This document shows positions 1 through 64,000 of a stretch of DNA of 64,000 nucleotides, piece by piece; the first letter of the stretch is position 1, and each line of letters starts with the position of its first letter. The DNA is from Archangium violaceum (GTDB lineage: Bacteria; Myxococcota; Myxococcia; Myxococcales; Myxococcaceae): assembly GCF_016887565.1 (NCBI RefSeq), contig NZ_CP069396.1, positions 10,708,001 to 10,772,000 on the forward strand. The letters run 5' to 3'. A model generated the notes under the pieces. The model worked only from the letters and a program-made list of their open reading frames with translations, was not told where the DNA came from and ran no database searches. Position numbers and translations under genes: made by a program.

Positions 1-35
1 TCATCATCGACGACGAGGATGCGGGCAGGGCTCAT
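1..35 (-). CDS. Response regulator receiver protein (N-terminus only)
   Basis: Only the first 11 codons are in the window. They read MSPARILVVDD, the typical first beta-strand and acidic start of a CheY-like receiver domain. The ATG overlaps the TGA of the upstream histidine kinase by ATGA, so the two are probably translationally coupled and form a two-component pair. The rest of the gene, including the phosphorylated Asp and any output domain, lies outside the window, so its output is unknown. Confidence 0.7.
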   Translation of the reverse strand, partial: MSPARILVVDD

Positions 36-1426
36 GTACCGACTCCGCGAACAGGGGGCGCGACCTCGGCCGCGAGGGGAAAGCGGACCATGACGCGTGT
101 ACCCGAGCCCGGCTCCGAACGCACCAACAGCGTGCCCTCATGGGCATCCACCAGCCGCTTGGTGGTGGCCAGACCGAGCCCGTGCCCGGGACGGCCGCGG
201 GCCTCCGGCGCCCGGAAGAAGGGCTGGAAGAGCTTCGCCTGCGTCTCCGCGCTCATGCCGATGCCGTTGTCGACCACCTCCAGCACCGCCTCGCTCCCCT
301 CGCGCGCCACCTTCACACAGACGCGCGCGTCGGGCCGGCCCGCCGTGTACTTCACCGCGTTGGACAGCAGGTTCTGCGCGATGAGTTGCAACAGCTGCGA
401 GGGGCACGACACCTTCACCCCGGACTCCACCTCGCGCTCCAGCGCCACGCCCTGCGCGGCGGCCGTCTGGCTCACCTCCAGGAGCAGCGTGGTGACGGCG
501 GTGTCCAGCTCGCCCACCGTCGGCTCGCCCCGGGTGCCGGCGCGGCAGAAGCGCAGCAGCGCCTCGATGAGCTCGCCCATGCGCACCGCGCTGGACTCGC
601 ACAGCGAGATGAGCTCCAGCGCCTGCGGCTCCTTCACCGCCCCCGAGCGGCGCAGCAGCGTCAGGTAGCCCTTGAGCGGCGAGAGCGGCCCCATCAGGTC
701 GTGCGCCACGCGCCGGGTGAAGGCATCCAGCTCCTGGTTGCGCCGGTCCAGCTCCTCCATCTGCTCCTGGATGGTGCGCTCCTGGCGCCTGAGCACCGAG
801 GTGATCTGCCAGCCCACCGCCAGCGACACGAGCACCGCCAGCAGCGTCACCAGCCCCCCGTACGCGAGGTTGCGCACGCGCAGCGAGGCCAGGTGCGCCA
901 GCAGCAGCCGCGCCTCGTCCGCGTTCTCCCGCGCGAGCTGCCCCGCCAGGCCGTCGATCTCCTCGGCCAGCGGGCGCACCTGCTCCACCAGATGGTGCCG
1001 GGCCTGCTCGGACTCCTGGCGATGGGAGAAACCCGCCGCGGCCCGCACCTGCTCGGCCAGCCGCATACAGGCCATGTTGAAGCGCTGCCACACCACGAGC
1101 GTGTCGTCTCGGGGCAGGTTGCGCGTGTAGTCCTTGGTGGCCTCGCGGATGTCCTCGAGGATGTCCTCCATCACCTCGTCCGCGTCCTTGCGCTGCTGGT
1201 CATCCGTGGCGCGGATGTGGGCCTCGATGGCGGACTCCAACGACAGGGCGTCCACCCGGATGCGGCCGATGAGCCCGGCCCGATCCATCGCCTCCTGGAC
1301 GCGCTCGGCCACCTGGTGGCTGGTGCGCACCTCCGTCCACAGCGTGAAGGCGGCCACTCCCGACAGCAGCATCACCGCGAACAGGAAGCCGACGCGGTAG
1401 CCACGAATGGAGGTGCGGGTACTCAC
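32..1426 (-). CDS. Membrane sensor histidine kinase
   Basis: A 464-residue inner-membrane histidine kinase. Two hydrophobic segments (about residues 12-30 and 188-207) bracket a roughly 155-residue, mainly helical periplasmic sensor region. The second segment is followed by a short coiled linker and a HisKA dimerisation domain with the phospho-accepting His at about 242 in AHDLMGP. The HATPase_c domain shows the N box (NLLSNAVKY), G1 box (DNGIG, about 387) and G2 box (GHGLGLA, about 414). It starts with GTG inside the stop region of the upstream lipoprotein gene (4-bp overlap) and overlaps the following response regulator by 4 bp, so the three genes form an operon. The architecture suggests a classical transmembrane sensor; the ligand cannot be inferred. 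Confidence 0.9.
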   Translation of the reverse strand: MSTRTSIRGYRVGFLFAVMLLSGVAAFTLWTEVRTSHQVAERVQEAMDRAGLIGRIRVDALSLESAIEAHIRATDDQQRKDADEVMEDILEDIREATKDYTRNLPRDDTLVVWQRFNMACMRLAEQVRAAAGFSHRQESEQARHHLVEQVRPLAEEIDGLAGQLARENADEARLLLAHLASLRVRNLAYGGLVTLLAVLVSLAVGWQITSVLRRQERTIQEQMEELDRRNQELDAFTRRVAHDLMGPLSPLKGYLTLLRRSGAVKEPQALELISLCESSAVRMGELIEALLRFCRAGTRGEPTVGELDTAVTTLLLEVSQTAAAQGVALEREVESGVKVSCPSQLLQLIAQNLLSNAVKYTAGRPDARVCVKVAREGSEAVLEVVDNGIGMSAETQAKLFQPFFRAPEARGRPGHGLGLATTKRLVDAHEGTLLVRSEPGSGTRVMVRFPLAAEVAPPVRGVGT

Positions 1427-1875
1427 GGGGTGGCGTCAGCGGCGGGCGGCTGCGGCGGCGTGGACGGGGCCGGCGCGCCCTGCTGCGGCTGGCTGCGCCG
1501 CTTCGCCCGCGAGAGCGCCGCCTGGTACCACACGTCCTCCAGCTCCTCCTGGAGCGCCGTCAGCTCGCGCTGCCGCGTCACCAGCTGCGCGTTGTGCTCC
1601 GCCAGCGAGTGCCGCTCCGCCGTCGCTCGGCCCAGCTCCTCCTCCAACAGGCGGTTGAGCTGCGCGGACTCGGCCCGCTCCTGCGTGGCCACCTCCAGTG
1701 CGCTCTCCGCCTGGGCGAGCCGCATCGCCAGCTCCTCCACGCGCGCTCGCTCCTCCTGATACCGCACCTGCCATCGCTCCACCTCCACCGACACCAACGC
1801 CTGGGAGCGTACCTGAGGGGTCGCGCATCCTACCCACAACCCACCCATCCACACCGCGATGAAGAGGTACCGCAT
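1423..1875 (-). CDS. Coiled-coil lipoprotein
   Basis: A 150-residue predicted lipoprotein of unknown function. The N-terminus is a signal peptide with the lipobox LWVGC (lipidated Cys at 17). Residues about 28-125 are Glu/Arg/Leu-rich with heptad-like spacing and should form one long coiled coil; the tail is Pro/Ala/Gln-rich. ATG 1875 was chosen because it directly precedes the signal peptide. The gene ends by overlapping the start of the histidine kinase by 4 bp, so it may be a periplasmic partner of that kinase (inference). Confidence 0.75.
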   Translation of the reverse strand: MRYLFIAVWMGGLWVGCATPQVRSQALVSVEVERWQVRYQEERARVEELAMRLAQAESALEVATQERAESAQLNRLLEEELGRATAERHSLAEHNAQLVTRQRELTALQEELEDVWYQAALSRAKRRSQPQQGAPAPSTPPQPPAADATP

Positions 1876-2080
1876 ACCTTCGCTCCCGTCCTCCGAACGC
1901 ACGCCATGCACGTCCGGGCCAGACCGGGCTCTACCGTCACCGGCTGACATGGGAGCATCCTCAAGACGCGGCGTGTCGTCAAAGACCGCCGCAGGTTTCT
2001 GGGGAGGGTGCCCCCAGGCCGGGCAGGCGCCATGGGGAGAATCTCCGCAACCCGATGATTGCTTCCCTCTGAACGAACGG

Positions 2081-2096
2081 TGGCACGGCGAGTGCT
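2081..2096 (+). promoter_or_regulatory. Sigma-54 type -24/-12 promoter
   Basis: TGGCACGGCGAGTGCT matches the sigma-54 consensus TGGCACG-N4-TTGCW with one mismatch (first T of TTGC is G) and the required 10-base gap between GG and GC. It sits 63 bp upstream of the small secreted protein gene at 2159. The match is seen directly; activity is inferred. Confidence 0.65.
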
Positions 2097-2158
2097 CCGT
2101 GTCGGGAACGCAACGCCGCAATGACGCGACGTTTCGTTGCTGCTCGGAGAATTCCACC

Positions 2159-2419
2159 ATGAAGAACCTCTTCGCCGCCATCGTCCTGTCCGCCTCCGTC
2201 ACCGCGTTTGCCTCCGAGCCCGCCAAGGCCGAGGCCGCCCCGGCCGCCGCTCCCGCCGCTGCCCCTGCCCCCGCCGCTGCCCCTGCCCCTACCGCCGAGC
2301 TGAAGGCCGAGGCGAAGCCGGAGGCCAAGGCCGAGGCGAAGCCGGAGCCCAAGAAGGCCGAGAAGAAGGCCTCCAAGAAGGCCGAGAAGAAGGCCGAGAC
2401 CGCCGCCGAGACCAAGTAG
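2159..2419 (+). CDS. Small secreted Ala/Lys/Glu-rich protein
   Basis: An 86-residue protein with a clean Sec signal peptide (cleavage near AFAS-EP, residue 19). The mature part is low-complexity: an Ala/Pro block followed by repeated KAE/KPE and EKKA units, expected to be extended or helical and highly charged. It has no Cys and no recognisable domain. A GGAG ribosome site lies about nine bases before ATG. It stands alone between divergent and convergent histidine kinase genes, preceded by a sigma-54-type promoter and followed by a strong hairpin terminator, so it is probably a monocistronic, regulated transcript. The function is unknown; a periplasmic or envelope role is a guess. Confidence 0.75.
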   Translation: MKNLFAAIVLSASVTAFASEPAKAEAAPAAAPAAAPAPAAAPAPTAELKAEAKPEAKAEAKPEPKKAEKKASKKAEKKAETAAETK

Positions 2420-2443
2420 TCCTTCCGCTTCGTCTCGAAGCTT

Positions 2444-2484
2444 CGATGAGGGCGCTTCCCGCGAGGGTGGCGCCCTCGTCGTTT
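2444..2484 (+). terminator. Rho-independent terminator
   Basis: A 12-bp stem (CGATGAGGGCGC paired with GCGCCCTCGTCG, one G-T pair) with a 14-base loop, followed by TTT, 25 bp after the stop of the small secreted protein gene. Confidence 0.7.
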
Positions 2485-2567
2485 CAGGGGCCCGGTGTGC
2501 CGTCGGGGCCAGGCCGTCCCCAGGGCGAGCGGGCGAGCACGAGGGGCCACTCCCGATGTCCCCGGGC

Positions 2568-4745
2568 TCAAGGAGCGCGGGGCGCCCGCGGCAGGGGCAG
2601 CTCCACGGTGAAGGTGGCACCCTGGCCCGGAGTGCTCTGGGCGGAGATCGTCCCTCCCATGGCCTGGACGATCTGGTGCGTCACGTAGAGCCCCAGCCCC
2701 AGTCCGCCATAGTGCCGCTCCGACACGCCCCGCTCGAACTTGCGGAAGATGAGGGGCAGCGTGTGCGGCTCGATGCCGATGCCCTGGTCCCGCACCACCA
2801 GGAGCGCCCGCGCCCCGGCGGCCTCGACGCGGATGGACACGGGGTGGCCCGCTCCATACTTGATGGCGTTGGAGAGCAGCTTGGAGACCACCTGCTCGAG
2901 CCGCGGTCGATCCCACTGGCCCATCACCGGCCCGTCCACCTCCAATGAGAGGGAGCATCCAACGCGCTCCGCCTGTGGCTGGAAGCGCGCGACCACCTCG
3001 CGCACCAGCGCGGCCAGGTCCACCTCCTCGCCTTCGAGGCGCAGCTGGCCCGAGCTGATGCGCGTCACGTCCAGCAGGTCGTTCACCAACTCCGACAGCT
3101 TCCTCACCTGACGGAGGCTCACCTCCAGGTGCCCGAGCATGCGCTGGAAGATGGGGGAGTCGCGCTGCGCCTCGACCTCGCGCACGAGCATTTGCAGCTT
3201 GAGCGCCAGGGGCGTGAGGGGCGTCTTCAGCTCGTGGCTGGCGACGGAGAGGAACTCATCGCGCAGCCGCACCGCGCGCTGCGCATCCCGGTAGAGCCGT
3301 GCGTTGTCCAGCGAGAGCGCGGCGCGCCGGGCGAGCTCCTCCGCGGCCGAGAGCTCCTCCGCGCCGTAGTGCCGCCCGGAGCGCGAGGTGGAGATGAAGG
3401 AGATGACCCCCAGGGTACGCCCGTGGGCCACCAGGGGGACGGCGATCAGGGAGACGGGACGGACGACGGCCATCAACCGGGCGTGCTCCTCATCGTGCGC
3501 ATGCCAGGGCAAGCTCTCGGGAGGCATCTCCGGCAGCAGCACCGGCCGACCCTCGAGCAGCGCCTTCGTCGGAGGATGATGGGAATTGCCGTCCAGCCGG
3601 GCCGGGAAGCCGCGGACCCGCTCGACCAGGGGCTCATCCGAGGCATCCGCCACCACCACCTCCACCCGGCGCACCGAGCCGTCCTCGAGCAGGTCCACCA
3701 GGCACCAGTCGGCCAGCCTGGGGACGGCGAGCCGCGCCAGCGTGGAGAGCGTCGTCGCGTAGTCCAGCGAGGAGGCCAGTGTCGCGCCCGTCTCCACCAG
3801 GAAGCGCAGCAGCTCCTCGCGCCGGCGCCGCTCGGTGATGTCGATGACCGAGCCGATGTAGCCGAGGAACTCCCCGCCCGGCCCGAAGCGGGGAGCCGCC
3901 GCGTCGATGGCCCAGCGGTACTCGCCGTCCGCGCGACGCAGCCGGTAGTCCAGCCGGAAGGACGCGCGCCGCACATTGGCTTCGAGGAAGATGGCCTGGG
4001 CCAGCCTGGCGTCCTCGGGATGGACGGCGCTCAGCCACCCGAAGCCCAGCCCCATCTCCTCCGTCTGGCCGGTGAAGTCGTACCATTGCCGGTTGAGGTA
4101 GGTGCACCTGCCCTGCGTATCCGTCACCCACATCATCACCGGCGCGTGGTCCGCCATGTTGCGGAAGCGCGCCTCGCTCTCCTGGAGGGCCCGCTCGGCC
4201 GCCTTGCGCTCACCGATGTCCATGAGCGTCACCAGCACCCGGTCCACCCTTCCCGTCACCGCGTCCCAGGCGAAGCTGAAGAGCACCTCGAGGCGCTGAC
4301 CGTCCAGCGTCTGCACGACCGACTCCGTCTGGAAGAAGGGACGTCCCTCGAGCAGCGCGGCCAGCTCCTCGATGAACACCGCCAGGCTCTCCGGCAGGAT
4401 GACGTGGTGCAGCGAGCTCAACAGCTCCTCCTGCTTGGAGGCGCGAAACATCCGCAGCGAGGCATCGTTGACGCTCACCACGCGGACCAGCTCCAACATG
4501 CGGAGGGCGAAGCCCGGATGCGCGGCGCAGTGGGCGCGCACGTCCCGGATGCCCTGGCCCCGCAGCTCCTCCATCACCCGCGAGAAGTCCTCCTCCCAGA
4601 TGGAGACCCCCACCGCCTGGACGATGTAGCGCGCGTGCGCCTCGCGCTCCTCGAGCTCGGCGATGCGGCGCAGCAACTGGGTCCGCTCATCTCCGGATCC
4701 AGTGCCGCGCCCCTCCTGGGAGCTCTTCCTGGGTGCCTTGGGCAT
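2568..4745 (-). CDS. PAS/GAF multi-sensor histidine kinase
   Basis: A 725-residue soluble histidine kinase with no transmembrane segment. Order: a PAS-like region (about 40-180), a PAS_3-type domain ending in YIGSVIDITERRR (about 191-310), a GAF domain (about 320-490), HisKA with the phospho-His near 504 in SHELKTP, then HATPase_c with N box near 626, DQGIGIE near 653 and GLGLGLY near 681. There is no receiver domain and no adjacent regulator gene, so it is an orphan kinase, a common situation in myxobacteria. The start ATG 4745 fits the charged N-terminus. It is convergent with the small secreted protein gene. The signal sensed is unknown; GAF and PAS domains suggest a cytoplasmic ligand or redox input. 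Confidence 0.9.
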   Translation of the reverse strand: MPKAPRKSSQEGRGTGSGDERTQLLRRIAELEEREAHARYIVQAVGVSIWEEDFSRVMEELRGQGIRDVRAHCAAHPGFALRMLELVRVVSVNDASLRMFRASKQEELLSSLHHVILPESLAVFIEELAALLEGRPFFQTESVVQTLDGQRLEVLFSFAWDAVTGRVDRVLVTLMDIGERKAAERALQESEARFRNMADHAPVMMWVTDTQGRCTYLNRQWYDFTGQTEEMGLGFGWLSAVHPEDARLAQAIFLEANVRRASFRLDYRLRRADGEYRWAIDAAAPRFGPGGEFLGYIGSVIDITERRRREELLRFLVETGATLASSLDYATTLSTLARLAVPRLADWCLVDLLEDGSVRRVEVVVADASDEPLVERVRGFPARLDGNSHHPPTKALLEGRPVLLPEMPPESLPWHAHDEEHARLMAVVRPVSLIAVPLVAHGRTLGVISFISTSRSGRHYGAEELSAAEELARRAALSLDNARLYRDAQRAVRLRDEFLSVASHELKTPLTPLALKLQMLVREVEAQRDSPIFQRMLGHLEVSLRQVRKLSELVNDLLDVTRISSGQLRLEGEEVDLAALVREVVARFQPQAERVGCSLSLEVDGPVMGQWDRPRLEQVVSKLLSNAIKYGAGHPVSIRVEAAGARALLVVRDQGIGIEPHTLPLIFRKFERGVSERHYGGLGLGLYVTHQIVQAMGGTISAQSTPGQGATFTVELPLPRAPRAP

Positions 4746-4772
4746 GGGTTTCCGGGTGGCTCCCCCGCCACG

Positions 4773-4788
4773 TTGCCTCGGGAGGCAA
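4773..4788. repeat. Short inverted repeat upstream of the orphan kinase
   Basis: TTGCCTC-GG-GAGGCAA, 7-bp perfect arms around GG, lies 28 bp upstream of the kinase start at 4745. It could be an operator or a leader hairpin; no further support is visible. Confidence 0.35.
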
Positions 4789-4972
4789 GGGGGGTCAGCC
4801 TAGACGCAACCCACGGAGGGGTTCCAGGAATTCACCCGGGCGTGTCAGCGCCGAACACCCGGCTCGCTGGAAGAAAGATCCACCCCAGGTGTGTGGGAGC
4901 AAGTACCCGAGGAGCCATCACGAGAAGTCGGAGGACCCAGTAGACTGACACCACCTCCTCAGGTGCCCCCCC

Positions 4973-5941
4973 ATGAAGATCGAGCCGGGCAACAAGCCCC
5001 GAGTGCCCACCCCCGCGCCCAAGCCCGCCACCCCCGCGACCCCAGCCGAGGCCCGGAAGCCTCTGCCCGTCCAGGATGGCTTCGATGACGGCTCGGCCCG
5101 TTCCGGTCCCCCGGCGCCTTCACGCCCCTCTGCCAGCGGCGTGGCGGCGGTGGGCGCGCGAGCCCCCCACGACATGGGCCCTCCCCTCCCCCTCCCCCCG
5201 GCCGCGCTCGACAGGCTGGGTGAGGCGGACAAGGCGCGGCTCCACGAGCTGGCCCGAGGCAGCCTGGGCACCGACGCCCGGACGAACCTCGGCCGGGTGG
5301 TGGACGCGTCTGGCTTCCAGCACCTGGACGCCGAGCAGCAGGCCCAGGCGCTGCGCACCTTCCTGAGCGCCCCCCCCTCCTCCCCCACCTCCACCGGCCA
5401 CCTCACCTCGCTGCTCAGCGGCGCCGGCTTCCAGTCGCTCTCCCCCGCCAACAAGGCCCAGGCCCTGGACGTCTTCCGCCAGACCTCCGTCGACGGGCGC
5501 AAGCACCTGGTGGACCTGAGCCACCGCACCGTCAACGGCCGCACCGCCCTGCTGGACACCGACGAGGACGGCCACACGCTCCTGTCCAGCCTGCATGGGC
5601 TGGCCACCGGGCAGTTGGAGCCCTCTCTGGCCGCCCACGGCATCCAGCGCGAGGACCTGCTCTGCTCCGTCATGCGGGAGGCCGCCAGCCCGGGGCAGCT
5701 CGCCGCGCACGACGCGCTCTGCCAGCGCAACCCGGCCGAGTACGTCCGCATCCTGCGGGGCCTCACCTCCCCGTCCGGGCAGGTGCGGCTGCGCGATGGA
5801 GACACCCTGCGCCGCCTGCCCGACAGCATCCCCGTCCATACCGCCACCCAGCGCAGCTCCTCCGAGCGCCTCTTCGCGGCGGCGACGAGGCACCACGCCA
5901 CCGACCCCAGCACGGGCATGGACAAGAGCCTGTTCCCCTAG
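4973..5941 (+). CDS. Hypothetical protein, Pro-rich N-terminus
   Basis: A 322-residue protein not assigned to a family. Residues about 1-75 are Pro/Ala/Arg-rich and probably disordered. The remainder looks helical, with two related segments (residues about 80-130 and 135-175) that each contain a GFQ(H/S)L motif followed by QAQAL or KAQALDVF, suggesting an internal helical repeat. There is no signal peptide or membrane segment, so it is probably cytoplasmic. An AGGTG site precedes the ATG by eight bases. It lies 100 bp upstream of the SUMF1-like gene on the same strand. The function is unknown. Confidence 0.7.
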   Translation: MKIEPGNKPRVPTPAPKPATPATPAEARKPLPVQDGFDDGSARSGPPAPSRPSASGVAAVGARAPHDMGPPLPLPPAALDRLGEADKARLHELARGSLGTDARTNLGRVVDASGFQHLDAEQQAQALRTFLSAPPSSPTSTGHLTSLLSGAGFQSLSPANKAQALDVFRQTSVDGRKHLVDLSHRTVNGRTALLDTDEDGHTLLSSLHGLATGQLEPSLAAHGIQREDLLCSVMREAASPGQLAAHDALCQRNPAEYVRILRGLTSPSGQVRLRDGDTLRRLPDSIPVHTATQRSSSERLFAAATRHHATDPSTGMDKSLFP

Positions 5942-6041
5942 CAGGAGCAGCGCGTCATCCCGCCCCTGAGCATCGAGGACTTCAAACGTCATGTCCGTCG
6001 GTGCTATCTCCCGAATTGAGTAGACGCGGAGGCCGACACAC

Positions 6042-6854
6042 GTGCTGATCGATATTCCGGGAGGCCGTTTCCGCATGGGCCTCGAGCCGGAGCAGGAGTC
6101 CTCGCTCCGCTCGCTCGGAGGGAGGCGCAGCGCCTTCCCCTTCCACCTGGAGAAGCCCGCCCACGAGGTGACGGTCCACCCGTTCCGCATCGCCCGCGCC
6201 CCCGTGACGAACGCGGAGTTCGCCGCCTTCGTCGAGGCCGGCGGGTACCAGCAGGACACGTACTGGAGGACCCTGCTGGAGGAGAAGGATCTGGACGGTG
6301 TCGGCGTGCGCCAGGGCTTCGTGGACCAGACGGGCCGGCCCGGGCCGCTCACTTGGCGGGACGGGAAGCTCCCCGCGGGCAAGGAGCTGCACCCGGTGCA
6401 CGGCGTGAGCTGGTACGAGGCCCACGCGTACTGCGCCTTCAAGAGCCTGCGGCTGCCCACCGAGGCGGAGTGGGAGCTCGCCGCGCGAGGCCTCGACGGA
6501 CGGCTCTACCCGTGGGGCAACGAGTTCGACCCGACCCGGTGCGCCCACGGTGGCCGCCCGCGCCCGGACACCGTGCCGGTGGAGGACCTGGCCGAGGGCC
6601 GCAGTCCCTTCGGCGTGCTGCACATGTCCGGCAACGTGGCCGAGTGGGTGGAGGATCGCTTCCAGCCCTACCCGGGCTCGACGGCCCAGGACGTGGGGAC
6701 ACTCGACCGCACGGTGCGCAACGACTTCTACCGGGGCACGCCGGAGACGCTGCGCGCCACCGTGCGCACGCCGCACAGGCCCACGGACCGCTTCCCCGGG
6801 CTGGGCTTCCGCTGCGCCAGCGACGTCCAGCTCAAGGGCCTGGAGATCCGCTGA
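6042..6854 (+). CDS. SUMF1/FGE-like domain protein
   Basis: A 270-residue protein covered by one formylglycine-generating-enzyme-like (SUMF1) domain. Landmarks are IPGGRFRMG at the N-terminus, PVTNAEFAAFVEAGGY, VHGVSWYEAHAYC, LPTEAEWELAARG, YPWGNEFD, HMSGNVAEWVED and the terminal GLGFRCASD. The paired active-site cysteines of true formylglycine-generating enzymes are not evident near the C-terminus, so sulfatase activation is unlikely; this fold also occurs in non-catalytic and EgtB-type contexts. The GTG start at 6042 has a GGAGG site eight bases upstream. Its 3' end overlaps the convergent RsbRD-like gene by 23 bp. Confidence 0.85.
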   Translation: MLIDIPGGRFRMGLEPEQESSLRSLGGRRSAFPFHLEKPAHEVTVHPFRIARAPVTNAEFAAFVEAGGYQQDTYWRTLLEEKDLDGVGVRQGFVDQTGRPGPLTWRDGKLPAGKELHPVHGVSWYEAHAYCAFKSLRLPTEAEWELAARGLDGRLYPWGNEFDPTRCAHGGRPRPDTVPVEDLAEGRSPFGVLHMSGNVAEWVEDRFQPYPGSTAQDVGTLDRTVRNDFYRGTPETLRATVRTPHRPTDRFPGLGFRCASDVQLKGLEIR

Positions 6855-7308
6855 CCTCCTCCGCGGGCGGAGACGCGGCCTGCGCGTGCTCGCGCTCCTG
6901 GATGCTCAGGAAGTGCGCGACGGCATCGGCCAGGGCCCGGTTGAAGCACTGCTCGAGGATCCGGACATCCTCCACGCGAATCAGCCCGTGCCCCGACTCC
7001 TCCACGAGATCGAGGATGCATTCCTGCAGGGACCCGTACTCACGCACGACGGCGGAGAGATCGAAGCCCGTGCGGAAGCGCTGCTCGCCGTGCTCCCATC
7101 CCAGGGGTGACACCCGATGCGTCTTGGGCGCCTCGCCTTCCTCCTCCCGGTGGAGGGCGGCGATCACCTCCCTCAGGAAGTCCGGGAAGTGATTCGCCAG
7201 CTCCGGCTCGGACAGGGGGCCGGGTGCATGATGCCGCCGGACCTGCTCCAACCAACGCGCGAAGAGCCGCTCCTTGTGGGCCTCCATCAAATCCGCGACG
7301 CTGAACAT
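6832..7308 (-). CDS. RsbRD N-terminal-like domain protein
   Basis: A 158-residue all-helical cytoplasmic protein. The pattern KERLFARWLEQV, LANHFPDFLREVIAALH, then FDLSAVVREYGSLQECIL, resembles the RsbRD-type N-terminal sensor domain, which in relatives is fused to histidine kinases or STAS domains. Here it stands alone. The start ATG 7308 was chosen over longer options because GGAGA lies ten bases upstream and homology begins there. It is divergent from the Ser/Thr kinase gene across a 340-bp gap. A role as a small signalling adaptor is an inference. Confidence 0.7.
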   Translation of the reverse strand: MFSVADLMEAHKERLFARWLEQVRRHHAPGPLSEPELANHFPDFLREVIAALHREEEGEAPKTHRVSPLGWEHGEQRFRTGFDLSAVVREYGSLQECILDLVEESGHGLIRVEDVRILEQCFNRALADAVAHFLSIQEREHAQAASPPAEEVSGSPGP

Positions 7309-7648
7309 GGGATGCTCTCCTGGGAGTACGTTGGTACTGGCGCGGCCTTCCGCCCCGGCGAGCCGCCTCGGCTGCTCCCCAGACGGCCTGACTCGTTCTG
7401 GAGACAACCGCCGGGAGCGCGCCGAGGGGCACTTCGGCGCAGCCAGCCCCACACGCATCGCCACACCCCTCGCACCGACAGCAACACCTGGCGGTCCGGT
7501 ATAGGTGGAAAACACCACCCGGAAGGCACTTCCACGCCTGCTTTCTCGCGGGTCCGTCACAACCCCCTGGCCCGTAGCGTTATGAAGCAGGCTGTACGCC
7601 TGGAAGCGGAGGGTTCTGCTACCCTGACGCCGCTTTCACGGCTCCTTC
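7309..7648. other. 340-bp divergent intergenic region
   Basis: No gene is seen. It should hold promoters for the RsbRD-like gene (minus) and the Ser/Thr kinase (plus). A small inverted repeat, GGTGG-N6-CCACC, lies at 7504-7519, and a possible extended -10 (TACCCT) lies about 30 bp before the kinase start. Neither is strong. Confidence 0.4.
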
Positions 7649-9457
7649 ATGTCATCGCTCGACTCGACCGCCATCAGCCGGACGCACGCGCCGGATCTCA
7701 TCCCCGGCTATCGCCTGGAGAAACTCGTCGGTAGCGGCGGAATGGGAGAGGTCCACAAGGCCACCCAGCTGTCCCTGAACCGCACCGTGGCCATCAAGCT
7801 GCTCAGCCAGCAGCTCGCCCAGGACGAGAGCTTCGTCGCCCGCTTCCAGAAGGAGGCCGCGGCGCTCGCCACGCTCCACCATCCCAACATCGTCTCCATC
7901 GTCGACAAGGGCAGCACCCCGACGACGTACTACCTGGTGATGGAGTTCGTGGACGGGGCCTCGCTGCGCGAGCGGATGCGCGCGTCCCAGGAGGATCCGT
8001 CCGAGACGGTGCGGACGATGGTGCAGATCTGCCGGGCCATCGAGTACGCGCACGGCCGCGGCGTCATCCACCGCGATCTCAAGCCGGAGAACATCCTCTT
8101 CGACGACCAGGCCGGCGGCATCCCCAAGGTGACGGACTTCGGCCTGGCCTCCTTCCTCGAGGACACCAGCACGCGCTTCGCCCTCACCAGCACGCACGTG
8201 GCCATGGGGACGCTGTCCTACATGGCGCCCGAGCAGAAGGTGGACGCCAAGACCGCGGACGAGCGCGCGGACATCTTCGCGCTCGGCCTCATCTTCTACG
8301 AGATGCTCGTGGGCGAGCTGCCCGCGGGCAGCTTCGATCCGCCCTCGCGCCGCAAGCCGGGAGTGGACCCGAGGCTGGACGGCATCATCGCGCGCTGCAT
8401 CAAGCAGAGCCCCTCGGACCGCTACGCGAGCGTCTCGGATCTGCTCACGGACCTGCAGCCGCTGGCGCCCCAGTACACCACCGTGCGGCCGGGGAAGCTC
8501 GGCAAGATGCAGCGCCTGAAGCTGGCGGTGCGGCGCGCGGTGCGCGTCTGCCTCCAGGTAGTGGCCACGTTGTTGGTGCTGACCGCGATGGGCGTGCTGA
8601 CCTGGCTCTATCTGCTCAACCAGGACAAGCGTGTGCCCATGGTACCGGGCGCCGCGCTCACCGCGGATCTGGGCCCTCCCTCGGCACAACAGATGGCCGG
8701 GAAGGTGGACACCCGGGGCGACGAGCGCAGCGCGAGCCTGGGCGAAGGATCCGACCTGCCCTCGCTGCTGGTGTCGGGCCGGGTCCTGGATACCAAGAGC
8801 CGGGCGCTCATCTTCCCGCTCGTGGAGGACAGCCAGTCGCGCGTGGGGCTCGCACGTCTGGATGTGGTGAACCTCGATGGCAACGTCGCCCGCCTCTCCG
8901 CCCGAGTGAGCGCGGAGGGCCCGGAGTCCACGTTCGTGGCGCGCCTCCGCGCCACGCTCTTCGGCCCCCCTCCAGAGCCGGAGGCCGCGCTGCTGCTGGT
9001 GGGCAGCACGGGCCGCTACGTGGCCCTCGTCTACAACGGGGAGGGCGGACCGCTCCGGCTCGACTGGAGCCTGGGCGAGCGCCGGGGCTCCATGCTGGGC
9101 TTCGACTCCCCTCCGAGCCCCGCCGAGCTCTGGTTGGAGGTGGATGAAGAAGGCGTCCTGAAGGCCTTCGCGGGCTCCAGACGCAACGAGAAGCGCCTGA
9201 TCGCCGAGCCGCTCCACCTGGGTCCTGACTGGGCGGCGGAGTTCGGAGACATCACCCCCAAACCCTCCTTCGGCTGCATCGAGGGCACCTGCCGCGCCGA
9301 GAACTTCTCCTTCCAGGTCGAGCGCAGGGAGGTGGAAACCGAGGCCGTCGCCGCCGCGCCCAGGCCCGCTCCGGCGCCCGCGAAGGTGGCCCCGGCGCCC
9401 GCGAAGCGGCCGGCCACGAAGGCGTCCCCACCGTCCAAGGGTAAGCGTTCGAAGTAG
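7649..9457 (+). CDS. Transmembrane Ser/Thr protein kinase
   Basis: A 602-residue Hanks-type kinase. The kinase domain (about residues 21-270) has every key motif: GSGGMGEV loop, VAIK (Lys 50), HRDLKPEN (about 141), DFG (about 163), APEQ and DIFALG. One transmembrane helix (about 300-323) separates it from an extracytoplasmic domain of about 220 residues rich in beta-strand patterns, resembling a concanavalin/LamG-like jelly roll, with one possible disulfide (CIEGTC). The C-terminus is a Pro/Ala/Lys tail ending KGKRSK. The layout implies that an envelope ligand controls cytoplasmic phosphorylation; no substrate is evident. The ATG at 7649 directly precedes the conserved region. Confidence 0.92.
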   Translation: MSSLDSTAISRTHAPDLIPGYRLEKLVGSGGMGEVHKATQLSLNRTVAIKLLSQQLAQDESFVARFQKEAAALATLHHPNIVSIVDKGSTPTTYYLVMEFVDGASLRERMRASQEDPSETVRTMVQICRAIEYAHGRGVIHRDLKPENILFDDQAGGIPKVTDFGLASFLEDTSTRFALTSTHVAMGTLSYMAPEQKVDAKTADERADIFALGLIFYEMLVGELPAGSFDPPSRRKPGVDPRLDGIIARCIKQSPSDRYASVSDLLTDLQPLAPQYTTVRPGKLGKMQRLKLAVRRAVRVCLQVVATLLVLTAMGVLTWLYLLNQDKRVPMVPGAALTADLGPPSAQQMAGKVDTRGDERSASLGEGSDLPSLLVSGRVLDTKSRALIFPLVEDSQSRVGLARLDVVNLDGNVARLSARVSAEGPESTFVARLRATLFGPPPEPEAALLLVGSTGRYVALVYNGEGGPLRLDWSLGERRGSMLGFDSPPSPAELWLEVDEEGVLKAFAGSRRNEKRLIAEPLHLGPDWAAEFGDITPKPSFGCIEGTCRAENFSFQVERREVETEAVAAAPRPAPAPAKVAPAPAKRPATKASPPSKGKRSK

Positions 9458-9515
9458 CCAAGGCACATCTGCTCACAAGAGGATGTAGCCCAACCGGGTG
9501 CTTTGAATTATCCCT

Positions 9516-12500
9516 GTGCGCTCCATGCGCACGCTCACCCGCGGACTCACCGCGCTCCTGCTCGTCTCCGGCCTCCTGGCCGGCTGTGCCCACACCTCCT
9601 CTCCCACCGAGGTCCTCGAACGAGCCGCCACGGCGGCGCGCAATGGGGGAGGTGAGGCGCGGACGCTGGCGCTCGCCGGCTTCCATGCGTGGCTGGTGAC
9701 GGGAGATCCGGCCGCGGCCCAGGGCCGCTTCGACGAGGCGCTGGCCAAGGATCCCGCCGACCCCTACGCCCTCTATGGCCAGCACCTGCTCGCGCGTCGC
9801 GCCGCCCAACCCCGCCGCGCGTTCGATGCCGCGCTGGCCGTGACGACCCGCGCGCCACGCCACCCGCTCGCGGTGCCCTCCGCGCGCTACCTGCTGGACA
9901 TGGTGGGCATCTCTCCCGCGCTGGACGACGTCATCCTCACGGGCACGCAGGCGGCGCTCGAGGCCGGTGCCACGGGCGAGGCCGCCCAGTTGCTGCGCGC
10001 CTGCCGGGTGGCTGTCCTCGGCATCCGGGACGATCGCGCCGCCCAGGCCAGCGCGCTCAAGGACATGGGCGCGGCGGAAACGGCCACGCTGCTGGGGCCC
10101 TTCTCGCCCTGGCACATGCTCGCCATCGACGAGCCCACCCCGCCGGAGAAGGACGGCTCGCTGGCGGGCCCCTTCACCGGACCCTTCGGCCCGCTCGTGC
10201 CGCGCACCCTGCGCGCGCCGGACAGCCGGCTGGACGTGGCGGGCGAGCCGTCCACGGGCGATGTGTACCTGCTCGTCGTGGACGCGGAGGTGGCCGAGGC
10301 GGGCGCCTACGTGGTCCGCGCCGTCACCGCCTCCTCGCACAAGGTGATGGTGGATGGCGCGCCCCTGTTGGAGCGCCGCGCCTTCGCTCGCGCCAGCTCC
10401 ACGGTGTCCGCGCGCTCCATCCAGCTCGCGGCGGGCCGGCACCGCATCCTCATCAAGCTGCTGAAGGACGAGCGCCCGGCCAACATCTCCTTCGCCCTGG
10501 CCCGCGTGGACGGGCGCCCGTCGGCCATCCGCTACACCCCGGCCACCGGCTCGGCGCCCTCCTCGTGGGGCTCGGCGCCCCGGGAGACCGAGGCGCAGCT
10601 CGTCTTCCCCGATGCGGAGAACCTGGCCGCCGCGCTCGCGGACGAGGCCGGCCCGCTGCTGGGGGACTTCATCGCGGTGCGTGACGGGATGGGGAGGGAT
10701 CCGGATGGGGCCTGGCGGCTGATGACGCGCCTGCAGAAGACCACGCAGACGGCCCCCGTGCTCTCGCTGCGCGCCGAGCTGGCCGCGCAGGACCGCTCCA
10801 TCCCCTCCAAGGTGGCACGTGGCCGCGCGACGAGGGACCTGGAGACGGCGCTGGCGAAGGACGCGGGCGACGTGGCCGCGCTGCTGCTGCGCGCGGAGCT
10901 GACCCTCAACGACGGGCAGGCGGCCTCGGCGATGGAGACCCTCAAGACGGCGCGCGCGGCGACGAAGACGCCCGACTGGCCCGTGAACCTGCTGGAGGCG
11001 CGCGCGGCGCTGGCGCTGGGGGTGGACAGCCAGGTGGAGGAGAGCCTGGAGGCGGCGCTGAAGCAGCAGCCCGGCCTGTGCGAGGCGCACACGCTGCGCT
11101 ACGGGCTGGCGCGGCGCCGTGACGCGGTGGCGCGCGCGGACGAGCTGGTGGGCTCGCTGACGGGCTGCCCGGGGGCGATCGCCCGAGCCGCCGAGCACGC
11201 GCGGATGCGGGGGGACATGGCCCGCACCGCCGCCCTCTACCAGGAGCAGCTCACGCGCAACCCCGGGGACATGAGCACGGGCGTGGCGCTGGCGAGCGCG
11301 TACGTGGCGCTGCGCCGCTTCGACGAGGCGGCGGCCACGCTGCGGGCGCTGAGCGCGCTCTGGCCGCGCAACCCGAGGCCGCTGGAGAAACTGGCGGACA
11401 CGCGCGAGCTGGCCGGGGACGCGGCCGGGGCGCTGGCGCTGCGCGAGCAGGCCCTGGCGCTGGACGGGAGCAACCTGTCGCTGCGCCGCGCCGTGGTGCG
11501 CGCGAGGACGGGACAGGAGGTGTTGCAGGCGCACGCCATCGACGGCCGGCAGGCCATCAAGGACTACGAGGCCAGTCCCGGCGCCGAGGAGAGCGCCGCC
11601 GTGTACGTGCTGGACGCGGCGGCCACGCAGGTCTACGCGGACGGCTCGCAGATCACCCGCATCCACAGCATCCAGAAGGCACTGGAGCAGAGTGGCGTGC
11701 AGGAGATCGCCGAGGTGAACCTGCCCGCGGGCGCGCAGGTGCTGGCGCTGCGGACGATCAAGTCGGACGGGACGGTGCTGGAGCCGGAGAACATCGAGGG
11801 CAAGGAGACCGTCAGCCTGCCGGGCGTACAGGTGGGGGACTACGTGGAGGTGGAGTATCTGCTGGCGGAGGGGTCACGAGGGCCCGCGCAGCCGGGCTTC
11901 AAGGCGTCCGACTTCTACTTCCAGATCGCCAACATGCCGGACCACCGGGCCACCTACACGGTGGTGGCGCCCAAGGGGACGGGCATGAAGGTGGACGCGC
12001 ACAACATGAAGGCGCCCGCGCCGGTGGTGAAGGGCGACGAGGAGCTCTTCACCTACGAGGTGAGGAAGGTTCCCCCCTTCATCCCCGAGCCGGACAGCCC
12101 GCCCTCGAGCAAGGAATACCTGCCCTTCGTGTCGGTGGGCTCGGGCACCACGGGGAACGACCGGCTGGTGGCGGTGTACTCGGACGCCTTCCTGGACCGG
12201 GGTGCCATCAACTGGGAGGTGGAGGCGTTCGCGAAGGAGGCGGCCGAGGGCAAGCGCGGGCTGGAGGCGGCGAAGGCGCTGTACGCGGCGGTGATGAAGC
12301 GCTTCAGCGGCCGGGACGCGGGGCTGACGCAGTCGGCGGCGTCGTCGGTGGCGCAGGACCGTGGCAGCCGGCTGTGGGTGCTGAAGGCGGGGCTGGAGGC
12401 GCTGGGGATTCCGACGCGCGTGGTGGTGGTGCGCACCTTCTCGGCGGATCCGGCGGAGTACCTGTTCCCCGAGGAGTCGCTGCTGCCGTACGTGGCGTTG

Positions 12501-13298
12501 AGGGCGGAGGTGCCGGGGGAGGGGCCGGTGTGGCTGGACACCAACACGCGGTACGCGCCCTTTGGCGAGCTGCCCGAGACGGCGCTGGGCGAGCGTGACG
12601 CGTACCTGCTGCCCGAGCCGGGCCGTGCGCTGGAGAAGGTGAAGACGCCGGCGCTGACGCCGCAGGCGGGCAAGCAGGTGAAGCTGGCGCTGGAGCTGGG
12701 GCCGGACGGGCAGCTGCTCGGCAAGGGCGAGGAGGTGTACAGCGGCTTCCAGGCGGCGCAGCTGGCGGAGGCCTTCGAGGCCATCTCCGGAGACCGGCGG
12801 CGGCAGGCGCTGCAGGGTGCGGTGGGCCGCTACTTCGGAGGGGCGGAGCTGACGGACCTGAAGTTGGAGCGCGCGGAGGAGGTGGGGGCTCCCTTCACGG
12901 TGCGCTATGCGTTCAAGGCGTCGAGCTTCGCGCGGGTGGAGAAGGACAGGCTGGTGCTGCCGCCGATCACCATGCCGTCGATGCTGGGGAGACAGTACGT
13001 GCAGCTCAGCACGCGCGGCACGCCGCTGTACCTCGAGAGCACGGATGCGAGCCGGGTGCTGGTGACGCTGACGATGCCGCAGGGCTACCGGCTGTCGGAT
13101 CCCCAGGCGCAGCTGAAGGTGGAGAGCCCCTTCGGGAAGCTGCTGCGTACGGAGAAGCAGGAGGGCCGAGCGCTCACCATCGACGAGACGATGCGAGTGG
13201 AGCGGGGGCGGGTGCCGGTGCGCGGGTACGAGGACTTCGCCCACTTCGCCGGCCAGGTGGACCTCATCCAGTCGAGAGACCTGGTGCTGGTGAAGTAG
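9516..13298 (+). CDS. TPR lipoprotein with DUF3857/transglutaminase-like domains
   Basis: A 1260-residue predicted lipoprotein (lipobox LLAGC near residue 24). The first half contains many TPR-like Ala/Leu-rich helical pairs. A DUF3857-type beta region starts near residue 716 (IHSIQKALEQ) and is followed by a transglutaminase-like segment near 915-1010 (LEAAKALYAAVMKRF, then LKAGLEALGIPTRVVVV). Where active transglutaminases carry GDC before the helix, this protein reads DRGSR, so the catalytic Cys appears absent and the domain is probably structural. GTG 9516 or ATG 9525 may be the start; both keep the signal peptide. The related gene architecture is widespread in myxobacteria, but the role is unknown. 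It is followed by a good terminator. Confidence 0.82.
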   Translation: MRSMRTLTRGLTALLLVSGLLAGCAHTSSPTEVLERAATAARNGGGEARTLALAGFHAWLVTGDPAAAQGRFDEALAKDPADPYALYGQHLLARRAAQPRRAFDAALAVTTRAPRHPLAVPSARYLLDMVGISPALDDVILTGTQAALEAGATGEAAQLLRACRVAVLGIRDDRAAQASALKDMGAAETATLLGPFSPWHMLAIDEPTPPEKDGSLAGPFTGPFGPLVPRTLRAPDSRLDVAGEPSTGDVYLLVVDAEVAEAGAYVVRAVTASSHKVMVDGAPLLERRAFARASSTVSARSIQLAAGRHRILIKLLKDERPANISFALARVDGRPSAIRYTPATGSAPSSWGSAPRETEAQLVFPDAENLAAALADEAGPLLGDFIAVRDGMGRDPDGAWRLMTRLQKTTQTAPVLSLRAELAAQDRSIPSKVARGRATRDLETALAKDAGDVAALLLRAELTLNDGQAASAMETLKTARAATKTPDWPVNLLEARAALALGVDSQVEESLEAALKQQPGLCEAHTLRYGLARRRDAVARADELVGSLTGCPGAIARAAEHARMRGDMARTAALYQEQLTRNPGDMSTGVALASAYVALRRFDEAAATLRALSALWPRNPRPLEKLADTRELAGDAAGALALREQALALDGSNLSLRRAVVRARTGQEVLQAHAIDGRQAIKDYEASPGAEESAAVYVLDAAATQVYADGSQITRIHSIQKALEQSGVQEIAEVNLPAGAQVLALRTIKSDGTVLEPENIEGKETVSLPGVQVGDYVEVEYLLAEGSRGPAQPGFKASDFYFQIANMPDHRATYTVVAPKGTGMKVDAHNMKAPAPVVKGDEELFTYEVRKVPPFIPEPDSPPSSKEYLPFVSVGSGTTGNDRLVAVYSDAFLDRGAINWEVEAFAKEAAEGKRGLEAAKALYAAVMKRFSGRDAGLTQSAASSVAQDRGSRLWVLKAGLEALGIPTRVVVVRTFSADPAEYLFPEESLLPYVALRAEVPGEGPVWLDTNTRYAPFGELPETALGERDAYLLPEPGRALEKVKTPALTPQAGKQVKLALELGPDGQLLGKGEEVYSGFQAAQLAEAFEAISGDRRRQALQGAVGRYFGGAELTDLKLERAEEVGAPFTVRYAFKASSFARVEKDRLVLPPITMPSMLGRQYVQLSTRGTPLYLESTDASRVLVTLTMPQGYRLSDPQAQLKVESPFGKLLRTEKQEGRALTIDETMRVERGRVPVRGYEDFAHFAGQVDLIQSRDLVLVK

Positions 13299-13343
13299 CA
13301 CCCCGGAGCGGGGGGCACACGCTGGGCTGGAAGCCCAGGTAGC

Positions 13344-13384
13344 GGGCTCGGAATCCCGAGGAGATCCTCGAGGGTTCCGGGCCC
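13344..13384 (+). terminator. Rho-independent terminator
   Basis: A long imperfect hairpin (GGGCTCGGAATCC pairing with GGGTTCCGGGCCC, with G-T pairs) followed by TTTGCTTT, located 46 bp after the stop of the TPR lipoprotein gene. Confidence 0.65.
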
Positions 13385-13492
13385 TTTGCTTTGGCGGAAT
13401 ATCGCCCGCGCCCGAAAAACCATCACAAGCACGGCTCACGGCCTCGACCCGATAGGGGGATGAAGACCCCACGGGAATAGAGGAGGCCGTTG

Positions 13493-14032
13493 ATGAACGA
13501 AGTCCGTCGCTTGCCTGAAACTTCCAGCCTCCGCTCCCTGGCGGGAGCCGCGGTCTTCGCGCTCGCTACACTCCTGAGTGGCCAGGCCCTCGGGCTCGAC
13601 CGCGTCCCAGGAGGGCTGGCCGGGGAACCGACCCCTGGCGAATCCCGCTCGCGCCTTGGAGATGACACCCCACTGGCGATCCAGTCCTCGGCGATGCGTG
13701 GGGCAGGCGGTCTGAAGCTGGGCCTGGGTGGCGAGAGCACTGACTTCGAGGGGCAACTCGCCGCGACGCTCTCCGCGGCGCTCGTCCGAGGACCCTTCAG
13801 CAGCGTCGCGACGGTGATCGCCCAGAAGCAACCCGGCCTGCGCCTCGAGGGGCGCTATGCCCTCCCCACGCGGACGGAGCGGCGCACGCTGAGCCTCATC
13901 GCCACCACCACCATCTTCCCCGCCGAGAGGACGCGCGCCGCCATTGGCCTCGAAGCGCGGCTCGGCATGTTCCAGTTCCTGGCGGACGTCGCCTACGAGA
14001 ACGCGCGCTTCCCGGCGCCACCACGGCGGTAG
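13493..14032 (+). CDS. Hypothetical secreted protein
   Basis: A 179-residue protein with an N-terminal signal peptide (hydrophobic stretch AGAAVFALATLLSGQALG, cleavage near residue 32). The mature part has alternating hydrophobic/polar segments in the second half (LRLEGRYALP, RRTLSLIATTTIF, AAIGLEARLGMFQFLADVAYENARF), a pattern typical of outer-membrane beta-strands, so it may be a small barrel or a fragment of one. ATG 13493 was chosen because AGGAGG lies seven bases upstream. It lies 129 bp upstream of the MFS gene of the biosynthetic cluster but does not clearly belong to it. No family recognised. Confidence 0.6.
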   Translation: MNEVRRLPETSSLRSLAGAAVFALATLLSGQALGLDRVPGGLAGEPTPGESRSRLGDDTPLAIQSSAMRGAGGLKLGLGGESTDFEGQLAATLSAALVRGPFSSVATVIAQKQPGLRLEGRYALPTRTERRTLSLIATTTIFPAERTRAAIGLEARLGMFQFLADVAYENARFPAPPRR

Positions 14033-14161
14033 CGACCAGCGCCCTCACACCCGCCATGTGCCCACTCTAGCCAGATACGAGGTGGGCCAGGCCGCTCGCG
14101 GGCTCCCCTCTCCTTGTCCTGAGTTCAGCCCATCGCCCCACCCGGCGACCGAGAGCCGTTC

Positions 14162-15427
14162 ATGAGCGTGTATCGCAATCGAAACTTCCTGCTGACCTAC
14201 GCCGCGTCCTTCATCTCCCTGTTCGGCTCCAAGCTGCTGATGATGTCGTACGTGGCCTACATCTTCGAAGCGAAGGAGAGCGCCACGCACGCCTCCCTCG
14301 TGTTCGCGGCGGAGTGGGTGACCTGCCTGGCCGTCGGGCTATTCGGCGCGCGTCACATCGATCGCATGAATGCCAGACATCTGCTCATCGGCCTGAATGT
14401 CGTCGCCGCGTTCGTGACCCTGTTGTTCGTCAACTTCACCAGCCCCGAGCTCTACCCCTACGCGCTCGCCATCATCATCGCGCGGGCATTGCTGTCTCAT
14501 TCCGTCAACGCCTCGAGGATCAAGGCGCTCGTCCAATTCTTCACCAAGGAAGAGACAGACACGTTCTCACCCGTCTTCAATTCGAGCCTGTTCATCGCGA
14601 CGGCGCTCGCGGGAGCGGTGGGCATCTACATCCTCAGATTCATCAGCTTCACGACGGTCATCTACATCGACTCCGCGACGTTCCTGATCGCCGCGGGACT
14701 CTTCAGCTTCGTCAGGCCCAACAAGCAACGCCTCGAGGAGTCGAACGAGGCCGCGCGGGGCGAGATGGCCCGCGGGCTCGCGCACATCAAGAGTTCCTTC
14801 GGCGTCATCGCGAACAACAACACCCTGGCCTCCTCCGTCTTCTACATCATCCTGACCGTGACGTCATTCCAGGCGACCTACGAGATCCTGATGACCATCA
14901 TCCCGCAGGTCTGGTTCAAGCTCGGCAAGTCCGGAACGGCGCTCTTCTTCACGTTCGAATCCGTATTCGTGACCCTCGGGGCCTTCCTCTATCAATACCT
15001 CAACCGCCGCGGGCACATCACCGAGACCAATCAACGCGTGCTGAACCTGGCCACGCTCACATTCGCCACCGTCACCTATCTCTTCATCTCCAGGCTCCAG
15101 AATCACCTCTACCTGTGCCTGATCGTCTTCAACGTGATGGTCATCGGCGTCGAGCTGCTCTGGACACACCATTTCAAGCAGATGATCACCCATATCCCAC
15201 CCGCGAAGCTCGCCGCGGTCACCGGACTCCAGACAGCCATGGGGTACAGCCTGATGGGTGTCTTCACCTTCGTGTTCTCCAGGGGAGTCGACCGCCTGGG
15301 CATCAGCACGGCCATGTACCTCAACGTCCTGTTCCTGGCGCTCCTGGTCGGCGGTTGGGAGCTCCTGATGAAGCTCCGCTCGGCCCGAGCGACGGCGAGC
15401 GTGGAGGCGAACGATGTCACGGATTGA
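14162..15427 (+). CDS. MFS transporter of the ATP-grasp cluster
   Basis: A 421-residue integral membrane protein with about 11-12 hydrophobic segments and a central charged loop (about residues 180-215), fitting the major facilitator superfamily, MFS_3-like exporters in particular. A short cytoplasmic N-terminus (MSVYRNRNFLLTYAASF) precedes helix 1. The 3' end overlaps the start of the ATP-grasp/oxygenase fusion gene by 14 bp, so it is the first gene of the biosynthetic operon and the likely exporter of its product (inference). Base composition looks less GC-extreme than flanking genes, with many ATC, TTC and AAC codons, which may indicate acquisition by transfer. Confidence 0.87.
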   Translation: MSVYRNRNFLLTYAASFISLFGSKLLMMSYVAYIFEAKESATHASLVFAAEWVTCLAVGLFGARHIDRMNARHLLIGLNVVAAFVTLLFVNFTSPELYPYALAIIIARALLSHSVNASRIKALVQFFTKEETDTFSPVFNSSLFIATALAGAVGIYILRFISFTTVIYIDSATFLIAAGLFSFVRPNKQRLEESNEAARGEMARGLAHIKSSFGVIANNNTLASSVFYIILTVTSFQATYEILMTIIPQVWFKLGKSGTALFFTFESVFVTLGAFLYQYLNRRGHITETNQRVLNLATLTFATVTYLFISRLQNHLYLCLIVFNVMVIGVELLWTHHFKQMITHIPPAKLAAVTGLQTAMGYSLMGVFTFVFSRGVDRLGISTAMYLNVLFLALLVGGWELLMKLRSARATASVEANDVTD

Positions 15428-17603
15428 TGACATCGCCGCCGATCGGACTCCACCCCTTGGCACGCACAACCACCTGGATGGAACAGACATGAAAAAAGCC
15501 TTCGTCCTGCTCGAAGTGATGAACCATATGGCCCTCGTCCTGAAAGAGGCGGCGGCACGCGGCCATCGCATCGTCGTGTTGAACCACAAGCCGTTGAGGG
15601 AGTCCGGACCCTACCGGGTGCCCAGGGAGCTCGTGGATGAGCTCATCTACATCGAGTCGTGGGAGGATCGGCCAGGGCTCCAGCGGATCCTCGAGGACCT
15701 CCACCAGCGCTACCAGGTCGTGGGGACCTATGCCGGCTTCGAGGGGACCCTGCCCTACGAAGCGGCGCTGAGGGAAATGGCGGGCCTTCCCAACAACGGG
15801 GCCGACAACGTGCGGTTTGTCCTCGACAAGGGGGCCGTCCGCAAGAAGCTCTACGCGGAAGGACTGTCCGAGCTGAAGTCCGTCCTCCTGTCCGAAGCGC
15901 GTCACTGGACGCAATGGCGGTTCAAGGGGTCGGCCATCCTCAAGCCAGTCAATGGCACCGGCAGCGCGCTCTGTTTCACCGTGTCGTCCCTCGAGGAGCT
16001 GCGCGAGGCCACGACGAAGATCGAAGAGGCCGCGGTCATCGATCCCCTGATGAAGCGCTACATCCTCGACCGGGGTGAGTTCGTCCTGGAGGAGAAGGCC
16101 GAGGGCGAGCTGCTGTCCCTGGAGTCATTGGTCTACCGCGGCGCCATCCACCCCATCGGGCTCAGCTCCCGCTATGTCCTGGCGAAGGATCCCGTGGTCG
16201 AGATGGGAGGCACCTTCCCCTACAGCCATCCGCGCCTGGACGAGATCATCGCCAAGAGCAAGGCCATCCACGAAAGCATGAAGATCTTCCATGGCTCGAC
16301 CCACGTCGAGCTCATGGTCCCGAGGGAAGGTCCCATCGAGCTGATCGACTTCAACGTCCGCTTCGCTGGAATCGAATCGCTCATCTCCTTCAACCAGGCC
16401 TTCGGAATTCCCTATGAAGCCCGCCTGACCGACCTCGCTTGCGACATCGAGCCGGATCTCTCGTTCCTGGAGCGCCCCCCGGCGTTCACCGCTGAAGTCC
16501 TGCTGCTGCCACCTCCGGGAACCACCGAGCTCCAGGAGCTCGTCTTCCCTCCGGAAGCCGTCTTCTCGCGCCTGTTCAAGGAGATTGGACAGAAGCTCAC
16601 GGGAAAGACCGATCAGTTGGATCACATCGGCTCCTTCGTCGTCAAAGCAGACACCGAGGCCGAGGTGAACCAGAAGGCCCTGGAAGCCAGACGTCGGGCC
16701 ATCTGCAACGGCAAGACGCTCGGGGACAACATCAACAACCAGGTGATTCCCCCAGACATGCTGGCCGAAACCCCCTACCCCCAAGAAAAGGAAACCCACG
16801 TGCAACACGCCCTCCAGCAACCGGTCGCCGTCTCCAGCACCCAGGCCAGGGTCGATGAGCTCCTCGTGCGCCATGTCGCGCGTCACTTCCAGGGCGAAGC
16901 CCTCGCCACGCTGCAGGAGCGATTCCAGAAGGAGCACCTCGTCCCGCTCCGCGGCTTCTGCCCTCCGGAACTGTTCGAGTCGATCAAGGAGGAGGCCTCC
17001 CGCATCGTGGAGCGGTTCGGCGTCGCGCGGAACCTCGTGCTCGACATCACCGATGGCACGCCCCGTCACATGACGACGGTCGGGCAACCCATCATCAAGG
17101 ACCACGGTCCGCTCATCCACGCCCTCTACTTCTCGCCCGTCCTGAAGGACATCCTGTCGCAGGTCGTCGGCGAGGAGCTCTTCACCTGCCCCTACGCGGG
17201 CGAACACTACGTCATCAGCCGGCTCCAGCGCTCCGGTGACACGCATGGCTGGCATTGGGACGACTACACCTACGGGTTCGTGCTCATCCTCGAGGCGCCG
17301 GACTACCGCGACGGCGGCTTCGTGCAGGGTGTGCCCCATACCTCCTGGGACAAGAAGAACCCGGACGTGCACGGCGCGCTGCTCAAGAGCCAGGTCAATT
17401 CGTATGCCTTCGAGCCCGGCGACGCCTACATCCTCAAGACCAACACGACGATGCACCGCGTCTATCCCATCCGTGGCAACGGCCGCCGGACGATCGTCAA
17501 CACGACGTGGGCCTCCGCCGCGGATCTCCAGCAATCCATCACCCACGAGACCAACGACATCCTCTTCGGCGGCACCGCGCCAGGGCTGGCGTCCAACCAG
17601 TGA
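15414..17603 (+). CDS. ATP-grasp ligase fused to BesD/HalD-like Fe(II)/2OG oxygenase
   Basis: A 729-residue bifunctional enzyme. Residues about 26-440 are an ATP-grasp domain: AILKPVNGTGSALCF forms the nucleotide loop and HVELMV with ELIDFNVRFAG supplies the metal-binding Glu and Asn. Such domains activate a carboxylate as acyl phosphate and join it to an amine. Residues about 475-729 resemble the BesD/HalD family of amino-acid Fe(II)/2-oxoglutarate enzymes: THGWHWDDY gives the HxD pair (His 614, Asp 616), MHRVYP the distal His (681), and GRRTIVN the Arg for 2OG. Halogenases of this family have Gly in place of that Asp, so hydroxylation is the likelier outcome (inference). ATG 15414 has GGAGG seven bases upstream; ATG 15489, at MKKAFVLLEV, is the alternative. 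It overlaps the MFS gene. Confidence 0.85.
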   Translation: MSRIDDIAADRTPPLGTHNHLDGTDMKKAFVLLEVMNHMALVLKEAAARGHRIVVLNHKPLRESGPYRVPRELVDELIYIESWEDRPGLQRILEDLHQRYQVVGTYAGFEGTLPYEAALREMAGLPNNGADNVRFVLDKGAVRKKLYAEGLSELKSVLLSEARHWTQWRFKGSAILKPVNGTGSALCFTVSSLEELREATTKIEEAAVIDPLMKRYILDRGEFVLEEKAEGELLSLESLVYRGAIHPIGLSSRYVLAKDPVVEMGGTFPYSHPRLDEIIAKSKAIHESMKIFHGSTHVELMVPREGPIELIDFNVRFAGIESLISFNQAFGIPYEARLTDLACDIEPDLSFLERPPAFTAEVLLLPPPGTTELQELVFPPEAVFSRLFKEIGQKLTGKTDQLDHIGSFVVKADTEAEVNQKALEARRRAICNGKTLGDNINNQVIPPDMLAETPYPQEKETHVQHALQQPVAVSSTQARVDELLVRHVARHFQGEALATLQERFQKEHLVPLRGFCPPELFESIKEEASRIVERFGVARNLVLDITDGTPRHMTTVGQPIIKDHGPLIHALYFSPVLKDILSQVVGEELFTCPYAGEHYVISRLQRSGDTHGWHWDDYTYGFVLILEAPDYRDGGFVQGVPHTSWDKKNPDVHGALLKSQVNSYAFEPGDAYILKTNTTMHRVYPIRGNGRRTIVNTTWASAADLQQSITHETNDILFGGTAPGLASNQ

Positions 17604-17605
17604 AC

Positions 17606-18712
17606 ATGGATCAACCCCCCATAAACGCCATGCACCCACGTGAAACGATGCAACACCTGCCCCGCTTCGTGCAGGGCTACTTGACCTTCGTGACCGGTGT
17701 CCCGCTCCCGGGCGAGCAACCGCTGATCCACTGGACCCCCGCCAAGGCCGCCCTCCTCGGCTTCGCGCAGACCGCCGCCGGGGTCGCGCTCGGCGCCTTC
17801 GCCCTCCGGCCCTTCACGCTCTGGTCGCTCCCGCTGCTCGTCCTGTCCTGGCTGACGACCGCGGGCGGCATGCGCCGGCTCGACGTCGTCATCGTCCATC
17901 AGACGCTTCACGGGAAGGTGGCGAAGACGGAGCGCGGCAACCGGATCCTCGGCGAGCTCATCACCACGCTGCTCTGGCGCGTGCCGTACGACCTCAATCG
18001 CAAGGAGCACCTGCTCCATCACGCGTTCCCCTGCTCGATGAAGGATGTGGACACGCGCTATCTGATCAGCACCGGCATGCGCCCGGGCATGACGCGCGGC
18101 GAGTACCACCGCTACATGCTCAAGATGCTGCTCTCGCCCAAGGCCCACTGGAGCTTCTTCTCGGGCCGCATCAAGGCCAACTTCACGCGCCACCAGCCGC
18201 GCTACCGGCTGGCGATGTCGATTGCCTATGCCACGATGACGCTCGGGTTCCTCGCGGCCACCGGGCTGTGGGCCGAGTGGCTGCTGCTCTGGCTCGTGCC
18301 GGCGTCGTTCTTCTTCCAGAACGCCACCTTCCTCTATACCCAGACAGAGCACCGCTGGTGGCTCTTCTCGCACGCGGAGAAGCTCACCCGGCAGCAGCGA
18401 GACGCGCTCAACTTCGCCCGGTTCTGCGGCGAGCCCACCCCCGACGTCGTGGGACTGACACCCGCCCGGCGCACGGCGGCCTGGGCGAAGTGGTGGATGC
18501 GTGTCTTCTTCGTGCACACGCCCTACCGCATGTTCGTCCTCGTGGGCGACACGGTGCAGCACGACCTGCACCACACGCGCCCCTCGTGTGACTGGGCCGC
18601 CTCGGCCTACGAGCGCCGCACCGACCTCACTGGCGGCACCCGGAACTACTCCGAGGTGTGGGGCTCCCTTCTCGACCACCTCTACGCGGCCGGACAGGTC
18701 CGGGCCCGGTGA
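17606..18712 (+). CDS. Membrane fatty-acid desaturase/hydroxylase-like protein
   Basis: A 368-residue membrane protein of the fatty acid desaturase superfamily. Three His clusters typical of membrane di-iron enzymes are present: HQTLH (98-102), HLLHH (135-139) and HDLHH (319-323), plus an extra His in TEHRWW (249). Hydrophobic pairs lie at about 45-85 and 210-250. These enzymes use O2 and an electron donor to desaturate or hydroxylate an acyl or alkyl chain. GTG 17600 overlaps the previous stop; ATG 17606 is adopted, and ATG 17630 or 17648 is possible. Its place inside the operon suggests tailoring of a pathway intermediate or a lipid tail rather than general lipid metabolism (inference). Confidence 0.82.
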   Translation: MDQPPINAMHPRETMQHLPRFVQGYLTFVTGVPLPGEQPLIHWTPAKAALLGFAQTAAGVALGAFALRPFTLWSLPLLVLSWLTTAGGMRRLDVVIVHQTLHGKVAKTERGNRILGELITTLLWRVPYDLNRKEHLLHHAFPCSMKDVDTRYLISTGMRPGMTRGEYHRYMLKMLLSPKAHWSFFSGRIKANFTRHQPRYRLAMSIAYATMTLGFLAATGLWAEWLLLWLVPASFFFQNATFLYTQTEHRWWLFSHAEKLTRQQRDALNFARFCGEPTPDVVGLTPARRTAAWAKWWMRVFFVHTPYRMFVLVGDTVQHDLHHTRPSCDWAASAYERRTDLTGGTRNYSEVWGSLLDHLYAAGQVRAR

Positions 18713-18716
18713 CGCA

Positions 18717-21416
18717 ATGACCAACCTCCCTCCCAACCGCAGGTTGCACCCAGACATGAACAGTCAGAACGACAAGAGCCCCGCGACGGGCACCCGGATC
18801 CTGGTGGTCGATGGAACAGGTCGTGGTCACGCGATCTGCGACCTGTTCACCCGAACCCACCCGGATGTCACCGTCTTCTACGGCCCGGGCTGCGACGTCA
18901 TCGATCAGGAGCGCATCGTGCCGGTGCCCTCCATCTCGCTGGACGAGCCACGGACAGCGCTCGACTTCCTGAAGGACAACCCGGTCGAGTTCGTCTTCGT
19001 CTCGAACATCGACGCGCTGTCGAGAGGCTACGTCGACGTGCTCCGCGCCCACGGCCACCGCGCCATCGGCCCCACCCGGGCGGCCGCGGAGCTCGAGTCG
19101 AGCAAGGAGCGTGGCAAGCGCTTCTGCTCCGACCACGGCATCCCGACCGCGCCCTACCAGTTCTTCACCGATCCGGAGGCGGCGAAGGCCTACATCCGCT
19201 CGCGGCCCTACGCCTGCGTGGTGAAGACCGACGGCCTCTGCAAGAACGGCGACGGAGCCATCGTCTGCAAGACGGCCAGCGAGGCCGAGGCTGCGGTGGA
19301 CGGCTTCGCCCGCGAGTCCGGTGATGCCTTCCAGGTGGTCGTCGAGAAGCGCCTGGAGGGTCAGGAAATCTCCATCTTCGCGCTGCTCGACGGCGACAGC
19401 TACCTGCTGTTCCCGACGGCGCTCGACTTCAAGCGCGCGCTGGAGAACGACGCCGGCAAGAACTGCGACGGCATGGGCTCGATCGCCCCCCACCCGGCGG
19501 ATGGCCCGACCCTGCGCGAGGAGATCCGCGAGACGTTGCTCGACCCGCTCGTCCGCGGCCTGCGACAGGAGGGCCTGGACTTCTCGGGCTTCATCTACGT
19601 CGGCGCGATGATGACCGACACCGGCCTCCACGTCATCGAGCTCAACGCCCGCTTCGGCGACTCCGAGGCGGAAGCGGTGCTGCCGGGCGTGCACAGCGAT
19701 TTCACCCAGCTCTGCAGGGCCATCCTCGCGAAGGAGCTGCGCGACCAGGGCCTCGTCACGGACGGGTTCGTGCGCTGCTCGGTCGCGCTGACGCAGGGCC
19801 GCGTGGAATCGACGGATCCGGAGTCCCTCCCCGGCTGGCCGTTCGGCGCGTTCATCACCGGCCAGCCCATCACCGGACTCGACACCGTGGACCCGAGCGA
19901 GGCCACGCTCTTCTACGCGAACCTCCAGAAGGACGCCGAGGGCCGTCCGGTCACCTCGGGGGGCCGCGTCCTCCACGTCGTCGGCAAGGGCCTCTCGCTC
20001 GCTGGAGCGGTCGACGCGGCCTACGGCCAGCTGGGCCGCATCGCCTTCCCAGGCATGCGCTATCGCACCGACATCGGTGCCAGGCTCCTGGCGACCGGCG
20101 GTGCTGGCCACCGCGCCGCTTCCGAGGCTCCCGGGACGATCTTCGAGGACCGCGAGTCGGACGTGCGCTCGTACTCGCGCTCGTTCCCCACGCTCTTCGC
20201 CCGGGCCAAGGGGGATTGGCTCATCGCGCGGGACGGCACCCGCTACCTCGACTTCTTCGCGGGCGCCGGTGCGCTCAATTACGGCCACAACCCCGAAGCG
20301 CTCAAGCACCGCCTGCTCACCTACCTGGAGAGCGACGGTCTGACCCATGGCCTCGACTTCGCCACCTCGGCGAAGGCGGACTTCCTCCACACCTTCCAGC
20401 AGTACGTCCTCGCGCCACGCGGGCTCGATTACAAGGTCCAGTTCTGCAGCCCGTCGGGCACCAACGCCGTCGAGGCGGCGCTCAAGCTGGCACGCCTGGT
20501 GACCGGCCGCGGCAACATCCTCTCCTTCAGTGGCGGCTTCCACGGCGTGAGCATGGGCTCACTCGCCGCGACCGGGGCGGCGTATTACAAGCAAGGCCTC
20601 TACTCGTCGCTGCCCAGGACGACGCAGGTGCCCTACCCCGACTCGCCCCTGGGCAGGTTCAACAGCCTGGACTACCTGCGCCGACTGGTCGAGGACCCGA
20701 GCTCGGGCACCGAGAAGCCCGCGGCGATCCTGCTCGAGACGGTGCAAGCCGAGGGCGGCATCTACGTCGCGCCGGTGGAGTTCCTGCGCGGGCTGCGCGC
20801 CTTCTGTGACAAGCACGGCATCCTGTTGATCGTCGACGACATCCAGGCGGGATGCGGTCGCACGGGCACCTTCTTCTCCTTCGAGCGCGCCGGCATCCAG
20901 CCGGACCTCGTGACACTCTCCAAGTCCATCAGCGGCTACGGACTGCCGATGGCCGTCCTGCTCATCAAGCCCGAGCTCGACATCTGGCAACCGGGCCAGC
21001 ACAACGGCACCTTCCGCGGCAACCAGCTCGCCTTCATCGCGGGGGCCGAGGCCATCCGTCAGCACTGGATGGACGGCACGTTCGCCGCCAGCACGCGGGA
21101 GAAGGGCGGCCTCGTCGCCGAATACCTCGAGCGTCACGTGACGCGCGTGTTCGGCGCACCGGTGCGTGGCATGGGCCTCATCTGGGGCATCGATCTGAGC
21201 GGCATCTCCGGCATCACCGCGGGCCAGGTGTCGAAACACTGCTTCGCCAGGGGACTGGTCATCGAGACCTGCGGCCGCCAGGACGACGTCCTCAAGCTCC
21301 TCCCGCCGCTCACCATCAGCAGGGAGAACCTCGAGCTCGGACTCGGAGTCATCGTCGAAGCGCTGCACGAAGCCACGTGCGGAGCGTTCAACCCCAACCT
21401 GAAAGTCGCGGGGTAG
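18717..21416 (+). CDS. PurD-like ATP-grasp ligase fused to EctB-like class III aminotransferase
   Basis: An 899-residue fusion. Residues about 20-440 follow the phosphoribosylamine-glycine ligase (PurD/GARS) layout: a Rossmann-like N-domain (ILVVDGTGRGHAI), ATP-grasp lysine strand (ACVVKTDGL), VVEKRLEGQEISIFAL, and HVIELNARFGDSEAE with the metal ligands. Residues about 480-899 form a PLP-dependent class III aminotransferase closest in pattern to diaminobutyrate aminotransferase EctB: SPSGTNAVEAALKLAR, FSGGFHGVS, LIVDDIQAGCGRTG, and the PLP lysine at 736 in TLSKSISGYG. The expected aminotransferase product is L-2,4-diaminobutyrate from aspartate semialdehyde. PurD itself would not be expected here, so the ligase half probably joins amino acids. 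The start is ATG 18717, four bases after the desaturase stop; ATG 18756 is possible. Confidence 0.87.
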   Translation: MTNLPPNRRLHPDMNSQNDKSPATGTRILVVDGTGRGHAICDLFTRTHPDVTVFYGPGCDVIDQERIVPVPSISLDEPRTALDFLKDNPVEFVFVSNIDALSRGYVDVLRAHGHRAIGPTRAAAELESSKERGKRFCSDHGIPTAPYQFFTDPEAAKAYIRSRPYACVVKTDGLCKNGDGAIVCKTASEAEAAVDGFARESGDAFQVVVEKRLEGQEISIFALLDGDSYLLFPTALDFKRALENDAGKNCDGMGSIAPHPADGPTLREEIRETLLDPLVRGLRQEGLDFSGFIYVGAMMTDTGLHVIELNARFGDSEAEAVLPGVHSDFTQLCRAILAKELRDQGLVTDGFVRCSVALTQGRVESTDPESLPGWPFGAFITGQPITGLDTVDPSEATLFYANLQKDAEGRPVTSGGRVLHVVGKGLSLAGAVDAAYGQLGRIAFPGMRYRTDIGARLLATGGAGHRAASEAPGTIFEDRESDVRSYSRSFPTLFARAKGDWLIARDGTRYLDFFAGAGALNYGHNPEALKHRLLTYLESDGLTHGLDFATSAKADFLHTFQQYVLAPRGLDYKVQFCSPSGTNAVEAALKLARLVTGRGNILSFSGGFHGVSMGSLAATGAAYYKQGLYSSLPRTTQVPYPDSPLGRFNSLDYLRRLVEDPSSGTEKPAAILLETVQAEGGIYVAPVEFLRGLRAFCDKHGILLIVDDIQAGCGRTGTFFSFERAGIQPDLVTLSKSISGYGLPMAVLLIKPELDIWQPGQHNGTFRGNQLAFIAGAEAIRQHWMDGTFAASTREKGGLVAEYLERHVTRVFGAPVRGMGLIWGIDLSGISGITAGQVSKHCFARGLVIETCGRQDDVLKLLPPLTISRENLELGLGVIVEALHEATCGAFNPNLKVAG

Positions 21417-21420
21417 GACA

Positions 21421-22191
21421 GTGAATCCCATGAAACTGGTCGTACGGAAATTCGGTGGGGCCTGCTTCGAGCACCTCGACGGCTACAAGCTCATCGCCGG
21501 GCTCCTGGCGCGCGAGGAGGAGCGTCAGGCCGTGGTGGTGTCGGCGCGCAAGGGCGTGACGGATCAACTCCTGGCCCAGGTGGAGATGCTGGGCGGGGTT
21601 GGCTCCGACCATGCCGATCAGCTCGTGGCGACGGGCGAGCTGCAGAGTGCCTCGTTGCTCCTGCTCGCGCTGCACTCGCTCGGAGTACGCGCGGAGCTCA
21701 TCCCGGCCGAGGAGGTCTTCGAGACCGACGGCATCCCCGGCAGCGCGACGGTGGTGGCGGTGCACACCGACAGGGTGCTCGCGGCGCTCGAGCGCGGCAC
21801 CATCCCGGTGGTGCCGGGCTTCTACGGTGCCGGCAAGACGAGCCGGATCGCCACGTTCAAACGCGGCGGCTCGGACTACTCGGCCGTGGCGCTGGGCATC
21901 GCGCTCGGCGCCTCACATGTCGAGCTGTGCAAGGCCGAGACGGACGGCATCTTCGACAAGGACCCGAATGTCGATCCGACGGCGCGCAGGTTCAGCGTCC
22001 TGTCCCACCAGCATGCACTCGAGCTCGCCCGCGCTGGCGCCAAGGTGCTGCAGGCCGACTCGGCCGAGCTGGCGCTCCGGTGGAAGCTGCCGCTGATCGT
22101 CAAGCCGGCGTTCGCGCGCGGCGGCGGCACCCGGATCGGTTGGCCCGACCCTTTTGACGTGGCCGAGCCGTCCGCCGCGAAAAGCGCCTGA
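21421..22191 (+). CDS. Aspartokinase catalytic domain, without ACT domains
   Basis: A 256-residue amino-acid kinase. Motifs match aspartokinases: VVRKFGGAC at the N-terminus, VVVSARKGVTD, the phosphate/aspartate segment KRGGSDYSAVALG and KAETDGIFDKDPNVDPTARR. It would phosphorylate the side-chain carboxylate of L-aspartate. Ordinary aspartokinases are about 400-460 residues with C-terminal ACT regulatory domains; these are missing, so feedback inhibition by lysine or threonine is not expected. The gene starts (GTG 21421) five bases after the aminotransferase fusion, consistent with feeding aspartyl phosphate toward diaminobutyrate. An alternative start is ATG 21430. Confidence 0.87.
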   Translation: MNPMKLVVRKFGGACFEHLDGYKLIAGLLAREEERQAVVVSARKGVTDQLLAQVEMLGGVGSDHADQLVATGELQSASLLLLALHSLGVRAELIPAEEVFETDGIPGSATVVAVHTDRVLAALERGTIPVVPGFYGAGKTSRIATFKRGGSDYSAVALGIALGASHVELCKAETDGIFDKDPNVDPTARRFSVLSHQHALELARAGAKVLQADSAELALRWKLPLIVKPAFARGGGTRIGWPDPFDVAEPSAAKSA

Positions 22192-22234
22192 TCGCAAACT
22201 GGAAGCACGAAAACCCCTTCCCCGGAGACACACC

Positions 22235-23491
22235 ATGAAGACCGCGGTCATCATCGCATCGGCTGGATTCAGGAACTTCCACTTCGACCTGCTGAAGGCA
22301 CCCGAGAAGGTCCGCTTCATCGGGCTCTTCACGGAGCAGGACATCGTCAACATGCCGGAGAGCCAGCTCCGGCGCTTCCATCAGGTCCACGTGGTGCCGT
22401 GCGGGGTGAAGGACCCCTCGCCACTGCTCTGCCCGCTGGTCGACCTCAACGCGGCGCGCTCCATCATCCGCGGGCTCCTGACGGAGACGAAGCGCGAGGA
22501 CCTGACGGTGAACACCCAATTCGAATACGACGTGCTGCTCGCCTCGCAGCTCCGCTCTGAATTCGGCCTCCAGGGACCGAAGTACGAGGACATCCTGCCC
22601 TTTCGCGACAAGTACCTGATGAAAGAGAAGCTCGTCGCGAAAGGCGTGCGCGTGCCGAAGTTCGGCCGCTATGAGCCCGCGCGTTTCTCTCGCGACCCGG
22701 CCGCCTACTTCCGGCACATCACAGCCGAGGTGGGCCTGCCCTTCGTCCTCAAGCCGGTCGACTCGGCTGGCGCCGACGGTGTCCACAAGATCTCCTCGTG
22801 GAGCGACTTCGAGGCGCTGCGCGGCGACTTCGGTCGGGGATACGAGTACGAGGAGTTCATCCAGGGAACGATGTACAGCGTCAACATCATCTCGAAGGAC
22901 CGGAAGACCGTCTTCGGCGGCGTGACCGAATACCTCGTCAACTCCTTCGACGTGCAGGCCGGCAAGGTCAACGCAGACATCAACCTGATCGACCACGACC
23001 CGTGGGTCGCGCGAATGGTCCGCTTCGCCGAGTCGGCGCTCGATGCGCTTGGCTGGCCGGACGGCGCCTCGCACCTGGAGCTCTTCCTCACCGACCAGGA
23101 CGAGCTCGTCTTCCTCGAGGTCGCCGCGCGCTTCAAGGGACTGGCCGGACTGGCGGCGATGGAGCGCCACTACGGCATCGCCCTGACCAACCTTTCGTTC
23201 GAGCTGGAGACGGGGATCGAGAGCAGGCCGTACGACCAGGAGCAGGTCTACTGCTTCGACGGCGTGCTCCCGAAGAGGGGCGGCGTCATCGAGCGCCTCA
23301 TCGAGCCCCAGGCCGAGAGCGAGTACAAGATGACGTGGAAGGTGCGGCCGGGCGACGTGACCGACCAGACCGACTCGCTGCAGGCCAACGCGGGGACCTT
23401 CCTGATGTGGAACAAGGACTACGAGGCGCTCTACCGGGACTTCAAACGGCTCGCCCACTACGAGCCGATCGTCTATCGGCCGCGTGCCTGA
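22235..23491 (+). CDS. Stand-alone ATP-grasp carboxylate-amine ligase
   Basis: A 418-residue ATP-grasp enzyme, the third such domain in the cluster. Visible landmarks are a Rossmann-like N-domain (KTAVIIASAGFRNFHFD), the ATP-binding strand FVLKPVDSAGADGV, YEYEEFIQGTMYSVN, and the metal-binding HLELFL with ELVFLEVAARFKGLAG. In the last element the usual Asn is replaced by a Val-Ala context (EVAARF), a variation also seen in some natural-product ATP-grasp ligases. GGAG lies seven bases before ATG 22235. It is the last gene of the operon; a convergent crotonase follows 22 bp later. The likely role is amide or peptide bond formation; substrates cannot be read from sequence. Confidence 0.85.
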   Translation: MKTAVIIASAGFRNFHFDLLKAPEKVRFIGLFTEQDIVNMPESQLRRFHQVHVVPCGVKDPSPLLCPLVDLNAARSIIRGLLTETKREDLTVNTQFEYDVLLASQLRSEFGLQGPKYEDILPFRDKYLMKEKLVAKGVRVPKFGRYEPARFSRDPAAYFRHITAEVGLPFVLKPVDSAGADGVHKISSWSDFEALRGDFGRGYEYEEFIQGTMYSVNIISKDRKTVFGGVTEYLVNSFDVQAGKVNADINLIDHDPWVARMVRFAESALDALGWPDGASHLELFLTDQDELVFLEVAARFKGLAGLAAMERHYGIALTNLSFELETGIESRPYDQEQVYCFDGVLPKRGGVIERLIEPQAESEYKMTWKVRPGDVTDQTDSLQANAGTFLMWNKDYEALYRDFKRLAHYEPIVYRPRA

Positions 23492-23513
23492 CTTCCACTG
23501 GAGGGCCCCGTCC

Positions 23514-24275
23514 CTACTCGAACCGGCCGTGCCGGCCGGCACCGTGAGCGAAGCGCTTCGCGCCGGCCAGGGACTCCGACTCGAGCACCTGGATGCCGCC
23601 GCGGAACTCCTGGAGGAGAGCCTCCTCCAGGGAGAGCGAGGCCTGGGCATACGCCGAGCGCCGGTCCGCGTTCATGCAGGCCTGCGGGAACGCGGCGATC
23701 TCCCGGGCGAGCTGCTCGGCGGCCTCGCGTGCGTTTCCACGGGGCACCACGCGGTTGACGAGCCCCATCCCCAGCGCCTCCTGCGCTGACACCGGACGCC
23801 CGGTGAGGATGAGGTCCAGCGCGCGTGAGAGGCCAATCAACCGGGGCAGTCGCACCGTGCCCCCGTCGATGAGCGGCACGCCCCAGCGGCGGCAGAACAC
23901 GCCCAGCACGGCGTCCTCCTCCGCCACGCGCAGGTCGCACCAGAGGGCCAGCTCCAGCCCTCCCGCGACGGCGTGACCCGAGATGGCGGCGATCACCGGC
24001 TTGCTCAGCACCATCCGCGAGGGCCCCATGGGACCATCCCCCTCGGGCTCGAGGCGCGGCAGCCGGCCCTCGGACACCGCCTTCAGGTCCGCTCCCGCGC
24101 AGAAGGTGCCGCCCTCGCCGAAGAAGACACCGACCTTCGCCTCGCCATCCGCGTCGAACGCCCGGAAGGCATCCGCCAGGGCCAGCGCCGTGGCTCCGTC
24201 CACGGCGTTGCGCACGTCGGGGCGGCTGAGGATGACGGTGGTGATGGGGCCGTTCTTCTCGACGCGGACGCTCAT
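23514..24275 (-). CDS. Enoyl-CoA hydratase/isomerase family protein
   Basis: A 253-residue crotonase-fold protein. The two oxyanion-hole segments are present (GTFCAGADLKAV and AISGHAVAGGLELAL), followed by FCRRWGVPLIDGGTVRLPRLIG, where the acidic residue of IDGG takes the place of the usual catalytic Glu. The family acts on acyl-CoA thioesters in beta-oxidation and related pathways; the exact reaction is uncertain. ATG 24275 (MSVRVEKNGPITTV) was chosen over an upstream in-frame ATG because family similarity begins there. It is convergent with the biosynthetic operon and lies 10 bp downstream of a lipoprotein gene on the same strand. Confidence 0.85.
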   Translation of the reverse strand: MSVRVEKNGPITTVILSRPDVRNAVDGATALALADAFRAFDADGEAKVGVFFGEGGTFCAGADLKAVSEGRLPRLEPEGDGPMGPSRMVLSKPVIAAISGHAVAGGLELALWCDLRVAEEDAVLGVFCRRWGVPLIDGGTVRLPRLIGLSRALDLILTGRPVSAQEALGMGLVNRVVPRGNAREAAEQLAREIAAFPQACMNADRRSAYAQASLSLEEALLQEFRGGIQVLESESLAGAKRFAHGAGRHGRFE

Positions 24276-24285
24276 GGGGGGCTCT

Positions 24286-24822
24286 CTAGAATTCGTAGCG
24301 CGCGGTGGCCTGCGCACCGGTGAAGCGCAGCTCGATGGTGCCGTGCTCGCTCTTGTACTGCTCGCGCCAGCGCTGCTTCAGCGGGCCCAGGTCGAAGCTG
24401 GCGGTCCGGTTCAGCAGCGCCTCACAGGCATCCCCATTCGCATCGTGGGCCAGCACGAGCTCCGCCTGAGACCCACCCGCCGCCGTCTTCTGGAAGTCCC
24501 CCTTCCAGAGCAGGTCGTACGTGTGCTCCTTGCAGCCACCCGAGTGCATCACCTTCGCCACCAGCGTGTCGCCCTGGAGCTCGAGGCTCTGGATGATGAT
24601 GTCGTCCTTGGGCGAGGGTGAGTCCGTCAACCGAAGAGTCTTGGGCGTGGAAGAGACGGCGGCTGGTGACTGCTGCTCGCCCGGAGGTGCTTCCACCGGC
24701 GCGTCCGCGGGCGCCTCGGCCTGGGGTGCCGGACGAGACGTATCACCGCTGGTGGAAGTCGAAGTCCCCGCACAACCGAGCAGGGTACAGAGAACGAGAC
24801 CGCTCCAGATTGGCTTTCGCAT
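24286..24822 (-). CDS. Hypothetical lipoprotein
   Basis: A 178-residue protein with a lipoprotein signal (LLGCAG, Cys about 17) followed by a Ser/Thr/Pro/Ala-rich linker up to about residue 60. The folded C-terminal part contains DDIIIQSLELQGDTLVAKV and two Cys (GGCKEH and GDACEAL) that could form a disulfide. AGGAG lies seven bases before ATG 24822. It is separated from the suf operon by 121 bp containing a dispersed repeat, and is followed 10 bp later by the crotonase gene. No function is assigned. Confidence 0.75.
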   Translation of the reverse strand: MRKPIWSGLVLCTLLGCAGTSTSTSGDTSRPAPQAEAPADAPVEAPPGEQQSPAAVSSTPKTLRLTDSPSPKDDIIIQSLELQGDTLVAKVMHSGGCKEHTYDLLWKGDFQKTAAGGSQAELVLAHDANGDACEALLNRTASFDLGPLKQRWREQYKSEHGTIELRFTGAQATARYEF

Positions 24823-24882
24823 GGCTCTCCTGACGGGACTCTCCGGGTCTGGATTCATCCGGAACACGGAGGTTTCGGGGAT

Positions 24883-24917
24883 GACCCTCACCCTAGCCCT
24901 CTCCCAGAGGGAGAGGG
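24883..24917 (-). repeat. Dispersed palindromic repeat, copy 1
   Basis: A 35-bp element whose core is CCCTCTCCC-TCT-GGGAGAGGG (9-bp arms) with a GGGTGAGGG side arm, here in reverse orientation. It lies between sufT and the lipoprotein gene. Three more copies are in the window (31398, 34650, 47846). Confidence 0.85.
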
Positions 24918-24943
24918 AACCCACACAGGAGGGAATCCGGGGT

Positions 24944-25504
24944 CTACATCCAACCGAGCTGCAGCCGCGCCACGTCCGACATGCGGCTCTGATCCCAGGG
25001 CGGCTCCCACACCAGCTCGACGTTCGCCTCCTTCACCCCGGGCACGTCCTGCACCTTGCGCCGCACGTCGTCCACCAGCACCGGCCCCATCCCGCACCCC
25101 GGTGCCGTCACCGTCATCTGGATCTCCACCCGCTGCCCTCCCTCCGGCAACGGCGTCGCCTTGCACTGGTACACCAGCCCCAGCTCCACGATGTTCACCG
25201 GAATCTCCGGGTCATACACCGTGCGGAGCTGCTCCCAGACGCGCTCCTCGTCGAACGCGCCCTCCTCGGCCGGAGCCTCGGACTCGGCGGGCTTCGGGTT
25301 CTGCGCCACATAGTCGGCGCCCAGCGCATCCGCGTCCTTCTCGTCGATGCGCATCAGCTGCCCGTAGTCGCCCTGCACGGTCACGTTCCCGCCGAGCGTC
25401 TGCAGCACCCGCACCTCGGTGCCCGCGGGCACCATCACCCGCTCGCCGCTCGGAATCATCGTCACCTCGCAGTCGCGTGCGAGCGGTGTCAGTAATCCCC
25501 TCAT
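24944..25504 (-). CDS. sufT: SufT, iron-sulfur assembly factor (DUF59/MIP18 family)
   Basis: A 186-residue protein. The N-terminal half is a small beta-domain (SGERVMVPAGTEVRVLQTLGGNVTVQ), and the C-terminal half (about 85-186) is a DUF59/MIP18-type domain with YDPEIPVNIVELGLVY and the conserved Cys loop TAPGCGMGPVLVDDV. SufT proteins help mature Fe-S proteins in the cytoplasm. It is the last gene of the suf operon, 13 bp after sufU, with AGGAGGT five bases before ATG 25504. The match to the SufT architecture is strong. Confidence 0.88.
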   Translation of the reverse strand: MRGLLTPLARDCEVTMIPSGERVMVPAGTEVRVLQTLGGNVTVQGDYGQLMRIDEKDADALGADYVAQNPKPAESEAPAEEGAFDEERVWEQLRTVYDPEIPVNIVELGLVYQCKATPLPEGGQRVEIQMTVTAPGCGMGPVLVDDVRRKVQDVPGVKEANVELVWEPPWDQSRMSDVARLQLGWM

Positions 25505-25517
25505 CCGGACCTCCTCC

Positions 25518-25970
25518 CTACTCCGTCGAGACCGAGGACGCCTTGCCCTCGAGCGCCGCTCGCAACGCATGCCACGCCAGGCTCGCGCACTTCACCCGGG
25601 ACGGGAACTCGTTCACCCCGGACAGCACCGCCAGCTTCCCCAGCGCCTCCGTGTCCAGGCCCGCGGGGCCCTCCATCACCAGCTTGTGCACCAGCTCGAA
25701 GAGCTCCTCGGCCTGGGCCCGCGTCAGCTCCTTCACCGCCCCCGTCATCAGCGACGCCGAGGCCCTCGAAATGGCGCACCCCTGCCCCACGAAGCCCACG
25801 TCCTTGATGACGTCGCCCTCCATCCGCAGCGTCACCGTGAGCTGGTCGCCGCACAGCGGGTTGTAGCCATCCGCCCGCCGGTTGGCGCCCTCCACCTCGC
25901 GGAAGTTGCGCGGGCGCTTGCCGTGCTCCAGCACCACCTCCTGGTAGAGGTCCTGCAGATCCGAGCTCAT
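25518..25970 (-). CDS. sufU: SufU, zinc-dependent sulfurtransferase
   Basis: A 150-residue SufU-type protein. The zinc/sulfur ligands are all visible: PLCGDQ (Cys and Asp), GQGCAIS and RVKCASLAW. The extra segment between the second and third Cys (about 60 residues including ELFELVHKLVMEG) is the insertion that separates SufU from IscU. SufU accepts persulfide sulfur from SufS in the cytoplasm. ATG 25970 overlaps the sufS stop by 4 bp. The presence of SufU rather than SufE/SufA gives the operon a Gram-positive-like make-up. Confidence 0.92.
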   Translation of the reverse strand: MSSDLQDLYQEVVLEHGKRPRNFREVEGANRRADGYNPLCGDQLTVTLRMEGDVIKDVGFVGQGCAISRASASLMTGAVKELTRAQAEELFELVHKLVMEGPAGLDTEALGKLAVLSGVNEFPSRVKCASLAWHALRAALEGKASSVSTE

Positions 25971-27196
25971 GCGAACACCTCCCGCACCTTGTGCAGCCCG
26001 CGCACGAGTGCGTCGATGTCCTCGCGCGTGTTGTACATCGCCAGCGACGCGCGCACCGTGGCCGCCACCCCGAAGCACGACAGCAGCGGTTGCGCGCAGT
26101 GGTGGCCCGCCCGGATGGCGACGCCATCGCGGTCCAGGATGGTCCCCACGTCGTGCGCGTGCACGTCCTCCATGACGAAGGACAGCACCCCCGAGCGCTC
26201 GCGCGCCCGGCTCATCAGCTTCACGCCCGGCACGCCCTCCAGCGCCCGCGCCCCGTACTCCAGCAGCTCCCGATCGTGCGCCGCGATGGCCTCCAGCCCC
26301 ACCGAGTCCACGTAGTCGAGCGCCGCCGCCAATCCCACCGCCCCCGAGATGTCCGGCGTCCCCGCCTCGAGCCTGTACGGCAGCCGGTTGTAGACCGTCT
26401 TCTCCATGGTGACGGTGAGGATCATGTCCCCTCCGCCCTGCCAGGGAGGCAGCGTCTCCAGCACCGCGCTCTTCCCGTACAGCACGCCGATGCCCGTGGG
26501 CCCGAACACCTTGTGCCCGGAGAACGCGTAGAAGTCGCAGTCCAACTCCTGCACGTCCACCCGGAAGTGCTGCAGCGCCTGCGCCCCGTCCACCAGCACG
26601 GGCACGCCCTTGCCGTGGGCCCGCTTCACGATCTCCCGCACCGGGTTCACCGTGCCCAGCGCGTTGGACACGTGCGTCACCGCGAGCAGCCGCGTGCGCT
26701 CCGTCAGCAGCGCGTCGAGGTGCTCCATGCGCAGGTCACCCCGCTCGTCCACCGGCACCACCTTCAGCGTGGCGCCCGCCTGCTGGCAGAGCATCTGCCA
26801 GGGGACGATATTGGAGTGGTGCTCCATGGCGGTGATGAGCACCTCGTCACCGGCGCCCACCTTGCTGCGCCCGAACGTCTGCGCCACCAGGTTGACGGCC
26901 TCGGTGCAGCCGCGCACGAAGATGATCTCCTTCGCGTCGCGCGCGTTGATGAACCGGCGCACCCGCTCGCGAGCGCCCTCGTAGGCCTGGGTGGCCCGCT
27001 CGGAGAGCGCGTGCACGCCGCGGTGCACGTTGGCGTTGTCGTGCGTGTAGTAGCGCACCAGCGCGTCGATGACGGCCTGGGGCTTCTGCGTCGTCGCCGC
27101 GCTGTCCAGGTACACCAGCGGCCGGCCCCGCACCTCCTGGTGGAGGATGGGGAAGTCCGCGCGAATGCGCGCCACGTCCAGAGGTATCCCACTCAT
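25967..27196 (-). CDS. sufS: Cysteine desulfurase SufS
   Basis: A 409-residue PLP-dependent group II cysteine desulfurase that withdraws sulfur from L-cysteine. Landmarks are YLDSAATTQKP, AMEHHSNIVPW, the PLP lysine in AFSGHKVFGPTG and the catalytic Cys in RAGHHCAQPL. The length is normal for SufS. The start ATG 27196 overlaps sufD by 4 bp, and its stop overlaps sufU by 4 bp, so the proteins are probably translated in fixed ratio. Confidence 0.95.
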   Translation of the reverse strand: MSGIPLDVARIRADFPILHQEVRGRPLVYLDSAATTQKPQAVIDALVRYYTHDNANVHRGVHALSERATQAYEGARERVRRFINARDAKEIIFVRGCTEAVNLVAQTFGRSKVGAGDEVLITAMEHHSNIVPWQMLCQQAGATLKVVPVDERGDLRMEHLDALLTERTRLLAVTHVSNALGTVNPVREIVKRAHGKGVPVLVDGAQALQHFRVDVQELDCDFYAFSGHKVFGPTGIGVLYGKSAVLETLPPWQGGGDMILTVTMEKTVYNRLPYRLEAGTPDISGAVGLAAALDYVDSVGLEAIAAHDRELLEYGARALEGVPGVKLMSRARERSGVLSFVMEDVHAHDVGTILDRDGVAIRAGHHCAQPLLSCFGVAATVRASLAMYNTREDIDALVRGLHKVREVFA

Positions 27197-28520
27197 GCCC
27201 GTCCCTCCTTCGACGACCCTGGCAGCTTGCGCGCCAGCAGCAGCTCCACCTGCTCCCTCAGCGACGCCAGCGGCACCGCGCTCACTACCTCGGTCGCGAA
27301 GGCATGCGTCAGCAGCCACTCCGCGTCCGCCCGGGGAATGCCGCGCGAGCGCAGGTAGAAGAGCGCCTGCTCGTCCAGGCGGCCCACCGTCGCGCCGTGC
27401 GCGCACTTCACGTCATCCGCGAGGATCTCCAACTGCGGCCTCGCGTCCGCCATCGCCGCCTCCGACAGCAGGAGGTTGCGGTTGCTCTGGCGCGCATCCG
27501 TCCGCTGCGCGTCCGGCCGTACCAGCACCTTGCCGTGGAACGTGCCCCGCGCCTTGTCGTCCAGCACGCCCTTGTACAGCTCGCGGCTGGTGCAGTGCGG
27601 GTGCGCGTGGTCCAGGTTCGTCCAGTTGTCCAGGTGCTGCGAGCCGTGGCCCACGTACAGCCCGTTGAGGGTGCACTCGCCACCCTCGGCCGCGAAATAG
27701 GCGTGCACCTCGTTGCGGGCCAGCGCCCCACCCAGCGAGATGACGTGCGAGGCGAAGCGGCTGTCCCGCCCCTGCGACACGTGCAGGGCACCGATGTGGA
27801 AGGCCGTCTCCGACTCGACCTGCAGCTTGAGGTGCGTGACCCGCGCCCCCGCTCCCAGCACCACCTCCGTCACCGCGTTGGTGAAGGAGACGCCCGGCGC
27901 CGCGCCCACGTAGCTCTCCACCAGCGTGAGCTCGCTGTTCTCCCCGGCCTGAACCACCACCCGGGGGCTCGCCAGCGTCTCGGTGTTGTCACCGCGCGTG
28001 AGGAAGAGCAGCTGCACGGGCTCGGGGCACACCGTCCCGGGCGCCACCCGCACCACCGCGCCCTCCTCCAGCAGCGCCGCGTTGAGCGCGGTGAAGGCGC
28101 TCGCCTCCGCGCGCGCCCGCTGGCCCACCACCACATCCAGCGCCTCGCCGTCCTGGGACAGCGCCTCGCGCAGGCTGCCCACCGAGAGGCCCTTGGGTGC
28201 GCCCTCCAGCCGGGACAGTTCCCGGACGAACCAGCCATCCACGAACACCGCCAGCGGACCCGTGCCCGACAGGGAGAGCCGCGCCACCGCCGCCTCCACC
28301 CCCGCCTCGTGCACGGTGCGCACGGGGCAGAAGGCATGGCCGGAGATGGGCGCCACGTTCGTGTACTTCCAGTCCTCGTTCCTCGAGGTGGGGAAGCCCT
28401 GGCGCGCCAGCTGCGCGATGCCCTCCTGCCGCAGGGTGCGCAGCCACGCGGGAGCGCCCGCGGCCCTCTCCGCCTGGAAGCGCTCGGCCAGATCGAGGTA
28501 GTGCTGCAGCCCCGCCTCCG

Positions 28521-28524
<4 letters not shown>
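27193..28524 (-). CDS. sufD: SufD, scaffold component of SufBCD
   Basis: A 443-residue SufD. It carries the SufB/SufD beta-helix core (for example VQAGENSELTLVESYVG, LNGLYVGHGSQHLDNWT, VKCAHGATVGRLDEQALFY). SufD pairs with SufB and two SufC subunits in the Fe-S scaffold and is needed for iron entry. The GTG start at 28524, overlapping the sufC stop by 4 bp, is supported by AAGGAGG about ten bases upstream; a longer reading frame is not needed. C-terminally it overlaps sufS by 4 bp. Confidence 0.93.
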
Positions 28525-30729
<2,205 letters not shown>

Positions 30730-30733
<4 letters not shown>

Positions 30734-31242
30734 GAGGGGACTCCTCCCGCGGTGGCGGGGGTGGAATTCGGGTTCTGGGCCGGGGCCGCCGGGCGCGAGG
30801 GCACCCCGAGGCCCACGAGGCGCGGCACCGGCGCGCACAGGTCCGCCAGGGTCAGCCGCCCGAGCGCGTCCTGGATGGTGCGGTTGATGACGCGCCAGTG
30901 ACCGCGCACCCGGCACACCGTCTCCAGCTCACAGGTGCCAGCGGGCGGATGGGCGCCATGCGCGCCACACTCGGTGAGGGACACGGGCCCCTCGAGCGCG
31001 GTGATGATCTCCGTGAGGGGAATCTCCTCGGCGGGCCGGGCCAGGCCGTAGCCGCCGCTGGCGCCCCGGTGGGACACCAGCAGGCCAGCGCCCTGCAGCC
31101 CCTTGAGCACCTTGCTCACCGAGGGCAGGGGCACACCGGTACCGGCCGCCAACTCCCTCGCCGTGCGCGTCTCGTTCCCGGCGCGCGCCAGCTCGGTCAG
31201 CAGCACGATGCCGTAGTCGGTCATCTTGCTCATCCGGAGCAT
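30730..31242 (-). CDS. Rrf2-family regulator of the suf operon
   Basis: A 170-residue Rrf2/IscR-type winged-helix regulator at the head of the suf operon. The helix-turn-helix is [16 protein letters not shown] through [14 protein letters not shown], and the wing is [14 protein letters not shown]. Three Cys ([16 protein letters not shown]; spacing C-x11-C-x5-C) are placed as in Fe-S-binding members, so it probably reads cluster status and represses or activates suf. The tail after residue 140 is Pro/Ala-rich. GGAGAG lies about eight bases before ATG 31242; ATG 31233 is possible. A palindrome 67 bp upstream is a candidate operator, implying autoregulation. Confidence 0.92.
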
Positions 31243-31308
31243 TCGGAATCTCTCCAGCCATCCTGCCCTCCGACTTCCGGGGGCCCTGGGCGTGGTGCTC
31301 TTTAAACA

Positions 31309-31323
31309 GGACTAACTTGGTCC
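31309..31323 (-). promoter_or_regulatory. Candidate Rrf2/IscR-type operator of the suf operon
   Basis: GGACTAACTTGGTCC is an imperfect palindrome with core GACT-N5-GGTC, one base from the GACT-N5-AGTC core of IscR-type Fe-S regulator sites. It lies 67 bp upstream of the regulator start, next to TTTAAA which could be the -10 on the minus strand. Binding is inferred. Confidence 0.55.
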
Positions 31324-31397
31324 GCATTAAAAATCGTGCCATCACGGGCTCGGCGTCCCGGTTGCTCCACGACTGGGAGTGAAGGCCCGCGCGCGCC

Positions 31398-31432
31398 CCC
31401 TCTCCCTCTGGGAGAGGGCTGGGGTGAGGGTC
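31398..31432 (+). repeat. Dispersed palindromic repeat, copy 2
   Basis: Same 35-bp element in forward orientation, with CTGGGG where two of the other copies read CTAGGG. It lies inside the divergent region upstream of the lipoprotein gene at 31558. Confidence 0.82.
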
Positions 31433-31557
31433 TACGCGAAGTCGCGTACTTCCCGGGGGGTACAGACACCGCCACCCGCGCGGAGCATCTTGCGCGGCGA
31501 ACGCGGGAAGGGACCTGAGCGGGCCCGTTCCAACATCACCCCTTCATCAGAGAAGAC

Positions 31558-32202
31558 ATGAACAGGTTTTTCGCGGTGGGGATCATCGCGCTGTCGGCGC
31601 TTGCCGGCTGCGGTGGCGAAGACGACCCGGGGAGTGGAAACACGGGCGGCGGGAACACCGGCACCACGCAGAAGTGCAGCGCCGCGAATTGCACGGGCTG
31701 CTGCTTCAACAACGTCTGCCAGACGGGCAACACCGCAGCCGCCTGTGGCAAGACGGGAGTCGCGTGCGTTGCCTGTGGTTCCCTCCAGGTGTGCAAGACG
31801 GACCAGACATGCGGCGTGGACCCGAGCAGCGAGTGGCTCGTCCAACCGGTCTCGGCCCGGATCACCTCCAACAACAACGGCTCTTCCTGGGATGGTGAAG
31901 GTTCCGCGCCGGATGTCTTCGTCGCGATGAGGTGTCCGGGGTCGGACACCGTCTCCTCGACCTCCGAGATGGAGAGCTACAACCCGACGTGGACCACCGG
32001 TGGATGCACCGCGAAGGCGAGCCAGTTGCTGGCGGACCCGTGGGTGTTCCAGCTGTGGGACAGCGATGTCAGTAGCAACGACACCATCACCGGCACGTTG
32101 GGGTTCCGGTTCACCGAGCAGCACCTCATCGCGGGCACGGTCACCCTGGGTGCGTCGGGTGGGATGACGTCGATGACGGTGCAACTGAAGAAGCAGCCCT
32201 GA
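31558..32202 (+). CDS. Cys-rich lipoprotein with C2-like domain
   Basis: A 214-residue lipoprotein (lipobox LAGC, Cys 18). A Gly/Asn/Thr linker is followed by a Cys-dense segment (CSAANCTGCCFNNVC and further CACGSL, VCKTDQTCG), eight or more Cys within about 50 residues, a pattern seen in many myxobacterial surface proteins. Residues about 95-200 resemble a C2-like beta-sandwich: PDVFVAMRC, YNPTWTTGGC, DPWVFQLWDSDVSSND. This may bind Ca2+ or phospholipid, but that is inferred from strand pattern only. It is convergent with the LuxR-type regulator, with 9 bp between stops. Confidence 0.75.
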   Translation: MNRFFAVGIIALSALAGCGGEDDPGSGNTGGGNTGTTQKCSAANCTGCCFNNVCQTGNTAAACGKTGVACVACGSLQVCKTDQTCGVDPSSEWLVQPVSARITSNNNGSSWDGEGSAPDVFVAMRCPGSDTVSSTSEMESYNPTWTTGGCTAKASQLLADPWVFQLWDSDVSSNDTITGTLGFRFTEQHLIAGTVTLGASGGMTSMTVQLKKQP

Positions 32203-32211
32203 GGCAGCCGC

Positions 32212-33357
32212 TCAATCCCGGGCCGCCATGTACTTCAGGGCGGCCCGGTAGATGAGCTCCGCGCGGTTCACCGGCCGGAGCTTCCGGAAGATGTTCTTCA
32301 CGTGCGTCTTCGCCGTCTTCTGCGAAATCTCGAGTTGGGCGGCGATGGACTCGTCGTCGTGGTTCTGGAGCACGTAGCTGGCGACCTCCATCTCCCGCGG
32401 GGTGAGCGGCGGGCTCCAGGACGCGGGCACGGGAATGGCGTACTGAATCGCATCGAGCACCAGCGTCCAGAGCCGCCGTCCGTCCCGATCCGGCATCCGG
32501 ACGAACGTCACCCTCAAGGTCTGGTCCCCACGATGACGCTCCCAGATGTCCGACCCGGACTCCCCTGCATCCGCCAGGCGCACGAGCCAGAGCAGCCACT
32601 CCACCCATTCACGAGGAAGACCCGAGGAGCCAAGCTCGGAAGGGGAGAACCAATCCCGCAGCAACGAAGTGACCCGGGCCGTGCGCAGCACCTCCTTGCC
32701 CTTCGGGGTCAGCACCAGGCATTCCATGCGCTGCTGTTGGAGGAGCGCCTCCGGGAGCGGGCCGTGCGTCGCCACCCCACTGAACATCCGGCAGTTGCGG
32801 ACCGTACGGGCCAGGACAGGCGTGACCGATTGCAGGCGCGCCTGTTCCCGCTCGGAGAATTCCATGCGCTGCTCGCGGTAGACCGTCAAACCCCCGTGCC
32901 AGTCCTGTCTCATGTCCAGCCTCACCGACATGACGTGCTCCAGGGGAGTGTCCAGCTCACGGCAGAGCTGGTACGACCGGCTGCGCGTCAGCACCTCGCG
33001 CGGTGCCATCTGCGAGTCCCGGAGCACCACGTTGGGCTGGTGCACCACCGAGCCCCGCACGAAGTCATCCCCAGCCATCTCGGGATAACGGGCCAGGAAC
33101 GCCGCCAACCTGTCCGTCATCACCCATTCGTACTCGGAGAACCTGCCCGGTCTGGACACGCACCACGCCGCGTGGTCCGCCGACACGAGCTCGAACATCC
33201 ATCCCTGGGCCCGGGCCAGTACCACCGGAAGCTCCAGGGAGCTGGCCAGTGACTCCTTCAGCTCGGAGATGAGCGCCCGTTCGCGCGAATCGAGATTCAT
33301 GGGGTGCTGGTAAGGCTCGAGGAGATCCTTGTCCATCCCTCCCGGGAGGTACGGCAT
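32212..33357 (-). CDS. LuxR-type transcriptional regulator
   Basis: A 381-residue protein ending in a LuxR/GerE helix-turn-helix (about 310-375): LTPREMEVASYVLQNHDDES, IAAQLEISQKTAKTHVKNIF, RKLRPVNRAELIYRAA. The N-terminal 300 residues have no receiver Asp pattern and no membrane segment, and probably form an effector-binding or PAS/GAF-like domain. ATG 33357 is adopted; no start has a convincing ribosome site, and 33336 or 33300 remain possible. It is divergent from the LivK-like gene, with only 59 bp between them, so it may control that gene (inference). Confidence 0.82.
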   Translation of the reverse strand: MPYLPGGMDKDLLEPYQHPMNLDSRERALISELKESLASSLELPVVLARAQGWMFELVSADHAAWCVSRPGRFSEYEWVMTDRLAAFLARYPEMAGDDFVRGSVVHQPNVVLRDSQMAPREVLTRSRSYQLCRELDTPLEHVMSVRLDMRQDWHGGLTVYREQRMEFSEREQARLQSVTPVLARTVRNCRMFSGVATHGPLPEALLQQQRMECLVLTPKGKEVLRTARVTSLLRDWFSPSELGSSGLPREWVEWLLWLVRLADAGESGSDIWERHRGDQTLRVTFVRMPDRDGRRLWTLVLDAIQYAIPVPASWSPPLTPREMEVASYVLQNHDDESIAAQLEISQKTAKTHVKNIFRKLRPVNRAELIYRAALKYMAARD

Positions 33358-33416
33358 GCCAGGGGCGCCGGAGTGCGCTAGAAGGCGGGCGCCCGTGTCT
33401 CGTGGAGGAAGTCCGC

Positions 33417-34619
33417 ATGCGCCGCCGTCCCGCCATCCCGTTGTTCCTCGCCACGCTCACCATGCTGGTGGCCGCCTGTGAGAAGAAGGCGCAGCCCGCA
33501 CCCACTCCCCCGCCCGCCCCCTCTCAGGCCGCGGCCTCCCCGGGTGAGCCTCCGGCGGAGTCGGACACCGTGCTCCTGGGCCAGGTGGGCAGCCTCACCG
33601 GCAGCGAGGCCACCTTCGGCATCTCCGCGCGCAACGGCATCGCCATGGCCGTCGAGGAGGCCAACGCCGCCGGTGGCGTGAAGGGCAAGAAGCTGGCCGT
33701 GCGCGTCTACGACAGCCAGGGCAAGCCCGAGGAGGCCGCCCAGGCCGTCACGCGCCTCATCACCCAGGACAAGGTGGCCGTCATCCTGGGCGAGGCCGCT
33801 TCGTCCAACTCGATGGCCATGGCCGAGAAGGCCCAGGCGGCCGGCGTGCCGATGATCACCCCCTCGTCCACCAACCCCGCCGTCACCAAGAAGGGCGACT
33901 ACATCTTCCGCGTCTGCTTCATCGACCCCTTCCAGGGCTTCGTGATGGCGAAGTTCGCTCGCGACAACCTGAAGATGAACCGCGTGGCGGTGCTGCAGGA
34001 CAACAAGAGCGCGTACTCGGTGGGGCTCACGGACGTGTTCAGCCGGAAGTTCTCCGAGATGGGCGGGACCATCGCCGGCAACGAGAGCTACTCGAAGGGT
34101 GACACGGACTTCCGCGCCCAGCTCACCGCCCTCAAGAAGACAAAGCCACAGGCGCTCTTCGTGCCCGGCTACTACACCGACGTGGGCATCATCGCGCGTC
34201 AGGCGCGCGAGCTGGGCCTGACGGTTCCGCTGCTCGGCGGCGATGGCTGGGAGTCCGACAAGCTGTTCGAGCTGGGCGGCGAGGCCATCGAGGGCAGCTA
34301 CTACGCCAACCACTACTCGGTGGACAACCCGGACCCGCGCGTGCAGGGCTTCATCTCCAAGTACAAGGCCGCCTACGGCGCCGTGCCCGACAGCGTGGCG
34401 GCTCTGGCCTATGACGCCGCGATGCTCTCCATCGACGCCATGAAGCGCGCGCCGGACCTGTCGGGCGCCTCCATCCGCGATGCGATCGCCTCCACCAAGA
34501 ACTTCCCGGGCGTGGCCGGCACCATCAACCTCGACGAGAACCGCGATCCCGTGAAGCAGGCCGTCATCCTCAAGGTCGAGGGCGGGAAGACGAAGTTCGT
34601 CACCACCGTCGAACCGTAG
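33417..34619 (+). CDS. LivK-like ABC transporter substrate-binding lipoprotein
   Basis: A 400-residue periplasmic binding protein of the leucine/isoleucine/valine (type 1) family. A lipoprotein signal (LVAACEKK) and Pro/Ala linker precede the two-lobed fold: LLGQVGSLTGSEATFGISAR, AVEEANAAGGVKGKKL, ILGEAASSNSMAMAEKAQ, MITPSSTNPAVTKKG, VPGYYTDVGIIARQA and LLGGDGWES. The ligand is probably an amino acid or short amide. No permease or ATPase gene is adjacent, so it is an orphan binding protein here. GGAGG eight bases before ATG 33417 decides the start over GTG 33402. Confidence 0.9.
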   Translation: MRRRPAIPLFLATLTMLVAACEKKAQPAPTPPPAPSQAAASPGEPPAESDTVLLGQVGSLTGSEATFGISARNGIAMAVEEANAAGGVKGKKLAVRVYDSQGKPEEAAQAVTRLITQDKVAVILGEAASSNSMAMAEKAQAAGVPMITPSSTNPAVTKKGDYIFRVCFIDPFQGFVMAKFARDNLKMNRVAVLQDNKSAYSVGLTDVFSRKFSEMGGTIAGNESYSKGDTDFRAQLTALKKTKPQALFVPGYYTDVGIIARQARELGLTVPLLGGDGWESDKLFELGGEAIEGSYYANHYSVDNPDPRVQGFISKYKAAYGAVPDSVAALAYDAAMLSIDAMKRAPDLSGASIRDAIASTKNFPGVAGTINLDENRDPVKQAVILKVEGGKTKFVTTVEP

Positions 34620-34649
34620 GCCGCTCCCGTGGGCAGCCCATGGGCCGAC

Positions 34650-34684
34650 GACCCTCACCCTAGCCCTCTCCCAGAGGGAGAGGG
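34650..34684 (-). repeat. Dispersed palindromic repeat, copy 3
   Basis: Same 35-bp element, reverse orientation, 30 bp after the stop of the LivK-like gene. Downstream, 34730-34765 contains another imperfect inverted repeat (CGGCTCGACC with GGTTCGAGCCG). Confidence 0.85.
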
Positions 34685-34848
34685 GACATACACGGTGGGC
34701 CCTGCTTCCCTGGTCTCCGGCCAGCGGCTCGACCACCTGCCAGGTCCCCTCCGGTTCGAGCCGAGTCCTGGCTTGCTCCTGAGGCGCTCCGCCCCACTCT
34801 GACTGTGTGGGGGACTCGCCCCCGGTTCATTTCCAGGGAGGAGCGGAC

Positions 34849-35280
34849 GTGCTCAAACACATCCTCGTCGCCATCGATGGCTCGGAGACCTCGCGCAAGG
34901 CGGCGCGCTTCGCCCATGACCTGGCGCAGCAGACCAACTCGCGCATCACCCTCCTCTTCGTGCTCGAGCCCCCCCGGGTCGTACCCTTCGGGTTCCTGGA
35001 CTCGGAGCTCATCTCCGGCCCCCAGCGCACCCCGGAGGAGCTAGACGCCGTGCGGCGCATGCTCGATGAGCTCGCCGCCGATCTGCCCAAGGCCCAGGTG
35101 GACAAGGTCGTGGAGATCGGCCGCCCCGCGGACACCATCGTCGCCATGGCCGATAAGCTGGGCGCGGACCACATCGTGGTGGGCGCTCGTGGCCTCAACC
35201 CCGGTGGCAAGTGGCTGCTCGGCTCCGTCAGCGATCGCGTCGTCCAGCACGCCGGCCGCCCCGTCACCGTCGTCCACTGA
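34849..35280 (+). CDS. Universal stress protein UspA family
   Basis: A 143-residue single-domain universal stress protein. The N-terminus HILVAIDGSETSRKAARFA and the ATP-binding signature G-x2-G-x9-GS (GARG, then LLGSVSDRVVQHAGRPVTVV) are intact, so nucleotide binding is expected. These cytoplasmic proteins are induced in stress or stasis, and their molecular role varies. The GTG start at 34849, preceded by GGGAGGAG, fits the conserved N-terminus better than the upstream ATG at 34807. Confidence 0.93.
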   Translation: MLKHILVAIDGSETSRKAARFAHDLAQQTNSRITLLFVLEPPRVVPFGFLDSELISGPQRTPEELDAVRRMLDELAADLPKAQVDKVVEIGRPADTIVAMADKLGADHIVVGARGLNPGGKWLLGSVSDRVVQHAGRPVTVVH

Positions 35281-35407
35281 CCCGGTGCGTCATCGCACCA
35301 CGTCATACGCGTGGCTCGTGCACCCGCCTGCACACAGCCGCCAAGTCCGCTTCGCATGCACCTGGGGTGAGCCCCCGCAACCCCACGAAAGTCCGAGCCC
35401 AAACATC

Positions 35408-35423
35408 CGGCACGACACTCGCT
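35408..35423 (+). promoter_or_regulatory. Possible sigma-54 promoter
   Basis: CGGCACGACACTCGCT matches TGGCACG-N4-TTGCW with two mismatches and correct 10-base GG-to-GC spacing. Transcription would start near 35434, favouring the downstream ATG (35458) of the Ser-rich lipoprotein gene. Moderate support only. Confidence 0.4.
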
Positions 35424-35457
35424 AGGCTGTCGGCGCATGAACATCAAAGGGGGAAAG

Positions 35458-36297
35458 ATGATGGGGCAGCGGACTCGGGCCGTCGGGGCAGTCGTCTGGT
35501 TGTTGGTCGCGGGTTGTCAGACGCCTGGAGCCGTGGGCTCGGGCGGCATGAGCGCCTCCGACTCGAACTCGAACTCGGGTGACTCCGGCTCTGGCAACTC
35601 CGGCAACTCGAACTCGGGCGATTCGAACTCGGGCGACTCCGGCTCTGGCGACTCGAACTCGGGTGACTCCGGCTCTGGCGACTCCGGCAACTCCAGCCAG
35701 TCCAACTCGGGCGAGTCCTCCAAGGCCGACTCCAGTCAGTCCAACTCGAGCCAGTCCGAGAGCAGCAAGACCTCGGGCCAGACGAGCGGCGGCTCCTCGA
35801 AGTCCTCGGAGGCCTCCTCCCAGAGCTCCGCGGAGAGCTCGAAGACGAGCTCGGAGAGCTCCAAGAGCAGCCAGTCCAACTCCAGCGCGGTGGTCTCCGT
35901 CACCACCATCGGCGCCACCGTGGGCGGGTTGGGGCTCCTCATCTGGCAGGCACTGAAGGTCGTTCCCGCCGCGCCCGCTCCGGCGGAGGTGGGCCAGGCC
36001 GCCCAGGTGTACCTGCGCGCGCGCACCCACCAACTCCGGGAGGACCTGGCGCTCGGTGCCGGTCCCACCATCGAGGACCTCGCCGCCATGGCGCGCATCC
36101 GCCGCGAGAACCTCCGCGTCTTCGGCCGGCTGCTGCGCGAGCACCGCGGGGAGCTGCTCACGCTCGCCGACTCCTCCACACTCACGCCCGAGCGCGCCAT
36201 CGCCTGGCTCGAGCGCGTGGGTCAGCTCTCGCGCACCGACCCCCGGCTGGATGCGGATCGGCGCGCGTTCCTCGCCTCCTACGGGGTCGTGGAATGA
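35458..36297 (+). CDS. Ser/Gly/Asp-repeat lipoprotein
   Basis: A 279-residue lipoprotein (lipobox LVAGC). Residues about 30-150 are low-complexity: tandem GDSGSGDSNS-type repeats followed by Ser/Lys/Glu/Gln-rich stretches, expected to be a flexible surface stalk. A hydrophobic stretch (SVTTIGATVGGLGLLIWQAL) at about 153-175 could be a second membrane contact. The C-terminal 100 residues are helical and charged. ATG 35458, preceded by AAAGGGGGA, is preferred over ATG 35437. The gene overlaps the DUF4105 gene by 4 bp (ATGA), so the two are coupled and may work together in the envelope. Confidence 0.78.
   Translation: MMGQRTRAVGAVVWLLVAGCQTPGAVGSGGMSASDSNSNSGDSGSGNSGNSNSGDSNSGDSGSGDSNSGDSGSGDSGNSSQSNSGESSKADSSQSNSSQSESSKTSGQTSGGSSKSSEASSQSSAESSKTSSESSKSSQSNSSAVVSVTTIGATVGGLGLLIWQALKVVPAAPAPAEVGQAAQVYLRARTHQLREDLALGAGPTIEDLAAMARIRRENLRVFGRLLREHRGELLTLADSSTLTPERAIAWLERVGQLSRTDPRLDADRRAFLASYGVVE
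35563..35700 (+). repeat. In-frame short tandem repeats coding Gly-Asp-Ser-Asn
   Basis: Degenerate repeats of GGCGACTCGAACTCG and GACTCCGGCTCTGGC units, in multiples of three bases, inside the Ser-rich lipoprotein gene. Length variation by slippage would keep the frame. Confidence 0.75.
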
Positions 36298-39053
36298 GAG
36301 TCCTCCCAGCGCTGGTGGCAGGGCTCCTGATGGCGCTGCCCGCCAGCGCCGAGGAGACGCTCGCGGAGCGTATTCACAGGTTGGAAACGGAGCACGGACT
36401 GGTGTTGCGCGCTCCCGCCTCCGAGGACGCCGCGCTCGTGGCGGAGGTGGAGGCCGGGCTCGCCGCGCTCCCTCCCGCGCTGCGCCGTGTTCCCGGCGGA
36501 CCGCTGGAGCTGGTGCTGCACCCGGATCCGGCGCCGCTCGGCATGGGCAATGAGTCCCCGAGGCGGCCGGAGTGGAGCGAGGGCCGGGAGCGCTTCCACC
36601 TCTATGCCTTCGTTCCCACCCAGGAGCGGCGCGCCACGCTGCGCACGGCCCGGCTCACCGACGCGGAGCTGGAACGGCTGTGGCGGCGGCGCGCGGTGGT
36701 GCACGCGGTGATGCAGCGCTGGGACGATGCGCGCGGATGGAGCCGCACCGCGCGCTGGCGCCGGCTGGCCGGTTGGCTCGCGCCCTTCGAGCGGCCCCTC
36801 ACCTTCACCGAGGAGGCACGCCTCTCCTACGAGGGCGCCTTCAGCCGGGCACGCGGGCAGAAGAGCGCGTCGCTGGACCTGGTCACCTTCGCGGAGGAGC
36901 TCTTCGTCCCGGTGGAGTCACTCCGTGAGGAGGCGCTCTCCGTGGACGATCGGGTGCGCTGCCAGGAGCTGTCCAGATCACGGGCGCTCGGTGAGCTACT
37001 GGAGGCGGACGGGCTGTGGACGCCACCGCCGCGAGGCCACTGCCCCGCCTTCGACACATGGGCGGACGTGGGGAAGCTGTCGCACTTCGAGCTGCTGCTC
37101 GCCGTCTCCACGGGCCGGCAGCCCGAGTCGCTCTTCGGCCACCTGCTGATGAGACCCGTGTGGCGCGAGGGCGAGACGCCGCGAGGGCCGAGCTTCGAGG
37201 CGGTGGTGCAGCCCGTGGCCCTGACGGGGATGGAGACGGGAGGTCCGAGCTACATCGTGAAGGGGCTGTCCGGAGGCTTCTCGCTGGGCTTCCTCACCGC
37301 GACGCGGGGAGACCTGTCGCACGAGACGCTGGAGCTGGAGCAGCGCACCATCCGCCGCTACCGCCTGCGGCTCACCCCGAGCGAGCAGGTGCGGCTGCTG
37401 GAGCGCGTCTGGGAGATGGAGCGGCGCGGCTACCTGCCCTACTACTTCTTGACGGACAACTGCGCGAGCGCGCTCCTCTTCCTCGTCAACAGCGCGCTGG
37501 AGGGAGACCGGAGGGTGCGCACGCCCGGAGTGCTCTGGGTGCTGCCGAGTGCCACGTTGGATTCGTTCGCCCGGTTGGAAGTGACGGGTCCGGACGGGAA
37601 GCGGCAACCGCTCCTGGAGTACGTACCGGATGCGCTCGAGTCCACCGGGGAGCGCGCCTGGAGGGCGCACGAGTCACGCGAGGAAGCGCTCGATGCACTG
37701 GCCACGAAGGTGAGTGCCGAGGTGCACACGCGGCTGCGCCTGCTGCACCGGCGCCTCCAATCTCCCGAGCCGGAGAAGCGCCGCGAGGCGTGGTCCCGGG
37801 TACCCGCGCTGGTGGAGGCCGCGCTCGCCTCCGTGCCGGAAGCGGAGCGGGAGTCCGTGCGCACGCTGATCCACGCCTATGTCGCCTGGTCGGTCCGGGT
37901 GGAGCGCTCGGAGATGGACCGGGCCGAGGACGAGCGGATGAAGGTGGAGCGCAACAGGCTCGTGAAGATTCAAGGGCCGGTGCCCACGCCCCAGGACGGC
38001 CTGCGCGAGCGCCAGCAGCTCTTCGAGCGAGAGGACGAGCTGCAGCGGCGGCTCGCGGTGCTCGATCGCATCGCCTATTTCCAGCAGGCGCTGGCCACCG
38101 CGCAGCGGCGCGAGCCCACCCGGAACGAGGCCCGCACGCTCGCGCGAGCCGAGGCCGTGGAGGCCACCTTCGTCACCGCCACCGATGTGCAAGGCGAGCT
38201 CCACTCCGGGACGCTCTCCGAGGTGGACCCGGTGGACTTCCTCGAGCGCGACCACGCGCGGAAGGTGCGGGAGGAGAGCGAGCTGGCCTCGCGGGCCCTG
38301 CCGTACTCGGGCGCGGGGCGGATGTCGGTGGCGCTGGGAATGGACCGGCTCCCCTCGGGACACGCGCGGCCGGTGGTGACCCTGTGGACGTCGGGGCTGA
38401 GCGAGGCCATGGGCGAGACGTACCTGCATGGCATCCGGCCCGGGAATGATCTGCGCGTGCTCGATGGAGAGATGCGCGTGGAGCCGAGGCGCGGAGTGCC
38501 TCGCGTTCTGGACTCCCGGCTCACCCTGCTGGGCTACCGCACCCTGCTGCGGGAGCCCCCCTGGCACCGGCGCACGCTGTTCGACGAGCTGGGCTGGGGC
38601 ATGGAGGCGCTGATGGAGACCCGGGAGGCGGGAACGGACCTGCGGTACCGGGCCACCGCCCAGGGCGAGGCGCTCCTGGTGGTGGACGAGGGCACCCACT
38701 TCCACCGCTACACCACGCTGGGCGTGGGGGCCCGGACGGGGATGCGTTGGGGTCTGGACGAGCTCGTTCCCGTCGTGGGCCCCCGGCTCACCTTCTCGCA
38801 GCGCGTGGGCCTACCCGGCTCGGTGGCCAACGCGGTGCGCCTGGAGGCCGCCTGGTCCCCCCTGTTCATCCTGTCCCGGGGGTTGCGGCACGAGGCGGAG
38901 GCCTCGCTCCGGATGGACCTGCTCGTCGGACACTGGGGACGCCGGGGCATCCGGCTCTCACCCCGGGCCCAGGTGCGCTGGGAGGGCACGCTCGACGGCT
39001 GGCCCTCGGGCAGGGCCGAGCCGCGCCTGGACCTGGCCGTCGAGCTGATGTGA
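36294..39053 (+). CDS. DUF4105 (Lnb N-terminal-like) periplasmic protein
   Basis: A 919-residue protein with a Sec signal peptide (LVAGLLMALPASA-EE). The central part (about 260-410) matches the DUF4105 pattern: GKLSHFELLLAVSTGRQPES, LFGHLLMR, ETLELEQRTIRRYRL and YLPYYFLTDNCASALLFLVN with its invariant Asn-Cys pair, proposed in relatives to be a peptidase-like or lipoprotein-acting site. A charged helical segment (about 500-650) follows, then a C-terminal stretch (about 660-919) of alternating strands, possibly an outer-membrane barrel. It is the second gene of a coupled pair with the Ser-rich lipoprotein, and its stop is 2 bp from the convergent neighbour. The substrate is unknown. Confidence 0.8.
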   Translation: MRVLPALVAGLLMALPASAEETLAERIHRLETEHGLVLRAPASEDAALVAEVEAGLAALPPALRRVPGGPLELVLHPDPAPLGMGNESPRRPEWSEGRERFHLYAFVPTQERRATLRTARLTDAELERLWRRRAVVHAVMQRWDDARGWSRTARWRRLAGWLAPFERPLTFTEEARLSYEGAFSRARGQKSASLDLVTFAEELFVPVESLREEALSVDDRVRCQELSRSRALGELLEADGLWTPPPRGHCPAFDTWADVGKLSHFELLLAVSTGRQPESLFGHLLMRPVWREGETPRGPSFEAVVQPVALTGMETGGPSYIVKGLSGGFSLGFLTATRGDLSHETLELEQRTIRRYRLRLTPSEQVRLLERVWEMERRGYLPYYFLTDNCASALLFLVNSALEGDRRVRTPGVLWVLPSATLDSFARLEVTGPDGKRQPLLEYVPDALESTGERAWRAHESREEALDALATKVSAEVHTRLRLLHRRLQSPEPEKRREAWSRVPALVEAALASVPEAERESVRTLIHAYVAWSVRVERSEMDRAEDERMKVERNRLVKIQGPVPTPQDGLRERQQLFEREDELQRRLAVLDRIAYFQQALATAQRREPTRNEARTLARAEAVEATFVTATDVQGELHSGTLSEVDPVDFLERDHARKVREESELASRALPYSGAGRMSVALGMDRLPSGHARPVVTLWTSGLSEAMGETYLHGIRPGNDLRVLDGEMRVEPRRGVPRVLDSRLTLLGYRTLLREPPWHRRTLFDELGWGMEALMETREAGTDLRYRATAQGEALLVVDEGTHFHRYTTLGVGARTGMRWGLDELVPVVGPRLTFSQRVGLPGSVANAVRLEAAWSPLFILSRGLRHEAEASLRMDLLVGHWGRRGIRLSPRAQVRWEGTLDGWPSGRAEPRLDLAVELM

Positions 39054-39055
39054 CC

Positions 39056-40636
39056 TCAGCGCTTCACGCGCTTCATCGTGTCCTGGATGAGGTCCACGTA
39101 CCGGCGGTTCTTCGGGTTGAGCTTGAAGGCCTTCCGGTACGCGTCCTCGGCCAGCGCCCACTGGGCCTCGCCGCGCGCCGCCTCGCCCGTGAAGAACCAC
39201 GCCTCCTCGCAACCCGGCTCCTGCTTCACCACGTCCGCCAGCTCCTGCAGCGCCAGCTTGCCGTGGGCCTCCGGCTTCATCAGGTAGCGCGCCCATGCCC
39301 GGTACGCCCGGTAGAGCGGCTTCGGCTCGATGTCGCACGCGTACTCGAAGTACTCGAACGCGCCCGCGTAGTTCTCCGCCTTCAGCCGCTTCATCGCCTC
39401 GTCGAACTGCGTGGTCGCGTCCAGCAGGTCCGTGCGGATGCGGAACTGCTCCGCCGTCGACGGCCGTCCCGTCCCCGCCTTCTTCTCGCGCGCCGCCTGC
39501 CTCCGCTTGCGCCACAGCGCCGCCTGCTCCACCTCCGACAGCGCTCCGTACGCCCGCGCGTACGCCACCAGCAGCGCCTCCGCCTTCTCCTTCAGGTCCG
39601 GCGTCTGGAAGCGCAGCGGCGAGAACTTGTCCGCCAGCCCCAGGAACGCCTTGCGCAGCGCCACCGGCTGCGGGTTCTCCGGCACGCCCAGCAGGTCGAA
39701 GGGATCCTGGCTCCGGTGCGACAGGAAGGCGCTCAGCAGCGCGTTCTTCACCGCCTCGTCATCATCCGAGAACGGCACGCCCGAGGGCCCCGCCGACGCG
39801 AGGGCCGCCGCGTCCACGATCTCCAGGCTGCCCGGCAGCGGCGTCAGCGCGGGGCCCGGCAGCGGCGCCGGAGTCGCGGCCACCGCCGAGGGCGCGGGCT
39901 GCGGGCGCTTGTCCACCTCCTCCGCGAAGTCCGCCAGCCCCAGCAGGCAGAAGGCATACAGGCGGCGCAGCGTGGAGTCGGTGTCCAGCCCCGAGCGCTG
40001 CATCAGCTCCGGGAAGGTGGGCCGGAAGCGCAGCGCCTGGAACAGCCGCGCGTCCTTCGAGGACAGCTTCGGCCCCTCCACCCCCGGCACCTGCGCGAAG
40101 CGCCGGTCATCCGTGAAGGTGAAGTGCGTGGCCACCTCGTCGAAGGGCATCATGCTCGCGATGCCCGTGAGGATGAGCTGCGCCGGATTCATCCGCACGC
40201 TGGTGTCCGGCGGCTCGATGTCGGCGATGAGCCGGTAGCGCGCATCCGTCCAGCGGAAGCAGTCCAGCAGGCTCATGGCCATGTTCGCCTGCATCTGCTT
40301 GTACAGGTCGAACGGGCTGATGAGCCCCTTCTGCACCAGCAGCCCGCCGATGGCGACGTCCGTCTGCACGCTCTCTGCGAGCGCCTTCTGGTAGTCCACC
40401 TCCGACAGCTTCCCCTTCTCCACCAGGAACTTGCCCAGCGTCTCGTGCAGCAGGTTGCTGGAGAACGACACCGGCGCGCCGTCCTCGAAGGTGATGCGCT
40501 TCTCGCGCTGGCGGACCTTCAGCTCCAGCGTGCACGTGCGCTCCTCGATGGACAGCGCGTGCAGCAGCAAGGGAAACGGCGTCTCGGCGAGCGCCCCCTC
40601 GCGCTGCCTCAGGACCAGGGCCGGGGTGGGAAACAT
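39056..40636 (-). CDS. DUF4388 protein with degenerate J-domain and TPRs
   Basis: A 526-residue cytoplasmic protein. Residues about 1-250 look like DUF4388/PATAN-type regions (GAPVSFSSNLLHETLGKFLVE, VAIGGLLVQKGLISPFDLYK). A Pro/Ala linker is followed at about 305-370 by a J-domain-like segment (DPFDLLGVPENPQPVALRKA) in which the HPD tripeptide of DnaJ is replaced by DKFSP, so Hsp70 stimulation is not expected. The C-terminal 120 residues contain TPR-like repeats. This arrangement is common in myxobacteria and thought to link signalling to protein interactions; the specific role is unknown. It is 86 bp downstream of another TPR gene on the same strand. Confidence 0.78.
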   Translation of the reverse strand: MFPTPALVLRQREGALAETPFPLLLHALSIEERTCTLELKVRQREKRITFEDGAPVSFSSNLLHETLGKFLVEKGKLSEVDYQKALAESVQTDVAIGGLLVQKGLISPFDLYKQMQANMAMSLLDCFRWTDARYRLIADIEPPDTSVRMNPAQLILTGIASMMPFDEVATHFTFTDDRRFAQVPGVEGPKLSSKDARLFQALRFRPTFPELMQRSGLDTDSTLRRLYAFCLLGLADFAEEVDKRPQPAPSAVAATPAPLPGPALTPLPGSLEIVDAAALASAGPSGVPFSDDDEAVKNALLSAFLSHRSQDPFDLLGVPENPQPVALRKAFLGLADKFSPLRFQTPDLKEKAEALLVAYARAYGALSEVEQAALWRKRRQAAREKKAGTGRPSTAEQFRIRTDLLDATTQFDEAMKRLKAENYAGAFEYFEYACDIEPKPLYRAYRAWARYLMKPEAHGKLALQELADVVKQEPGCEEAWFFTGEAARGEAQWALAEDAYRKAFKLNPKNRRYVDLIQDTMKRVKR

Positions 40637-40722
40637 GGAGCCCGCAGCTTAGAGGCCCGCCCCCGCGCCTACCAAGACCTCGTCCTTTTCCGGCGGAAGA
40701 CCTGGTCAGCGACCGGGCGGCC

Positions 40723-41526
40723 TCACTCGCCGTCGGCCGCCATCCCCGGGTCGTCGTAGTACCCGTACCCGTCCGGCGAGGGCCCGGGGGCCTGAATCTG
40801 GCTGAGGACGGAGAAGCCGAGCGCCAGGACCACCACCAGCGCCACCCCGTAGGCGATGGGACGGCTGGGACGTGCGCGCCAGGCCCACAGCCGCTCGCGC
40901 CGGCGCTGGAAACCGGGGGCGGCCACGTACTCCTTCCAGGCCTCCTCTCGCACCAGGGCCCCTTCCCCATCCTTGCCGCTCGCGTCGAGCGCCCGCGCCA
41001 GCAGCACCCGCCCCTCCACCGTCCCGGGCCGAGCCGCGCGCAAGCGCTCCAGCGCCTCGATGGCGCCCTTCGTGTCCCCGCGCGCCAGCCGGAAGCGCCC
41101 GAGCTCCAGGTCGATGGACCCCATCTGATAGCCGGGGTCCAGCTTCGCGGCCTCCTTCAGCAGCAGCTCGCCCCGGGCCGCGTCCCCCGCGCCCAGGTAC
41201 GCCACGCCGAGCAGGAACAGCGTCCTCACGTCGTCGTCCCCTGCCTCCAGGTTGGGCTTGAGCACCTCCACCGCCGCCGCGTACCTGCCCCGTCCCAGCC
41301 TCAAGTCCGCCAGTTCCACGCGCGCCTGGCGGTCATGCGGGTTGGTCTGCAGCACCCGCTCCAGCTTCGACGCACGCTGCCAGCGACCCAGCGCCCGCAG
41401 GGGACTCGGCAGAATCCCCACGGTGTAGCGATCCGCCACAAACACGAAGGCCAGCACCAGCACCGCCGCGAGCAGCGGGCTGCCCGTCACCGCGGAGAGC
41501 ACCATCCACAGGAACCACGAACTCAT
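40723..41526 (-). CDS. TPR membrane protein
   Basis: A 267-residue protein. An N-terminal membrane segment (VTGSPLLAAVLVLAFVFVAD) is followed by three to four TPR-like repeats (about 55-190; for example GRYAAAVEVLKPNLEAGDDD and DTKGAIEALERLRAARPG). A second membrane helix (IAYGVALVVVLALGFSVL) lies near 225-243, with an acidic/Tyr-Gly tail. It may scaffold a membrane complex. It is probably co-transcribed with the DUF4388 gene downstream and is divergent from the giant OmpA-family gene across 335 bp. Confidence 0.78.
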   Translation of the reverse strand: MSSWFLWMVLSAVTGSPLLAAVLVLAFVFVADRYTVGILPSPLRALGRWQRASKLERVLQTNPHDRQARVELADLRLGRGRYAAAVEVLKPNLEAGDDDVRTLFLLGVAYLGAGDAARGELLLKEAAKLDPGYQMGSIDLELGRFRLARGDTKGAIEALERLRAARPGTVEGRVLLARALDASGKDGEGALVREEAWKEYVAAPGFQRRRERLWAWRARPSRPIAYGVALVVVLALGFSVLSQIQAPGPSPDGYGYYDDPGMAADGE

Positions 41527-41592
41527 GGGCCTCGCGTATATCAGGAGGCCCTGGCTCCGTACTCCCTACACGGAGAGTGTGGCGCGTCAGGC

Positions 41593-41632
41593 AGGGCGTC
41601 TGACGTGTCGGAAGGGCGTCTGACACGTCGGA
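41593..41632. repeat. Two tandem 20-bp repeats in the regulatory region
   Basis: AGGGCGTCTGACGTGTCGGA and the same 20 bases with GT changed to AC, back to back (18 of 20 identical), lie 169-208 bp upstream of the sigma-54-type promoter. They could be regulator sites. Confidence 0.6.
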
Positions 41633-41647
41633 GAAATCGAGTGGGGT

Positions 41648-41678
41648 GTGGCGAATCGCCACAGTGGCGGTCCGCCAC
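41648..41678. promoter_or_regulatory. Tandem palindromes, candidate enhancer-binding sites
   Basis: Two perfect 7-bp-arm palindromes, GTGGCGA-A-TCGCCAC (41648-41662) and GTGGCGG-T-CCGCCAC (41664-41678), have centres 16 bp apart. They lie about 125-150 bp upstream of the -24/-12 promoter at 41801, the normal distance for an NtrC-type activator. Confidence 0.6.
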
Positions 41679-41800
41679 AGTCCTCCTGCTCGCTCCCCGA
41701 GTGGGCGAATCCCGGGTTTCCCCAGGTCGTTCGCACCTGCTCGGGCCGGAATTCGCGCTCCAAGTACGTGCTGTCATATGCTGGACACAATCGCACCTCG

Positions 41801-41816
41801 TGGCTCCGCGCTTGCA
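41801..41816 (+). promoter_or_regulatory. Sigma-54 type -24/-12 promoter
   Basis: TGGCTCCGCGCTTGCA matches TGGCACG-N4-TTGCA except two bases in the -24 element, with exact 10-base GG-to-GC spacing and a perfect TTGCA. It is 46 bp before the ATG at 41862, leaving a leader of about 34 bases. Confidence 0.62.
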
Positions 41817-41861
41817 TCAGCCACGCGTGAGACCCGTTCAACACCCCACACCGTGGCCCAC

Positions 41862-47759
<5,898 letters not shown>

Positions 47760-47797
47760 CCCCGTCACGAGGTCCCCGGCACACAGCCGGAGAGAAG

Positions 47798-47835
47798 CGG
47801 CGCGAGCAGGCAACCGACCTGCTCGCGCCGTCTCC
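47798..47835 (+). terminator. Rho-independent terminator
   Basis: A perfect 13-bp stem (CGGCGCGAGCAGG with CCTGCTCGCGCCG), 7-base loop, followed by TCTCCGTTTC, 38 bp after the OmpA-family stop. Confidence 0.75.
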
Positions 47836-47845
47836 GTTTCAAGTC

Positions 47846-47880
47846 CCCTCTCCCTCTGGGAGAGGGTTAGGGTGAGGGTC
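47846..47880 (+). repeat. Dispersed palindromic repeat, copy 4
   Basis: Same 35-bp element, forward orientation, with TTAGGG in the side arm, just after the OmpA-family terminator and 20 bp before the metallophosphatase start. Confidence 0.85.
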
Positions 47881-47899
47881 TTCACCCGAGGCAAGCATC

Positions 47900-48931
47900 G
47901 TGTCCTGTCCCCCTCCCGCCCCCCGTCGACTCCTGGTTCCCCTGCTCGTCCCACTGCTGCTGGCGGCCACACCTCCCGCTCCGGCCACGCCGGCCCCGCC
48001 CCGCCTGGATGACGCGGTGCCCGACACCTTCTCGGGCGTGGAGCGCGTGGTGGCGGTGGGAGACGTGCACGGCGACGTGGACGCGCTGAAGGAAGTGCTG
48101 CGGCTGGCAGGCCTGCTCGACGACAAGGGGCACTGGAGTGGCGGCAAGGCGCACCTGGTGCAGACGGGGGACATCCCGGATCGCGGGGAGAAGACCCGCG
48201 AGGCCTTCGAGCTGCTGATGCGGCTGGAGGGCGAGGCGCAAGCGGCGGGCGGCCGGGTGCACGCGCTGCTGGGCAACCACGAGGTGATGAACATGCTCGG
48301 GGACCTGCGCTACGTCTCCCCGGGCGAGCTGGCCTCGTTCGCGGACCAGGCCACCGGGCCGGAGACGTCCGGCTCGCCGCGCGGGTTCGATGGACATCGC
48401 GCGGCGTACGGGCCGACGGGACGCTACGGCCAGTGGCTGCGCCGGCACCCCGCGGTGGTGCGCATCGACGACACGCTCTTCGTGCACGGAGGAGTCTCGC
48501 CGGAGGTACCGGCGAAGACCCTGGCCGAGCTCAACCGCTGGGTGAGGCAGGACCTGTTCCCCGGAAACCCACCCGGCGGCGCGGCGAATCCGCAGGGGCC
48601 GCTGTGGTTCCGCGGCTACGCGCTGGGCGAGGAGCAGGGCGCGGGGCTCGCGCTCGACGAGGTGCTGAAGCGGTTCGGCGCGAAGCGGATGGTGATGGGG
48701 CACACCACGGACCGCGATGGAAAGGTCCGCACGCGCTTCGGAGGAAAGGCGGTGTTCATCGACACCGGCCTGAGCACCGGCTACGGCCGCCATCTCGCCG
48801 CGCTGGAGCTTCGCGGTGGCAAGGTCACCGCCCTCTACCGAGAGGGACGCGTGGAGTTGGTGACGCCCGTGCCGCCCCCGCTCCCGATCGCTCCCAAGCA
48901 GACCGTCCCACGCGGGCAGGTCAGCCCCTGA
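47900..48931 (+). CDS. Secreted calcineurin-like metallophosphoesterase
   Basis: A 343-residue phosphatase with an N-terminal signal peptide (LLVPLLVPLLLAATPPAPA). All metal-binding blocks are present: GDVHGD, TGDIPDRGE, LLGNHEVMN, FVHGGVSPE and MGHTTDRDG. The pattern resembles Shewanella-like (SLP/PPP-type) phosphatases, which act on phosphoproteins or phosphoesters. The export signal places it in the periplasm. GTG 47900 is the likeliest start, since it gives the full signal peptide. It ends with an 11-bp overlap with the convergent cupin gene. Confidence 0.87.
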   Translation: MSCPPPAPRRLLVPLLVPLLLAATPPAPATPAPPRLDDAVPDTFSGVERVVAVGDVHGDVDALKEVLRLAGLLDDKGHWSGGKAHLVQTGDIPDRGEKTREAFELLMRLEGEAQAAGGRVHALLGNHEVMNMLGDLRYVSPGELASFADQATGPETSGSPRGFDGHRAAYGPTGRYGQWLRRHPAVVRIDDTLFVHGGVSPEVPAKTLAELNRWVRQDLFPGNPPGGAANPQGPLWFRGYALGEEQGAGLALDEVLKRFGAKRMVMGHTTDRDGKVRTRFGGKAVFIDTGLSTGYGRHLAALELRGGKVTALYREGRVELVTPVPPPLPIAPKQTVPRGQVSP

Positions 48932-49253
48932 CGCCGCGCAGGTCTCCGTGCACGGCGAGCCAGATGCACGGAGGCTCGTGTGAGGTCCACTCCACGCGGT
49001 GCCGCTCGTGGGCGGGGAGGAAGACGTAATCGCCCGGAGCGAGCTCGCGGGTCCGGCCATCCTCCCAGGCGAGCTTCGCGCGTCCCTGAAGGAGGACGAC
49101 CCACTCGTCCCGCTCCTGGTCGTACCAGTGACCAGGAGGTGAGGCCTGTCCCCTGGAGACGATGCGCTCGATGAGGACGCCCCTGTCCGGCAGGAGCGGC
49201 TCGAAGGTCTCCTCCTCCGGCAACGGATTCGGGAGCGCGAACAGGTTGTCCAT
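48921..49253 (-). CDS. Cupin-domain protein
   Basis: A 110-residue single cupin barrel. The two cupin motifs are visible: GHWYDQERDEWVVLLQGRAKL (H...E) and PGDYVFLPAHERHRVEW (His 85 region), so a metal site is likely. ATG 49253 has AGGAGG about eight bases upstream. It lies 36 bp downstream of hemW on the same strand. Reaction or ligand cannot be inferred. Confidence 0.85.
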   Translation of the reverse strand: MDNLFALPNPLPEEETFEPLLPDRGVLIERIVSRGQASPPGHWYDQERDEWVVLLQGRAKLAWEDGRTRELAPGDYVFLPAHERHRVEWTSHEPPCIWLAVHGDLRGVRG

Positions 49254-49289
49254 GCGGGTTCCTCCTCCCCTCGAACGCGGGTCCACTCA

Positions 49290-50513
49290 CTATAGGAGCC
49301 GCGCGCTGATGGTGCTGTGCACGTCCGCGCCCGCGTCGGTGAGCACGAGCCGCCGGCCCTCGAGCCTCGCCAGCCCGTGCTGGACCAGCCGCGCCACCTC
49401 GGCCCGGCGCGGCTCCGGATCCTGGCCGTGGAGCGCGCACACCGCCTCCCAGTCCACGCCGGAGCGCAGCCGCAGTCCCATGGCCAACCGCTCCTCGAAG
49501 AGCTCCTGGGGGCCCAGCTCCTCGCGGCTGGACTCCGGTAGCTTCCCCTCTTCCGCCGCCCGCATGTACGCGTCCGAGCCGCGCAGGTCCACGTAGCGGT
49601 AGCCCGAGGGCCGCTCACCCGGCCTGGACGTGAGCAACATCCCCGTGGCCCCCACGCCCAGCGCGAGGTACTCGCCCCCCGTCCAGTAGAGCGCGTTGTG
49701 CCGTGAGTTGAACCCCGGCCTCGCGTGGTTGGAGATCTCATAGCGCCGCAGTCCGCGCGCGGCGTAGGCCTCGTGGATGGCCTTCGTCATCTCCACCACC
49801 TCCTCGTCCGGAGGCAGCGCCAGCTCCCCCTTGTCGAGCTGCCTCGACAGGGGCGTGGCCACCGCCAGCGACTCGCGCTCCACCGTCAGCGCGTAGGTGG
49901 ACAGGTGCTCGGGCTCCAGCGCCGCGGCCTGGCGTGCGTCCGCCTCCACCTGCGCCCGCGTCTGCCCGTGCACGCCATAGATGAAGTCCATGGACACCAC
50001 GTCGAAGCCCGCCCGCCGCGCCGTCTCGTACGCCGCCACCGCCTGTGCGCCGGTGTGCTCGCGCCCCAGCGCCTTCAGCGTCTCGTCCTGGAAGGACTGC
50101 ACGCCCAGCGACAGCCGGTTGACTCCGGCCGCGCGGTAGCCCGCGAAGCGCTCGGCGTCCGCGACACTCGGGTTGGCCTCCAGGGAGATCTCCGCGCCCG
50201 GCGCCACCGTCAGCCGCGCCGCCACGCCCTCCAGCACGTGCGCCACCCAGCGCGGGTGCCAGAGGGACGGCGTGCCACCCCCGAGGAAGATGGACTCCAA
50301 CGTCCGTCCTCGCAGCGAGGGCTCCGCCGCCAGCCGCGTGTCCAGCTCCGCCAGCACCGCGCGCGCGTAGCGCTCCTCCGGCACCTGCCGCACCACCGCC
50401 ACCGCGAAATCGCAATACGGGCACTTCGACAGGCAGTACGGAAAGTGCACGTACAGCCCGAACCGCGCCGCCGGTGTCCCGGTGAGAGGATCAATGGGGC
50501 CCGCGAAGTCCAT
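49290..50513 (-). CDS. hemW: HemW-like radical SAM protein
   Basis: A 407-residue radical SAM protein of the HemW/coproporphyrinogen-oxidase-like family. The cluster motif CLSKCPYC sits at about residues 27-34 in the YVHFPYC context. Downstream blocks match HemW: ESIFLGGGTPSLW, EISLEANP, GVNRLSLGVQSFQ, VSMDFIYGVHGQT and the HemN-type C-terminal winged domain (RYEISNHARPGFNSRHNALYW). HemW is a heme chaperone rather than a true HemN, and the short length favours HemW. ATG 50513 is 6 bp after the coiled-coil gene's stop, so they are likely co-transcribed. Confidence 0.9.
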   Translation of the reverse strand: MDFAGPIDPLTGTPAARFGLYVHFPYCLSKCPYCDFAVAVVRQVPEERYARAVLAELDTRLAAEPSLRGRTLESIFLGGGTPSLWHPRWVAHVLEGVAARLTVAPGAEISLEANPSVADAERFAGYRAAGVNRLSLGVQSFQDETLKALGREHTGAQAVAAYETARRAGFDVVSMDFIYGVHGQTRAQVEADARQAAALEPEHLSTYALTVERESLAVATPLSRQLDKGELALPPDEEVVEMTKAIHEAYAARGLRRYEISNHARPGFNSRHNALYWTGGEYLALGVGATGMLLTSRPGERPSGYRYVDLRGSDAYMRAAEEGKLPESSREELGPQELFEERLAMGLRLRSGVDWEAVCALHGQDPEPRRAEVARLVQHGLARLEGRRLVLTDAGADVHSTISARLL

Positions 50514-50519
50514 CTCGCG

Positions 50520-52157
50520 CTACTTCGCCCCGCGCAGCTGCGCGAGCTGCGCCTCCAGCCGCGCCAGCTTCATCTTGTAGCTGGCCGCCGTCTCCAGGGC
50601 CGTCTCCGCCGCCATCAGCTTGCGCTTCATCGCCGCCACGTCCTCCTTGAGCTGATCGCGCTCGGCCACCAGCTCGGCGCTCGCCCCGGACTCCTCGCGC
50701 TTCGCCCGCTCCTCCTCCAGCAATGACTCCAGCTCGGACACCCGGAGCTCCAGCGGCTGGCGTGCCAGGGCCTCCGCCTCCGGGGCCTGCGTCTTTCCCC
50801 GCGAGGCCTCCAGCGCGCCCTCCAGCATCGTCACCCGCTGCCGCAGCCGCAGCACCTGCTCCTCGGCCTCCAGGGCCCGGCGCTCGGCGTCCACCTCCTC
50901 CACCTCCAGCTCCTCCTCCGCCTCGCTCGACTCCCGCTGCCGCGCCTCCTCCCGCGCCCGGCCCAGCTCCGCCTCCACATCCGCCAGCGCCCGCGCGAGG
51001 TCCTGCCGGTCCGACTCCAGCGTCTTCAGCTCGGCCTCCAGCTCGACCACCCGAGACTGGGCCGCCGTCGTGTACTCCGCCTCTTCCCGCGCCTGCTCCT
51101 GCACGCGCGCCAGCTCCGCCTCCACGTCCGCCAGCGAACGGGAGAGATCCTTGCGGTCCGCCTCCGCCGTCTCGAACTCGGCCCGCAGCGACGCCACCTG
51201 CGTCTCGGCCTGCTCCGCCGCCTCGCCCAGCGCGGCCGCGTCCGCCTCCATCCGGTCGCGCAGCCGCACCACCTCGGCCTCGCTCGCCGCCAGTGACTCC
51301 CTCAGCGACGCGAGCTCCGCTTCCGCGGCCTCCAGCCCGGCCAGGTTCGCCTGGTACTGCTCGCGCACGGCCTCCAGCGCCCCCTGCATCTCGGCGCGCT
51401 CGGCGGCCAGCTCCCCCACCCGGTCCTGCGCCAGCGACAGGGCCTCCTTGGCCCCCACCAGCTCCTCGGCGATGGAGCCGCGCGAGCTCCGCTCGTGTTG
51501 CAGCTCCCCGGTGACGCGCGACAGCTCCGCCTCCACCTCGGCCAGCGAGCGCGACAGGTCCTTGCGATCCTCCTCCACCAACTGCAGCTCGCCCTGGAGC
51601 TCCGCCACCTTCGCCTCGGCCGCCGCCGTGCGCGCCGACTCGCGGGCCAGCGCCGCCGAGGCCTGCTCCAGCCTCGCGGGCAGCTCCTTCACCCCGGCGA
51701 GCTGATCCTGTGCCTCCATCAGCTGCTTGCGCAGCGTGGCCTCGGAGACGCGCAGCGACTGGAGCTCGGCCTCGCGCTCCTCGTACAACGCCCGCGCGCG
51801 GGCCAGCGTCTCCGTCTTCTGCTTCACCACCGCGCGGAAGTGCTCGAGCTTCTCCTCTGGCGCGCTGCCCAGGGGCATGCGCGGCTCGGGCGGCTCGGAG
51901 AAGGGGTCCGCCGAGCCCACCGGACGGGCCGTGGCGGCGGGGGGCTCGGAGGCCCGGGAGGAGCCCTGCACGGACGGCAGGGACATGGCGGGTCTGAAGG
52001 CGGCCGGAGTGGCGGCCGAGCCCTTGCGCGGCGGCAACGGCGGAGGCACGGACGGGGCCTGCGGACGCACGGACGTGGAGGCCGAGGACCCGGCCACCTC
52101 CTCTTCCAGGCTGTCACGCAGCTCCGCGAGCGGATCCATCTCCTCTGACGACCCCAT
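50520..52157 (-). CDS. Long coiled-coil protein
   Basis: A 545-residue cytoplasmic protein with no recognised domain. Residues 1-105 are Ser/Pro/Ala-rich (VPPPLPPRKG) and disordered; residues about 105-540 are a nearly continuous Glu/Ala/Leu/Arg coiled coil with internal repeats (DRKDLSRSLA(E/D)VEAEL occurs twice, and a close variant DRQDLARALADVEAEL once), spaced by about 80-120 residues, suggesting duplication. It may be a filament or scaffold. ATG 52157 is taken as start; an in-frame ATG six codons later is possible. It is followed 6 bp later by hemW. Confidence 0.72.
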   Translation of the reverse strand: MGSSEEMDPLAELRDSLEEEVAGSSASTSVRPQAPSVPPPLPPRKGSAATPAAFRPAMSLPSVQGSSRASEPPAATARPVGSADPFSEPPEPRMPLGSAPEEKLEHFRAVVKQKTETLARARALYEEREAELQSLRVSEATLRKQLMEAQDQLAGVKELPARLEQASAALARESARTAAAEAKVAELQGELQLVEEDRKDLSRSLAEVEAELSRVTGELQHERSSRGSIAEELVGAKEALSLAQDRVGELAAERAEMQGALEAVREQYQANLAGLEAAEAELASLRESLAASEAEVVRLRDRMEADAAALGEAAEQAETQVASLRAEFETAEADRKDLSRSLADVEAELARVQEQAREEAEYTTAAQSRVVELEAELKTLESDRQDLARALADVEAELGRAREEARQRESSEAEEELEVEEVDAERRALEAEEQVLRLRQRVTMLEGALEASRGKTQAPEAEALARQPLELRVSELESLLEEERAKREESGASAELVAERDQLKEDVAAMKRKLMAAETALETAASYKMKLARLEAQLAQLRGAK

Positions 52158-52348
52158 CCCGCCGAGGTTAACGTCCACGAGCCCTCTTCTCCAGCGACCT
52201 CCACGGCTCGCGCGCACCCCGCCCTCCCGGCTGGTTTCCAGGCTCACAACAGGGTCGCGGTGGAGCCCCCCGGGCGTTAGGGACTGGGCGGAAAGGCCTC
52301 CGGCTCGTCTTGCCTACCCTCACTGCCGGTGACAGGTTCAGACGTTCC

Positions 52349-54952
52349 ATGGCTCAGCGCTACACACTTCCCAACGGACTCACCGTCGTCTTCGAGGAGC
52401 AGCACGCGGCCCGGGTGGCCGCCTTCCAGGTGTGGGTCAAGGCCGGCAGCGCCGACGAGCGCCCCGACCAGGCCGGGCTCGCGCACCTGCACGAGCACAT
52501 GCTCTTCAAGGGCACTGCCCGCCGGGGCCCCGGGGAGATCGCCCGCGACGTGGAGGCCCACGGCGGGGAGATCAACGCCTGGACGTCCTTCGACCAGACG
52601 GTCTACCACATCGTCATCGCCAGCCAGTTCGCCCGCATGGGGTTGGACATCCTCGGTGACGCCATCCGCTCCTCCGCCTTCGACGCCGACGAGCTGGCGC
52701 GTGAAATCGAGGTGGTGTGCGAGGAGATCAAACGCAGCCAGGACACCCCGGCCCGGCGCGCCTCGAGGGATCTCTTCTCCACCGCCTACCAGGTGCACCC
52801 CTACCGCCACCCGGTCATCGGCACCGCGGAGAGCGTGCGCAGCTTCGACCGGAACAAGGTGCTCGAGTTCTACCGGCGGCACTACACGCCTCGCAACCTG
52901 GTGCTGTCCGCCGCGGGTGACTTCACCGAGGCGGAACTGCGCCGGTGGGTGGAGGACATCTTCGGCGGGGACTGGGGCCGGCCCTACGAGGGGGGCGTGG
53001 CCCGTACGCGCGAGCCCGAGGTGGCCCGCCGCCGGGTGATGCTGCGTCCGGACGAGGTGAAGGAGGCCTACCTCAACCTCGCCTTCCTCATTCCCCAGGC
53101 GGACCACCCGGACGTGCCCGCGCTGGACGCGCTGGCGATGCTCGCCGGCCAGGGAGATGCCTCGCGGCTGGTGCTGGAGGTGAAGCGCAAGCGCAGCCTC
53201 GTCAACGACGTCCACGCGTACGCCTACACGCCGAGGGATCCGGGCCTCTTCGCCACCAGCCTCACGCTGCCGCCGGCGAAGCTGCCGCAGGCGCTCGAGG
53301 AGACGGTGCGGGTGCTGGCCGCCATGCGCACGGGCCTGGTGCCCGCGGACGAGCTGGCCACGGTGAAGGCCCTCATCGAGGCCGAGTCCGTCTACCAGCG
53401 AGAGACGGTGCAGGGCCTGGCGCGCAAGATGGGCCACTACCAGTCCTCCATGGGGGACCTGGAGGCGGAGGCGCGCTACTACGAGGCCATCGCCCGGCTC
53501 ACCCCCGAGCGCATCCGCGAGGTGGCCGAGCGCTACCTGCGCTTCGACCAGGCCCTCGTCACCGGGTTGATGCCCCAGGGCGCCGCCTTCGGCGCGGAGC
53601 AGGCCGAGGAGATATTGGACCGGGTGTCGCGCGAGACGCCCGCCGCCCCACCCGAGCGCCGTGCCCCCAGGGCCTCCTCCACCGAGCCCGCGCCGCGCGT
53701 GGGCCGCACCTCGCCGGCCTCGCCGGGCCGGGTGGTGGAGGAGCGGCTGCCCTCGGGAGCGCGCCTCATCGTGCGCGAGGAGCGGGCCGTGCCCCTCTTC
53801 GCCATGCGTGCCGCCTTCCCCGGTGGCCTGCGCTACGAGACGCCGGAGACCAACGGCCTCACCACGCTGCTCGGCCGCAGCATCACCCGGGGCACGCCCT
53901 CGCACGACGCGGAGGAGATCTCCCACCTCATCGACAGCTTCGCCGGCTCGCTCTCGGGCCAGGGCGGGCGCAACTCGGTGGGCCTGCGCGGCGAGTTCCT
54001 CTCCCGCCACTTCCAGGCGGCCTTCCGCCTCTTCGCGGACTGCCTCCTCAACCCCAGCTTCCCCGAGGCCGAGGTGACGCGTGAGCGCGCCCTGCTGCTT
54101 CAGGACATCCTCACGCGCGAGGACAAGCCCAGTGGCCTGGCGTTCGATCTCTTCGGCCGGACCCTCTTCCGCTCGCACCCGTACCGGCTGTCCCCGCTGG
54201 GCGAGCAGGCTTCCGTGGAGCGGCTGGGACCGGACGCGCTGCGCGCCTACCACGCCGCGCACATGGACCCCTCGCAGCTCACCCTGAGCGTGGTGGGCGA
54301 CGTGAGGGTGGACGAGGTGCTCGCCCTCGCGCACGAGGCCTTTGGCACGTCCCGCGGCCGCGCGGTGCCTCCGCCCGAGATACGGCCCGAGCCGCCCCCC
54401 GAGTCCCAGCGCTCGGACAAGCGGGTGCTGGCGCGCGCGCAGACCCACCTCGTCCTGGGCTTCCAGGGCCTGCGGGTGGGCGATGGCCGGCGGCACGCGC
54501 TGGAGGTGCTCTCCACGCTGCTCAGTGGCCAGGGCGGGCGCCTCTTCGTGGAGCTGCGCGACAAGCGCTCCATGGCCTACAGCGTCAGCAGCTTCTCCAT
54601 GGAGGGCGTGGACCCCGGCTACTTCGCCGTCTACATGGGCACCAGCCCCGAGAAGGTGGAGGCCGCGCTCGCCGGCATCCGCGAGGAGCTGGCGCGCGTG
54701 CGTGACGAGCCCATCCCCGAGGCGGAGCTCGCCCGCGCCAAACAGCACCTCATCGGCACCCATGAAATCGGCCTGCAGCGCAACGGCGCGCGCGCCGCGA
54801 TACTCGCGCTGGACATCTGCTATGGCCTGGGCCTGGAGAACTTCCACCACTACGCGGAACGCGTGGCGGCGGTGACGGCCGAGGACGTGCGCGCGGTGGC
54901 CCGCCAGCTCATCGACTTCGATCGCGGCGCGCTCGCCATCGTCGGGCCCTGA
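52349..54952 (+). CDS. M16-family zinc protease (tandem domain)
   Basis: An 867-residue peptidase with two M16 halves. The first half carries the inverted zinc motif HLHEH (His 46, Glu 49, His 50) and the distal Glu in VVCEEIKRS about 75 residues later. The second half (from about 450, VEERLPSGARLIVREERAVP) lacks HxxEH, reading TTLLGRSI instead, and would be the inactive partner lobe that closes the chamber. The two are joined by a Pro/Arg-rich linker. No signal peptide is evident, so it may be cytoplasmic. ATG 52349 precedes the conserved start QRYTLPNGLTVV. Confidence 0.9.
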   Translation: MAQRYTLPNGLTVVFEEQHAARVAAFQVWVKAGSADERPDQAGLAHLHEHMLFKGTARRGPGEIARDVEAHGGEINAWTSFDQTVYHIVIASQFARMGLDILGDAIRSSAFDADELAREIEVVCEEIKRSQDTPARRASRDLFSTAYQVHPYRHPVIGTAESVRSFDRNKVLEFYRRHYTPRNLVLSAAGDFTEAELRRWVEDIFGGDWGRPYEGGVARTREPEVARRRVMLRPDEVKEAYLNLAFLIPQADHPDVPALDALAMLAGQGDASRLVLEVKRKRSLVNDVHAYAYTPRDPGLFATSLTLPPAKLPQALEETVRVLAAMRTGLVPADELATVKALIEAESVYQRETVQGLARKMGHYQSSMGDLEAEARYYEAIARLTPERIREVAERYLRFDQALVTGLMPQGAAFGAEQAEEILDRVSRETPAAPPERRAPRASSTEPAPRVGRTSPASPGRVVEERLPSGARLIVREERAVPLFAMRAAFPGGLRYETPETNGLTTLLGRSITRGTPSHDAEEISHLIDSFAGSLSGQGGRNSVGLRGEFLSRHFQAAFRLFADCLLNPSFPEAEVTRERALLLQDILTREDKPSGLAFDLFGRTLFRSHPYRLSPLGEQASVERLGPDALRAYHAAHMDPSQLTLSVVGDVRVDEVLALAHEAFGTSRGRAVPPPEIRPEPPPESQRSDKRVLARAQTHLVLGFQGLRVGDGRRHALEVLSTLLSGQGGRLFVELRDKRSMAYSVSSFSMEGVDPGYFAVYMGTSPEKVEAALAGIREELARVRDEPIPEAELARAKQHLIGTHEIGLQRNGARAAILALDICYGLGLENFHHYAERVAAVTAEDVRAVARQLIDFDRGALAIVGP

Positions 54953-54987
54953 GCCCCGGAGGCCCTCGGGGCCTCACGCCTTCCCGC

Positions 54988-55027
54988 AAAAGAAAATCCC
55001 CTCTCCCACACCAGGGGGGAGAGGGGA
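54988..55027 (-). terminator. Rho-independent terminator of the pilus operon
   Basis: Read on the minus strand, an 11-bp stem (TCCCCTCTCCC with GGGAGAGGGGA) is followed by TTTTCTTTT. It lies 51 bp beyond the pilY1 stop and also closes the convergent M16 gene region. Confidence 0.8.
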
Positions 55028-55077
55028 TGCGGACTCACCGGGCCTCGTCGGAGGCCCGGCTCACCGTGACTCCGGGC

Positions 55078-58000
55078 TCAGTCGCAGTTCTCGGAGTTCT
55101 CGTGACGGCACTCGTGCAGGTTGCGCGGCACCTCGAGCCAGTACACGTCCGGCGTCACGTTCTTCTGGTCGCGCAGCTTCTCGGTCCTGGGCGCATCACC
55201 CGGGTTGGTCACCGCCACCTCGTAGCGGATGCCGCCCGACTTCGACAGCGAGATGATGGGCGGAGCCTCGGTCGGAGGCGCCGACGTCCCACGGCCCTTG
55301 TTGGGCATGAACCCGAGCAGCTTGCCCGTGTCATCCGTCACCCGGAAGCCCTCGGACTGATCCGGCAGACCGGTGATGACGTCCGCCTGCCACGAGTAGG
55401 ACATGTCACCGATGCCCGACAGCGAGCAGGCCGCGGCGCCAACACCCGCGGACGGCGCGAAGCTGGGCCAGAAGACGACGCCCGCGAGCACGGTCGAACC
55501 GGCCGCCGTGCGCTCCTGCAGACCGTTGTACCGGACGAACCAGCCCGGTCCCTCCGTCAGACCGCGCTTCGTCGAGGACTTGAGCAGCTCGGCCGCGGGC
55601 AGGTAGCGATGCGTGTCGCCCTTGGCGTCCGTGTAGGTCTGGTAGGCGCTGTCCGGAACGGTGACGTCCACCAGCGAGCAGACATTGCCCGCGCCGCAGT
55701 CGAAGCCAGGCGTGTCCGTCACGCGCAGGCTGTCGAACGAGACCGCGGTGGCCTCGCTGTTGAACTTGCGCGCCGCGCCACCGTACGCGTGGAAGCCGAA
55801 GTAGCGGTTGCCCACCACCAAGGCGTTGTCGGCGGCGGCCAGCTTCAGGTCACCGTGCGTGCTGGTGTTGAGGTTGGCCTTGGTGCACGTCCACATGCCA
55901 CTGGACTTGGTGCACGAGGACTCGGTCTTCGTCGTCACCGCGTACGTGCTGCTGCCGATGGAGGAATCGGGGCAGCTGATGGTGAGGTCCGTCAGCTCCA
56001 TCTTCGAGGAGCCGCACGTCGTCGCCACGGCGCCGTTCCACTTCTCGTCGTTGGTCACCAGCTGGCCACCAGAGTACTGGAGGGTGCTGGTGCGCCGCCG
56101 GCCGTTGATGTCGGCGGAGAACTCGGCCCTCACGTCGCACTTGAGCCGGATGCAGGCCAGCAGGTCGTCCGGACCGCAGTCCGCGCCCGGCGTGGTGCGC
56201 ATGTGCTGGCGGTCGCCAGTGCCCACGAAGCTGCGCAGCCAGCCCGTCTCCGGCTGCAGGACGTTGGAGGCGACGTGGAAGATGGGCGCCTTCTGGTAGG
56301 CGTTGCGCGGCCCGTTGGACGAGCCGTCGTCACGCGCCATCTCCAGCGAGCGCGAGCCGAACCAGTTCGTCACCTGGCCACTGCCCCCCACCTTGCCCGG
56401 CTCCCAGAAGCGGAACGTCCACGCCTGGCCGCCCATGTCGCCGACGACCATCGTGTCGAAGAAGCCGTCCAGGTCGTACTGCACGTTCTCCGCCTTGCCG
56501 ATGTCCACCAGCGAGGCCGAGGCCACCACGGGCTGCATGTGGTTGAGCACTTGCTGGTAGGCGGAGGTGGTGCCGCTGTTGGTGGGGTGGGCCTCGGCGG
56601 ACCACAGCGTCTCACCCGACCAGGCGTCCACCATGTACACGCCGCGGCCGCGCGAGAGGTCCGGGCTGTAACCACCGTTGAGCACGGCGACCCACCGCTC
56701 CTCCCAGCCACGGCTGGTGTTGGGGGTGGGACCGCTGGTGGCCTCCAGGCGCACCGGCCCGATGGGCGCCGGCTTGGGCGCGAAGTTGGACCAGGACTGA
56801 CCCATGGTGGACGACACGGGGTCGCACGCGTTGGGGAACATCCAGCGGAAGGGCTTGCCGTCCACCTTCAGCATCTCGCGCGGATCCGTCACGTCCAGGC
56901 CCACGTAGCGCTGGCCACCGCCACGCTCGGTGATGACGGCGAGGGTGCGGAACTCATCCGTCTGCTTGACGCCGTCCTTGGCACCCGCCAGGCCGTCCGC
57001 CCAGATGTCACGCACCATGGGCGTGCCGTCCACGAAGTACTCGTGGCCGTTCACCAGCAGGCCCAGCTTGGGCAGCAGGTCCGGCGGGATGAAGGCCCAC
57101 ATCTCCTGGCCGGTGCCGATGTCGTAGACGTCGTCCAGGGCGCTCGTCTTCTCCTTGTTCAGGGCCGTGCCCACGTGGATGGCGTGGAGCATGCCACCGT
57201 TGGAGCCCACCAGCGCGATGCGCTCGCGCTTCGCGTACTTCTCCCGGAACTCGTCATACGCGCCGTACTTCACCGTCGCGCTGCGCTCCGGCGACATGGG
57301 CGTGGGCCTGTAGCAGGGCTTGGCTCCGCTCGTCGCGCACAGCGGGTCGTTGGTGACGGAGGTGGAGAAGTCCTCGTAGAGCGTGGACACGCACTGGCCG
57401 CTCAAGCCCAGGCTGCACAGGAAGGGCTCGGCGGGCGGCTCCACCGTCACGGGCGTGGAGTGGAAGATGTCCGCCAGCTTGCAGGACTTGGCGGGGTTGT
57501 CCGCGCACGGGCGCTCCGTCTTGAAGGACTTGCAGGTGTCCCCGGAACCGTCCAGGCACGTCTCGGTGACCTCGATCTGCGTGAGGTTGGACTTCAGCTC
57601 GAAGACGTTCATGCCGCGCACGTAGCGGATGAGCTGGGTGGCGCAGTACTTCTGGTCCGCCTCGGTCCCGTTCCACGCGCCCTTGTTCTGCTTGGCGAAG
57701 AGCGTGACACAGAAGGAGTCACCGCCCGACAGCAGGGTCTTCTTGAGCTGGTCGACGTTGCTGACCTCGAACGCGACGGGCGGGTTGTCCGCGTCGGTGT
57801 ACTTACCGTCGTTGTTCTTGTCGACGAGCGTGAAGATGCAGCGGCCACTGGTCGGATTGAGTGGGTCGTTGCGGTTGCACGACTCGTGCGCGCTGCGGTT
57901 GCCGACCGTCTCACCGAAGTCCCAGAAGGGCTGCGCCGGGGTGCCCCCCTCCAGCTTGCCATCCGAGTTCACCGAGGCCGTACGGACCTTGACCCAGGTG

Positions 58001-60201
58001 CCATCCACGTTCTCCTGGACGATGTTGTCGCTCGTGAAGTTCTCGATGTTCGGAGCTCCGCCGGAGAAGCCCGCCGGCTTGTCCAGGAAGAAGGTGTCGT
58101 CGCAGTCCTTGTCGTCGTTGAGATCGAACGGATCCCCCGCCGTGCTCTTGGCCTGGACGTCACTGCAACCCTGGGCGAACTCGCTGAAATAGAAGAAGCG
58201 GTAGAGGTGGCCCTCGTAAGGCTGACCGCGGCGCGGGATGAAGCGGGGCACGTACACGGACGACTGCATGCCGCCCGCCTGCACGCTGGAAATGTTGGCC
58301 GAGGCGAACGCGGTGGACAGCTGCTTCAGGTCACCGAGCGCGTCGGTGATGTGCGTGCGCAGCTCATCGGGCTTCTTGGCGGTGTAGAACTTGCCCTTGC
58401 CGGCCATGGCGATGCTCTGGAGCATGGGGCTCGAGTCACCGTAGCCGATGGTGTACGTGCGCATCGACTGCGTGCCCGGCATGTCGTCGCGCAGGTCCAT
58501 GTTGGCCATGAAGAAGGCGACGTCGTCCATGAAGTTCTTGTTGCCCTTGCCCAGACCCGTCGGCCAGTTCCACGCGTTGTAGTCGCAGTCCTCCTTGGTG
58601 GCCTTGGTGCCGGTCGCGGGGTTGATGAACTGGTCGCAGTAGTTCACGCCACCCACGTTCCCGTTGTTCTCGGGATCGACCGGGTTGAACGTGAGCGGGG
58701 TGCCGTCCGGATGCTTGACGCCCTTGGCGATCAGCAGCTCCATCATCTTGGTGATGGGCACCGAGTTGTCGTAGAGCGGAGCGCCGTCCGCCAGCACGAT
58801 GACGGAGTTGACCTGGCAGCTGAAGCACACGGACTTGCGGCCGTCCCACGGCGTCTCCCACGTCTGCACGCCCTTGACCCACTCATCGCTCTGAGTGGCC
58901 CAGAACTTACCCTCCGTCATGCCCGTGTAGACGGTGTCATCGTACGTGCCGCCGTTGCAGCAGCCCGGCCAGCCCCAGCCCGGGTTGAGCGGCTGCTTGA
59001 ACCAGTTGAGCCACTTGTCGTCCTGGCGCTGCGAGGAGAAGTAGGCGCCCAGGCCGAACAGGGCCTCGCCGATGGAGCGCTCGTTGTTGCGGAAGATCGC
59101 CTGGTTGACGGCGGCCTTCAGCTTGGGCCGGTCGAGCTGGTCCTCGTTGATGACGGGGAAGGACTGATCGCAGCTGGGCCGCAGCGGCTCGAGGAACTGG
59201 GGCGGGTCATACCAACCATTGTTCGGACCGAAGGTGGCCACGCCCATGCGCACGTTGGGCGCGCCGGAGATGACATCCTTCAGCACCTTGCGCGCCACCA
59301 CGAACTTGGGCGGACGCACGTTGAGCACGCGGCCACTGAGGACCCACTTGCGGTACGCCTCACGCGGAAGCGGCGGCTCGTCGAACGCACGCTCGGGGCC
59401 GTTGTAGCCGTAGGGCGACCACTCCGTCGGGTGCGTCACGAGCGGGCCACGCCACCAGCCCTTCGTGGACAGACACGACACGCACTCGTTCAGGATGGCG
59501 GGCTTGTAGTAGTACTCGTTCTTCCAGTTCAGCGCGCTCCAGCAGGCCGACAGCGCGTCCCCGGTGCCGTCCGTCCCGCGGTTGTCGAAGTGCATCGAGG
59601 CGGGGGACTCATTCACCACCATCGACACGCGACGGCCACGGGACTGGTAGAACAGGTTCGGGTTGAAGAACTGGGGCGAGGTGGTGCTGAAATCGGCATC
59701 CGCGTCGTAGGGGATGGAGCCGTTGAGCAGCGGATCCGAGCTGTTCTTGTCGAACCAGCTCATCGCCGAGACCAGCCCCGAATCCGTGCAGCCCAGGCCG
59801 ACGTTGAGACCGGCGAAGCCATCGGCTCCGATCTCATCGGACCTGTCCACACCGGGAGGGGTCGGCACGGCGCCCGCGTCTCCGTTGACCTCGGGCAGGA
59901 AGTCCACGAAGTCCTGCATCGAGTCGTTGTTGCCGAGCAGGAAGATGGCGCTGGGCGGGCTGGAGGGGATTTCGAAGAAGTCCTTGTCGCCTCCCACCGC
60001 GGGGCTCATCATGGAATCGCCCATGGAAGCGCCGCCCGTACAGCAGGCGGCCAGCTCCGGCAGCGGCACGCTGCCCGAGCGGCTCTCCAGGGCCAGGAAT
60101 CCCACGCCCCCCGCCACCACCACTCCTGCGGCCAGTCCCAGCCGGCGGCCCCAGGGCCGCTGCAGGGTGCGTCGTATGGTGTCGAAGTCGATGCGCATCA
60201 T
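55078..60201 (-). CDS. pilY1: PilY1-like type IV pilus tip adhesin
   Basis: A 1707-residue exported protein, last gene of a minor pilin operon. The N-terminal hydrophobic segment (LGLAAGVVVAGGVGFLAL) acts as signal or anchor. A VWA-like domain follows, with an atypical MIDAS start (FLLGNNDSMQDF) and ANV-RMGVATFG. Ca2+-loop-like acidic stretches occur (LNDDKDCDDTFF, KNNDGKYTDADNPP), and the C-terminal half is a PilY1-type beta-propeller (RIALVGSNGGMLHAIHVG, EYFVDGTPMVRDIWADG). PilY1 and minor pilins prime assembly and cap type IVa pili, giving adhesion and twitching. Many Cys suggest disulfides. The start ATG 60201 lies 9 bp after the pilX stop. Confidence 0.88.
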   Translation of the reverse strand: MMRIDFDTIRRTLQRPWGRRLGLAAGVVVAGGVGFLALESRSGSVPLPELAACCTGGASMGDSMMSPAVGGDKDFFEIPSSPPSAIFLLGNNDSMQDFVDFLPEVNGDAGAVPTPPGVDRSDEIGADGFAGLNVGLGCTDSGLVSAMSWFDKNSSDPLLNGSIPYDADADFSTTSPQFFNPNLFYQSRGRRVSMVVNESPASMHFDNRGTDGTGDALSACWSALNWKNEYYYKPAILNECVSCLSTKGWWRGPLVTHPTEWSPYGYNGPERAFDEPPLPREAYRKWVLSGRVLNVRPPKFVVARKVLKDVISGAPNVRMGVATFGPNNGWYDPPQFLEPLRPSCDQSFPVINEDQLDRPKLKAAVNQAIFRNNERSIGEALFGLGAYFSSQRQDDKWLNWFKQPLNPGWGWPGCCNGGTYDDTVYTGMTEGKFWATQSDEWVKGVQTWETPWDGRKSVCFSCQVNSVIVLADGAPLYDNSVPITKMMELLIAKGVKHPDGTPLTFNPVDPENNGNVGGVNYCDQFINPATGTKATKEDCDYNAWNWPTGLGKGNKNFMDDVAFFMANMDLRDDMPGTQSMRTYTIGYGDSSPMLQSIAMAGKGKFYTAKKPDELRTHITDALGDLKQLSTAFASANISSVQAGGMQSSVYVPRFIPRRGQPYEGHLYRFFYFSEFAQGCSDVQAKSTAGDPFDLNDDKDCDDTFFLDKPAGFSGGAPNIENFTSDNIVQENVDGTWVKVRTASVNSDGKLEGGTPAQPFWDFGETVGNRSAHESCNRNDPLNPTSGRCIFTLVDKNNDGKYTDADNPPVAFEVSNVDQLKKTLLSGGDSFCVTLFAKQNKGAWNGTEADQKYCATQLIRYVRGMNVFELKSNLTQIEVTETCLDGSGDTCKSFKTERPCADNPAKSCKLADIFHSTPVTVEPPAEPFLCSLGLSGQCVSTLYEDFSTSVTNDPLCATSGAKPCYRPTPMSPERSATVKYGAYDEFREKYAKRERIALVGSNGGMLHAIHVGTALNKEKTSALDDVYDIGTGQEMWAFIPPDLLPKLGLLVNGHEYFVDGTPMVRDIWADGLAGAKDGVKQTDEFRTLAVITERGGGQRYVGLDVTDPREMLKVDGKPFRWMFPNACDPVSSTMGQSWSNFAPKPAPIGPVRLEATSGPTPNTSRGWEERWVAVLNGGYSPDLSRGRGVYMVDAWSGETLWSAEAHPTNSGTTSAYQQVLNHMQPVVASASLVDIGKAENVQYDLDGFFDTMVVGDMGGQAWTFRFWEPGKVGGSGQVTNWFGSRSLEMARDDGSSNGPRNAYQKAPIFHVASNVLQPETGWLRSFVGTGDRQHMRTTPGADCGPDDLLACIRLKCDVRAEFSADINGRRRTSTLQYSGGQLVTNDEKWNGAVATTCGSSKMELTDLTISCPDSSIGSSTYAVTTKTESSCTKSSGMWTCTKANLNTSTHGDLKLAAADNALVVGNRYFGFHAYGGAARKFNSEATAVSFDSLRVTDTPGFDCGAGNVCSLVDVTVPDSAYQTYTDAKGDTHRYLPAAELLKSSTKRGLTEGPGWFVRYNGLQERTAAGSTVLAGVVFWPSFAPSAGVGAAACSLSGIGDMSYSWQADVITGLPDQSEGFRVTDDTGKLLGFMPNKGRGTSAPPTEAPPIISLSKSGGIRYEVAVTNPGDAPRTEKLRDQKNVTPDVYWLEVPRNLHECRHENSENCD

Positions 60202-60210
60202 GAATGGCTC

Positions 60211-60738
60211 CTAGAGACCGAACCGCACAACGAACTCCACTTCGGTCCCACGACCGTTTTCGTCCAGGCAGTGTACGGTAATTTTATGCGGAACACCGCC
60301 AAACGTGGTTTTCCCGACGGTATTCGTCAAATCCCTCAGCGCCCGCCGGTCACCGCCCGCCTTCGATTGGACGGCGGTGATACCGCTCACACCGGTCACT
60401 GACACCTGCCCGATGTGGCCACTGCGCGCACAATGTGTACCTTCCTGCCCCGGGGGGCAGTTCTTGTAGGCCTCCAGCGCGCTGAGGTCCGAGTTGAGGT
60501 CCACGTTCACCGGCTTGAGCTCCACGGGCTTGCCATCGAGGAGGCTGAAGCGGGAGAGCATGTACTGGCGGCCCGCGTCCGCGCACGCGAGCAGCTCGTC
60601 ACCGGTGCGCTCGTTGCGGGCCGCGCCCAGCTCGCTGTGGGAGAACGTCACCGCGGCGGCCGCCAGCAAGCTGATGACCGCCAGCAGCACCACCACCAGC
60701 AGCAGAACGGAGCCGCGTCTGTCGAGGCGTCTCATCAT
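60211..60738 (-). CDS. pilX: PilX-like minor pilin
   Basis: A 175-residue minor pilin. The N-terminus MMRRLDRRGSVLLLVVVLLA is the PilX-type class III signal: a short basic leader, Gly, then a hydrophobic helix lacking the usual Phe at +1. The C-terminal part has two Cys (NCPPG and THCARS) that may pair, plus VHCLDENG. AGGAGG lies seven bases before ATG 60738. It is placed between pilW and pilY1, the normal PilX position. Confidence 0.8.
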   Translation of the reverse strand: MMRRLDRRGSVLLLVVVLLAVISLLAAAAVTFSHSELGAARNERTGDELLACADAGRQYMLSRFSLLDGKPVELKPVNVDLNSDLSALEAYKNCPPGQEGTHCARSGHIGQVSVTGVSGITAVQSKAGGDRRALRDLTNTVGKTTFGGVPHKITVHCLDENGRGTEVEFVVRFGL

Positions 60739-60749
60739 GTCGAATCCTC

Positions 60750-61850
60750 CTAGCCACCAGCGCAATTGAAATCGTCCTCGGGGAGCACGCCCTTACAGGC
60801 GTTCGTGGCCGAGTCCAGTGAATAGACCGGGATGGGCATCTCCGAGGAGCGCATGTTACGCACCTGGACGGACATCTCGGAGAGGATGCGCCGGAAACCA
60901 TAGGGCGCATCCAGCTCGGGCCGGTCCGCGAAGGCGGGAATCTTGTTCATGACACCGGGGGCGATGCCCGAGTCACGGGTGCTGGTGCGCGCCACCAGGG
61001 CCACACGCACGGCGCGGATGTTGGCCGGGCTCCCCGGGTCCAGCGGCTCGTTGTAGGGGGGGTAGAAGGGATTGGGCGGATTGGCGGCGGGGTTCAGAGT
61101 CAAGATCGTGCCGTCGGCGCTCAAGAAGGTGAGGCGCATCGCCTCGATGTCCTCGGCCACCGGCTCGCCGAACGCGTCCGGGTCCTTCTCATCCAGCCCA
61201 TGCCGACGGAACAGGTAGGGCCGGCTCGGCGTGCCCGGACGGCCATCATCGTCGATGAGCTGGATGGAGTAGTCGTAGACGTCGATCTTGAAGACGTTGA
61301 TGGCCAGCCCACCCGAACCCGCACCGAAGCAGAAATGGTTGAAGTCATTGAGGGTGGGGAAGGCGCCGGTCCCCGGCTCGAGCTGCACCATCATGGCGCC
61401 CTTGGCCGCGGGCACGCTGAGCCGCGCATAGGTCACGGCGAGCGCACCCGGACACACCACCTGGAGGATCTGCCCCTTGCGCAGCGCCGTGGGCAGCCCG
61501 CTGGTCAGGGTGATGTTCGTGCTCGACAGGCTGGCGGCGACCGCGTTGAAGGCCGGGTCGCGCATGCGGAAGACGAGCCGGTCCGAGCGGTTGCGGGTCG
61601 CGTCGTCGCGCCAGCCGGCCGGGAAGTCGAAGGCCAGGTGCGGCTCGATGCCGTAGCCGGCCATGCGCAGGTTGCGCACCACCATCTGGTGGGTCTGCCG
61701 CAACGAGGCCTGACCGCCGCGGATGCCCGCCTGCGTGTAGAAGGACTGGGTGTAGCCGATGAAGGCGGCGGAGACCGCGAGCACCGTGACGAACGTCACG
61801 GCGGTGCCCACCAGCAACTCGATGATCGTGAAACCGCGCTGCCGCCGCAT
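60750..61850 (-). CDS. pilW: PilW-like minor pilin
   Basis: A 366-residue minor pilin with the prepilin signal RQRGFTIIELLVGTAVTFVT (cleavage before Phe, Glu at +5). The periplasmic domain includes RNLRMAGYGIEPH, typical of PilW/ComGF-type proteins. GGGAGG precedes ATG 61850, which overlaps the pilV stop by one base (TGATG). It probably contributes to the pilus-priming complex. Confidence 0.84.
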   Translation of the reverse strand: MRRQRGFTIIELLVGTAVTFVTVLAVSAAFIGYTQSFYTQAGIRGGQASLRQTHQMVVRNLRMAGYGIEPHLAFDFPAGWRDDATRNRSDRLVFRMRDPAFNAVAASLSSTNITLTSGLPTALRKGQILQVVCPGALAVTYARLSVPAAKGAMMVQLEPGTGAFPTLNDFNHFCFGAGSGGLAINVFKIDVYDYSIQLIDDDGRPGTPSRPYLFRRHGLDEKDPDAFGEPVAEDIEAMRLTFLSADGTILTLNPAANPPNPFYPPYNEPLDPGSPANIRAVRVALVARTSTRDSGIAPGVMNKIPAFADRPELDAPYGFRRILSEMSVQVRNMRSSEMPIPVYSLDSATNACKGVLPEDDFNCAGG

Positions 61851-62407
61851 CACACACCTCCCATCTGGATGCGCATCGCCTGCGTGGTGACGACACGCTG
61901 CTCGCCCGCCTCGGTGTACAGCACCTTCACCCAGATCTGCATGCGCCGCACTCCCAGGCGCACGTCCTGCAGACGGACGATGTAGAAGCGCGAGAACTTG
62001 GTCTCCACACCGCTTTCGTCGGTGAAGGAGGGCGTGCGCAGGCCGCCGAACTTCTCGGGGCCCAGCATCATGATGGTCTCCTCGCCGTGCATGCACTCCA
62101 GGTAGGTGTCGTAGTCGCCGGAGGTGGGATCGAGCAGCTTGTGGTCCTTGTCCAGCGGATCATCCGCGCACAGCGGGTCGGACGCGCCGAGCCGCTGGTC
62201 GGTGAAGTCCCAGAGTTGAATCTGCTCGGCCAGGTCATTGGCGATGTCGGTGGCCTGCATGAGCCGGCGTGCCTGGCCGGTGGCACTGCGCGCCTGCACG
62301 AGCGCGCCGAGCAGACCGACCAGGCCCACGAGGAACACCACCGCGGCGATCAGCGCTTCGATCGTCGTGAAACCATTACGTGCGTGGAAAGGAACTCGTC
62401 GCAGCAT
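61850..62407 (-). CDS. pilV: PilV-like minor pilin
   Basis: A 185-residue minor pilin: leader ending ARNG, then FTTIEALIAAVVFLVGLVGL with Glu at +5, followed by ANDLAEQIQLWDF. Two Cys pairs (PLCADD, LECMHG) are possible disulfides. The C-terminal strands RRMQIWVKVLY and QRVVTTQAMRIQM resemble PilV. It lies 11 bp downstream of the FimU/GspH-like gene. Confidence 0.83.
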   Translation of the reverse strand: MLRRVPFHARNGFTTIEALIAAVVFLVGLVGLLGALVQARSATGQARRLMQATDIANDLAEQIQLWDFTDQRLGASDPLCADDPLDKDHKLLDPTSGDYDTYLECMHGEETIMMLGPEKFGGLRTPSFTDESGVETKFSRFYIVRLQDVRLGVRRMQIWVKVLYTEAGEQRVVTTQAMRIQMGGV

Positions 62408-62418
62408 GGGAGTCACCT

Positions 62419-63225
62419 CTAGGGCGATACCGATTTCGTCGTGTGCGCGTTGGCCGAGAAGGTTCGCACGAGGCCGGTATTGGTGATGACGACGGCCTGG
62501 GCGTTCTCGACTCCGCCACCGCCCGTCGGCAGGAAGGTGATGGAACCGGCGCCAGCCGGCAGCCGATTGCCCTCGGCGTCGGCGAGCACCACCGAGCCAT
62601 CCGGCTCGAAGAAGACGACGCCGCGCAAGGGCTGGCCCACGCCGTCCCCCGTGCAGAAGGTGCACGCCACGTCGTTGGGGACGAAGCAGAAGGGCGGAGG
62701 GAAGGTGTCGGAGCCCGTGGTGGGGCCCTGGGCCAGGCCGATCTTCGCGTCCATCAGCGAGGTGCAGCCCGCGTGCGCCACCGAGCCGACGGCGCCCTTG
62801 AAACCATCCTTCAGCACGCGCACCGACGGGTTGAAGTGCCCCGAATCGAGCAGCGGGAAGTAGTCCTTGCCCGCGGGCGCCGGGGGCGTGCCGGGCTTCA
62901 GATCCTTCAGGCTGTTCCAGGGCGTGTCGTGCAGCACTTTCGCCAGGTTGGACCAGGAATCCACCACCACCCAGTACTCGATGGGGTTGCCCACCGCGTA
63001 CTTGTCCGCGTTGATGATCACCGCCACGCGCTGGTTGCGGCCATAGGCGTGGGAGCGCGCGCTCGAGAGCACCGCGGCGAACTCCAGCGCGCCTCCCGTC
63101 AACCGCGTACGCTGGGGGAGCACCTCCAGCGCGGCGTAGGAGAGCGCGGCGAGGATGCCCACAATGCCCAGGGCAGTCGCCATTTCCACCAGGGAGAAGC
63201 CGGCATTGCGACGGGTACGCTTCAT
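62419..63225 (-). CDS. fimU: FimU/GspH-like pseudopilin
   Basis: A 268-residue pseudopilin, first gene of the minor pilin operon. The class III signal is RRNAGFSLVEMATALGIVGI (cleavage before Phe, Glu at +5). The FimT/GspH-type pattern LTGGALEFAAVLSSARSHAY follows the helix, and the C-terminal half includes VVFFEPDGSVVLADAEGN. Several Cys (CTS, FCFVP, CTFCTG) are present. It is longer than most FimU proteins. It is divergent from prmA across 256 bp. Confidence 0.83.
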   Translation of the reverse strand: MKRTRRNAGFSLVEMATALGIVGILAALSYAALEVLPQRTRLTGGALEFAAVLSSARSHAYGRNQRVAVIINADKYAVGNPIEYWVVVDSWSNLAKVLHDTPWNSLKDLKPGTPPAPAGKDYFPLLDSGHFNPSVRVLKDGFKGAVGSVAHAGCTSLMDAKIGLAQGPTTGSDTFPPPFCFVPNDVACTFCTGDGVGQPLRGVVFFEPDGSVVLADAEGNRLPAGAGSITFLPTGGGGVENAQAVVITNTGLVRTFSANAHTTKSVSP

Positions 63226-63481
63226 AGGGAGTCCATCAGCAGGCGCCCCCGTGAGCCATCACCATCCTCGACCGGGCGCCCAGAAACGGGTCTGAATCCA
63301 ATTGACCTTCTACTGGTCCTCTGCGGGGCAGCTTACCGCAAATTCCGACGGTGGATCATCGCATCCTGGGCACCCCAGCGGGAGAGGCGACGGAGCGAGC
63401 ACTCGCCTTGGGAAATTTCTTTCCCCGCTGGAGCCATCCCGGCATCTTCCGGCAAGCAACGCCAGACGCGGGAAGGGCGCA

Positions 63482-64000
63482 ATGACGGGGACGTACCAGA
63501 CACTCACGGTGGATCTGCCGGAGACGGAGTCGGAGGCGGCGCAGGATCTGCTGCACGAGGCGGGGGCGATGGGACTGGAAGTGAGAGACCGGGAAGGTCC
63601 CACCATGCCAGGAGTGCGAGCGCCCGCGGTGGGCGAGTGCATCCTGGTCGCCTACTTCGAGGACGCGCAGACGGCGGAGGCGGCCCGGGCGGAGCTGGCC
63701 GAGGCCTTCCCCTCGGCGCGAATGCAGCTGGCCGAGGAGCAGCAACAGGACTGGAGCAACGCCTGGAAGGCGCACATCAAGTCCGTGCAGGTGGGCCGGC
63801 TGTGGGTGGGTCCACCCTGGGAAGCGCAGAACGCCCCCGCCGACAAGGTGCGACTCGTCATCGAGCCGAAGATGGCCTTCGGCACCGGCGACCACCCCAC
63901 CACCTCGCTGTGTCTGGGTGCGGTGGACGACTACATGGCCACCCATCCGGGTGCGAGTGTGCTGGATGTAGGGACGGGTACGGGCGTGCTGGCCATCGCC
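63482..64000 (+). CDS. prmA: Ribosomal protein L11 methyltransferase (5' part)
   Basis: The first 173 residues of PrmA; the gene runs off the window. The N-terminal domain (TYQTLTVDLPETESEAAQDL) and linker (QQDWSNAWKAHIKSVQVG) precede the SAM domain, with the PrmA hallmark FGTGDHPTTSLCL and the SAM motif VLDVGTGTGVLAIA at the edge. PrmA trimethylates ribosomal protein L11 in the cytoplasm. ATG 63482 fits the family's N-terminus; the remaining roughly 120 residues are not visible. Confidence 0.92.
   Translation, partial: MTGTYQTLTVDLPETESEAAQDLLHEAGAMGLEVRDREGPTMPGVRAPAVGECILVAYFEDAQTAEAARAELAEAFPSARMQLAEEQQQDWSNAWKAHIKSVQVGRLWVGPPWEAQNAPADKVRLVIEPKMAFGTGDHPTTSLCLGAVDDYMATHPGASVLDVGTGTGVLAIA

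Follow-up and report, generated by a model that had tools for sequence, protein, structure and literature searches.

Six adjacent genes in the window (the whole 64,000-nucleotide stretch of Archangium violaceum DNA analysed here) probably form a horizontally acquired, NRPS-free cluster for the synthesis and export of a small oxidised peptide or amide, of di- or tripeptide size, derived from 2,4-diaminobutyrate (DAB). Clusters in which ATP-grasp enzymes assemble peptides are a known kind, and the combination of enzymes found here is apparently undescribed: no description of this gene set was found in the openly licensed literature, in agreement with a preliminary description of the window that knew of no such pathway. 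Both the peptide nature of the product and its export are inferences.

Gene content and organisation

The genome of the window consists of one contig of 13.2 Mb, in which the six genes occupy positions 14162-23491 of the window, all on the plus strand. Their domains were called with Pfam and NCBIfam models (Table 1). These calls bear out the preliminary description in the tight same-strand arrangement, the MFS exporter gene, the aspartokinase without ACT domain, the membrane di-iron desaturase and the three ATP-grasp modules, the second of which proved to be of PurD (GARS) type and fused to EctB. The genes are separated, in order, by 61, 2, 4, 13 and 43 bp. Other start codons would tighten this spacing: the gap between the MFS and ATPg1 genes becomes a 14-bp overlap if the ATG at 15414 is the start, the 2-bp gap between ATPg1-HalD and DES becomes an overlap if the GTG at 17600 is used, and the 13-bp gap between GARS-EctB and the aspartokinase shrinks to 4 bp with the GTG at 21421 as start.

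Table 1. Features of the cluster and of its insertion site, in window coordinates
Feature	Position	Strand	Evidence
MFS exporter, 421 aa	14162..15427	+	PF07690 (MFS_1), 70.9 bits
ATP-grasp ligase ATPg1 (~residues 1-430) fused to BesD/HalD-family Fe(II)/2OG hydroxylase domain (HalD, ~446-704)	15489..17603	+	PF13535 (ATP-grasp_4), PF18130 (ATPgrasp_N), PF23169 (HalD) 319.9 bits; HGWHWDD
Membrane di-iron desaturase/hydroxylase (DES), 368 aa	17606..18712	+	PF00487 (FA_desaturase), 57.2 bits
PurD (GARS)-like ATP-grasp ligase (~18795-20087) fused to EctB-type DAB aminotransferase (~20136-21374)	18717..21416	+	PF02844/PF01071/PF02843 and PF00202 (Aminotran_3)
Aspartate kinase catalytic domain without ACT, 253 aa	21430..22191	+	PF00696 (AA_kinase) only
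ATP-grasp L-amino acid ligase ATPg3, 418 aa	22235..23491	+	PF02655, PF13535
Cluster-bearing stretch missing from the closest congener, G045	13299..24287	.	G045 flanks 55 bp apart

The closest solved chain to ATPg3 is 4wd3, named 'L-amino acid ligase' (57.3 bits), and the aspartokinase aligns with the first 242 of the 421 residues of chain 3ab4, an aspartokinase. The six genes include tailoring genes and at least one stand-alone amino acid ligase, and none of them encodes an NRPS. A promoter pattern was not found at the cluster; terminator-like sites number 7, close to the expectation for shuffled sequence (4.9, sd 2.8).

Conserved synteny and probable acquisition

Synteny in other genomes, which the preliminary description had considered worth seeking, is conserved in actinobacteria. 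When one genome per species was scanned with an ATPg1 (first ligase) alignment as query, 21 loci emerged, 20 of them actinobacterial and one a distant locus of Salinarimonas. Of the 20 actinobacterial loci, 16 have DES behind HalD in the same orientation, together with GARS, ATPg1 and ATPg3, and 15 of these 16 also have EctB. A second search, independent of the ATPg1 starting point, found GARS-EctB in six of 392 Streptomyces genomes, a draw centred on a genome (G199) that was picked for having the cluster and counts among the six. All six possess HalD, DES, ATPg1 and ATPg3; four (L012, L020, L027, L028) had come up in the scan as well, and the two new ones (L071, L073) have the same gene set as the scan clusters. 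EctB is present in 17 of the 18 clusters outside the window (16 from the scan and two from Streptomyces), and with the window the core clusters number 19. We interpret the six genes as a conserved cluster, since conserved synteny of this extent excludes a chance grouping.

Two layouts can be distinguished. Type A, with the order MFS-ATPg1-HalD-DES-GARS-EctB-ATPg3, is found in the window and in L014, L015, L016, L020, L021 and L030; the window's order is the same except for the aspartokinase, which is extra there. Type B comprises 12 clusters (L012, L013, L018, L022, L024, L026-L029, L031, L071 and L073) and adds a LAL-type ligase, present in 12 of the 19 core clusters (LAL_C2 domain tested in L013), and a NUDIX gene, which in L013 scores as NAD(+) diphosphatase. 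A second kind of MFS gene occurs in nine of the 12 type B clusters; L013 and L018 also encode an alanine racemase, L012 and L024 an FMN enzyme. The orthologue of the window's MFS gene is found in 11 of the 21 scan loci, in ten of them directly before ATPg1. SARP-type regulators, which are common in antibiotic clusters, adjoin the clusters of L016 and L020.

Two core-less loci (L017, L023) consist only of MFS and ATPg1, which suggests that ATPg1 also acts outside this pathway. Two others (L019, L025) hold MFS, ATPg1 and ATPg3 beside an asparagine-synthetase-A-like gene, identified by test in L025 and by similarity in L019. At E 1e-80 these four genomes gave at most ordinary EctB-like matches and no GARS-EctB; their ATPg1 proteins group in a separate clade (support 100/100). 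The fusion patterns vary from locus to locus: Wenjunlia and Catellatospora share the ATPg1-HalD fusion of the window, and 21 other proteins, 60-85% identical, share its GARS-EctB fusion. A plasmid search for the fusion returned partial matches only, in seven records. Single-gene orthologues are found in Betaproteobacteria, namely an Oxalobacteraceae strain and Chitinimonas, and a Massilia match sits in an NRPS cluster.

The cluster was probably acquired horizontally, as it is missing from all five congeners, both by DNA and by its two fusion proteins, and one of them has an empty site. This site lies in the closest congener (G045), whose flanks are 94-95% identical to those of the window (Table 1). 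The four other congeners have different intervals at this place, of about 0.9 kb (G047), 3.6 kb (G043, G044) and 18.8 kb (G046), and an enoyl-CoA hydratase gene (~23507-24278 of the window) is kept in G043, G044 and G046. Among 195 genomes of the phylum the GARS-EctB fusion occurs only in the window genome, the nine other matches being to the EctB part alone. The GC content per kb is 0.61-0.70 inside the stretch, 0.69-0.75 to its left and 0.65-0.72 to its right, a composition that weakly supports acquisition. The HalD tree places the window, at modest support (89/85), in a group with Oxalobacteraceae, Chitinimonas, a Myxococcota MAG and P0222.

Predicted functions of the enzymes

The EctB domain scores 566 bits against the DAB-aminotransferase equivalog TIGR02407 (cut-off 552.2), as expected from the EctB-like aminotransferase described earlier, and that it makes L-DAB is a well-supported prediction. 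The 18 cluster EctBs form one clade (100/100) separate from 14 sequences of ectoine or other type, two of which represent one gene and one of which (L049) is only 41% identical. L026, L028, L071 and L073 carry EctB in the interval from ATPg1 to the LAL gene. The L027 cluster lacks EctB there, and the sole EctB match in the L027 genome adjoins EctC. This ectoine EctB could stand in for the missing cluster copy, a situation that fits DAB as the precursor. The cluster shares its EctB-type DAB aminotransferase with the ectoine operon (ectABC), but its EctBs are a separate clade and EctC (PF06339) is absent from the whole window genome (G000); the same search found EctC in three of three other genomes. 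No EctA was detected by Pfam among the six genes. The missing EctC rules out an ectoine operon, and the preliminary description was right in this respect.

The aspartokinase is present in one of the 19 core clusters, that of the window, within the cluster stretches compared. We reject it as a core member; aspartokinase matches about 8 kb off in L015 and L030 represent the usual form that has an ACT domain (test limited to L015). The window genome has three further strong and two weak aspartokinase matches, and an Asd candidate of 233.5 bits, below the family cut-off of 324.2. Of the dedicated pathway to a DAB-derived peptide that had been envisaged, a transferable biosynthetic cluster (by synteny) and a DAB enzyme (by TIGR02407) were thus recovered, and a place for the aspartokinase in the conserved core was not.

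The GARS domain resembles PurD (phosphoribosylamine-glycine ligase) in that its N, A and C domains are all present with the ATP-grasp catalytic residues, and with 326 bits it exceeds the 288-bit cut-off of the PurD equivalog-domain model. However, it is a paralogue beside a second, normal PurD, which was found in five of five genomes and scores 458-499 bits as opposed to 308-329 for the cluster copy. Identity between the cluster GARS and two housekeeping PurDs is 33-34%. An alignment of 17 cluster copies with two PurDs has 71 invariant positions, among them Glu294, Asn296 and Arg298, and, in this small comparison, 18 fixed differences. The latter include Glu23Gly, Glu84Ile and Ala85Asp in the N-terminal loops and Lys165Asp in the Gly-rich loop, and furthermore Thr236Cys, Gly237Asp, Pro302Ser and Thr304Ala. 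The PurD loops GSGAREH and GPEAPL, which we take to be the phosphoribosylamine side of PurD (Glu23, Glu84, Ala85), are replaced in the window and L013 by DGTGRGH and SNIDAL, and at four of their positions all 17 cluster copies show a fixed difference; four PDB PurDs agree by eye with the two PurDs in both N-terminal loops. We interpret the changed acceptor loops, together with the separate PurD, as an indication that the domain is an ATP-grasp ligase with new substrates and no longer a GAR synthetase.

The oxygenase domain belongs, as the preliminary description had it, to the family (PF23169) of the BesD/HalD free-amino-acid halogenases (beta-ethynylserine pathway). Its closest solved chains are HalB (206.8 bits), HalD (175.1), BesD (168.6) and a lysine hydroxylase (156.3), and it scores 186.5 bits against the BesD equivalog NF042920, below the cut-off of 450. 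The domain differs from these halogenases by its fusion to, or position beside, an ATP-grasp ligase and by its iron-binding motif, HGWHWDD, which has a hydroxylase HxD triad (HWD) in place of their HxG with its open halide site. On account of this triad we reject a halogenase identity and the halogenation suggested by the family name. The position of BesD Gly142 is Asp in the window, in all of the 120 orthologues listed (120 of the 191 found) and in six of six aligned non-cluster relatives other than BesD. A BesD-family hydroxylase likewise has Asp there according to PMC13244439, which gives R77, E123, H137, D143, D239 and W241 as lysine contacts of BesD and R218 and N222 as its cofactor contacts. 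The window keeps R77, E123, H137, H140, D143, H207, R218 and N222, the eight substrate, iron and cofactor residues covered by our comparison, with D239 and W241 outside it. P0337 is the one orthologue of 30 aligned that differs at R77 and N222.

The HxD Asp and the kept BesD residues together predict hydroxylation of a cationic amino acid. Assignment as a hydroxylase and not a halogenase is well supported, and the cationic substrate is suggested by the retained contacts. BesD relatives with characterised activity act on Lys/Orn or Leu-type amino acids and not on DAB, as far as PMC8407142 reports. DAB is two carbons shorter than Lys. Many HalD orthologues carry the public name 'HalD/BesD family halogenase' and some 'ArpA protein', a name for which the openly licensed literature gave no lead.

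In DES the three histidine boxes (H98xxxH102, H135xxHH139, H319xxHH323) are intact and invariant in 17 aligned proteins. The guanitoxin arginine 4-hydroxylase GntB is similarly a membrane enzyme of the FA_desaturase family acting on an amino acid (PMC10367076), but the similarity is distant: DES scores 37.9 bits against the GntB model, far below its cut-off of 380, and no arginine-cyclising partner is among the six genes. No solved structure was matched by the DES sequence, and its AlphaFold model, with long helices and a mean pLDDT of 66.1, is too weak to use by itself.

Proposed pathway and alternative readings

Bacilysin and dapdiamide are made by ATP-grasp (L-amino acid ligase) peptide clusters; phaseolotoxin has ornithine, alanine and homoarginine as precursors, and we know of no PurD- or BesD-type enzyme in its pht cluster. 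By description, in reference titles of PMC8473136, the pht cluster resembles the present one in combining a fatty-acid-desaturase homologue, an amino-acid transferase and an L-amino acid ligase. In the mangotoxin (PMC13185094), belactosin (PMC11427300) and fungal E-64 (PMC12568646) clusters, small peptides are likewise assembled, wholly or in part, by stand-alone ATP-grasp ligases and modified by tailoring enzymes with no NRPS involved. As far as these papers describe them, none of the three has a ligase derived from PurD together with EctB, a hydroxylase of the BesD family and a di-iron membrane enzyme. The window cluster is further set apart from ATP-grasp peptide clusters by its predicted precursor, DAB.

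Fused enzymes usually act in sequence, so EctB is presumably paired with GARS and HalD with ATPg1. In the proposed pathway the ACT-less kinase, expected to be free of feedback control, and a housekeeping Asd would provide L-aspartate-semialdehyde, for which candidates are present, and EctB would convert it to L-DAB, the well-supported step. The PurD-like domain may then make the acyl phosphate of a carboxylate and couple it to the DAB amine, as its fusion to EctB and its changed acceptor loops suggest. The HxD BesD-family domain would hydroxylate a cationic amino acid and pass it to the fused ATPg1, the membrane di-iron enzyme may perform a second hydroxylation or a desaturation, ATPg1 and ATPg3 would form the remaining peptide bonds, and the MFS protein would export the product.

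That PurD, EctB and aspartokinase are housekeeping genes adjacent by accident, with no single pathway behind them, might be concluded from family-model annotation, which would name them so, each having a housekeeping homologue. The separate PurD in five of five genomes, the ectoine EctB with EctC that G196 has besides its cluster EctB, and the gene order kept between the window and Streptomyces all argue against it; the separate PurDs and the absence from five of five congeners, with its empty site, lead us to reject this reading, to which we assign a negligible probability. A halogenated cationic amino acid peptide, as the public orthologue names imply, is highly improbable: halogenases precede the lysine hydroxylase among the closest solved chains and the BesD-type N222 is kept, but Gly142 is what frees the halide site in BesD, and the Asp in its place is shared by the window, the listed orthologues and the non-cluster relatives alike.

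The product could instead be a non-proteinogenic amino acid, free or in cyclic form (an oxidised lactam or an ectoine-like ring from DAB, for example), in which case the ATP-grasp enzymes would close the ring or make a transient conjugate and not a stable peptide. The fused pair is indeed EctB and a PurD-like ligase, two oxygenases would serve one small building block, and MFS with ATPg1 alone (L017, L023) could be a modification and export pair. However, the L-amino acid ligase class makes dipeptides, and both the name of the closest solved relative of ATPg3 and the further LAL-type ligase of the type B clusters point to peptides; we regard the cyclic or free amino acid as unlikely. Bolder, and in our estimation rather unlikely as well, is that the HalD-DES-GARS-EctB core builds a new amino-acid warhead. 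The PurD domain would aminoacylate the DAB nitrogen and the two iron enzymes would oxidise the acylated side chain (e.g., to an N-acyl-enamine or hemiaminal attacking PLP enzymes); ATPg1, ATPg3 and, in many actinobacteria, the third ligase would cap it with variable amino acids to give a 'Trojan-horse' peptide family, with the alanine racemase (two clusters) and the NudC-like hydrolase (twelve) serving immunity.

The small oxidised DAB-derived peptide or amide remains our preferred reading, and under it the cluster represents a recurrent, apparently undescribed kind of natural-product cluster. All enzymes of the pathway are expected to be soluble except one membrane protein and the exporter, and the EctB-PurD fusion predicts the order of steps. 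If true, this would be, as far as we know, the first known case of PurD recruited to peptide-like chemistry, and it would add a large clade of amino-acid hydroxylases now named halogenases in public databases.

Within and beside the probably acquired stretch

To the right of the acquired stretch, a short dispersed repeat lies at window positions 24877-24944, and DNA comparison with the genome itself and its congeners recovered copies of ~40-60 bp with 82-100% identity. Among the matches listed, these copies form the majority both of the own-genome matches of the DNA query (n=69) and of its matches in all five congeners. The reading frame preceding the MFS gene (Table) had no match in a Pfam search, and no congener match among those listed in the DNA comparison with the five congeners.

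Table. Positions of genes discussed in the text.
Feature	Locus	Position	Context
180-aa reading frame	window	13490-14032	within acquired stretch, 5' of MFS gene
HxD BesD-family gene	L010	1498-2370	relative of window genome
HxD BesD-family gene	L011	1504-2265	relative of window genome
Alanine racemase	L013	19165-20274	end of type-B cluster
Alanine racemase	L018	near 18647	end of type-B cluster
Ornithine cyclodeaminase/mu-crystallin family	L022	8956-9951	directly before ATPg1-HalD, Catellatospora
Asparagine-synthetase-A-like class II tRNA-synthetase paralogue	L019	7037-8674	directly 5' of MFS-ATPg1-ATPg3
Asparagine-synthetase-A-like class II tRNA-synthetase paralogue	L025	1803-3377	directly 5' of MFS-ATPg1-ATPg3

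HxD members of the BesD family

Many HxD proteins among the listed HalD orthologues (P0222-P0341) carry the public-database name "HalD/BesD family halogenase". On the basis of this triad, they are predicted to be hydroxylases. The further HxD genes in relatives of the window genome differ in context from the window cluster; their neighbour resembles argininosuccinate synthase (judged by eye, in L010).

Additional genes at actinobacterial loci

The alanine racemase of two type-B clusters may serve D-alanine supply or self-protection. The loci lacking the DAB core (L019, L025) possibly represent a sister pathway with an asparagine-like unit as building block.
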